NCBI GenBank assembly: GCA_002238855.1
Contig: MPND01000006.1
Coordinates: 1 to 35,942, forward strand
DNA from: SAR202 cluster bacterium bin90
Lineage (GTDB): Bacteria; Chloroflexota; Dehalococcoidia; Lucifugimonadales; JADFKI01
Reading direction: 5' to 3'
DNA: 35,942 nt
Part shown: positions 1 to 35,942 of the stretch, one piece after another
Layout of the letters: the number at the start of each line of letters is the position of its first letter
Numbering within the stretch: position 1 is the stretch's first letter
Notes under the pieces: model-generated
What the model was told of the DNA's origin: nothing
Database searches by the model: none
Seen by the model: only the letters and a program-made list of their open reading frames with translations
Translations under genes and position numbers: made by a program

Positions 1-73
1 TACGATTTCTTATACATTGACCAGTATATCGTCGAAGGATGATTGACTGTTGGACTCCGCAAGGAGGTGTGCG

Positions 74-1225
74 ATGGTTGCGAGCAAAATACTGTTCGTG
101 GACGACGAGCCGGATCTCAAACCCTTGATCCTGAGCAGGATGCGAAGGGACATTCGTGCCGGAAGGTACGAGTTCATCTTCGCTGAAGACGGCATCGAAG
201 CCGTGGACATCCTGTCCAGCGACAAGGATATTGACATCATCGTAACGGACATAAACATGCCTCGCATGGACGGGCTAACTCTGCTGAACGAGATTAGCGA
301 CATCAATCCGGATACCGTGACGATCGTCGTGTCCGCTTACGGGGACATGCCCAATATACGCACCGCGATGAACAGAGGGGCGTTCGATTTCGTCACCAAA
401 CCCATAAACTTCCAGGATTTCAGGCTGACCATATCAAGGACTCTCTCACATCTTGAGGAATGGCGGGGCACTCAGTCCACTAAGGAACGCCTGCTGGAGA
501 TGAAGAAGGAACAGGATGTAGCCAGCAGAGTGCAAAAGTCAATCCTGCCGACAGCATTTCCGGATTCCAGGGAGTTCCAGATAGGCGCACGAATGGAACC
601 GGCACCCGATGTTGGTGGAGACTTCTACGATGTCATAAGACTCGAAGACGAAAAAGTCGGAATCTTGATGGCCGATGTCTCAGGCAAGGGACTCGACGCC
701 ACCCTGTCTATGATGTCAGCGAGGACAATGCTGAAGGGAGCGGCGATCAGCTACGATGACCCAAGCGATGTTCTCACTGAGGTCAACTCTCTGATATGCC
801 GGGAGAACGACGACGAGTTAGTCGCGACTATCTTCTATGCTGTTTACGATCCCTCCTACGGCTCACTGACATTTGCCAACGGCGGGCACGAAATACCGTT
901 CCTGATCCACAGAGACGGAGTTCTTGAGAGACTTCCTGCGACCAACGGGATGGCTCTGGGGATCAGTTCTACCGAATCTTTCGAGGAGAACACCATATTG
1001 CTGGCAACGGGCGATACGGTCATTTTCTACAGTAACGGCGTAACCGAAGCCGCCGACACTGCAGGCGAGACATTTGGGCAGGATAGGCTGGAAAATCTGT
1101 TCAAGGTAAAGATTCCCTACGGTGCAGAAGAAGCCGTTGAAATGGTCTTTGCCGGCATAGACGACTTTGTGCGTGAAGCACTTCAGACCGACGACATCAC
1201 TTGTCTCACGCTGTACAGGACATAG
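74..1225 (+). CDS. Response regulator with C-terminal SpoIIE/RsbU-type PP2C serine phosphatase
   Basis: The start is the ATG at 74, 6 bases after a strong AAGGAGG; an in-frame TTG at 50 has no such site. The protein has 383 residues. Residues 5-120 are a receiver domain with acidic pocket D10-D11, phospho-acceptor D59 (TDINMPRMDG), S87 and K109 (TKP). A short helical linker at about 125-160 leads to a PP2C/SpoIIE domain with VGGDFYD (D183), ADVSGKG (D201), NGGHEIPFL and a C-terminal QTDDIT (D373/D374). In this family, receiver phosphorylation controls dephosphorylation of an anti-anti-sigma factor (RsbU type). No sigma, anti-sigma or kinase partner lies in the window. The usual Asp of the SDGVTEA motif is Asn here (N321), a metal-ligand position in PP2C enzymes, so activity may be reduced. 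Family assignment is firm; the partner is unknown. Confidence 0.93.
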   Translation: MVASKILFVDDEPDLKPLILSRMRRDIRAGRYEFIFAEDGIEAVDILSSDKDIDIIVTDINMPRMDGLTLLNEISDINPDTVTIVVSAYGDMPNIRTAMNRGAFDFVTKPINFQDFRLTISRTLSHLEEWRGTQSTKERLLEMKKEQDVASRVQKSILPTAFPDSREFQIGARMEPAPDVGGDFYDVIRLEDEKVGILMADVSGKGLDATLSMMSARTMLKGAAISYDDPSDVLTEVNSLICRENDDELVATIFYAVYDPSYGSLTFANGGHEIPFLIHRDGVLERLPATNGMALGISSTESFEENTILLATGDTVIFYSNGVTEAADTAGETFGQDRLENLFKVKIPYGAEEAVEMVFAGIDDFVREALQTDDITCLTLYRT

Positions 1226-1619
1226 AAGTCGCCCCTCATTGCGACTGACCAATGCCCGCAATGGACTCCAATGCGTCTATGAACTGAACCTGTGGTCACT
1301 TTCCAGGCTTGAACCCTTCATCCTATTCTCTCGACCAGACTCAACCAAGAGCATTGGGCGATTTCACGGCGTGTGTCATAGAAATCAGCGCCGCTTTTCC
1401 TTCAAGAACCGGCGAGCAAGAGATTATTGACATAAATCTGACTTATTCGTAAGATTGATTGCATAAATTTTGTAGTGGGTTTGGAATCGGCCCTGTGTTG
1501 GCACCGACGAGGACAATCCGTACATTGCTCGCGCCTCATGGGTGAACGGAACCCTTGAACGAATGGACTGCGGACAATGCTTGAGGCGCTCACATCGCTG
1601 GAGGAAGGGGTAAGCGGTA
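1226..1619. other. Intergenic region of about 390 bases before the sterol-reductase-like gene
   Basis: No reading frame here looks like a real protein and no tRNA-like or strongly structured segment was seen. The right half becomes AT-rich around 1424-1470 and carries the promoter candidate listed separately. The last 20 bases hold the purine-rich ribosome binding site (GGAGGAAGGGG, 1600-1610) of the gene starting at 1620. The distance from promoter to start leaves an untranslated leader of about 155 bases for which I can name no function. Confidence 0.5.
1427..1455 (+). promoter_or_regulatory. Candidate sigma-70-type promoter for the sterol-reductase-like gene
   Basis: A perfect TTGACA at 1427-1432 is followed by 17 bases and TAAGAT at 1450-1455 (4 of 6 to the -10 consensus). 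It lies in an AT-rich patch of an otherwise GC-rich intergenic region and points at the gene starting at 1620. Inferred from sequence only. Confidence 0.5.
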
Positions 1620-2759
1620 ATGATTGAATGGCTCGGAATCAGTCACCTTTTTGAACTCTCACGAACGGAAGCGATTGCGGGCTTTCTTACGCCTCTCGTG
1701 ATCTTCGCCGTGTTCTTTGTGGCACAGTTCATACTGCCGGCAAGGCGCGTTCCCGGCTATGTCATCAACCCGGAGACCGGGGAACCCCGCAATTATCGGC
1801 TGAACGGTATCCTGATATTTGTAATAGCGATTGTCGTGTGGGCTACCGAAATCACCGGTATGCCGCGCGACTGGTTCTACCGGTCCTCGGTCTATGCTGT
1901 GGCGGGCGGAACGGTCTTCTGCCTTATCTTCTCAATGCTGGCGGTCTACAGCCAGCCGGTAGGCCACATCAAGAATCCGCTCCTGGCGCTGTGGGAAGGC
2001 CGCGCCCTGGAGCTGCCGTTCTTCAACGAGCGATTCGACGTAAAGATGTACCTGTATGTCGTCGGTGGGACGATGTTGTCGCTCAACGCCCTGTCCGGGG
2101 CAGCGTACCACTACGAGATGTATGGCAATAACTTCAATCCGGGCGTCTTTCTGTATGCAGCATTCCTCACATTCTACGTAATGGACTACTTCGTCTTTGA
2201 GCGCGTCCAGCTATATACGTATGACCTGATCCATGAGCTTCTTGGTTTCAAGCTGATCTGGGGTGGCCTCGTTGTTTACGGGTGGCTCTACATCCTCCCG
2301 CTCTGGGGGATGGCCGCTTACCCGGATCCCGGATTCTCCTCGGCGTGGACCAATATCTGGCTCATTGTCACGGTCACGTTGTTCCTCGTCGGCTGGGGCA
2401 TCTCGCGCGGCGCCAACATGCAGAAATACACTTTCAAACGATGGCCCGACCGCAAGTTTCTCGGACTAATCGAGCCTGAGTACATCCAAGCCGGTCAACG
2501 CAAGATACTGTGCAGTGGCCTTTGGGGATTTGCACGCCACTTCAACTACTTGGGTGAGGGGTTCCTTTCCTTTTCAATCGGTCTCGTATTCGGCTATTTC
2601 TTCAATCCTTGGGCGTGGACCTACTTCGTCTTCATCACCTGGCTGTTCACCTGGCGTCAACGACTTGACGAAAAGGAATGTGCCGAGAAGTACGGCGCCG
2701 AAAAGTGGGCAGAATATCAGGAGCGCGTGAAGTACCGGATTCTTCCCGGGGTCTATTAG
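1620..2759 (+). CDS. ERG4/ERG24-family sterol reductase-like integral membrane protein
   Basis: A 379-residue polytopic membrane protein with about nine hydrophobic segments. The C-terminal part carries the family signature: a WGFARHFNYLGE block (R306, H307, N309, Y310), then a hydrophobic hairpin, an RQRLDEKEC..KYG block (D350, E351) and the terminal YRILPGVY. The central ERVQLYTYDLIHELLGF and the N-terminal GEPRNYRLNG segments also fit eukaryotic delta-14, delta-7 and delta-24(28) sterol reductases (Pfam ERG4_ERG24), which use NADPH to reduce sterol double bonds in membranes. The same C-terminal fold is shared by isoprenylcysteine and phospholipid methyltransferases, so an isoprenoid or lipid substrate other than a sterol is possible. 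AAGGGG sits 9 bases before the ATG. The DUF402 gene follows after 35 bases and is probably co-transcribed. The substrate is unknown. Confidence 0.82.
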   Translation: MIEWLGISHLFELSRTEAIAGFLTPLVIFAVFFVAQFILPARRVPGYVINPETGEPRNYRLNGILIFVIAIVVWATEITGMPRDWFYRSSVYAVAGGTVFCLIFSMLAVYSQPVGHIKNPLLALWEGRALELPFFNERFDVKMYLYVVGGTMLSLNALSGAAYHYEMYGNNFNPGVFLYAAFLTFYVMDYFVFERVQLYTYDLIHELLGFKLIWGGLVVYGWLYILPLWGMAAYPDPGFSSAWTNIWLIVTVTLFLVGWGISRGANMQKYTFKRWPDRKFLGLIEPEYIQAGQRKILCSGLWGFARHFNYLGEGFLSFSIGLVFGYFFNPWAWTYFVFITWLFTWRQRLDEKECAEKYGAEKWAEYQERVKYRILPGVY

Positions 2760-2794
2760 ATGAGTCCAATAAGACGACGAGGAAGCAAGACAGA

Positions 2795-3436
2795 GTGACG
2801 CAGCGCTGGCAACCGGGAGACCTAGTTGTTCTGCGGGAGTTATGGCAAGGGCGTATCTGGTCGGGCAGGCCTTACACAATAGTGGAGGACACACCCGATC
2901 GACTCATCATATATATGAAAGCAGGTGTCCGATGGGTGCGACCGCTTCGCTATGATGGAAGCGCCCTACACGGACGCGAACGTGATTGGACGCTGGGGGA
3001 AGACGCCTGGCCGATCGAAACTCTTCGTATCGTTACCCCGCACCGCTTCCACAGCGTCCTACTCCTATGGACCGAGGGATTCGGAAAGTTCCTCAGGTGG
3101 TACGTCAATCTCGAGGAGCCGCTCACCCGTAGTGCGATAGGCTTCGACTATCTGGACCAGCTACTGGACATAGAGATCGCGCCTGACCTTTCGGCTTGGA
3201 ATTGGAAGGACGCAGATGAGCTTGAAGATGCGCTCTCCAACGGCCTGATCACACCCCAGAAGGCAGATCTCATCAGCCAAGAAGGGCGAAGTGTGACCGA
3301 AGCATTGGACATGAGGCAGCCACCATTCGATGAGCAGTGGCACTCATGGCGGCCCAATCCCTTCTGGGACGTTCCAGTTCTTCCTGACGGATGGAACGAC
3401 CTGGAAAGTTACCCTGCGTGTGGCGGCGATATCTGA
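2795..3436 (+). CDS. DUF402 / FomD-like protein (putative nucleotide phosphohydrolase)
   Basis: The start is set at GTG 2795, with GAGGAAG 9 bases upstream; an earlier in-frame ATG at 2678 lies deep inside the preceding gene. The 213-residue protein shows the DUF402 pattern: an N-terminal barrel with GDLVVLRELWQGRIWSGRP, then HSVLLLW, FLRWYVNLEEPL, GFDYLDQLLDIEIAPD and a WKDADELEDAL helix, ending in a proline/tryptophan-rich tail (HSWRPNPFWDVPVLPDGW). Characterised DUF402 proteins such as FomD hydrolyse nucleotide-linked phosphoanhydrides with divalent metals bound by the conserved Asp/Glu cluster. The physiological substrate here cannot be read from the sequence. It follows the sterol-reductase-like gene closely, and a hairpin follows its stop codon. 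Confidence 0.83.
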   Translation: MTQRWQPGDLVVLRELWQGRIWSGRPYTIVEDTPDRLIIYMKAGVRWVRPLRYDGSALHGRERDWTLGEDAWPIETLRIVTPHRFHSVLLLWTEGFGKFLRWYVNLEEPLTRSAIGFDYLDQLLDIEIAPDLSAWNWKDADELEDALSNGLITPQKADLISQEGRSVTEALDMRQPPFDEQWHSWRPNPFWDVPVLPDGWNDLESYPACGGDI

Positions 3437-3477
3437 CGCCGCAACCCCAAGTATAGTGACGAAGCAGGCTTGCGGCG
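3437..3477 (+). terminator. Inverted repeat immediately after the DUF402 stop codon
   Basis: CGCCGCAA (3437-3444) and TTGCGGCG (3470-3477) form a perfect 8-bp stem with a 25-base loop, starting at the first base after the stop. There is no T-run, so it is at best an atypical terminator or an mRNA 3'-end stabiliser. Confidence 0.35.
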
Positions 3478-3588
3478 ACATCGCATTAGCCCATGTCCCC
3501 AGATAAGGCGATCAGAGCCGTAAGTTCTGATGCACATTTTCCTGTTCCTCAGATATGATTGAGCAAAATCCGAGCAGAAGGTGATGTT

Positions 3589-6069
3589 ATGCCCGACTAT
3601 GAACCTCTGAATATTGCAGCCCATTTGAACGGCGGGCTGGATGCACTTGGGGCGGACGGCACCGCCGAAATCGGGCCGCGTCACTTCAGGGGGCTTCCAT
3701 TCGCCGTCGGCAATGACCCATCATGGTGCTTCATCTCCCTGCAGGGTGACAGTGAGCCAGTCTCCATCCCAGTGGGCAGTTCACCGTCAAGAATCATTTT
3801 CGCGCACAGGCTTCTCGTTTCCGAGATCGACGAAGGCGGGCCGGTGGGCGTCCCCGTCGCGGACTACATCTTTTCTCTGGCGAACGGTGAGGAGCATGTC
3901 GTTCCTATAAGGGAGCGGTTTGAGATAGGCTTCGTACCGACCGACTCCTTCCGTGGGCCGTCCGGACTGCCGTTCCTGGCCGTCACGGATGGCAAGCACC
4001 GGCTGTTTCCACGTAACGAGGGGCCATGGCAGGAAATCGGACGGCGGCAGACGGAATACCTTCAGGCGACTGCGGGGAGTTACTTCCTGTGGAGTTGGAC
4101 CAACCCTGAACCGGATTCGCAGGTAGAATCCATCCGCATCGTGCCCAGAGGACCATCATTCGTGATTGCCGCAGTTACGCTAGGCCATGTGGACGAACAC
4201 CCCTTCGCGCGACAGGGCCGCCGGGAGGCGAAAATCACGATCACCGATCCGGTCGTGGCGTCCAGCCCGTTCGAGCTTGAAGTCGAAGTGGACAGGGGAG
4301 ACACCACCTACTCCTTCCCTCTGCCGAAAGACCCGGACGACGGCTTCCTGAACGGCTATCACCGGGGCTTCGGCGAGCCGAACAACGACGATGCGAGTCC
4401 CTCATACACTGAGATATCGGCGGTCCCATCGGCAACCGTGTCCGTCAAGCAGGGCGGCGAGGCTATCGCGCACCTGCCCTGGGGAGAGGTCGAAGAGAAG
4501 GGTAAGGCCGAGACTCCGAGGGCGCGCATCGAGTTGCTCGACCGGGGGCGCAACTGGGTGAAGGTAACAGTTGTGGACGACGACACCGGCAGACCTGTGC
4601 CGTGCCGCGTCCACTTCAGGTCACCGGAAGGGATACCCTACCAGCCGCACGGACATCACAACCAGGTCAACTCGAACCTCGACACATGGCATATTGACGT
4701 GGGCGGCGATGTGCGGATGGGGCAGATCACATACGCATATATTGACGGTCGCTGCGAGGGCTGGCTGCCTCGCGGGGATATCATCGTTGATGTGGCACGC
4801 GGCTTCGAGTACGAACCGCTGCGGACGAAGGTGCGAATCGAGCCGGGCCAGCAGCGGCTCGAACTACGCATCAAGCGCTGGATAGACATGAACGCGAGGC
4901 GGTGGTTCAGCGGGGACTCCCATGTCCACTTCCTGTCCACGGACGGCGCTCACCTGGAATCCAACGGCGAAGACCTCAATGTGGTCAACCTGCTCCAGTC
5001 ACAGTGGGGCAGCCTGTTCACCAACACCGAGGACTTCACCGGCAGGGCAAGCATCTCCCAGAACGGCAGCAATATCGTCTATGTCTCGCAGGAAAACCGC
5101 CAGCACTTCATGGGTCACATGATTCTATGGGGGCTGAAGGAGCCTGTAATGCCGTGGTGCTCGGACGGCCCCGGAGAGGCGGAGATTGGCGGGCACATGG
5201 AGACGACGCTGGCGAACTGGGCGGATGAGGCACACGCGCAGGGCGCATGGGTCATCAACCCGCACTTCCCGAATCCGAATGGTGAGCCTGCCGCACTCGT
5301 CGCCACAGGAAGGCTCGACGGCGTGGAGATGCTGCGCCAGACTCGCCCCAATCACCTGGAATACTACCGATACTTGAATTGCGGATATCGCCTTCCGCTC
5401 GTCGGCGGCACGGATAAGATGAGCAGCGATGTACCGGTCGGGCTGTACCGCACCTATGCGCTGCTGCCGGACGACGAGGAGTTCTCGTACGACAACTGGT
5501 GCCGCTCGGTCGCAGCAGGCCGCACATTCCTGAGCGGCGGGCCCATCATTCACCTTTCAGTCGATGGCAAGGATGTCGGTGATACGCTGGCAATCTCTGG
5601 CCCCGGAAGCGTAGAGGTCCATGCGTGGGCAGAGAGCGTACTGCCCGTCTTCTCGCTTGAGATAGTGCAGAACGGCAAGGTCGTCGCCCGCACCGACAGC
5701 CGCAAAGGCTCTCGACGACTTGAACTGAAGGAGAGTATCAGGATCGACGGGCATTCATGGATCGCGGCGCGGACTGGCGCATACGACTACTTCGACATTG
5801 TGCCGCATCACGATGTCTGGAACCGTGGCGTGTTCGCGCACACATCGCCCGTCTATGTGGCTTGCGGCGGCGAATGGGATATGTTCGACGCGGCGACTGC
5901 GCAGTACATGCTAACGCTCATCGAGGGAGACCTAGCATACATCAGTGAGTCTGCGGGAGTACGGCCCCACGGCTCGGTGACGCACCGGCACGGCGAGCAC
6001 GACCACCTTGCATACCTTCAGAGGCCGTTCCTGGAGGCGCGAGACGCGATAATGAGCAGGATGCGCTAG
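3589..6069 (+). CDS. CehA/McbA-family metallohydrolase (PHP-like) with N-terminal beta domains
   Basis: The start is ATG 3589, 7 bases after AAGG; an in-frame TTG at 3559 lacks a binding site. The protein has 826 residues and no signal peptide, so it is probably cytoplasmic. About 430 residues of beta-rich sequence include a carboxypeptidase-regulatory-like/Ig-like segment (residues ~325-435, VTVVDDDTGRPVPCRVHF). The catalytic part follows: RWFSGDSHVHF (D443, H445, H447), NPHFPNP (H559), a GRLDGVEML block and LVGGTDKMSSD (D609), matching the PHP-type metal ligands of CehA/McbA proteins. The namesakes CehA and McbA hydrolyse the carbamate insecticide carbaryl, but most members have unknown substrates. 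A C-terminal beta sandwich follows. The 3' end overlaps that of the aldolase gene by four bases on opposite strands. Confidence 0.85.
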   Translation: MPDYEPLNIAAHLNGGLDALGADGTAEIGPRHFRGLPFAVGNDPSWCFISLQGDSEPVSIPVGSSPSRIIFAHRLLVSEIDEGGPVGVPVADYIFSLANGEEHVVPIRERFEIGFVPTDSFRGPSGLPFLAVTDGKHRLFPRNEGPWQEIGRRQTEYLQATAGSYFLWSWTNPEPDSQVESIRIVPRGPSFVIAAVTLGHVDEHPFARQGRREAKITITDPVVASSPFELEVEVDRGDTTYSFPLPKDPDDGFLNGYHRGFGEPNNDDASPSYTEISAVPSATVSVKQGGEAIAHLPWGEVEEKGKAETPRARIELLDRGRNWVKVTVVDDDTGRPVPCRVHFRSPEGIPYQPHGHHNQVNSNLDTWHIDVGGDVRMGQITYAYIDGRCEGWLPRGDIIVDVARGFEYEPLRTKVRIEPGQQRLELRIKRWIDMNARRWFSGDSHVHFLSTDGAHLESNGEDLNVVNLLQSQWGSLFTNTEDFTGRASISQNGSNIVYVSQENRQHFMGHMILWGLKEPVMPWCSDGPGEAEIGGHMETTLANWADEAHAQGAWVINPHFPNPNGEPAALVATGRLDGVEMLRQTRPNHLEYYRYLNCGYRLPLVGGTDKMSSDVPVGLYRTYALLPDDEEFSYDNWCRSVAAGRTFLSGGPIIHLSVDGKDVGDTLAISGPGSVEVHAWAESVLPVFSLEIVQNGKVVARTDSRKGSRRLELKESIRIDGHSWIAARTGAYDYFDIVPHHDVWNRGVFAHTSPVYVACGGEWDMFDAATAQYMLTLIEGDLAYISESAGVRPHGSVTHRHGEHDHLAYLQRPFLEARDAIMSRMR

Positions 6070-6833
6070 CCCTGTTGTGAAACTTCGTCCAGGAAAGATG
6101 ATGCGGCGAACGACAACAACGTCGTGAGATGCGTGTACAGGTAGGTGACGCCCTGCCCCATATACCGATTCATTGCCGAGGCATTCCCTGCGGAACCTGA
6201 TACGCTGCCCGCCGCCGCGATTGTGGCGAACACGCTGTCCATAGCCTCCCGCACGGGAGGTGCGTCCGGGCGTCCCGGGTAGCCGAGAGACTGCGACAGA
6301 TCAGATGGGCCAACGAAGAACACATCAACGCCCTCCACCTGCACTATCTCGTCCACATTCCTCACGGCTTCGCCTTCCTCCAGTTGCACGCAGACCAGTG
6401 TTTCACTGTTGGACTGCTCGGCATATTCGGACATGGACATGCCATACCCGTATGACGCCGCCCTGACGCCTGCGGCAAGCCCGCGCTCGCCCAGCGGATG
6501 GTACTTGACCGATTCAACCGCTCTGCGGGCGTCTGCCGCCGTGTTCACATGGGGCACCTGCACTCCCATCACTCCCCTGTCCATCAGTTGGCCAATCGCC
6601 TCGAACGAGTTGACAGGAGGCCTTGCGATGGGCGTTATGCCGGCAGTCTCGGCAGCCATGACCATCAACTCAACGCTCTCCAGCGAAATTGAGCCATGCT
6701 CACAGTCAATCAGCACCCAGTCGAAGCCCAGCCGTCCCACGATGTCAACGATGTGCGGAGACGGGAACATGACCGAGACCCCGAATGCGGGGTCTCCTGT
6801 TAGAAGTTTGCGCTTCATGCGGTTGGCAAGCAC
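6066..6833 (-). CDS. HpcH/HpaI-family class II aldolase
   Basis: A 255-residue (beta/alpha)8 aldolase of the 2,4-dihydroxyhept-2-ene-dioate/2-keto-3-deoxy-acid family, cleaving 4-hydroxy-2-oxo acids to pyruvate and an aldehyde. Visible residues are H46 (DCEHG), R71 (IARPP), the metal ligands E152 (VQLEE) and D178 (VGPSDLSQSLGYPG). The GTG start has GAGGGG 7 bases upstream. Length is typical. It is the last gene of the minus-strand transport block, 41 bases after the ATPase gene, so the imported compound may feed an aldol cleavage. The residues between about 205 and 235 are Ala/Ser/Gly-rich and poorer in family motifs. The substrate is not determinable. Confidence 0.9.
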   Translation of the reverse strand: MLANRMKRKLLTGDPAFGVSVMFPSPHIVDIVGRLGFDWVLIDCEHGSISLESVELMVMAAETAGITPIARPPVNSFEAIGQLMDRGVMGVQVPHVNTAADARRAVESVKYHPLGERGLAAGVRAASYGYGMSMSEYAEQSNSETLVCVQLEEGEAVRNVDEIVQVEGVDVFFVGPSDLSQSLGYPGRPDAPPVREAMDSVFATIAAAGSVSGSAGNASAMNRYMGQGVTYLYTHLTTLLSFAASSFLDEVSQQG

Positions 6834-6874
6834 GAATTATCCCCTCAAATCCACCTTCGCGGGTTGACTTCGCA

Positions 6875-8974
6875 TCAGTCCGCCGCGCTGGATTGACCGG
6901 CGCTATCGGCTCGCTGGAGTCTTTCCAGTTCATCAACCGGAATGTGGCAATTTATCAGATGGCTGCCACCGCCTGAACCCTGTTGTTCCGGAGGCGGCTC
7001 ATTATCGCAGATGTCGCCTATCTTCCTGGGACATCTTCCGGCAAAGAAGCAGCCCTTGAATGCGGTGCGCAGCGTGGGCACCGAGCCTTCCAGCCTGATG
7101 TGAGTTGGTTCGGCATCAGGATCAGGCACGGGTGCGGCTGAGAGCAGCGCCTCCGTGTAAGGATGCGACGGCACGGCGAGCACTGCGTCAGAGGGGCCGT
7201 ATTCCGCGACATGCCCCGCATAAAGCACGAGAATGTCGTCCGAAACATAGCGAACAACGCCGAGATCGTGCGTGATGAAGACATAAGAGTTGCCGGTCTC
7301 ACGCTGGTGGCGTTCAAGCAGGTTAAGCACCTGCGCCTGCACGGACACATCCAGCGCGGACACAGCCTCGTCCGCTACCACAAGGTCCGGGTTGGCGGCG
7401 AACGCACTCGCGAGCGCAACCCTCTGCTGCTGACCCCCGCTCAGCTCCGAAGGCCGTCTATTGAGGTACAGGGGGTCCAGCCCCACGGCATTCATAAGTT
7501 GTTCGGCGCGCTCCTGGCTCTCCGAGCTGCTGACGCCGGCGAACTTTCTGAGCGCCCTGGTGATGGCATGCTTTATGGGCAGCTTGGGATTGAGCGAAGC
7601 GGTCGGATTTTGGAAGACCATGCGCATCGACGAGCGCTGCTCCTCAGTGCGGTCTCCCACATCGCCTTCCAAGGCCTCGCCCCGGAGTTCGAGCTTCCCC
7701 CTGTCACGCGCTTCGAGTCCGACGATTGCGCGGGCGGCGGTGCTCTTGCCGGAACCGCTCTCCCCTACGATGCCAAGCGTGCGACCGCCATCAACCTTCA
7801 TGTCGACATCCACGAGCGCACGGACGGGCTCCTGAACGGGAGGCCCGAACAGGATGTACTTCTTTCGTCCACCGCCGTAGAACTTGCGAACATCCTCGGC
7901 GTTCAACACAGGCAGGTCGCCATTGGACGGGGGCTTCACCAGCCTTTCCCGTAGCTCGCCCCATAGATCATCCGCAACATCCGCGTGATGGAAGCATCTT
8001 GCGATATGCCCTTCCGAGACCGGAGAGGCCGAAGGTGATGCCTGCACGCACATATCCGTAGCCATCGGGCAGCGCGGCGCGAACAGGCAGGAGTCCGTCT
8101 GCATGCTCTGCGCGTCAAAGACCGTACCCGGTATGCTGCGTAGTTGTCGCTCCACGCCGTCGTCCTCGGGCGGCTGCGGAACGCAGGACAGCAGTCCCAC
8201 CGTGTAGGGATGACGCGGGTTCTTGAACAGCTCACGAACCGGCGCTTCCTCCACTATCTCACCCGCATACATTACCGCCACGCGGTCAGCCACCCTGGCA
8301 ATAACGCCGAGGTTGTGGCTGACAAACAGAATTCCAGCATTCACCCTATCCTTGAGCTCGACGATGAGGTCGAGGATAGTCGCCTCGGTCGTGACATCGA
8401 GGCCGGTCGTTGGCTCATCCATAATCAGCAAGTGCGGGTCGCACGCAAGCGCCATCGCGATGACGACGCGCTGCTGCTGCCCTCCGCTCAGTTCATGGGG
8501 ATAGCGCCCGCCTATGCGTTCCGGATCTGCAAGGCCGACGCTGGCGAAAAGTTCCACGGTGCGAGCCTGTGCAGCTTCGCCATCCATGTCCAGATGCTGC
8601 TTGAGCACCTCTTCTATCTGCGGGCCGACCCTCATGGAAGGGCTGAGAGATGTTAGCGGGTCCTGATAGACCATCGCAATGCGGTTCCCCCGAAGTTCGC
8701 GTAACTCAGCATCGCTGAACTCGGATATTTCCATACCTTCAAATCGCACGGCGCCGTCAATCTGGGCCGTGCCGGGCAGGTAGTTCATCATTGCAAATGC
8801 GACTGTGGACTTGCCACAGCCCGATTCGCCCACCAGCCCAACCACTTCTCCTCGCGCGATTTCAAGCGAAGCGCTGCGAACGGCGCGGAACGAACCACGC
8901 GGGGTGTGAAACGTCACACCTAGATTTTCGAGTTGAATGATTGGCGCTTCCGCGCCGGCGACGTCAGTAGTCAT
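6875..8974 (-). CDS. Peptide/nickel-type ABC transporter, fused double ATPase (DppD-DppF fusion)
   Basis: The 699-residue protein carries two complete nucleotide-binding domains. The first has Walker A GESGCGKST (49-57), Q-loop Q104, LSGGQ (162-166), Walker B LLIMDEP and H220. The second has Walker A GESGSGKST (404-412), LSGGQ (511-515), Walker B LVVADEA and a FITHDLG switch His. Each is followed by the Cys-rich oligopeptide-transporter tail; the first has C296, C302, C309 and C327, the second CFFAGRCP..ICDNE. A single polypeptide thus replaces the usual DppD/DppF pair. GGAGG lies in the last codons of the preceding permease gene, giving tight coupling. It energises the two permeases encoded just upstream in the operon. 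Confidence 0.96.
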   Translation of the reverse strand: MTTDVAGAEAPIIQLENLGVTFHTPRGSFRAVRSASLEIARGEVVGLVGESGCGKSTVAFAMMNYLPGTAQIDGAVRFEGMEISEFSDAELRELRGNRIAMVYQDPLTSLSPSMRVGPQIEEVLKQHLDMDGEAAQARTVELFASVGLADPERIGGRYPHELSGGQQQRVVIAMALACDPHLLIMDEPTTGLDVTTEATILDLIVELKDRVNAGILFVSHNLGVIARVADRVAVMYAGEIVEEAPVRELFKNPRHPYTVGLLSCVPQPPEDDGVERQLRSIPGTVFDAQSMQTDSCLFAPRCPMATDMCVQASPSASPVSEGHIARCFHHADVADDLWGELRERLVKPPSNGDLPVLNAEDVRKFYGGGRKKYILFGPPVQEPVRALVDVDMKVDGGRTLGIVGESGSGKSTAARAIVGLEARDRGKLELRGEALEGDVGDRTEEQRSSMRMVFQNPTASLNPKLPIKHAITRALRKFAGVSSSESQERAEQLMNAVGLDPLYLNRRPSELSGGQQQRVALASAFAANPDLVVADEAVSALDVSVQAQVLNLLERHQRETGNSYVFITHDLGVVRYVSDDILVLYAGHVAEYGPSDAVLAVPSHPYTEALLSAAPVPDPDAEPTHIRLEGSVPTLRTAFKGCFFAGRCPRKIGDICDNEPPPEQQGSGGGSHLINCHIPVDELERLQRADSAGQSSAAD

Positions 8975-8977
8975 TCA

Positions 8978-9907
8978 TCAGCCTCCGGTTTCTGGCAGGT
9001 TTTGCGCCTGTCGGATGCCGTCCGCGAGCAGATTGATGCCAATGACGAGCGACGCCATCGCCATTCCCGGTGCAAGAGCGGCAAGCGGCACCTGTCCGAT
9101 ATGGCGGAAGTTCTCGCTGACCATCAGGCCCCAGGACGACGAAGGTGGCTGAACGCCCAGCCCGAGGAAGCCGAGCCCTGCCGTCAGCAGCAGGGCGAAG
9201 CTCATACGAATTGCGGCTTCGACCGCAACCACCGGTAGAACATTCGGCAGTATCTCGCGGAACATGATGTAAATCGTAGGCTCGCCCCTGAGCCTTGCGC
9301 TTTGCACAAATTCAAGGGGCTTGATCGCAAGCGCTGCGCTGCGAATTACGCGGCTGTTGTTTGGCATAAAAGAAATGCCGATCGTGAGTATGACGAGCCA
9401 GGACTCGTCCAGGTCGCTGAACCTCTGCCTGCTCATGTTGATGACAAGGATGGCGAGCAGCAGCGACGGAATCGCAAGGAACCAGTCCACAAAACGCATG
9501 ATGATCTGGTCGATCTTGCCGCCAAAGTATCCGCTTGTTACGCCGACAATCGTGCCGAGCGTCACGCCGAGTATCGTGCCGAGCGTGGCGATCCATACGA
9601 TTGATCGGGATCCAGCGAGGACGCGGCTCAGCACATCTCGTCCCTTGTCGTCAGTGCCGAGCCAATGCTCTGCGCTGGGGCCGGTGAAACGAAGTTCCAG
9701 ATCGTATTCGGTAGGCGGGTACGGCGTTATCCAGGTGCCCAGGATTGCGACTATGATATGGATGAGGATTATTGCGAAGGCAACTCGCCCTGTGTTCGTT
9801 TTGAGAACGAGCGCAAGTCCACTTTTTGCGGCGTTCCCGGCGCGAACCAGGGCAGACGGCCTGCCGCCTTCCAGTTCCGGTTGAACTAAGGAATCCTGAA
9901 CAGCCAT
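8978..9907 (-). CDS. Peptide/nickel-type ABC transporter permease, DppC-like
   Basis: A 309-residue inner-membrane permease with a cytoplasmic N-terminal stretch of about 40 residues, one membrane segment, the DppC hallmark HWLGTDDKGRDVLSRVLAGSR, and five further segments. The EAA loop that contacts the ATPase is visible at SARLRGEPTIYIMFREILPN. A GLGFLGLGVQPPSSSWG block, typical of DppC/OppC, follows. Its ATG overlaps the stop of the partner permease by one base (TAATG), and its own stop lies 3 bases before the ATPase start, so the three are translationally coupled. Confidence 0.95.
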   Translation of the reverse strand: MAVQDSLVQPELEGGRPSALVRAGNAAKSGLALVLKTNTGRVAFAIILIHIIVAILGTWITPYPPTEYDLELRFTGPSAEHWLGTDDKGRDVLSRVLAGSRSIVWIATLGTILGVTLGTIVGVTSGYFGGKIDQIIMRFVDWFLAIPSLLLAILVINMSRQRFSDLDESWLVILTIGISFMPNNSRVIRSAALAIKPLEFVQSARLRGEPTIYIMFREILPNVLPVVAVEAAIRMSFALLLTAGLGFLGLGVQPPSSSWGLMVSENFRHIGQVPLAALAPGMAMASLVIGINLLADGIRQAQNLPETGG

Positions 9908-10848
9908 TATGCCAGCCTCACTCGTGGATTGAGCCAGCCATAAGTTAGGTCAGCTGCAAGGTTGCTGAATGCATACACGGCGGCGATTACCATTGCGGTG
10001 GACTGCAGCAGCCGTATGTCGCGGGCGTTGATTGCCTGAATGAGCAGACTGCCCATACCCGGGTATGCGAACAGGTTCTCGATGATGATCAGGCCGCCGA
10101 AGAGCCAGCCCACGTTGTTAGCGATAACGGTGATTGTGGGAAGCATGGCGTTGGGCAATACATGCCGCATGACCACCGTCCGCATCGGCAAGCCCTTGAG
10201 GATTGCGGTGCGGACGTAGTTGCTTTCCATCACTTCGATTACATTGGCGCGCGCCATCCTCAGTATGTAAGCGAAAAGTGCGCCGGTAACCGTGAGAATG
10301 GGCATCACAAGGACTTGTGGATTGCCGATTATCGTTTCGCCGGGCAGCATTATGCTCGACGACGGTAACCAGCCAAGGGTAGAGGACAACACGAGCACCA
10401 GGATGATGCCTGTCACGAACTCTGGTAGAGATATAGTCACAAGACCGCCCAGAGTGAGGAAGCGGTCTATCAGCGTGTCCGATTTGACGCCCACGAGGAC
10501 GCCCATGGCTAACCCGAGGGGAACGGCGATGAGGAACGCTCCTACGGCAAGCAGCGACGAGTTGAAGAGGCGACCCGGGACAATACCGGATATTTCCTTG
10601 CCCGAAGCAGCGATTCCGAGGTTGCCCTGTACGGCGCCCGCCACCCAGGTGAGGTAGCGCTCATACGGAGGCATGTCGAGGCCCATTCGCTCGCGCAGCG
10701 CCTTTGTGTTCTCAGGGGTGGCGGCTTGCCCCAGAATGACTGTTGCCGCGTCACCGGGTGCGAACTCGATCAGCGAGAAGATTGCGACGGAGACGGCAAG
10801 CAAGGTCACAACGATGAGCGCGACCCTTACTATGAGAAATCTTGCCAT
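9907..10848 (-). CDS. Peptide/nickel-type ABC transporter permease, DppB-like
   Basis: A 313-residue six-segment permease starting MARFLIVRVALIVVTLLAVS, with the DppB periplasmic block FAPGDAATVILG..MGLDMPPYERYLTWV. The EAA loop is NYVRTAILKGLPMRTVVMRHVLPNAMLP in pattern, and a terminal LADLTYGWLNPRVRL is also typical of the family. The GGAG site is 6 bases before the ATG. It pairs with the DppC-like protein to form the channel; the binding-protein gene is 92 bases upstream with an intercistronic hairpin between them. Confidence 0.95.
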   Translation of the reverse strand: MARFLIVRVALIVVTLLAVSVAIFSLIEFAPGDAATVILGQAATPENTKALRERMGLDMPPYERYLTWVAGAVQGNLGIAASGKEISGIVPGRLFNSSLLAVGAFLIAVPLGLAMGVLVGVKSDTLIDRFLTLGGLVTISLPEFVTGIILVLVLSSTLGWLPSSSIMLPGETIIGNPQVLVMPILTVTGALFAYILRMARANVIEVMESNYVRTAILKGLPMRTVVMRHVLPNAMLPTITVIANNVGWLFGGLIIIENLFAYPGMGSLLIQAINARDIRLLQSTAMVIAAVYAFSNLAADLTYGWLNPRVRLA

Positions 10849-10906
10849 GCCGTCTCCGTTTTCCGTTTATTTTCCAATAATGAATGTAATTTCTAGAGCA
10901 AATTCT

Positions 10907-10926
10907 CGGTTCCTTCTGAGGGACCG
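10907..10926 (-). terminator. Intercistronic hairpin between the binding-protein and permease genes
   Basis: CGGTTCC (10907-10913) and GGGACCG (10920-10926) form a 7-bp stem (one G-T pair) with a 6-base loop, just after the lipoprotein stop codon. No T-run follows on the minus strand. Such hairpins commonly stabilise the binding-protein message or attenuate transcription into permease genes; that role is an inference. Confidence 0.4.
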
Positions 10927-10940
10927 GGTTTCAATTACGG

Positions 10941-12749
10941 CTATTCCTGGAGCCACCACTCTTCTATCAGCCAGTGAGCGAGCGCGGCGTGGGCCTGTAC
11001 GCCCCCAACGTTGTCACGGTGTGCCCAAATTACGGGTGAGTAAGCAAGATAGAGTACAGGGACGTCCTCGATGAGGATTTCCTGCATTTCGCGGAAGTAC
11101 TCCTTGCGCTGATTCAGGTCAGGGGATGCTGCCGCGAGATCAAGAAGCTCGTCAAGACGAGGGTTGTTGTAGAAGGACTCGTTCCAGACAGTGCCACCTC
11201 TAAGCTGAACGTCAATGGCGGCGTTAGCTGGCCTGCCGCCCCAGTTGCTTGTCACGAACGGGCAGCATGGGTCCATCCACTGAGCTTCCCAGTACGAAGC
11301 AGTGTCGTGTGTGGCGATTTCGACGTTGATGCCGGCTGCGGCGACGGACTCCTTGAAGGCGAGAGCTGCCTCAAGCTGGAAACCAATGTCGGAAGTGTTC
11401 AGCGTGACATCGAGGCCGTCGGGATAGCCGGCGGCGGCCAGGTATTCTTTAGCCCTCGCAATGTCCTGCTTGATGATGGGCTGCTCGTCCCAGTAATACT
11501 GGTCGTTGACGCCCACCGGGTGGTCATTTGCGGGCGATCCGCGCCCGAACTGCGCCGCCTGGACTACGAAGTCGCGGTCAACGGCGTACTGCATCGCCTT
11601 CCGCACGTTCTTGTCAGCGAATATGGGGTCAGCCAATCCCTGGAACTTGTCCCAGCCATCCACACCCTGCAGGTGCGAGTAGGCCGTATGCATGTCAATG
11701 ACAACCACGTCCGCCGACGGAGTGTCGGATATGCGAATCTCAGGGTTACCCGCAAACGCCCCAAGCGAAGCTATAGGGGGAGTGGGCACCACATCGAGCG
11801 CACCTGTCTTAATTGCCTCGATGCGGGTTATCTGCTCGGGTATGTAGAAGAAGACAACCTCGTCGGCGTAGGGCCTGCCATCACGCCAGTAGTCGGTGTA
11901 CTTTTCGAACGTGGAGCGCTCAGTAGGGTTGTGTGATGTCATCACATAAGGACCGGAACCGTGCTCCTCATTGGTGAGAGTTTCGCCTGCAATTCCGTTT
12001 GGCACAATCCGGGCGTGATAGTCGGTCATGTCTCCCATCAGGAAGGCGTTGGGCGCGCCCAAGTTAAGTACGACCGTGTTTTCGTCCGGTGTATCAATTG
12101 TGTCAATGTAAGAAATCTGCCCCTTCAGAGGCGACGCCGAATCTTCTGCTCTGATACGGTCGAGCGTATATTTTATGTCGGCTGATGTGAGCGCGTTGCC
12201 GCTGTGGAATTTGTTGCCTGTGCGCAAATTGAAAGTGTACTGCGACAGGTCGTCGCTTGAAGACCACGACTCAACAGCCCAAGGGGTAATCTCGCCGTCG
12301 TACCAGTACATGACGATGCTGTCGTAAGCGATTTCGCCGTATGGCGACTGCGCTTGAGACAGGCCCGCAAGCATGGGGTCTAGTTGTCCCTGATCAAGGA
12401 AGCCGACGCGAAGCGTGCCACCGTACTGAGGCTCCAGGTTGGGAAGTGAGGGAACGGCAGTAACTTCTACCTGCACAAGCTTCTCGACTTCGACCTCTTT
12501 GATGACCTCAACCTCAACCTCGACCTCTTTCACCACCTCCACGGGAACCTCAACGGCTACCTCTTTCTGTACCTCAACCTCCTTCACCACCTCAACCTCT
12601 TTGACGACCTCAACCTCCTTCACCACCTCAACCGGAACTTCTCTCTCTACGATTTGTGTCTCTCCTGCGCAGGCGATTGCCGCCAACGCGACAATTGACA
12701 CCAGCGCCATGACCAAGGCGAATGGCCTTGCCCTTCTACCAAATAACAT
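10941..12749 (-). CDS. Extracellular solute-binding lipoprotein, family 5 (peptide/nickel type)
   Basis: A 602-residue secreted lipoprotein. Residues 1-26 are a basic then hydrophobic signal peptide ending in a lipobox (AAIAC), with C27 as the lipidated cysteine. Residues 34-96 are a low-complexity Val/Glu/Lys stalk of roughly six-residue repeats. The SBP_bac_5 domain begins at about 108 with YGGTLRVGFLDQGQLDP and includes the ESWSSSDDLSQYTFNLR and KFHSGNALTSADIKYTLDRI blocks. It delivers an unknown solute to the permeases encoded downstream; family 5 proteins bind peptides but also sugars, amines and opines. AAGGAG sits 5 bases before the ATG. A TetR gene lies directly upstream on the same strand and shares its promoter motif. 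Confidence 0.95.
   Translation of the reverse strand: MLFGRRARPFALVMALVSIVALAAIACAGETQIVEREVPVEVVKEVEVVKEVEVVKEVEVQKEVAVEVPVEVVKEVEVEVEVIKEVEVEKLVQVEVTAVPSLPNLEPQYGGTLRVGFLDQGQLDPMLAGLSQAQSPYGEIAYDSIVMYWYDGEITPWAVESWSSSDDLSQYTFNLRTGNKFHSGNALTSADIKYTLDRIRAEDSASPLKGQISYIDTIDTPDENTVVLNLGAPNAFLMGDMTDYHARIVPNGIAGETLTNEEHGSGPYVMTSHNPTERSTFEKYTDYWRDGRPYADEVVFFYIPEQITRIEAIKTGALDVVPTPPIASLGAFAGNPEIRISDTPSADVVVIDMHTAYSHLQGVDGWDKFQGLADPIFADKNVRKAMQYAVDRDFVVQAAQFGRGSPANDHPVGVNDQYYWDEQPIIKQDIARAKEYLAAAGYPDGLDVTLNTSDIGFQLEAALAFKESVAAAGINVEIATHDTASYWEAQWMDPCCPFVTSNWGGRPANAAIDVQLRGGTVWNESFYNNPRLDELLDLAAASPDLNQRKEYFREMQEILIEDVPVLYLAYSPVIWAHRDNVGGVQAHAALAHWLIEEWWLQE
12462..12650 (-). repeat. Tandem imperfect repeat coding the Val-Glu-Lys stalk of the binding lipoprotein
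   Basis: The DNA is a run of degenerate 18-base units (such as GAGGTGGTGAAGGAGGTT) encoding variations of VEVVKE. The alternation of Val with charged residues suggests an extended stalk that holds the binding domain away from the membrane. The opposite strand shows a Ser/Thr-rich open frame, which is only a shadow of the repeat. Confidence 0.85.
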
Positions 12750-12797
12750 ACATTCTCCTTTCGAGATTATTCTTATGTTTCATTAAAGTCTTATACT

Positions 12798-12820
12798 GCG
12801 TTCAATAAGTAAGTGAACGC
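12798..12820. repeat. Inverted repeat in the leader of the binding-protein gene
   Basis: GCGTTCA (12798-12804) and TGAACGC (12814-12820) are perfect 7-bp arms separated by 9 bases, between the predicted promoter and the start of the lipoprotein gene. It could be an operator or a leader hairpin; nothing decides between these. Confidence 0.4.
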
Positions 12821-12844
12821 TCGCATTCAAAACTACCGCATTAC

Positions 12845-12874
12845 AATATACATAATTGGCGGTGTATAGGTCAA
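12845..12874 (-). promoter_or_regulatory. Predicted promoter of the ABC transporter operon, with shared TetR-type motif
   Basis: Read on the minus strand: TTGACC (12874-12869), 18 bases, then TATATT (12850-12845), about 95 bases before the lipoprotein start. The -10 box lies inside the 12-mer AATATACATAAT (plus strand 12845-12856), which recurs exactly over the -10 of the TetR gene's own promoter. ATACA (12848-12852) and TGTAT (12863-12867) form an interrupted dyad. Binding by the TetR protein is an inference. Confidence 0.6.
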
Positions 12875-12879
12875 TAAAC

Positions 12880-12930
12880 GACAGAAGCGAGGGACTGTCC
12901 CTGAAAGAGGAACAAACCCTCGCTTCTGTC
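12880..12930 (-). terminator. Long perfect inverted repeat after the TetR gene
   Basis: GACAGAAGCGAGGG (12880-12893) and CCCTCGCTTCTGTC (12917-12930) are perfectly complementary over 14 bp with a 23-base loop, 25 bases beyond the TetR stop. No clear T-run follows, but the stem length makes it a plausible terminator separating the TetR transcript from the operon promoter located just beyond it. Confidence 0.55.
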
Positions 12931-12954
12931 TCGCTGCCATCTTGCGACGAGTGG

Positions 12955-13551
12955 TTACAAGCCCGCAACCCCGCTGTTGAATATGTGCCACAGCTTGTTG
13001 CTGTCGCCTACCGGTAGGTCTTCGCTGCCAAAGTGGTTGAGCGTATTCACAGCCTGAATCAGCCCATAAAACTGTAATGCAGCGGCTTTAAGATCAACGT
13101 CCGCGCTGACCTCGCCCTTCTGTACTCCCACCGTGAGTTGAGCCTCTATCATCGCAAGATGCTTGTCTATCGATGCCTGCATCAGAGAACGCAACTCGTC
13201 GTCGCCGTTCATCAGAACTTCTGCGATGACAAAGAAGGAAACGCCGGTCAGAGTGGAGGGCGCGACATTGTGATGCAGCACCTGTTCCAGCCTTTTCAGG
13301 CCCGAGTCGGGGTCGCCGTCTATCAGATCGATGCGCTGAGTGAGCCTGAAGTCGATGTCCTCGATCAGACCCGCCAGGATCCGCTTCTTGCCGCTGAAGT
13401 GGCGGTATATGGCACCCTCGCTCACACCAACCGCGCGTGCGAGATTGCCAATCGTGAGAGACTGCATGCCGTGTTCGGTTATCACAGCACGCGCAGCGTC
13501 AATGATCTCTCGTTTTCTTACGCTCGTGGGACGGCGCGATCTTATGACCAT
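12955..13551 (-). CDS. TetR/AcrR-family transcriptional regulator
   Basis: A protein of about 198 residues. The N-terminal DNA-binding domain runs KREIIDAARAVITEHG, SLTIGNLARAVGVSEGAIYRHF and KKRILAGLI, the classic TetR three-helix pattern with the helix-turn-helix at about residues 32-54. The C-terminal two thirds is helical and ligand-binding, without a recognisable subfamily. The ATG at 13551 was chosen over an in-frame GTG at 13566; neither has a convincing ribosome binding site and the predicted transcript leader is short in both cases. It lies between the GMC oxidoreductase gene and the transporter operon on the same strand. A near-identical promoter core precedes both this gene and the lipoprotein gene, which suggests autoregulation plus control of the transporter. 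Confidence 0.9.
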   Translation of the reverse strand: MVIRSRRPTSVRKREIIDAARAVITEHGMQSLTIGNLARAVGVSEGAIYRHFSGKKRILAGLIEDIDFRLTQRIDLIDGDPDSGLKRLEQVLHHNVAPSTLTGVSFFVIAEVLMNGDDELRSLMQASIDKHLAMIEAQLTVGVQKGEVSADVDLKAAALQFYGLIQAVNTLNHFGSEDLPVGDSNKLWHIFNSGVAGL

Positions 13552-13586
13552 TTCTACCAAGTCCACACAGTTCAGGGTAGATAGCG

Positions 13587-13615
13587 AATATACATAATGT
13601 GTATGAGAAGGTCAA
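13587..13615 (-). promoter_or_regulatory. Predicted promoter and operator of the TetR gene
   Basis: Read on the minus strand: TTGACC (13615-13610), 17 bases, TATATT (13592-13587). A dyad ATACA-TAATG-TGTAT (13590-13604) overlaps the -10 box and spacer, where a TetR repressor would block RNA polymerase. The 12-mer AATATACATAAT (13587-13598) is identical to that at 12845-12856. Confidence 0.6.
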
Positions 13616-13718
13616 TTGCAGCCCAACTGCATCAAGCGAATATCGCTCGATGGGAGAATGATAATTGTAGAGTGTCGACCAAAAAGTACCTATTTGAAAT
13701 CGTATGAGAAGACGGTGG

Positions 13719-15269
13719 TCAACTGCCCTTGATAAGGTCGGCTGCCCGCTCCGCCATGCCGATGACCGTAAGGTTGAGGTTTGCCCGCACGGTATCGGGC
13801 ATGATGGACGCATCAATCACGCGCAGCCCATCAACGCCATGAACCCTGCCGTACTGGTCCACGACTGCCATCGGATCGTCCGAAGGACCCATCTTGCAGG
13901 TGCTCGATACATGGTGCGCGGTTACGACCTCGCGCTTCATCCATGCATCCAGGGCATTGTCGTCGCGCAGCACATCATCGGACGGCGCGATCCGCTCTTT
14001 CACTATGGGTGTGAACGCCTCATGCCTGAACAGATCGGCGCACAGCCTGACAGACTCCCGCATTCGAGCGCGGTCGAAAGGATCGTCAAGCAGGTTGAAG
14101 TCCAGGTATGGCGGCTGCCTTGGATCACGGGAGCGCAACCGCAGTTCTCCCTGGCTCAACGCAAGGTAGAGGCATTGGCTCACCCCTATCCCTACCGGGC
14201 GCAAGTGGTCTTGCCCCCTCATCGGTCTTTCGGTAGCGTAGTTGCCCATGAAAATAATCAGGTCGTTCTCGAACGGCGACTCCGATGCCGTGAAACGCAG
14301 CGTAACGGTTCCCGTGGCGACCTGGTTGGTGTTCAGGGGATAGCCATCGCGAGTGCGCCAGGACATGGGAACATCGGGATGGTCTCTCAGATTGCGCCCG
14401 ACACCCGGCAAGTCATGAACGATCGGTATGCCGAATCGCCGCAACTGGTCGGCGGGCCCGATCCCGGACAGAGACAGGATGTGCGGAGACCCGATTGCGC
14501 CCGCACAGAGGATTACCTCATCACCATATACGGAGAACTCGCTGCCATCTTTGGCAACGCGCAGGCCCACCGCTCTACCGCTCTCAAAGATGACGCTATG
14601 CGCGAGACAATTGGGCTCGATGGTCAGACCCGGACGGTCGCGCGCCGGATCAAGATAGCCTATCGCCGTGCTCACACGCACACGCCCATCCATGTTGAAC
14701 GCCAGCGGCCCCACACCTGTGGAATCGGGCAGGTTGTGGTCCTGGCAATCCGGGAAACCGGCGTCCAGGCAAGCCCGGTAGAAGGCTTGCTGCTGCGGTT
14801 CCCATTCCACGGGCTGATGCCTGCGCGCTACTATTGGCCCTACCGTACCATGCAGTTCGTCATCGAAATCCTTGTCCGTTTCTAACTTTCTCAAGTACGG
14901 TAGCACCTTCTCGTACTGCCATTCAGGGTTGCCCCAGCTCGCCCACCTGTCGAAGTCGTCCGGCATTCCTCGCAGAAATTGGGCGTCGTTCACGGCGCTC
15001 GAGCCACCGGTAACTTTGCCGCGTGGGATGTCGATGTAGGCGCGGTCGGTGGCTCTGGCACGGAAATTCCACATCTGCTCGCCCTCCCAGACGGTGGTGT
15101 CCGTGCCAAAGACATACCGAATGGAGTCCGGCATGCTGCGCCTGTCGGGATAGTCAGCGCCCGCATCCAGAAGAAGAACGGTGCGATGCGGGTCCTCCGT
15201 CAGCCGTGCCGCGAGGACCGCCCCAGCCGAACCTGCCCCCACGATGATATGGTCATATCTCTTGTCCAT
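13719..15269 (-). CDS. GMC-family FAD-dependent oxidoreductase (choline dehydrogenase-like)
   Basis: A 516-residue flavoprotein. The N-terminal dinucleotide fold has VGAGSAG (G11, G13, G16) and LLLDAG. The GMC signature 1 region is KVTGGSSAVNDAQFLRG, and signature 2 is GAIGSPHILSLSGIGP. The catalytic pair appears as H453 (HHVSSTCKMG) and an Asn of NLNLT (497/499) in the C-terminal RVIDASIMPDTVRANLNLTVIGMAERAAD block. Members oxidise primary or secondary alcohols to aldehydes or ketones with FAD. The substrate is unknown, but its place upstream of the TetR gene and transporter suggests use on an imported alcohol. No signal peptide is seen. The ribosome binding site is weak. Confidence 0.93.
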   Translation of the reverse strand: MDKRYDHIIVGAGSAGAVLAARLTEDPHRTVLLLDAGADYPDRRSMPDSIRYVFGTDTTVWEGEQMWNFRARATDRAYIDIPRGKVTGGSSAVNDAQFLRGMPDDFDRWASWGNPEWQYEKVLPYLRKLETDKDFDDELHGTVGPIVARRHQPVEWEPQQQAFYRACLDAGFPDCQDHNLPDSTGVGPLAFNMDGRVRVSTAIGYLDPARDRPGLTIEPNCLAHSVIFESGRAVGLRVAKDGSEFSVYGDEVILCAGAIGSPHILSLSGIGPADQLRRFGIPIVHDLPGVGRNLRDHPDVPMSWRTRDGYPLNTNQVATGTVTLRFTASESPFENDLIIFMGNYATERPMRGQDHLRPVGIGVSQCLYLALSQGELRLRSRDPRQPPYLDFNLLDDPFDRARMRESVRLCADLFRHEAFTPIVKERIAPSDDVLRDDNALDAWMKREVVTAHHVSSTCKMGPSDDPMAVVDQYGRVHGVDGLRVIDASIMPDTVRANLNLTVIGMAERAADLIKGS

Positions 15270-15431
15270 TTCAGCCCCGTGCCTGCAAGAAACATCTCTT
15301 AATCAAGGATACCATTTCAGAGTACGGGCAACGCCGTATTGCCGAAGCAAAAGGGCGTTATTTGGCTCTTCAAAGTCCTCACCGCTCACCATTCCCCACT
15401 ACCCGTCAGACACCTTACAGGACTGCTCTGC

Positions 15432-15459
15432 TTGACCATTCCATCAGTCCTGCTACACT
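15432..15459 (+). promoter_or_regulatory. Candidate promoter of the OsmC-NHL-RidA unit
   Basis: TTGACC (15432-15437), 16 bases, TACACT (15454-15459), about 70 bases before the OsmC start. The -35 sequence equals that of the two TetR-linked promoters; the -10 matches 4 of 6 positions. Confidence 0.4.
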
Positions 15460-15528
15460 TGCACCCATCGAACCGCGCTGCCCTTGAGGCGGCGATGCCC
15501 AAGTCAACCGGAAATAAGGTGAACCACT

Positions 15529-16050
15529 ATGACGACCACCGACATTCCACACGAAGTACACGGACCTGAGCTGCCCCGTGGTGGAACGAAGCGCACCCTT
15601 GCCGTTGACTGCGAGCATGTCGAAAAGATGCTCCACAAGGGCACACGCGATCACTTCGTAATCTACTGCGACGAGCCGGAAAGGATGGGCGGCGAGGATG
15701 CCTACCCTCCGCCCCTGACATACATCACCTCCGGTATCGGTTTCTGACTGCTTACTCAGTTGAAGCGGTACGCTACAATGAGAAAAATTGCGATCAACAG
15801 CGCGCGCGTTCATGTCGAGATGGACTACTACCTGTCCGGCTCGGTACTTGCCGGAACGGTGAACAGCGGCGTTACCGAGTTGCGCTCCGAGTTCGAAGTC
15901 AGATCCGACGCAGACGAAGAAGACATCGCCTACGTCATCAGGCTGGCGAAGCGCGGATGCTTCGCCGAGAGGCTTGTGGAAACTGCCGTGCCAATCAAGA
16001 GCACACTCAAACTGAACGGCAAAGAGGCAACGAGCCTCCTGGAGGAGTGA
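15529..16050 (+). CDS. OsmC-like peroxidoxin/thiol reductase, predicted selenoprotein with in-frame TGA (Sec73)
   Basis: Read as one 173-residue protein with TGA at 15745-15747 translated as selenocysteine. The N-terminal half (KGTRDHFVIYCDEPERMGG, then YPPPLTYITSGIGF) stops at the TGA. The same frame continues LLTQLKRYATMRKIAINSARV and runs to TGA 16048, including RGCFAERLV with the second conserved cysteine (C144). In OsmC-type proteins the GFC-LLTQ cysteine is the peroxidatic residue that reduces organic hydroperoxides, so the TGA replaces exactly that residue. A SECIS-like hairpin lies at 15755-15782. AAGGTG sits 7 bases before the ATG. No separate start with a ribosome binding site exists for the second half. 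The NHL gene follows after 3 bases. The alternatives are a pseudogene or a sequencing error. The genome must encode SelA/B/C/D for the Sec reading to hold; none of these is in the window. Confidence 0.85.
15755..15782 (+). promoter_or_regulatory. Bacterial SECIS-like stem-loop downstream of the in-frame UGA
   Basis: CTCA (15755-15758) pairs with TGAG (15779-15782), TTG (15760-15762) with CAA (15776-15778), and AGCG (15764-15767) with CGCT (15771-15774). This gives 11 base pairs with a bulged G at 15759, one A-A mismatch and an apical GTA loop. The loop G lies about 20 bases after the UGA, within the 16-37 spacing of the bacterial SECIS consensus, and the loop has the G-U seen in the E. coli fdhF element. 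The element is inside the coding sequence, as expected for bacteria. Confidence 0.72.
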
Positions 16051-16053
16051 CCG

Positions 16054-16935
16054 ATGACCACGACCACCGTTGGCACAGACAAGCTCACCTATGAACTTGC
16101 CCAGGACTTCCCCAGTCTTCCCGACGGGGAGACCTTCGCCGTAGTCAGCACCGTCGCGACCGATTCGCAGGACAGGCTCTATGTATTCCAGAGGAAGGAC
16201 CCGCCCGTCGTCGTCTTCGACAGGGATGGCAACTACCTGGATGCCTGGGGACACGGCGCCTTCAACTCACCGCACGGCATGAGCATCAGTGACGATGTCG
16301 TATATCTAACCGACCGCGACGATTCGGTAGCGGTGGCATACACGCTGGAGGGCAGGCCCCTCATGGTGCTTGGTGAGCGCGGCGTTCACTCAGACACGGG
16401 CTGCGAGGGTCCCGGCGACCTGGTTCCACGCGCAGCCGGTCCGTTCAACTACCCCACCGAGATAGTGAAGGGGCCATCCGGCAACCTGTATGTCGCGGAC
16501 GGATACCGGAACAGCAGGATTCACAAGTTCACGAGTGACGGCGATCTCATCAAGTCATGGGGAACGCCGGGAAACTCGGCGCCCGGCGAATTCCACCTGC
16601 CACACAGCCTGATGGTAGATGCAGATGAAAAGGTTTATGTGTGCGACCGCACCAACCGCCGCATCCAGATTTTCGACTCAGAAGGCGAGTACATCACGGT
16701 GTGGACCGGCATGGGCGGCCCGAATGACATCGTGCAGGGCACGGACCGGCTGTTCTACATCTGCGAGCAAGAGGCAGACGGCAATCCTCCGTATGTCACA
16801 ATCCGCGACGGCGACGGCGAGGTGCTGGCAAAGTGGGGAGTGCGCCACGCACACGGCATCTGGGTCGACTCGCGCGGCGACATCTATATCGGCCTGACGA
16901 CTTTCCAGAGCGTGGACAAGTATGTCCGCGTGTAG
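16054..16935 (+). CDS. NHL-repeat beta-propeller protein (SMP-30/amidating-lyase-like)
   Basis: A 293-residue protein made of about six NHL-type blades, each with a GPSGNLYVAD or DSEGEY-like turn: DRLYVFQRKDPPVVVFDRDGN, NYPTEIVKGPSGNLYVADGYRNSR, EFHLPHSLMVDADEKVYVCDRTNRR and HAHGIWVDSRGDIYIG are visible in order. This resembles the peptidyl-hydroxyglycine alpha-amidating lyase and SMP-30/gluconolactonase propellers; the H in PHG/PHS/AHG motifs after each blade could ligate a metal. There is no signal peptide, so it is probably cytoplasmic. GGAGGAG in the last OsmC codons drives its ATG, with a 3-base gap, so it is coupled to the OsmC selenoprotein. The substrate is unknown. Confidence 0.82.
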   Translation: MTTTTVGTDKLTYELAQDFPSLPDGETFAVVSTVATDSQDRLYVFQRKDPPVVVFDRDGNYLDAWGHGAFNSPHGMSISDDVVYLTDRDDSVAVAYTLEGRPLMVLGERGVHSDTGCEGPGDLVPRAAGPFNYPTEIVKGPSGNLYVADGYRNSRIHKFTSDGDLIKSWGTPGNSAPGEFHLPHSLMVDADEKVYVCDRTNRRIQIFDSEGEYITVWTGMGGPNDIVQGTDRLFYICEQEADGNPPYVTIRDGDGEVLAKWGVRHAHGIWVDSRGDIYIGLTTFQSVDKYVRV

Positions 16936-16971
16936 TAATTCCCTGAAAGCAATTTCTGCGAGGAGTTGAGA

Positions 16972-17634
16972 GTGAGCAAATTCTACGACGAGGCGCTGCT
17001 CCCCGACGAGCTACGGCGCAACTTCGATGTGTACGACAGGATTCGGGAGCTTGGCATCCCGATGGGCAGCTTCGACGAGGACGTGGTGTCGCTGGCGGGT
17101 GCGGGCATAGCGGCAACCGTCGTGCATGAGAGCGGCCTGGTGTACCTTTCCGGCAGTTCAGCCGGCACATATCCGATGAACGACGACGCAGATCGCATCG
17201 AGCACGGCTTCCAGGCTGCGCAGGACACGGCCGACCGGCTAATCCGCAGGCTCCACTGGACGTTGAGTTGCGGCGGCGAGGGCGACCTGAACGATGTCCT
17301 GTACACCGTGAAAGCGCTCGGAATGGTGGTGTCTCCCGGCGGCGGAGCAAGCGGCGCCGCGCCCGCCGTCACCAACGGCTTCTCCTTCAGATGGCACTCA
17401 GTCTTTGGCGGACCTCGCAGCGACTACGCCAAAGACGGTATAGACCCGGGCGGGTTCGCCGGAATCCACGCCAGAAGCGCAATGGGCGGCTTTGACGGCA
17501 AGTTCTCCATCGAACCGGAGATTATCGTCGCAGTCCCCGCCGCACTCACCCAGCAGATCATCAGGAACAGGGGCTGGGTCTTCCCTCTGCCGCCGGTGAT
17601 GCTGGACAAAGTGAAATCTACCAGGGATTCCTAA
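16972..17634 (+). CDS. RidA-like (YjgF/UK114) family protein
   Basis: Start at GTG 16972, 6 bases after AGGAG; an in-frame TTG at 16966 overlaps the binding site. The 220-residue protein is longer than classical RidA (about 130). The block VVHESGLVYLSGSSAG followed by a helix (AAQDTADRLIRRLHWTLS) and DLNDVLYTVKALGMVVSPGGG fits the RidA fold, in which trimers deaminate reactive enamine/imine intermediates. The canonical substrate arginine region is not clearly conserved, so catalysis is uncertain; the C-terminal 70 residues end in EPEIIVAVP, which resembles the RidA final strand. It is third in the OsmC-NHL-RidA unit. Confidence 0.6.
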   Translation: MSKFYDEALLPDELRRNFDVYDRIRELGIPMGSFDEDVVSLAGAGIAATVVHESGLVYLSGSSAGTYPMNDDADRIEHGFQAAQDTADRLIRRLHWTLSCGGEGDLNDVLYTVKALGMVVSPGGGASGAAPAVTNGFSFRWHSVFGGPRSDYAKDGIDPGGFAGIHARSAMGGFDGKFSIEPEIIVAVPAALTQQIIRNRGWVFPLPPVMLDKVKSTRDS

Positions 17635-17684
17635 ACCCGGAGCCTCGCATAGCGGAAGCCCGTTAAGTTCAACTGCCGCGTGCG

Positions 17685-18326
17685 TCAGCTACTTTCGACC
17701 GCTTCGCCGGTATAGAACGCCGTCGTCCGCCCGGCAGCCCCATTCGCCACGCCAGACTCTGTCCCGGCCGCAATAGCCGCTCGCGCCCAATCGCTGCTGC
17801 TGCCAGAGATAAACGCCTTCCCCGCGTCTGAGGTGACGAATTCCATCTCGTCCGGCATTGGCTCGGTCGGCTGCTCTGTATGGATGGCAAGTCCCTGCAA
17901 GCCCATCTCCCAGCCGACCCCGACCGCGCCCGGTCCATACTCGTCCCAGTGCAGGGACAGCAGCGCGGTATGCGTGAGAGATAGTCTTGCACGGCCTGCC
18001 CCCTCGCCCGATATACTCACATCCACCCAGCTCACATCCCCTGCAAACTCCCATGTGAGCGCAAAGTTGGATCGTAGTTCGCACTCCGTGATCGTACCGC
18101 CAGCGTTGCCCTCCACCTGATAATGGCCTCCCAATTCGAGGTCACCGCTGACCGGCGCAAACCATTTCGGGATTCGCTCGCTGCTCGTGACGGCATCCCA
18201 CAATTCCTCGATGGATGTGGCAAAGCTACGAGAAATCGTAACCGCGCTGGCAGGCTGTCCTTCTCGCTCCAGGAACTGCACCGCGCGTTCCACCGATCGC
18301 AGGCTATATTCAACATCCAAGTCCAT
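17685..18326 (-). CDS. SRPBCC/AHSA1-like (START-fold) protein
   Basis: A 213-residue protein with a helix-grip fold signature: AVTISRSFATSIEELWDAVTSSERIPKWFAPVSGDLELGGHYQVEG, then ECELRSNFALTWEF and ARLSLTHTALLSLHWDEYGPGAVGVGWEMGLQGLAIH. This is the polyketide cyclase/Aha1-C-terminal superfamily, which binds hydrophobic ligands in a central cavity; members range from lipid carriers to regulators, and the role cannot be told. It stands alone, convergent with the RidA-like gene. GGAAGG lies somewhat far (about 12 bases) from the ATG. A tail of about 45 Ala/Ser/Gly-rich residues follows the domain. Confidence 0.85.
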   Translation of the reverse strand: MDLDVEYSLRSVERAVQFLEREGQPASAVTISRSFATSIEELWDAVTSSERIPKWFAPVSGDLELGGHYQVEGNAGGTITECELRSNFALTWEFAGDVSWVDVSISGEGAGRARLSLTHTALLSLHWDEYGPGAVGVGWEMGLQGLAIHTEQPTEPMPDEMEFVTSDAGKAFISGSSSDWARAAIAAGTESGVANGAAGRTTAFYTGEAVESS

Positions 18327-18435
18327 GGCTATCTCTCACCTTCCAATACATGTCCACACAGATCAGATCGGTCCTCAGTTGACGGCGTTACAACCGGAAT
18401 CTAGTTCTCAGCGTTCACTTGCCGGCAAACGTCGC

Positions 18436-18464
18436 TTGCGCTGCCTCACCGAGCGGAATATATT
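18436..18464 (+). promoter_or_regulatory. Candidate promoter of the SDR gene
   Basis: TTGCGC (18436-18441), 17 bases, TATATT (18459-18464). The -10 is good and the -35 weak. A perfect 10-bp palindrome CCGCTAGCGG (18518-18527) lies between it and the gene and could be an operator. Confidence 0.35.
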
Positions 18465-18579
18465 AAAGTCCAAATCCGTCAGAGTCATCCTCACATTCTC
18501 CATTGAGGACGGATAGACCGCTAGCGGAATTCTGACCAGTGGCAGCTATCAATTGCAAAATGCATGAAAGGAAAACGAT

Positions 18580-19422
18580 ATGACCTCCAACCGAAAGCCG
18601 GTCGCCGTAGTCATCGGCGCGACATCCAAGTGGCAGTCCGACGGTCGCAACACGCGGCTTATCCACGGCACAGACCTCGACGACAGCGACCTGCCCGTCG
18701 GCGTGCGCTGGGGTGTAGGCGGAGCCATCTCCCAGAAGTTCGCGCAAGAGGGCTTCCTCACCGTGCTCACCACCCGCACCGCCTCCAACGCCGCTGCGCT
18801 GCAGGCTGCAATTGGCGAACAGGGCGGCGAGAGCATCATCGTCGAGCTCGACCTCTCGTCTCAGGACTCCATATCCAACGCATTCGCGCAGATACGCGAG
18901 GAGGCGGGCGAGCCGGATGTGCTGGTGTACAACGCCGGCTACATCGATGGCCGCGACCTTCCTCCGGAGAAAGAACTGCTTGAGCACATCCCATTCGAGA
19001 TGCTCGAGACCGCGCAGCACATATCCGTCAGCGGCCCCTTCCTGGTAGCAAAGGAAGTGCTGCCCGCCATGCGAGAGCGAGGCGATGGCACGATCCTGTT
19101 CTCCAACAACTCGTCGTCGCTGCGAGGCAAGAAGCGTTACACAGGGCAGTCGCTCTACTACCCAAGAGTGATGATGCGCACATTGTCGCAGGCGCTGACC
19201 GAGGAGTATTCCGAGTACGGCATACATGTCGCCAACGTGGTCATCGACGGCACCATCGACTCCCCCGGCACGCGCGCAATGCCGCGCTCGCAGCAGAACC
19301 CTGATCTGCTCATCAACCCCGTCAAGATCGCCGAGGCGTTCTACTACCTGTACACGCAGGACAAGTCCTGCTGGACGCACGAACTCCAGCTCACGCCACA
19401 TCCGGTGATGCCAAGCTTCTAG
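18580..19422 (+). CDS. Short-chain dehydrogenase/reductase-like protein, atypical
   Basis: A 280-residue Rossmann-fold protein of the SDR superfamily: VVIGATS (residues 10-16), WGVGGAISQKFAQEG (44-58), ELDLSSQDS (89-96), VLVYNAG (114-120) and the serine stretch FSNNSSS (174-180). Two departures are visible. About 28 residues (16-43, rich in Asp/Arg) are inserted inside the Gly-rich cofactor loop, which is normally continuous. The YxxxK catalytic motif is not preserved: the aligned segment reads SLYYPRVMMR (191-200), with Arg at the Lys position and the tyrosines shifted. It may be a divergent NAD(P)-dependent reductase or a non-catalytic homologue. AAGGA precedes the ATG. The flavin monooxygenase gene follows after about 50 bases. 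Confidence 0.82.
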   Translation: MTSNRKPVAVVIGATSKWQSDGRNTRLIHGTDLDDSDLPVGVRWGVGGAISQKFAQEGFLTVLTTRTASNAAALQAAIGEQGGESIIVELDLSSQDSISNAFAQIREEAGEPDVLVYNAGYIDGRDLPPEKELLEHIPFEMLETAQHISVSGPFLVAKEVLPAMRERGDGTILFSNNSSSLRGKKRYTGQSLYYPRVMMRTLSQALTEEYSEYGIHVANVVIDGTIDSPGTRAMPRSQQNPDLLINPVKIAEAFYYLYTQDKSCWTHELQLTPHPVMPSF

Positions 19423-19471
19423 TACCGGTTAGCGAGGCGAATGACTTGAACGAAACAGAAGGAGTGTCCGC

Positions 19472-20536
19472 ATGGATGTAGGAATGATGATGATCTATTC
19501 CAGCTACGGCTGGGAAGAAGGCTCAGACGGCCAGATGTGGGAGGAGGAGCTGCGCCTCGCCGAAATCGCGGCAGATTCCGGCTTCGATTGCCTCTGGTCC
19601 GCAGAGCACCACTTCAACGACTACTCCTTCGTGCCGGACAACCTCCAGCTTATGACCCACCTTGCGGCAAAGCATACCGACACCGACGTGGGCACGGCAG
19701 CAGTCATACTCCCCTGGCACAATCCCTTGCGCGTTGCGGAAAACGCCGCCGTCCTCGACCTATTGAGCGGCGGACGCCTGCGACTAGGATTCGGCAGAGG
19801 CCTCGCGCGCCGCGAATTCGAAGCATTCGGCATGAGCATGGACGAGTCGCGGGAACGCTTCGACGAAGCCGCGCCGATGATTGTCGACGCCCTCAACACC
19901 GGCTTCATCGAGGGCAACGGCAAATACTACCGTCAGGAACGCACCGAAATCCGGCCCCGCCCGCAGCACTCATTCGACGGGCGCATCTACGCAGTCGCCG
20001 CCAGCGACGAGTCCGTTATTTCAGCCGCCAAGCTTGGCGCGCACATCATCATGTTCGCCGACCGCCCCTGGGAGATGCGCATGCCGGGCATCGAGCGCGG
20101 CAGGGCATTGCACCGCGAGTTCCACGGCACCGAGCCGCCCAATCTGCTGCTCACCGAATTCGCGATATGCGGCACCGACCTCGCGCAGACCGAAGAAGAA
20201 GCCCGCCAGTACCAGGGCAAATTCGTGGAAAGCAACTTCTACCACTACGAGTTCCTCGGCGACCACTTCAAGTCGGTCAAGGGCTACAACGCCTACCAGC
20301 AGAAGGCAGACATGGCGCGCGCAGCCGGCCTCGACGGCGCAGTCGAAGGCTTCATGAAAGCCGCAAGCTGGGGCACGCCCGACAAGATCCTCCGGGGCTT
20401 GGAGGAACGCCGCGCAATAGTCGGCGACTTCGAGCTAAACGTAGCCTTCCGCTTCGGCGGCATCCCATTGGACATCGCCGAGCGCAGCCTAAAGCTGTTT
20501 GCCAAGGAAGTGCTGCCGGTGCTGAAGGAGTGGTAG
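19472..20536 (+). CDS. LLM-class flavin-dependent oxidoreductase (bacterial luciferase-like)
   Basis: A 354-residue TIM-barrel flavin monooxygenase of the luciferase-like superfamily. Motifs are GFDCLWSAEHHF (residues ~37-48), VGTAAVILPWHNPLRVAENAAVLDLLSGGRLRLGFGRG and EIRPRPQH, followed by SWGTPDKILRGLEE and a C-terminal LKLFAKEVLPVL helix. Enzymes of this class use reduced FMN (or F420) to oxygenate or reduce small organic compounds. GAAGGAG sits upstream of the ATG. It is probably co-transcribed with the SDR gene. A 39-base segment near its 3' end (20402-20440) recurs in degraded form at 22789-22827. The substrate is unknown. Confidence 0.92.
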   Translation: MDVGMMMIYSSYGWEEGSDGQMWEEELRLAEIAADSGFDCLWSAEHHFNDYSFVPDNLQLMTHLAAKHTDTDVGTAAVILPWHNPLRVAENAAVLDLLSGGRLRLGFGRGLARREFEAFGMSMDESRERFDEAAPMIVDALNTGFIEGNGKYYRQERTEIRPRPQHSFDGRIYAVAASDESVISAAKLGAHIIMFADRPWEMRMPGIERGRALHREFHGTEPPNLLLTEFAICGTDLAQTEEEARQYQGKFVESNFYHYEFLGDHFKSVKGYNAYQQKADMARAAGLDGAVEGFMKAASWGTPDKILRGLEERRAIVGDFELNVAFRFGGIPLDIAERSLKLFAKEVLPVLKEW

Positions 20537-20575
20537 TTTGATGGCCCGGGTGCTAATAAAATAGGATGTGATAAC

Positions 20576-20604
20576 TTGACATCTTTGTATTCGCTCTGTT
20601 CAAT
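20576..20604 (+). promoter_or_regulatory. Candidate promoter upstream of the DUF262 gene
   Basis: Perfect TTGACA (20576-20581), 17 bases, TTCAAT (20599-20604, 4 of 6). It lies at the left end of the 290-base AT-richer gap before the gene at 20827; a lone TATAAT at 20712-20717 is an alternative -10 without a clear -35. No other feature was seen in this gap. Confidence 0.4.
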
Positions 20605-20826
20605 GTTACGTCATTTCAAGAGAGAGGCTAAAGGATACTCCAGATTTGGAGAAACTACATTGCTTACCGAAGCATAGCGTATCGAAGTACACACTGGCAC
20701 CTTGTTTCATCTATAATTCCTTTGATGTAAATTGCCGGATGCCTGTCGGCTTAAAGAAAAAGACAGTGCGCGAACCTTTCATTTGCCTTCAGTTCAATTG
20801 GGTGTCGCTGTAAGGAAGGATGCAAC

Positions 20827-22575
20827 ATGACTTTACCAAGACAGCAGGACAGTTGCGTAAGCGTACGCAGCGTATTCGAAGTAGAGCGGCGACTGTCCGC
20901 TCCTCTATATCAGCGCCGCTTTTCTTGGGACAAAAGAAACCTCGACGAGTTCTGGGATGATGTCAGACTAGTCGAAGAAGGGCAATCGGAGGCGCTCTTC
21001 CTGGGTGCGATCATCCTGAAGCACGAGGGACCCAGCGACCCTAGCTCGGGCTTACTGGAGGAATTCCTGGTATTGGACGGTCAGCAAAGGATTGCAACCT
21101 TGTTCCTTACGCTCCTCGCTATTGCACTTGAGTGGCAAGAGCACGGGCATGTAAATGAAGCTACAGCTGTCGCAGAGACATTTCTAATGTCCACCCGAAC
21201 TACAACTAAGGGCAAGCCACGTTTTTTCCCCACTATCCCAGATACACCAGAGTTTGTGTCCCTGTGCCGGAAGTTAAACGTCAGCTGGGAAGTGCCATAT
21301 GGCGCGAGATTTAGACCAGGCAAGATGTCTGCAGCGCTTGATCTAGCCCAAGCAGAGGTCCGCTTCCGATGCAATGGAGAAGACGGATTTGATGGTGAGT
21401 CACTGAGAGCTCTTGAAAGAACAATAGTAGATACCATCGAGATTGCAGTCATCAATATTGCCGAGCGACATCAGCCGAACGAAGTGTTCGACCGTCTAAA
21501 CCGTAAAGGCCAAGTATTGACGGTGGGTGACCTTGTGAAGAATGAGATTTTCCGCCGACTTGGCGCGGACGCGGCGACGGCGATTCAATTGTACCGTGAT
21601 CACTGGGAGCCTTTTGAAAATTCGTTTGCAGATAAGCGGCGGCTTGACAACTACTACTATCCGTTCACTCTAACGGTTGATGATAGTGCTACGGTCTCGG
21701 GGGCGTTCCGTGTTCTCAGTAGTCACTGGGATTCGACGATTCGAGATGACAATGAATTGGCTACAACCGCTGAGCTCATCATAGAGGACCTCAGTCAATT
21801 TGTGCCAGAATACAACGCCCTATCGGCGGGAGCCACCTACTCGGCCACTTCAGAGATTGAGGTCTGGGTAGAGCGTCTCGTTCGTATGCCAGTGCCTCGT
21901 GTGACCTACGCGTTTCTCGTTCAGCTTCTTAGGGCTCAACGAATTGGGGTTCTGAACGAATCAGACGCCGCCGAATGTCTTCGTATCGTTGAGTCATTCT
22001 TGGTCAGGAGGGCTTTTTCGGGCCTAGAACCGACCGGACTCCACGCAGTTTTCAAAGGCCTATGGAGTAAAAACGGAGGAAACCCACGTGCACTCGTGTC
22101 AGACCTTCGGACACGAACAATTGATTTCCCGGACGACAACCAACTTCGTCGCGACATTTCGAACAAGCCGTTTTATGGGCGCCGCCTAGACAGCTATGTG
22201 TTAGCCGAGCTAGAAATCTCTGCTCACCGTACGAATCCATTCAGTCGGGAGCAACTCGACGCCATAACAGTAGACCACCTGGCTCCGCAGTCCCTCAGTG
22301 GCGATTGGAAGGACGAATTCCCCGACGATGATGAAGAGCGAAGACAGCTCCTTGATCTTCTTGGTAACCTCGTTCCGCTTAGCCGAGCCGACAACTCAAC
22401 AAAGAATTCTTCTGACTGGCAGGAGGCGCGCAGTCGTCTCAGGAATGAGACGATTTATAGAACCACTAGGGAGGTGTTAGAGGAGTATCCTAAGTGGGGG
22501 CCAAAACAGATCGTTGAGAGGTCAGAGGAATTGGCGGAGCAGGCCGTTCTCCGCTGGCCCCGGCCTGAGCATTAA
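20827..22575 (+). CDS. DUF262/DUF1524 (GmrSD-like) protein, putative type IV restriction or defence factor
   Basis: A 582-residue protein. The N-terminal DUF262 domain has APLYQRRFSW (residues 25-34) and LVLDGQQRIATL (81-91), the ParB-like NTP-binding signature of GmrS. The central part carries FDRLNRKGQVLTVGDLVKNEIF, the usual second DUF262 block. The C-terminal DUF1524 HNH-type nuclease has VDHLAPQ (H484), LGNLVPLSRADN (N514, N523) and STKNSSDW. Fusions of this kind resemble GmrSD and related restriction enzymes that cleave modified phage DNA. It stands alone, with AT-richer codons than its neighbours and gene debris downstream, which fits acquisition by transfer. AAGGAAGG precedes the ATG. 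Activity is an inference from the motifs. Confidence 0.87.
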   Translation: MTLPRQQDSCVSVRSVFEVERRLSAPLYQRRFSWDKRNLDEFWDDVRLVEEGQSEALFLGAIILKHEGPSDPSSGLLEEFLVLDGQQRIATLFLTLLAIALEWQEHGHVNEATAVAETFLMSTRTTTKGKPRFFPTIPDTPEFVSLCRKLNVSWEVPYGARFRPGKMSAALDLAQAEVRFRCNGEDGFDGESLRALERTIVDTIEIAVINIAERHQPNEVFDRLNRKGQVLTVGDLVKNEIFRRLGADAATAIQLYRDHWEPFENSFADKRRLDNYYYPFTLTVDDSATVSGAFRVLSSHWDSTIRDDNELATTAELIIEDLSQFVPEYNALSAGATYSATSEIEVWVERLVRMPVPRVTYAFLVQLLRAQRIGVLNESDAAECLRIVESFLVRRAFSGLEPTGLHAVFKGLWSKNGGNPRALVSDLRTRTIDFPDDNQLRRDISNKPFYGRRLDSYVLAELEISAHRTNPFSREQLDAITVDHLAPQSLSGDWKDEFPDDDEERRQLLDLLGNLVPLSRADNSTKNSSDWQEARSRLRNETIYRTTREVLEEYPKWGPKQIVERSEELAEQAVLRWPRPEH

Positions 22576-22606
22576 ATCATTTGCTCGGCCCCCACCTTCG
22601 ACACCA

Positions 22607-22760
22607 CCCCACAATGCTACCACCCCATCGGCACCTGATTGCCAGCGCACAGGCACGCATCCTTACATTGGGACACCACCCCCTGACCACCAGCGCCCTC
22701 GATTATTCCACGCCCTTCAACAAGGACCTGCCCGCTCCTGCGGACAAATTAAGAGAGCGA
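22607..22760 (+). pseudogene. Remnant of a second aminotransferase gene (5' end and leader)
   Basis: This stretch matches the leader and first codons of the aminotransferase gene at 24605-24748 almost without gaps. The 23 bases at 22716-22738 are identical to 24715-24737. The start ATG has become CTG (22683) and the GGAGG site has decayed to GGGAC. It translates as LTTSALDYSTPFNKDLPAPADK against MTSNALDYSTLFNKDLPAPATK. Similarity ends after about 22755. It is a decayed duplicate or the scar of an excised paralogue. Confidence 0.75.
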
Positions 22761-22782
22761 CTCGAAGCACATCTCCATCTCA

Positions 22783-22830
22783 AGCATCGAGAAGCGCCGC
22801 GCATTCGCCGGAGACTTCGAGCCAAACGCC
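22783..22830 (+). pseudogene. Short remnant resembling the 3' part of a flavin monooxygenase gene
   Basis: Bases 22789-22827 align without gaps to 20402-20440 of the LLM gene with 7 mismatches in 39; the translation SIEKRRAFAGDFEPN parallels LEERRAIVGDFELN. It sits about 30 bases after the aminotransferase remnant. Short, so only moderately certain. Confidence 0.5.
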
Positions 22831-22878
22831 CATGACCCCTACCGTTGCCCAAATGAACTAGCCCACCCTTCCCCCAAA

Positions 22879-22914
22879 GCCGCCAGCCTTCACAGGTCTG
22901 GCGGCAACTTTTTT
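22879..22914 (+). terminator. Rho-independent terminator
   Basis: GCCGCCAG (22879-22886) and CTGGCGGC (22898-22905) form a perfect 8-bp stem, with CCT/AGG pairing possible inside the loop, followed by AAC and six T (22909-22914). It ends transcription coming from the DUF262 gene or from the gene remnants. Confidence 0.85.
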
Positions 22915-23169
22915 CTCCCCCAACACCTTCGGTCTCATTGATAGAAGTCTAATATCGGCGATAGGTAGAACTGCACTCTCATCGAAAGGGGCTTGGCAGC
23001 GCCTAGGGCTATCTTGCCATAGATATTCCCTCCTATAAATATACGAATATAGATTATTTATATTGGTAGATTTATACAAAAATGGTTGTAGTATATTTGT
23101 ATCTATCACATAATGCTTGAGGCTCACACATAAATACAAACAAATATAGGGAAGGGAAGGGTGGTTGAT
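22915..23169. other. AT-rich intergenic tract before the FAD oxidoreductase gene
   Basis: About 250 bases without a credible gene. From about 23020 to 23155 the sequence is strongly AT-rich (many ATA/TAT steps), unlike the GC-rich surroundings. It contains the promoter candidate at 23086-23114 and ends in the purine-rich binding site AGGGAAGGGAAGG (23148-23160). Confidence 0.55.
23086..23114 (+). promoter_or_regulatory. Candidate promoter of the FAD oxidoreductase gene
   Basis: TTGTAG (23086-23091), 17 bases, CATAAT (23109-23114, 5 of 6). It lies in the AT-rich tract, giving a leader of about 50 bases. Confidence 0.4.
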
Positions 23170-24534
23170 ATGTCTCCGAACTCGAAACGCGTCGTTATTA
23201 TAGGTGGTGGACCCGCAGGATTGAGCGCCGCATACACACTAAAGAAACGCGGCATATCTCCAATTCTATTCGAAGCGAATGATCGTGTCGGCGGACGCCT
23301 CGGCGGCGACAGGGTTGACGGGTTCCACATCGATGAGGGCGCCGATTTCTTCTGCTCCTCCTATGACGTAACATTCCGCATCTGCCAGGAGTTGGGGCTT
23401 CCCCTTGTTAAGTCTCAGATGAACCTCGGGTGGTACCTCAACGGAAAGTGGGTAAGGACCACCCCCCCAACATCATTGAGCGCTTTTTTCAGCAGTCTTG
23501 CGCCCTTAAGGGCATTGGGGTTTCTCTCGCCCTCGGCTGCCGTGGCGTCAATGAAACTCCTCAGGCACAACAGGCAGCAGGCGGACTGTGTAAACTTCAG
23601 CAGCACTTCCCGTATCGCCGAAATCGACAGCAACGAGAGCTTTGGCCAGTACATGGACAGGGTTGGAATACCCCAATCTCTTCGGAAGACATTCAGGGGT
23701 TTTCTGGAGATGACCATGGGCGATGTCGATGATGCCGGCGCAGCCTACATGCGTACCTATCTCGCCGACATCCTATTCAATTCCCATAAACTGTACATAC
23801 CGGAAAAGGGCGCCGGCGAGTTGTCTCATGCATTAGCCAGGGCATGCGGTGATGCTATCCGCCCATCGACTCCTGTGAGAAACGTTGCAGTCAAGAGTGG
23901 TGCCGTCACAGGTGTTGCCGTGGAGGGTGACACCGTCGAGGCTGACGCGGTCATCTGCGCCGTTCCCGCCACAAGAGTCTCGGAAATCATTCCCGCCCTC
24001 CCGGAAGACATCCACGAATCTCTGGGCGCGGTGACATACTCCTCCGGTTGCCGCGTCGTCATGGGACTGGACCGGCCCCCGCTTCCCAGTGGCTGGTACG
24101 GTGTGCTGTACCCCGAAGACGAAACCCCTCTCCTGCTGGACCGGTCATCCAATCTCCCTTCCTGCGCACCTCCGGGCAAGAGCACTCTTGACCTTCTTGT
24201 AGGACGCGAGCGCGCGCGCGAGTTGATCCCGCTGGGCGATGAGGAGATCAAGCACGAAATGCTCAAGGATGCGCGAAAGAACCCTCCTCCCGGCTCTGAC
24301 CTCCCTGAAGACGACGAAGGACTGTTCACACGTGTATATCGCTGGAAAGAGGCAGTCTGCATGGCTCCCCCGGGCATGTTCGCCGCCATGGATAATGTCC
24401 GCAGGAACCTCAGCAGGCAGATCCCGAATCTGGCCCTGGCAGGCGACTACATGGGCGTACCTTCAGTCAACGGAGCTGTGGCAAGTGGTATCAGCGCTGC
24501 CGAGGACATCGCGGAGCAACTGACTGCCAGCTGA
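23170..24534 (+). CDS. FAD-dependent amine oxidase/protoporphyrinogen oxidase-like protein
   Basis: A 454-residue flavoprotein, with ATG 23170 chosen 9 bases after AAGG; GTG 23161 in frame is also possible. The N-terminal fold has VVIIGGGPAGLSAAYTL (G12, G14, G17), E35 and the GG-doublet DRVGGRL. The C-terminal FAD block is LALAGDYMGVPSVNGAVASGISAAEDI. The middle substrate domain (VDDAGAAYMRTYLADIL, YIPEKGAGELSHALA) resembles protoporphyrinogen and carotenoid oxidases/desaturases of the amino-oxidase superfamily. The substrate is unknown; no haem or carotenoid genes are nearby. The aminotransferase gene follows on the same strand after about 150 bases. Confidence 0.86.
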   Translation: MSPNSKRVVIIGGGPAGLSAAYTLKKRGISPILFEANDRVGGRLGGDRVDGFHIDEGADFFCSSYDVTFRICQELGLPLVKSQMNLGWYLNGKWVRTTPPTSLSAFFSSLAPLRALGFLSPSAAVASMKLLRHNRQQADCVNFSSTSRIAEIDSNESFGQYMDRVGIPQSLRKTFRGFLEMTMGDVDDAGAAYMRTYLADILFNSHKLYIPEKGAGELSHALARACGDAIRPSTPVRNVAVKSGAVTGVAVEGDTVEADAVICAVPATRVSEIIPALPEDIHESLGAVTYSSGCRVVMGLDRPPLPSGWYGVLYPEDETPLLLDRSSNLPSCAPPGKSTLDLLVGRERARELIPLGDEEIKHEMLKDARKNPPPGSDLPEDDEGLFTRVYRWKEAVCMAPPGMFAAMDNVRRNLSRQIPNLALAGDYMGVPSVNGAVASGISAAEDIAEQLTAS

Positions 24535-24681
24535 GCGTCGCCGGAAATTCCGCTTCTCAGAGCCGGAAACCCCGCCGGCCGCCCAAGCCGTTAGACAACC
24601 ACAGCCTCCAGTGCTACTATTCCATCGGCATCAGATTGCCAGCGTATTCATACGCATAGAAACCCACTGGAGGACTACCCC

Positions 24682-25884
24682 ATGACCAGCAACGCCCTCG
24701 ACTATTCGACGCTATTCAACAAGGACCTGCCCGCTCCCGCAACAAAGTGGGGAGGTCACCCTAAGTACAACTTCATCGGCGGGCACAGCGACCCCGACTC
24801 CGTGCCGATGGAAGGCTTCATCGAGGCGGCTAACAATGTGTTCAGCGGCGACCCGAAGTACATGTCCATGTACAGCCTCGACGGCCCGCAGGGCATCCTG
24901 CCGCTCCGCCAGTTCGTAGTGGACAAGCTCAAAGCGCACCGCGGCATCGACATCACGGTTGACGAAGTCCTGATTACTTCAGGCTCCGGGCAGGGCATCC
25001 AGATCGTAAACGACGTACTCCTCGAAGAGGGCGACACTGTAATCGTCGAGGAGTTCAGCTTCTCCGGCGCCCTCAACTTCCTGCGAAAGCGCAATGTCAA
25101 CTTCGTCGCCGTAAAGATCGACAATGACGGCATTCGGATGGACCACCTTGAAGAAGTGCTGGCAGACCTGAAGGGCAAGGGCATCCAGCCCAAGTACATC
25201 TACACGATCCCGACCCTTCAGAACCCCAACGGCTCAGTGATGAGCATGGAACGCCGCCACAAGATGCTAGAGTTGAGCGCCGAGTACGGCGTCCCCATCT
25301 TCGAGGACGAGTGCTACGCAGACCTCGTATTCGAAGACGAGTACGAGCCCGCGATCAAGGCGCTCGACGACACCAACCGCGTCGTGCATATCGGCTCATT
25401 CTCCAAGAACCTCGGCCCCGCAATGCGCCTCGGATACATGGTCGCTCCATGGGAAGTTCTGAGCCGCTTCATAACGGCAAAGGCCGACGCAGGCAGCGGC
25501 GTAATGGATCAGCTCATCGTCGGCGACTTCTTCACGAACCATTACGACGAGCACATCCAGGACCTGCGAGCCGCGCTGCAGCGCAAGCGTGACGCCCTCG
25601 GCGGTGCCCTCCGCGAGTCGTTCGGCCCGAACGTCGAATTCGAAATTCCCAGGGGCGGAATGTACCTCTGGCTCAAGTTCCCGGAGGGGATTGACGTGCG
25701 CAATCTGGTCGGACCCGCAATGGAAGAAGGCATCGCCTTCAACCCGGGTCCCGACTGGTCCGCCGACCCTGACGCCGCAGCCAACTACATCCGCCTCTGC
25801 TTTGCCCTCCCCGCCGTAGATGACATCTGGGAAGGCGTCGCAAAGCTGGCAGAAGTGTTCCGCAAGGAAGGCGCGCTACCCTAG
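24682..25884 (+). CDS. PLP-dependent class I/II aminotransferase (LysN/MocR-core type)
   Basis: A 400-residue fold-type I transaminase. It shows YSLDGPQGILPLRQFVVDKL, TSGSGQGIQIVNDVLLEEGDTVIVEEFSFSGAL in pattern, YTIPTLQNPNGSVMS (Asn for the PLP ring), FEDECYADL (D209) and GSFSKNLGPAMRLGY with K242 as the Schiff-base lysine, and ends with NYIRLCFA carrying the carboxylate-binding Arg. Close families are 2-aminoadipate/valine-pyruvate-type transaminases and the catalytic core of MocR regulators. No DNA-binding domain is present. GGAGG is 9 bases before the ATG. Its leader and first codons exist a second time as a remnant at 22607-22750. The amino donor is unknown. Confidence 0.92.
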   Translation: MTSNALDYSTLFNKDLPAPATKWGGHPKYNFIGGHSDPDSVPMEGFIEAANNVFSGDPKYMSMYSLDGPQGILPLRQFVVDKLKAHRGIDITVDEVLITSGSGQGIQIVNDVLLEEGDTVIVEEFSFSGALNFLRKRNVNFVAVKIDNDGIRMDHLEEVLADLKGKGIQPKYIYTIPTLQNPNGSVMSMERRHKMLELSAEYGVPIFEDECYADLVFEDEYEPAIKALDDTNRVVHIGSFSKNLGPAMRLGYMVAPWEVLSRFITAKADAGSGVMDQLIVGDFFTNHYDEHIQDLRAALQRKRDALGGALRESFGPNVEFEIPRGGMYLWLKFPEGIDVRNLVGPAMEEGIAFNPGPDWSADPDAAANYIRLCFALPAVDDIWEGVAKLAEVFRKEGALP

Positions 25885-25909
25885 CCTCCGATTTCCGTGA
25901 CACATGTCC

Positions 25910-25939
25910 CCCGCCTATCTTGCTTCTCCGATAGGCGGG
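25910..25939 (+). terminator. Strong hairpin after the aminotransferase gene
   Basis: CCCGCCTATC (25910-25919) and GATAGGCGGG (25930-25939) form a perfect 10-bp stem with a 10-base loop, 25 bases after the stop. There is no T-run. A terminator or 3'-end stabiliser is likely. The remaining bases up to 26122 are AT-richer and hold nothing I can name. Confidence 0.6.
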
Positions 25940-26122
25940 AGTACCACCGTGCGCCAATCTCCGACGGCTCCGGCTCGCATCATATTCCCACTGGAACTAC
26001 GCGAATTCTCAGCTTTTAGAGACTGAGTATAGATTTCTGTGGAATTCGTTTAGATACTTGTTTATCATTCAGACAAACTTGTGCGGCGCAAATGTTGAGC
26101 ATGTACAGGAGGTCTGTCCCAC

Positions 26123-27775
26123 TTGGAACTCCACGAGTCCCTCTTCGCCATAGGTGCGATGATTGTAATCGCCAAGCTGCTTGAAGGCATCTTTAAGCGC
26201 TATGGCCTCAACTCCATCATCGCCTACGTTGCGGCAGGCATCCTACTCGGTCCGGTGACCGGCATCGTCGAGACATCCAAAGAGATCGAGTTCATCCTCA
26301 GCATCGGCATCTTCATTTTCTTCTTCCTCATCGGCCTGGAGGAGTTAGACATAGGCGGCTTTCTGTCTGCCATGCGGGGACGCCTGTTCTTCGCATCCCT
26401 GCTCTGCGTTGCCATATCGCTGCTCGTTTCGCTTGCAGTCACCACAGATACCTTCTTTGAACTAGGACTGAATCTCAGTTTCACCGAGGCGCTTGCGCTG
26501 GCAGGCATCCTCTCCCTGTCAAGCCTCGGCGTCGTCGCCAAGGTCCTGGTTGACGAGGGGCGGCTCAGGGAAACGGTGGGGGTGCAGATGTTCACCGCCG
26601 TGATCATCGCGGAACTCATCGCGCTGTTCGTCGTTGGATTCGCCATCAGCGAACACGGCGGCGCTGAAGCAGACCTCCACGAGACAGATCTGACCAGCGT
26701 GGCGATAGTCATAGGCGAGATTCTCCTGTTCGCTACTGCAACCTGGTTCGTCTCCGCCACAATCCTCCCCAAGCTCATCGTGCTGTTGCATCGCGTTCTG
26801 GATGTACCGCACCTGTCCTTCGGTCTGCTGCTGGGTGGGCTTTTCCTTGTGGTCGTGGGGGCGGAGGGCGCAGGCCTTCACGGTTCGCTCGGCGCGCTGC
26901 TGTTCGGCGCCGCACTCTCCACGCTGCCCTACCAGGTGCGACGCGACCTTATGCCGGGGCTGCGGGGATCGGCAGAAGGTCTATTCGTCCCCCTGTTCTT
27001 TGCCTCCGCCGGTCTGAACCTGACCTTCGATTTCCTCTCGCTTCCGGTCGCGACAATACTGCTGTTGGTCTTTGTTCCCCTCGCCGGCAAATTCCTCGCG
27101 GCTTTCGCCGGTGCATATATAACTCGACTGGACGCTCCACTTGCAGTAGCAGCCGGCCTTATGGCGAAGGGCGTGGCTGAGATCGCGCTGCTTCTCGTAC
27201 TGGTGCATTCGGGCGCGATCGGTACGGGAGTATTCTCCCTGCTTGTGCTCGTGATGTTCGCCTACATCCTGCTCACACCGATCGGCATCACATTCGCATT
27301 GAGACGGTCAGACCAGAGAGAAGGAATCTACGTCAACGGAAGCAGTATCCCGCCCTCATTGGTTCGCTTCGGGCTGGAAGGCATTAGGGTTAGGGACGTG
27401 CTCGACACTTCCCGCAGCCATCCTGAGCAGTCGGTAACGGTGCAGAATTTCGTGGACAACTGGCTGCTAACCGGACAGCAGGAATACATCGTAGTCAACC
27501 AGGGAGAGTTCGCGGGCATAGTATCAGTGCCCCTGCTGCGCTACCTCCCCCACACCGAATGGGCAAGCACCACGCTCGGTAGTATAGCGCGGGAGCTTGA
27601 AGAGCCGCGCGCTTCTTCAGACGACTATGTGGAGGATGTTCTGCAGCGCATGACAGATCACTCGATCTCAGTGCTGCCGGTGATCAATCCGGAGACGGAC
27701 GAGTTCATAGGCTCCATTGCCAGCTCTGAAATCGTGGAAATGATCGTTCTGACCGCACAGGGCCACGAAGTATAA
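26123..27775 (+). CDS. Cation:proton antiporter (CPA2/Kef-like) with C-terminal CBS pair, first of two paralogues
   Basis: Start at TTG 26123, 9 bases after a strong AGGAGGT; the protein has 550 residues. About twelve membrane segments span residues 5-390, with the CPA2 blocks GLNSIIAYVAAGILLGPVTG, FFLIGLEELDI (71-77) and LSLSSLGVVAKVLVDEGRLR. Where KefC-type proteins carry Gln-Asp in the transport helix, this one reads IIAELIALF, with E164 as the likely acidic ion-binding residue. The cytoplasmic tail (about 410-550) contains two CBS-like motifs (QEYIVVNQGEFAGIVSV and SISVLPVINPETDEFIGSIASSEIV), which commonly sense nucleotides. It probably exchanges Na+ or K+ for H+; the ion is not determinable. 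A 550-residue paralogue follows downstream. Confidence 0.88.
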   Translation: MELHESLFAIGAMIVIAKLLEGIFKRYGLNSIIAYVAAGILLGPVTGIVETSKEIEFILSIGIFIFFFLIGLEELDIGGFLSAMRGRLFFASLLCVAISLLVSLAVTTDTFFELGLNLSFTEALALAGILSLSSLGVVAKVLVDEGRLRETVGVQMFTAVIIAELIALFVVGFAISEHGGAEADLHETDLTSVAIVIGEILLFATATWFVSATILPKLIVLLHRVLDVPHLSFGLLLGGLFLVVVGAEGAGLHGSLGALLFGAALSTLPYQVRRDLMPGLRGSAEGLFVPLFFASAGLNLTFDFLSLPVATILLLVFVPLAGKFLAAFAGAYITRLDAPLAVAAGLMAKGVAEIALLLVLVHSGAIGTGVFSLLVLVMFAYILLTPIGITFALRRSDQREGIYVNGSSIPPSLVRFGLEGIRVRDVLDTSRSHPEQSVTVQNFVDNWLLTGQQEYIVVNQGEFAGIVSVPLLRYLPHTEWASTTLGSIARELEEPRASSDDYVEDVLQRMTDHSISVLPVINPETDEFIGSIASSEIVEMIVLTAQGHEV

Positions 27776-27922
27776 TGGCATAGTGCGCTCGCCCTGAAAT
27801 TCCGGTCCGCGGTTATCACAACTGTCGGAATCCTGTTCCGCGCCCTATCGCGCTTCACATCACCACACCACTTTCTACTTCTGCCGTGCTGCAATGTTGA
27901 TACGGATAAACAAGATGCGTAG

Positions 27923-27928
27923 TATAAT
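27923..27928 (+). promoter_or_regulatory. Candidate -10 element for the second antiporter gene
   Basis: A perfect TATAAT with TTGATA 20 bases upstream (27897-27902), longer than the usual spacing. If real, the second antiporter has its own promoter within the 243-base gap between the two genes. Confidence 0.3.
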
Positions 27929-28018
27929 CTGCACGCACTTGCAATCCGTAACCGTTCGGTGCTCCAACATTCGAGCGACGCACAATCGTTTGGTAGCTCT
28001 CGGGGAGGGTGCTTCGAC

Positions 28019-29671
28019 TTGGACCTTCAGGGATCGCTCCTTGCCTTAGGCCTCATGATTGTTGTGGCCAAGCTGCTCGAAGGAATCTTCAAGCGCTTCG
28101 GCCTAAACTCCATCATCGCCTACGCCATCACGGGGGTCTTTCTCGGCCCCGTGACCGGGCTGATAGACCCCGGAATCGAAATTGAGATTGTGCTGAGCAT
28201 CGGCATCTTCATATTCTTCTTCCTCATAGGACTTGAGGAGTTGGATATTCGAGGGTTCCTGTCAGCCATTCGGGGCCGCCTGTTCATTGCCGCCGTGCTC
28301 TGCGTGACCATATCGCTGCTGGTCTCCTTAGCAGTCACCAGCGACTTCCTCTTCGATCTGGGACTTGACCTCAACTTCACCGAATCGCTTGCATTGGCAG
28401 GAGTGTTATCGCTTTCGAGCCTGGGCGTCGTCGCTAAGGTCCTGATAGACGAAGGCCGCCTCAGGGAAGCGGTGGGCGTCCAGATTTTCACTGCCGTGGT
28501 AATCGCCGAACTCCTCGCGCTCTTCGTCGTAGGCTTCGCAATAAGCGAGCACTTCTATGCGGGAGAAGACGGCGGTCACGGCCCAAATCCGCTCAGCGTC
28601 GCGATCCTCATCGGTCAGATCCTCGGATTCACCGTCGCGACATGGTTTGTCTCCACAAGAATTCTCCCCAAAGTGATCGTCCTGCTGCATCGCTTTCTGC
28701 AAGTGCCGCAGCTCTCCTTCGGACTGCTGCTGGGTGGCCTGTTCCTAGTTGTCGTAGCAGCAGAAGAGGTCGGCTTGCACGGCTCGCTCGGCGCACTCCT
28801 CTTCGGCGCTGCGCTCTCGATGCTCCCCTACCAGGTCCGCCGCGACATAATGCCGGGGCTGCGCAGCACGGCGGAGGGTCTGTTCGTTCCCCTGTTCTTC
28901 GCGTCTGCCGGCCTGCACCTTACCCTCGATTTCCTGACTCTACCGCCCCAGACGATTGCGGCGCTCATATTCGTTCCGCTGGCAGGCAAGTTTGCGGCGG
29001 CATTCATCAGCGCATACATGACCCGGCTCGAATCTCCCTTTGCGATGGCAACGGGTCTGATGGCAAAGGGCGTGGCCGAAATCGCTCTTCTTATTCTCCT
29101 GCTGCACACCGGCGCAATCAGCGAGGGAATCTTTTCGCTGATGCTGCTGATCATGTTTGGCTACATTCTGCTGACGCCGATGGGCATGATCTACGCACTG
29201 CGTAAACTGAGGCACGCAAATGTCGCCAGCAGCGATCAGCCCGTGCCGCCGTCACTCGTGCGCTTTGCCCTGGACGGCGTGCGGGTGCGGGATGTCCTGG
29301 ACACCTCCCGAAGCCACCCCGAGCAGTCGCTGACCGTCAGAGCCTTCACTGATAACTGGCTGGTGCCGGAACAGCACGACTATGTTATCGAGGACAATGG
29401 CAGGTTCGCGGGCATAGTGTCTGTGGGCATGCTCCGCTACCTGCCGCATAGCGACTGGGATCACACCACGCTCGGCAGAGTTACTCGACGAATTGAGACA
29501 TCTCACGCCTACTCGGACGAATTCGTTGAGGATGTGTTGCAGAGGATGACGGAAAACTCTACAACCGTGTTGCCCGTCATAGATTCCGAGACGCGCGAAT
29601 TCATCGGCTCTATCTCCAGCCACGAAGTTGTGGAAATGATAGTCCTGACCGCGCAGGGACACGAAATCTAG
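28019..29671 (+). CDS. Cation:proton antiporter (CPA2/Kef-like) with C-terminal CBS pair, second paralogue
   Basis: Start set at TTG 28019, 8 bases after GGAGGGT, by alignment with the first paralogue (LDLQGSLLALGLMIVVAKLLEGIF in pattern against MELHESLFAIGAMIVIAKLLEGIF); an upstream in-frame start at 27959 adds 20 residues with no match. Both copies then have exactly 550 residues and are clearly homologous along the whole length, with most positions identical. It keeps GLEELDI, LSLSSLGVVAKVLIDEGRLR and the acidic residue E164. The most divergent parts are the loop at about 178-190 (EHFYAGEDGGHGPNP) and the linker before the CBS pair. Same predicted role; the pair may differ in ion, pH range or ligand of the CBS tail. 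Confidence 0.88.
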   Translation: MDLQGSLLALGLMIVVAKLLEGIFKRFGLNSIIAYAITGVFLGPVTGLIDPGIEIEIVLSIGIFIFFFLIGLEELDIRGFLSAIRGRLFIAAVLCVTISLLVSLAVTSDFLFDLGLDLNFTESLALAGVLSLSSLGVVAKVLIDEGRLREAVGVQIFTAVVIAELLALFVVGFAISEHFYAGEDGGHGPNPLSVAILIGQILGFTVATWFVSTRILPKVIVLLHRFLQVPQLSFGLLLGGLFLVVVAAEEVGLHGSLGALLFGAALSMLPYQVRRDIMPGLRSTAEGLFVPLFFASAGLHLTLDFLTLPPQTIAALIFVPLAGKFAAAFISAYMTRLESPFAMATGLMAKGVAEIALLILLLHTGAISEGIFSLMLLIMFGYILLTPMGMIYALRKLRHANVASSDQPVPPSLVRFALDGVRVRDVLDTSRSHPEQSLTVRAFTDNWLVPEQHDYVIEDNGRFAGIVSVGMLRYLPHSDWDHTTLGRVTRRIETSHAYSDEFVEDVLQRMTENSTTVLPVIDSETREFIGSISSHEVVEMIVLTAQGHEI

Positions 29672-29709
29672 CTGCCCCCGCTTTCAGCCGGAGCCGCCCG
29701 TCGAATTAT

Positions 29710-30567
29710 CTACTCGCTCACATCAGGCGACCAGTTGTACACCTTCGTCAAAGCGCCGCCCATCAGCATCGCGCGCTCAGAGTCAGACAGCGTGTCCGTA
29801 ACACGGAACGCTTCCACGCCCTGCTCGTAGGTCAGCACATGAATTGCTCGCGTCCAGTCAGTCCCCCACAGGCACCGCTCGAACCCAAACGCCTTGAATA
29901 GCTGGCCCAGCGGCTCCCAGATGTCCGGGTACGGGAACGGCTCTTGTGCCATGGTGCATGCGCCGGAAATCTTTATTGCCACATTGTCGTACTCCGCCAT
30001 CGCTACGACATCTTGTAAGTTCGCCCACGGCTCCGGCGGAGCAGGTGGATGTCGCGGCTGCGCCAGTCCCACATGGTCTATCACCAACTGTGTATTCGGA
30101 TTGCGCCGCGCGAGTTCCCCCACCACATGCATCCTGTCCGTAGACATGATGTTCACAGGAACTCCCGCACGTCCCGCTGCAGCGACAATAGCGTTCAGTC
30201 CCGGATGCGAACCGTCATCGTAATTGCCGTAAGTGAGCATGATGCGCGCGCCCACCACTCCCGGCGTGCCAGTCCACTCCGCCATATCATCGTCAATCGT
30301 CTCCGACTCCGCATCGAACGGCCTGATGAGTCCGAACTTGCCCGGATGCTTTGCATACACCTCAAGCGCGTAGCTCGGATCGTAGCGATACATGGAGTAC
30401 GGCGAGACCAGCAGTGCGCCGTCCACGCCCACCGCGTCCATCGCCACCACCATGTCGTCGCCTGTAACCTCATCGGGACCGTCTAAGAATCCCTGCCAGG
30501 GACGCTCCGGGCTGTTGCGCTCATAGGCATGTACCTGCGAGTCGATTGTGGGAGTCCGATCAGCCAT
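29710..30567 (-). CDS. Amidohydrolase-family TIM-barrel hydrolase (PDC lactonase/Amidohydro_2 type)
   Basis: Start at the second of two close ATGs (30567), 7 bases after AAGGAG; the first (30573) touches the binding site. The 285-residue protein begins TIDSQVHAY, where the usual metal-binding His-x-His after the first strand reads Gln-x-His. Later motifs are present: KFGLIRPF, GVVGARIML, LVIDHVGL (His) and CLWGTDWTRAI (Asp). This is the Amidohydro_2 family of lactonases and decarboxylases, several of which work without a full binuclear centre. It is the last gene of the minus-strand run, 46 bases after the Asp-box gene. The substrate is unknown. Confidence 0.86.
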   Translation of the reverse strand: MADRTPTIDSQVHAYERNSPERPWQGFLDGPDEVTGDDMVVAMDAVGVDGALLVSPYSMYRYDPSYALEVYAKHPGKFGLIRPFDAESETIDDDMAEWTGTPGVVGARIMLTYGNYDDGSHPGLNAIVAAAGRAGVPVNIMSTDRMHVVGELARRNPNTQLVIDHVGLAQPRHPPAPPEPWANLQDVVAMAEYDNVAIKISGACTMAQEPFPYPDIWEPLGQLFKAFGFERCLWGTDWTRAIHVLTYEQGVEAFRVTDTLSDSERAMLMGGALTKVYNWSPDVSE

Positions 30568-30613
30568 CGCCATTCTCCTTGCTCGAAATGTTCGTTCGCC
30601 ACTATGCCCGGAA

Positions 30614-31666
30614 TCAGCCGCTCACCATCGGATACACATGATAGCCACGCTGCAGGTCCAGCGGAATCTTGTCGCCGGTCCAGCTGTCCCCGCCGTCGGT
30701 GCTGGCAAAGAAGTGTCCATAGTTCGTCGTGCAGAACACATTGCTCGGCGCTCTGGGATCTATCGCGATCTGGAACATCCGCCCCGGAGGTTCATCGCCG
30801 ATGTCCAGCCGTTCCCAGTTTTCGCCGGTATCGGTGCTGCGGAACAGCGCACCCGCCTCCTGAGTGCCCGATGGCGCGCCGCCACCGCCCGCACCAGCCG
30901 CGAGGTATATTGTCTGCGGATCATCCGGAGAGACCAGCAATCCGCGGCAGTATGACCCGCCCGGGAACATCTCGCCGAATCGGATATGCTCCCAGTTGCG
31001 CCCCTTGTTACGGCTGCGGAACATCGCCACCTGCGCGATAATGAACACCGTGCCCGGAGCAGCAGCGCTCACCTGAACGCCGTGCAGGTCAACAGTGTGG
31101 TTGTCGCGGTAAAGCCCGTCCGTCAGCGAGTCCCAGGAGTCGCCGCCGTTCCTGCTCGCGATCAGACCACCGACTTCGATCGCCCCATAGATGTCGTCCG
31201 GCTCCGATGGATCGGCGCACAGCCCGATTACGCGCTTGCCCAGCGGCGGCATGTAAGTCGTAACATCCGGGTATTTTACGCGGCTCGTATCCATCTTCTG
31301 CCATGTCGCGCCGCCATCCTCTGAGCGAGCTATTCCGCACGGCTCGTACCCCGCGTACACAACATCAGGATTGCCCGGCCGGAACGCAAGCGACCAGACA
31401 TCGGCTTTCGGAGCGTCCAACGCCTCCCAGTGTTCACCACGGTCGTCGCTGCGATACGGCCCGTCCTGCGTCCCCGCGAATATCACCGCCGGGTTGTCCG
31501 GATGAATCGCCAGTGCGCGCACCTGCGGATTCTCCGGCAGCCCTTTCGCAATAGGCTGCCACTCCGAGTCACCCAGAGTGCGCCGAATCATACCGCCCTG
31601 CCCGACGAAATCGCCCTCACCGGCAATCCCGACATAGATGTGTGTCTCGTGTCCGTTGGTAGTCAT
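30614..31666 (-). CDS. Asp-box (BNR/sialidase-like) beta-propeller protein
   Basis: A 350-residue protein with six Asp-box repeats: SDDRGEHW, SEDGGATW, SRNGGDSW, SRNKGRNW, STDTGENW and STDGGDSW, each at the end of a propeller blade starting with VIFAGTQDG or IYLAAGAGG-like strands. This is the sialidase/VPS10/photosystem-assembly-factor type of propeller. No catalytic Arg triad of sialidases and no signal peptide are visible, so a binding or unknown enzymatic role is more likely. Its ATG overlaps the DUF262 stop in ATGA, with GGAGG inside the DUF262 gene, so it is translationally coupled to that gene. Confidence 0.85.
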   Translation of the reverse strand: MTTNGHETHIYVGIAGEGDFVGQGGMIRRTLGDSEWQPIAKGLPENPQVRALAIHPDNPAVIFAGTQDGPYRSDDRGEHWEALDAPKADVWSLAFRPGNPDVVYAGYEPCGIARSEDGGATWQKMDTSRVKYPDVTTYMPPLGKRVIGLCADPSEPDDIYGAIEVGGLIASRNGGDSWDSLTDGLYRDNHTVDLHGVQVSAAAPGTVFIIAQVAMFRSRNKGRNWEHIRFGEMFPGGSYCRGLLVSPDDPQTIYLAAGAGGGGAPSGTQEAGALFRSTDTGENWERLDIGDEPPGRMFQIAIDPRAPSNVFCTTNYGHFFASTDGGDSWTGDKIPLDLQRGYHVYPMVSG

Positions 31667-33357
31667 CGGTGCGCCTCCTTATTTCTCACGACCCATTTGC
31701 AGAGTTCCTGCATAGCGTCATGAATGAGTTCTGCACGCTTTTCGAGGAAAGCGTCATAGTTGCCAGAGATCATTTCGTCGAATGGAATGATATGGCTTTC
31801 CAAAAGACGCCTGATTTCGGCTTCATCTGGATCGCTGTCTCGTCGTCGCTCAGTGAGGTATCGTTCAGGCTCCTTATCTGAAATCGCTCGGTTTGTGCGC
31901 CAAGTCACCAATGCACAATTTAGTGCGGTATAAATTTTGTCGCTGGGTATGTTCGGATATTGTCGCTCTAAGTGTGCAACAGGAAATAGGTGATGGTATT
32001 CACGCTGCGAAAGGTTGTCATGCCTAGCGGTGCTACCATCCGCTAAGTCTAACCCCTTCGCTTTCAAGGAGAGCGCGAGAATGGCGCGAGCTAATCGGTC
32101 TTTCTTATTTGGCCATCCTGCTTCTACGAGCTCAGTGGCTTGTGGGAGAGATTCATGGAAGATAATTGGCTCCGATGCCGTTGAGTCGGACAGGTAAGTT
32201 TTCAATTCGTTGTAATCCACTAAAGAGCGTGTAGCAGTGGTTCTTTCGTATCTCTTGGTGAAGAACGCTCGCCAAAGATACTTCCTGAGTGTAGATCGAG
32301 CGTTACCTTCTGCGTAGAGTCCCTCAGGCGCTTCTGCCCAAAGAGCTACCAATACTGGTATGACGACGTCCGTAGGTAGCCTCCGTTCATCGAGGATGCG
32401 TTCGTCTTCAAGGAAGACCACTGAGCGTTCCACGCCTCTGAGATACTTATCCCAATTTTCTACAAGGCGATTTCCAAAGTCCCTCGACAAGTAAGTTGCA
32501 TTTGAAGGGACTCGTCCTTGAAGTAAGGCACTGGCAGCCAAAATCAGGCTTTCAGGCTCGTAGTACCGTGCTATGGCGGGGCATACTTCCTTGGTTTCGG
32601 CGACGAGGTCGTGTAAGGATTCGCCCGCACCCGCTTCGACCTGTGCAACCACAATGTCATAAGCCGATAGAGGTGTTGCCGAAGTGTTCGTTCTTATGAA
32701 CACATCAAGGGCGACGTCTCTCTTGGTTTGTACGGGAAGAGACAGAAAGGGAATATTGAAACTCGAGATTTGATTCCGTACGTTGCTTACAGTCCTATCG
32801 ACTTCCCTCTGCGTCCTTGAGTCTTTAATGGCCTCTTCTAACCATTCGTCATAAACTTGCTGTGCTTCATCTCCAGGTGCAAACAGATTTAACGGAATCG
32901 CCCGTCTCTCCCACTGACCATCTGGATTGTCCGCCCAAAGGGGCATTCGCTGATTGTCTTGCCGTCGCCAATAGCGAGAAACAGAATCAACATAGTACGG
33001 CAAATCTGACTCTTCATCTTCTTGCAAATAGATGAAGTACGTCCTGTCGGGATAGTCATTGTTAAGTCCTCTCCAGATGGCCGTAATGCGTTGCTGCCCA
33101 TCCAGCAGATGCTCCGTAACACGCTCGCCATCTGGGGGAGCACCAACTACTGATCGCGATATGAAGGGCTCTTCGCCGCCTATGTCGAGGACGAGCAAGG
33201 CGCCACACGGTAGATCTTGGAGAATAGTGTTGAATAACTGGGTTACTTGCGAATGACTCCAAGCCTGAAATCTCTGGAACCGCGGTAACACGGTCTGGCG
33301 CGTGCGAATTCGCGTCATCCAGTCCGACAGCCGCCTGTTGCGAGCTTCTGAGGGCAT
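31663..33357 (-). CDS. Second DUF262 (GmrSD-like) protein with HNH-type C-terminus
   Basis: A 564-residue protein. The DUF262 signature appears as LPRFQRFQAW (24-33) and HLLDGQQRITAIW (83-95), with FIRTNTSATPLSAYDIV as the second block. The C-terminal nuclease-like region reads YHHLFPVAHLE (H455, H456) and LNCALVTWRTNRAISDK (N480, N489), matching the HNH layout of the family. It is only distantly related to the DUF262 protein at 20827-22575 and belongs to another subgroup. AAGGAG is 6 bases before the ATG. Codons are AT-richer than those of the flanking metabolic genes. It lies beside a VapBC-type pair, which fits a small defence cluster; restriction activity is inferred. Confidence 0.85.
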   Translation of the reverse strand: MPSEARNRRLSDWMTRIRTRQTVLPRFQRFQAWSHSQVTQLFNTILQDLPCGALLVLDIGGEEPFISRSVVGAPPDGERVTEHLLDGQQRITAIWRGLNNDYPDRTYFIYLQEDEESDLPYYVDSVSRYWRRQDNQRMPLWADNPDGQWERRAIPLNLFAPGDEAQQVYDEWLEEAIKDSRTQREVDRTVSNVRNQISSFNIPFLSLPVQTKRDVALDVFIRTNTSATPLSAYDIVVAQVEAGAGESLHDLVAETKEVCPAIARYYEPESLILAASALLQGRVPSNATYLSRDFGNRLVENWDKYLRGVERSVVFLEDERILDERRLPTDVVIPVLVALWAEAPEGLYAEGNARSTLRKYLWRAFFTKRYERTTATRSLVDYNELKTYLSDSTASEPIIFHESLPQATELVEAGWPNKKDRLARAILALSLKAKGLDLADGSTARHDNLSQREYHHLFPVAHLERQYPNIPSDKIYTALNCALVTWRTNRAISDKEPERYLTERRRDSDPDEAEIRRLLESHIIPFDEMISGNYDAFLEKRAELIHDAMQELCKWVVRNKEAHR

Positions 33358-33404
33358 TAATTGCTCCTTGTCTTATTCTCTTGTGTCCCGCTCATCGGAG
33401 TAGG

Positions 33405-34073
33405 CTACAACTCAAACGTCTTCACCCACACCCCCGGCGAGCCTACCGCGTGCTCCATCGTGTCCTGCCAGCGCTCGTTGCGCGGGTCTATCGCGCGCTG
33501 CCTCAGCCACTCGTCCGTCTTGGAAACATCCGGATGCTCCAACTCATAGACGGTGCTGTAAGCAGGTTCCCCCACAACCGTGCGATACCGTCTCCCGCGT
33601 ATGCAGCCCGGCACCTTCATGTAGTTCGGCACATACACGCTGTTGTACCACTCGTTCCATTCCGCATCCAGTTCCGGTGGCACGGTCATCCGCCCGATCT
33701 GCAGCACCGGCGCCATACCACTCTGCGCTGTGCCCTCTTCAACTTCAGCCGGGAAAATCTGGTCGTATGTGTTGCGAATATACGTCGTAGCGATCAAATC
33801 CGGCGAGCAGCGCTTCGTCCATTCTGACGGGTTAGCTCGCACACTCAGGTACGCCTCAGAAGTCATCACGCCGATGTTCTCCAGCTCGTACATCGCCAAG
33901 TGCTTCGGCGCGCCAGGCGAGTCCGATTCGTACCGCGCCGCGCTAAGGAATCCCGGTATGGCAAGACGTTCCCCAATGTGCTCCTCGTTGTACCAGGCGT
34001 TGTAGTCTTCCTCCTTGTCGGCTGGAACTTCTGTCCAGACCATCAGCAAGGCGCTGCCCTTCTTGTTCGCCAT
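33405..34073 (-). CDS. Two-domain ferredoxin-like (dimeric alpha-beta barrel) protein
   Basis: A 222-residue protein built from two similar halves. Each begins with a strand (LLMVWTEVPADKEEDYNAWYNEEHIGERLAIPGFLSAARY in pattern; then LQIGRMTVPPELDAEWNEWYNSVYVPNYMKVPGCIRGRRY in pattern) and ends with a second strand (HLAMYELENI; YSTVYELEHP). The repeated WYNxxxxP..IPG/VPG motif is that of EthD/DUF4286-like stress-responsive barrels, here as an internal duplication so that one chain could mimic a dimer. Such proteins bind or degrade small hydrophobic molecules. AAGGAGA is 9 bases before the ATG. The function is unknown. Confidence 0.7.
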   Translation of the reverse strand: MANKKGSALLMVWTEVPADKEEDYNAWYNEEHIGERLAIPGFLSAARYESDSPGAPKHLAMYELENIGVMTSEAYLSVRANPSEWTKRCSPDLIATTYIRNTYDQIFPAEVEEGTAQSGMAPVLQIGRMTVPPELDAEWNEWYNSVYVPNYMKVPGCIRGRRYRTVVGEPAYSTVYELEHPDVSKTDEWLRQRAIDPRNERWQDTMEHAVGSPGVWVKTFEL

Positions 34074-34089
34074 TTCTGTATTCTCCTTG

Positions 34090-34482
34090 TCAGTTATCAG
34101 TGGTCAATGGTTGGTCATCGGGAATCGGGTTGTACAGGTCGAGATTGTCTATCCATCGGAAATCCCGTGTGTTGCGTGTCAATAGCGGAATGCTAAGTAA
34201 TAACGCGGTTGCAGCTATGATGGCGTCTCCGAGTTCTATTCTGCGCTGTTGACGCAATCCAATAGCCCGATCCGCGATTTCGGTAGTCAGGTGTATTACT
34301 TCGATGGACTGAAAGAACTCTTCAAAAAAGCGCTTTCGATAGTCGTCCAGTCCTCGAAAGCCTAAGACTTCAATGTAGCTTGCGATTGAAACAGCCGTGT
34401 CTTGTTCTTCAACGAGTTGCTGCAGGTCGGCATACTCAGGTTCTGCTGAGTAAATGATGATGTTACTGTCCAGAAGTATCAT
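34090..34482 (-). CDS. PIN-domain ribonuclease toxin (VapC-like)
   Basis: Start at ATG 34482, which overlaps the antitoxin stop in ATGA; a longer frame upstream lies inside the antitoxin gene. The 130-residue PIN domain has the acidic residues D5 (LLDSNIIIYS), E38 (ASYIEVLG), D86 (LGDAIIAATAL) and the N104/D107 region (TRNTRDF). VapC toxins are Mg2+-dependent RNases cutting tRNA or rRNA. The partner is encoded immediately upstream. Confidence 0.88.
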   Translation of the reverse strand: MILLDSNIIIYSAEPEYADLQQLVEEQDTAVSIASYIEVLGFRGLDDYRKRFFEEFFQSIEVIHLTTEIADRAIGLRQQRRIELGDAIIAATALLLSIPLLTRNTRDFRWIDNLDLYNPIPDDQPLTTDN

Positions 34483-34751
34483 TGCTCGCGTCCAGGCAGT
34501 GGACGGTCCTTGCGAATCTCCCGCTGCCAAGCCACAGGGTCAGGTATTTCCGGAACCCCGCCCCTTTTTGCAATCTCTCTCAACGCCGCTGCCGCTTTCG
34601 CGCGCCGTTCCTCTTTGATCCGTGGTTCTTCCCTGTCTTCTTCCCAAACGCTGACTTCCACCTCAAGTGGCACATCCGTCCTAGGTTTGCTGCTGATCCA
34701 TTCTACACGTTCGCCGTCTATTACAGCCTTGTAAGTGTACTTCTTCTTCAT
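34479..34751 (-). CDS. Probable antitoxin of the VapBC-type pair
   Basis: A 90-residue, highly charged protein with a beta-rich N-terminus (YTYKAVIDGERVEWISSKP) and a helical, Arg/Glu-rich middle (RIKEERRAKAAAALREIAKRGG). It has no recognised DNA-binding fold. It is called an antitoxin because of its size, its charge and the 4-base overlap with the PIN toxin gene. AGGAGAGGG precedes the ATG. Confidence 0.65.
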   Translation of the reverse strand: MKKKYTYKAVIDGERVEWISSKPRTDVPLEVEVSVWEEDREEPRIKEERRAKAAAALREIAKRGGVPEIPDPVAWQREIRKDRPLPGREQ

Positions 34752-34778
34752 GTCTGCCCTCTCCTAAGGCATCGTCCA

Positions 34779-34838
34779 GTTAGTCGGCAAGCTAAGTATA
34801 GCTGACACATCCATCGGCTAACCGAATTTCCGACTAAC
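34779..34838. repeat. Inverted repeat upstream of the toxin-antitoxin pair
   Basis: GTTAGTCGG (34779-34787) and CCGACTAAC (34830-34838) are perfect 9-bp arms around a 42-base loop, which itself holds TCGG-CTAA-CCGA (34814-34825). It lies between the flavin monooxygenase stop and the antitoxin start, so it may act as a terminator for the former or an operator for the latter. Confidence 0.45.
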
Positions 34839-34850
34839 ACTACACCACTA

Positions 34851-35942
34851 CTAATCATCCCCAGGCACAGGCTCCGCAATCTTCGCCCCAAACGCTGGCA
34901 TCACCTCTTCGGCGAACCACTGAAGCTGCTCCGTGATTATGGCTTCGGATGTGCCCACAGGCTGGCTCACGCTAACCCTGTCCAGTCCCGGATACATCTC
35001 CTCCACGCGCTTCAGATGCTCGATGACTTCTTCCGGCGTGCCGCACAGGAAGCCGCCAGCCTCGACGGCGCCCTCGATGCGCGGCAAGTCGAAAGTCGGC
35101 GCACGCTTCGGATCGCTCATCGCCTCGATCTGTTCCTCGCTCAGCGAGCGCACAAGCCGCAGCGGGCCGAACATCTTCAGATTCTCCTCGAACAGCGCGG
35201 CGGCCTCGCGGGTCGCCTTCTCCTTGCTGTCCGACAAGTAGAAGTGGAAGCCAAAGCTCAGGTTCTCGCCGAGTTCGAGGTCCACACCCGTGCGCCCGTA
35301 CGCGTCCCGGAATGCCTCAACGACTCGGTGCATCGCGCCGCCCTCAGCAACGCCGCCGCCGATGATACCTCTGATCCCGTGCTTAGCCATGAAGTCCAGC
35401 CCGCGCGGGGTCGCACTCTGTATCGGCTGCCAGCATTCCACCGGCAGGCGCAGCGGACGTGGCACCAGTGTTATCTCCTCCAGCTGGTAGCCACGATAAG
35501 GCACGGACGGCGGTATGGTGTAGTTCTTGCCATGATGCGAGAACGATTCCTCGTTGAACGCCTTGAAGATGATGTCCACCTGCTCCTCGAACAGGTCGCG
35601 GTTGCCCTCCTGGTCAAACAGCGGCGAGCCGAACGACTCGATCTCCCGGCTGTGGTACCCGCGCCCCACGCCGAATATCACGCGCCCGCCCGTCAGGATG
35701 TCCGCAGTCGCGTAGTCCTCGGCAAGTCGTAGCGGGTGCCACATCGGGGCTATGTTGAAGCCGCAGCCGATGTTCAGCCGCTCGGTGATGTGCGCCAGAT
35801 GCACCGCACTCATCAGCACATTCGGCAGGCACTCGTACCCCTCCGGCTGGAAGTGGTGCTCCGCAAGCCAGAATGTATCGAACCCGTTCGCGTCCATCGT
35901 CTTTGCAATTGCATCGGTCTTGGCATACACGCTCGCCAGGTG
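34851..35942 (-). CDS. LLM-class flavin-dependent oxidoreductase, N-terminus beyond the window
   Basis: The frame is open to the window edge (HLASVYAKTDAIAK...), so the true start lies outside; compared with the LLM protein at 19472 about 25 N-terminal residues are missing. It shows GFDTFWLAEHHF, GCGFNIAPMWHPLRLAEDYATADILTGGRVIFGVGRG, LVPRPLRLPVECWQPI and FLCGTPEEVIEHL, all luciferase-family hallmarks. It is a different subgroup from the first LLM gene, with an insertion around EEITLVPRP and a longer C-terminus. The substrate and cofactor preference (FMN or F420) are unknown. Confidence 0.92.
   Translation of the reverse strand, partial: HLASVYAKTDAIAKTMDANGFDTFWLAEHHFQPEGYECLPNVLMSAVHLAHITERLNIGCGFNIAPMWHPLRLAEDYATADILTGGRVIFGVGRGYHSREIESFGSPLFDQEGNRDLFEEQVDIIFKAFNEESFSHHGKNYTIPPSVPYRGYQLEEITLVPRPLRLPVECWQPIQSATPRGLDFMAKHGIRGIIGGGVAEGGAMHRVVEAFRDAYGRTGVDLELGENLSFGFHFYLSDSKEKATREAAALFEENLKMFGPLRLVRSLSEEQIEAMSDPKRAPTFDLPRIEGAVEAGGFLCGTPEEVIEHLKRVEEMYPGLDRVSVSQPVGTSEAIITEQLQWFAEEVMPAFGAKIAEPVPGDD

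Follow-up and report, generated by a model that had tools for sequence, protein, structure and literature searches.

Selenoproteins related to OsmC, with selenocysteine (Sec) in a UxxT motif, are an established kind. Three sequences are given for the Sargasso Sea survey of 2005 (PMC1088965) and five for the GOS survey (PMC2398784), and the kind also appears in the reviews of 2022 (PMC9312934) and 2026 (PMC13188914), as far as the available text of these papers goes. In the survey tables, as available, these proteins are placed in COG1765 / pfam02566 (PMC1088965, PMC2398784). The terms "Chloroflexi" and "SAR202" are absent from the accessible text of the GOS survey (PMC2398784). The caution of the original prediction, that such proteins had been proposed from marine metagenomes, is borne out by the accessible part of the 2005 paper (PMC1088965).

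The window, i.e. the whole stretch of DNA that was analysed, comprises 35,942 nucleotides from SAR202 cluster bacterium bin90. The frame at 15529–16050 translates into 72 residues ending with GIGF, a stop, 100 residues starting with LLTQ and the final stop. The only internal stop is the TGA of codon 73. The features of this region are as follows.

15516–15521, plus strand: Shine-Dalgarno-like AAGGTG ahead of the first ATG (from the sequence).
15529–16050, plus strand: predicted OsmC-like selenoprotein gene, 173 residues and stop (PF02566, 49.9 bits; NF041052, 165.1 bits).
15745–15747, plus strand: in-frame UGA, codon 73, predicted Sec, motif ULLT (UxxT); the column is TGA or Cys in all rows.
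15761–15777, plus strand: bacterial SECIS-like hairpin with arms 15761–15766 and 15772–15777, loop GGUAC and one A·A mismatch (folding, codon shuffles).
15958–15960, plus strand: codon of the second conserved Cys, C144, the predicted resolving residue (invariant in the 34-protein alignment A2).
16041–16045, plus strand: GGAGG within the 3' end of the OsmC gene, Shine-Dalgarno-like for the next gene (from the sequence).
16054–16935, plus strand: gene of an NHL-repeat (beta-propeller) protein, likely co-transcribed (PF01436, 66.7 bits; same order in L029, neighbour in L031).
16966–17634, plus strand: third gene of the same-strand run, with no Pfam or NCBIfam match (order common to L029).

The TGA-interrupted OsmC frame is confirmed as a real observation. 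As originally predicted, two open frames in the same phase are split by a single TGA and together encode a full-length OsmC-type protein; the coordinates were correct, and translation and the Pfam OsmC profile agree. PF02566, whose cut-off is 27.5 bits, scores 49.9 bits when the frame is read through and 33.1 bits when only the second half is used. AAGG is located 9 bases 5' of the first ATG, judged by eye. The whole window was scanned on both strands for ATG- or GTG-started frames with one TGA, at least 20 residues before it and at least 40 after it, and frames mostly outside the list of larger ORFs were kept. Only this locus and one frame of 26+41 residues at 25898 were found. Elsewhere in the window, two tandem ORFs (26123–27775 and 27959–29671) encode similar membrane proteins which by eye are cation/proton antiporter-like. 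Two further ORFs (20827–22575 and 31663–33357) by eye look like DUF262-type proteins.

The NCBIfam family NF041052 (OsmC_like_Se, "OsmC-related (seleno)protein") matches residues 25–164 with 165.1 bits, well above its curated cut-off of 95 bits. By score the window protein belongs to the same family; there is variation in lineage, N-terminus and neighbouring genes. Of 400 genomes sampled from the phylum, NF041052 matches 237 at an E-value of 0.001; 27 of them, including the window's own genome, exceed the cut-off. One TGA interrupts the match in 26 of these 27 and is missing in one; the listed matches with scores under the cut-off are mostly free of stops. The ULLT motif of the window fits the UxxT of the surveys, with UGA at the first conserved Cys and Thr three residues on, a likeness of family and motif only, drawn from the accessible parts of those papers. 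Because of the NF041052 match and the published UxxT proteins, the window gene belongs to a kind already known and is a further case of it.

A search for relatives in which each GTDB species was represented by a single genome yielded 17 loci; their titles all name Dehalococcoidia, Chloroflexi or SAR202. TGA is present at the same codon in all 17, which derive from different assemblies. Random frameshifts and stops elsewhere in close homologues had been named as the sign of a false prediction. Sixteen of the loci are otherwise open. The exception is L044, whose further indels are gaps of one base and of 12 bases against L035; its TGA is kept. In a sample of the class, 61 of 393 genomes have a match. 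Among the 22 matches of at least 56 bits (the window's included), 20 have one TGA and two have none; matches below 56 bits are mostly without stops, and a few contain one TGA, TAA or TAG. Eighteen relatives that were retrieved (L046–L063) have TGA in the same column at identities down to 29%.

Alignment A2 comprises 34 proteins, 26 with UGA and eight with Cys. The column of residue 73 is UGA or Cys in all rows, so the TGA between GIGF and LLTQ stands where the Cys homologues have their first conserved Cys, as had been claimed. The second Cys, C144, is intact as described and invariant. D48, E49, G54, P60, G104, S105, A140, N163 and G164 are also invariant, and T76 is kept in at least 90% of the rows. 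A tree of the Sec and Cys forms gives two changes, but a single Cys clade is not rejected (p-AU 0.325). The median pairwise dN/dS is 0.09 before and 0.17 after the UGA (19 genes, 171 pairs; 52 computable before and 64 after, the others being saturated at synonymous sites). Comparison of the window gene with L028–L032 gives 0.05–0.09 and 0.08–0.20, respectively. Since these ratios are well below 1, the second half is selected as protein, and the claim that the whole frame is under selection holds for both halves.

The 51 bases following the UGA were aligned without gaps for 35 genes. With the better of two adjacent registers chosen for every row, a six-pair stem located 14–30 bases past the UGA has 191 of its 210 cells paired; for other pairs of adjacent registers the count is 160 at most. 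When codons were redrawn 2000 times under the same proteins, a procedure that ignores the relatedness of the rows, the mean was 109 paired cells and the maximum 127. The stems covary (UGAAGC/GCUUCA, UCGCUC/GAGCGA, UGUCCA/UGGACA, UCGGCA/UGCCGA). The loop opens with GG in 34 of 35 rows, compared to a maximum of 22 in the draws. Where the loop encodes Arg (34 rows), the codon always ends with GG; elsewhere in the genes this applies to 63 of 254 Arg codons.

A single register for all rows was rejected, with only 70.6% of the cells paired. This value still exceeds the shuffled mean of 56.1, and none of 500 shuffles was as high. The covariation score in the fixed register (0.298) was likewise not reached in 500 shuffles, and two of five measures, namely pairs changed on both sides and further pair types, were not above the shuffles. 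Sliding by −1 gives a covariation score of 0.292, nearly equal to 0.298, as a second register would give; two registers one base apart are used. Taken alone, the evidence for the hairpin of the window is modest. Its MFE is −9.3 (z −1.68). An equally good fold is seen in 11 of 200 shuffles, equal pairing in 17 of 2000 codon draws and equal stability in 20 of 500. The predicted fold has one stem mismatch, G as first base of the loop and a distance of 20 nt to the UGA, in agreement with the bSECIS constraints in the available part of PMC13188914. The bSECIS energy limit (MFE ≤ −7.5) is reached in 27 of the 35 rows. At the level of sequence these comparisons show a putative recognition element conserved beyond the needs of the protein.

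The genome bearing the window (4.6 Mb, 213 contigs, 94.94% complete, 6.33% contaminated) contains selC, selA, selB and selD. The tRNA-Sec is found on contig C44 with 63.8 bits, and ARAGORN assigns the anticodon tca (tRNA-Sec(UCA)). SelA (C136) scores 547.4 bits, SelD (C49) 392.6 bits and SelB (C10), with its neighbours in frame, 342.3 bits. Absence of all this machinery, named at the outset as an argument against Sec, does not hold. The genes are located on contigs other than that of the window, in a binned genome with the contamination given above. The gene of SelD (L020:1531) has its own in-frame TGA in the context CAG-TGA-ASKFSP, which presumably represents the known kind of Sec-containing SelD. 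This TGA is a separate indication of UGA decoding as Sec in this genome. Co-occurrence with SelA was dropped as a test of the Sec reading. SelA exceeds the cut-off in 47 of 51 related genomes, which makes co-occurrence uninformative: 29 of 31 genomes with the OsmC gene and 18 of 20 without a match to it do not discriminate. The two exceptions among the gene-bearing genomes have a partial match (G357) and weak matches only (G398).

Taken together, 15529–16050 is very probably one OsmC-family gene whose UGA codon 73 is predicted to be read as Sec by means of the downstream hairpin; its interpretation as a selenoprotein has good support. The UGA might instead be a real stop, with a second protein restarting at TTG 15760 or ATG 15778. 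Both halves are open, and the 24 database proteins related to the gene comprise nine full-length proteins with Cys at the TGA column (eight in A2; P0022 was inspected separately) and 15 of 95–103 residues. Three of the 15 were inspected and are second halves, and the lengths of all 15 fit that. Because such records exist (three inspected), gene callers do predict inner starts. However, no clear Shine-Dalgarno sequence was seen by eye upstream of the inner in-frame starts (TTG 15760, ATG 15778 and later ones), in line with the original statement that the second half has no start with a binding site. Furthermore, the stretch LLTQLKRYA between the UGA and ATG 15778 is largely conserved in A2, the Cys homologues are single proteins, the stop is TGA in each row checked and the hairpin is conserved at codon level. 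Two separate proteins are therefore highly unlikely.

Reading of UGA as an ordinary amino acid in another code, or insertion of Cys by the Sec machinery, would agree with the Cys at residue 73 of homologues. Against a changed code, TGA also terminates the window gene (16048–16050) and several genes of its relatives, and hairpin and SelB would be needless; we give these possibilities very little weight. A decaying pseudogene or a sequencing error, to which only the gaps in one of 17 loci (L044) might point, is hardly credible in view of the same TGA in 17 of 17 loci from different assemblies, the lack of any other stop in 16 and a dN/dS well under 1 on both sides. All of these readings were set aside on TGA conservation, dN/dS, start sites and hairpin shuffles.

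For the single selenoprotein, SelB with Sec-tRNA would bind the hairpin and Sec would be inserted at codon 73. By analogy to the chemistry of Ohr and OsmC, U73, located in the central helix of the fold, may attack an organic hydroperoxide or another electrophile through its selenolate. C144 would then close a selenenylsulfide with U73, which a cellular dithiol could reduce. The window protein has the fold and the two conserved redox positions in common with Ohr/OsmC peroxidases, with UGA in place of their first Cys. The second (resolving) Cys of Ohr corresponds to C144. In the accessible text of PMC5962072 the active site of Xylella Ohr includes Glu51 and Arg19. The active-site Glu of Ohr was not found in the window protein: Ohr 1n2f has Glu ten residues ahead of its Cys, whereas the window protein has Leu63 ten residues before U73, counted as an offset from the Cys only. 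Leu63 is invariant in the 21 rows of alignment A3. The term "peroxidatic" in the original prediction thus applies by position only, given the Leu at the place of the Ohr Glu, counted back from the Cys. The closest solved sequence is 3cje, an OsmC-like protein of Jannaschia (jann_2040; E-value 8.7e-17 with profile A3). In the alignment it has Cys at both redox positions, whereas the window protein has UGA at the first.

The next gene starts at 16054 and the stop of the OsmC gene ends at 16050, which gives the spacing of 3 bases noted originally. The OsmC and NHL-repeat genes are likely co-transcribed. Among the 17 loci, some of which are on short contigs, the order OsmC–NHL–third gene is present only in L029, and the NHL gene alone also adjoins the OsmC gene in L031. 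A carB-like gene (carbamoyl-phosphate synthase large chain) is found in 10 of 17 loci (L033–L036, L038–L041, L043, L044), called by clustering with Pfam run on L035 and L043, and in most of these it immediately precedes the OsmC gene. A shared operon was rejected as a clue to function, the window order recurring only in L029 and the carB-like gene in 10 of 17. Because the neighbours differ across the 17 loci, the function cannot be read from them.

The genome that bears the window has a second OsmC-like gene, L027 (G000:C78:24092-27361, minus strand), with a normal first Cys in SACAVNM and a TGA at 1525–1527 in HWKRH-TGA-PIYGTV. In alignments this TGA falls opposite the second Cys of Ohr from P. 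aeruginosa, a weak match (E-value 0.17), and opposite the Cys of full-length relatives (RCPLYG). The same C-terminal TGA is present in six further genes, L083–L086 from the 13 genomes behind the named loci and L076 and L078 from the class sample (in which 8 of 393 genomes gave a match); L077 represents the form with Cys. All seven genes with the TGA have a hairpin with six of six pairs, GGUUGC-GGUC-GCAACC in four of them. All 42 cells are paired, whereas 2000 redraws of the codons from pooled usage averaged 33.3 and reached 39 at most. Folded alone, the hairpin of L027 does not stand out (z −0.69). Among the 120 homologues listed of 451, 101 end just before the TGA codon and 19 continue with Cys. 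The NF041052 score of L027 is 20.1 bits, below the cut-off of 95.

Selenium is likely located at the other, C-terminal reactive site of the predicted L027 protein. No account of an OsmC selenoprotein with a C-terminal UGA was found in the literature searched, and papers outside that search may have one. In the available text of PMC1088965, PMC2398784, PMC9312934 and PMC13188914 OsmC occurs only as UxxT, and it does not occur in the main text of the deep-Sep paper. We consider it probable that one genome encodes two OsmC-fold selenoproteins which carry Sec at the two ends of one two-residue relay, the window protein at the attacking residue and the L027 protein at the C-terminal resolving one, and that the L027 type is a widespread undescribed family recorded as stubs of ~119 residues which end before the Sec.

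Because gene callers split the gene, as the three second-half records illustrate, a redox protein of Dehalococcoidia/SAR202-type bacteria can be mis-recorded. The TGA form is not the curiosity of one metagenome, since it is present in 26 of the 27 genomes above the cut-off in the phylum sample. The window gene and L027 would provide one fold in which to compare what selenium contributes as the attacking and as the resolving residue.
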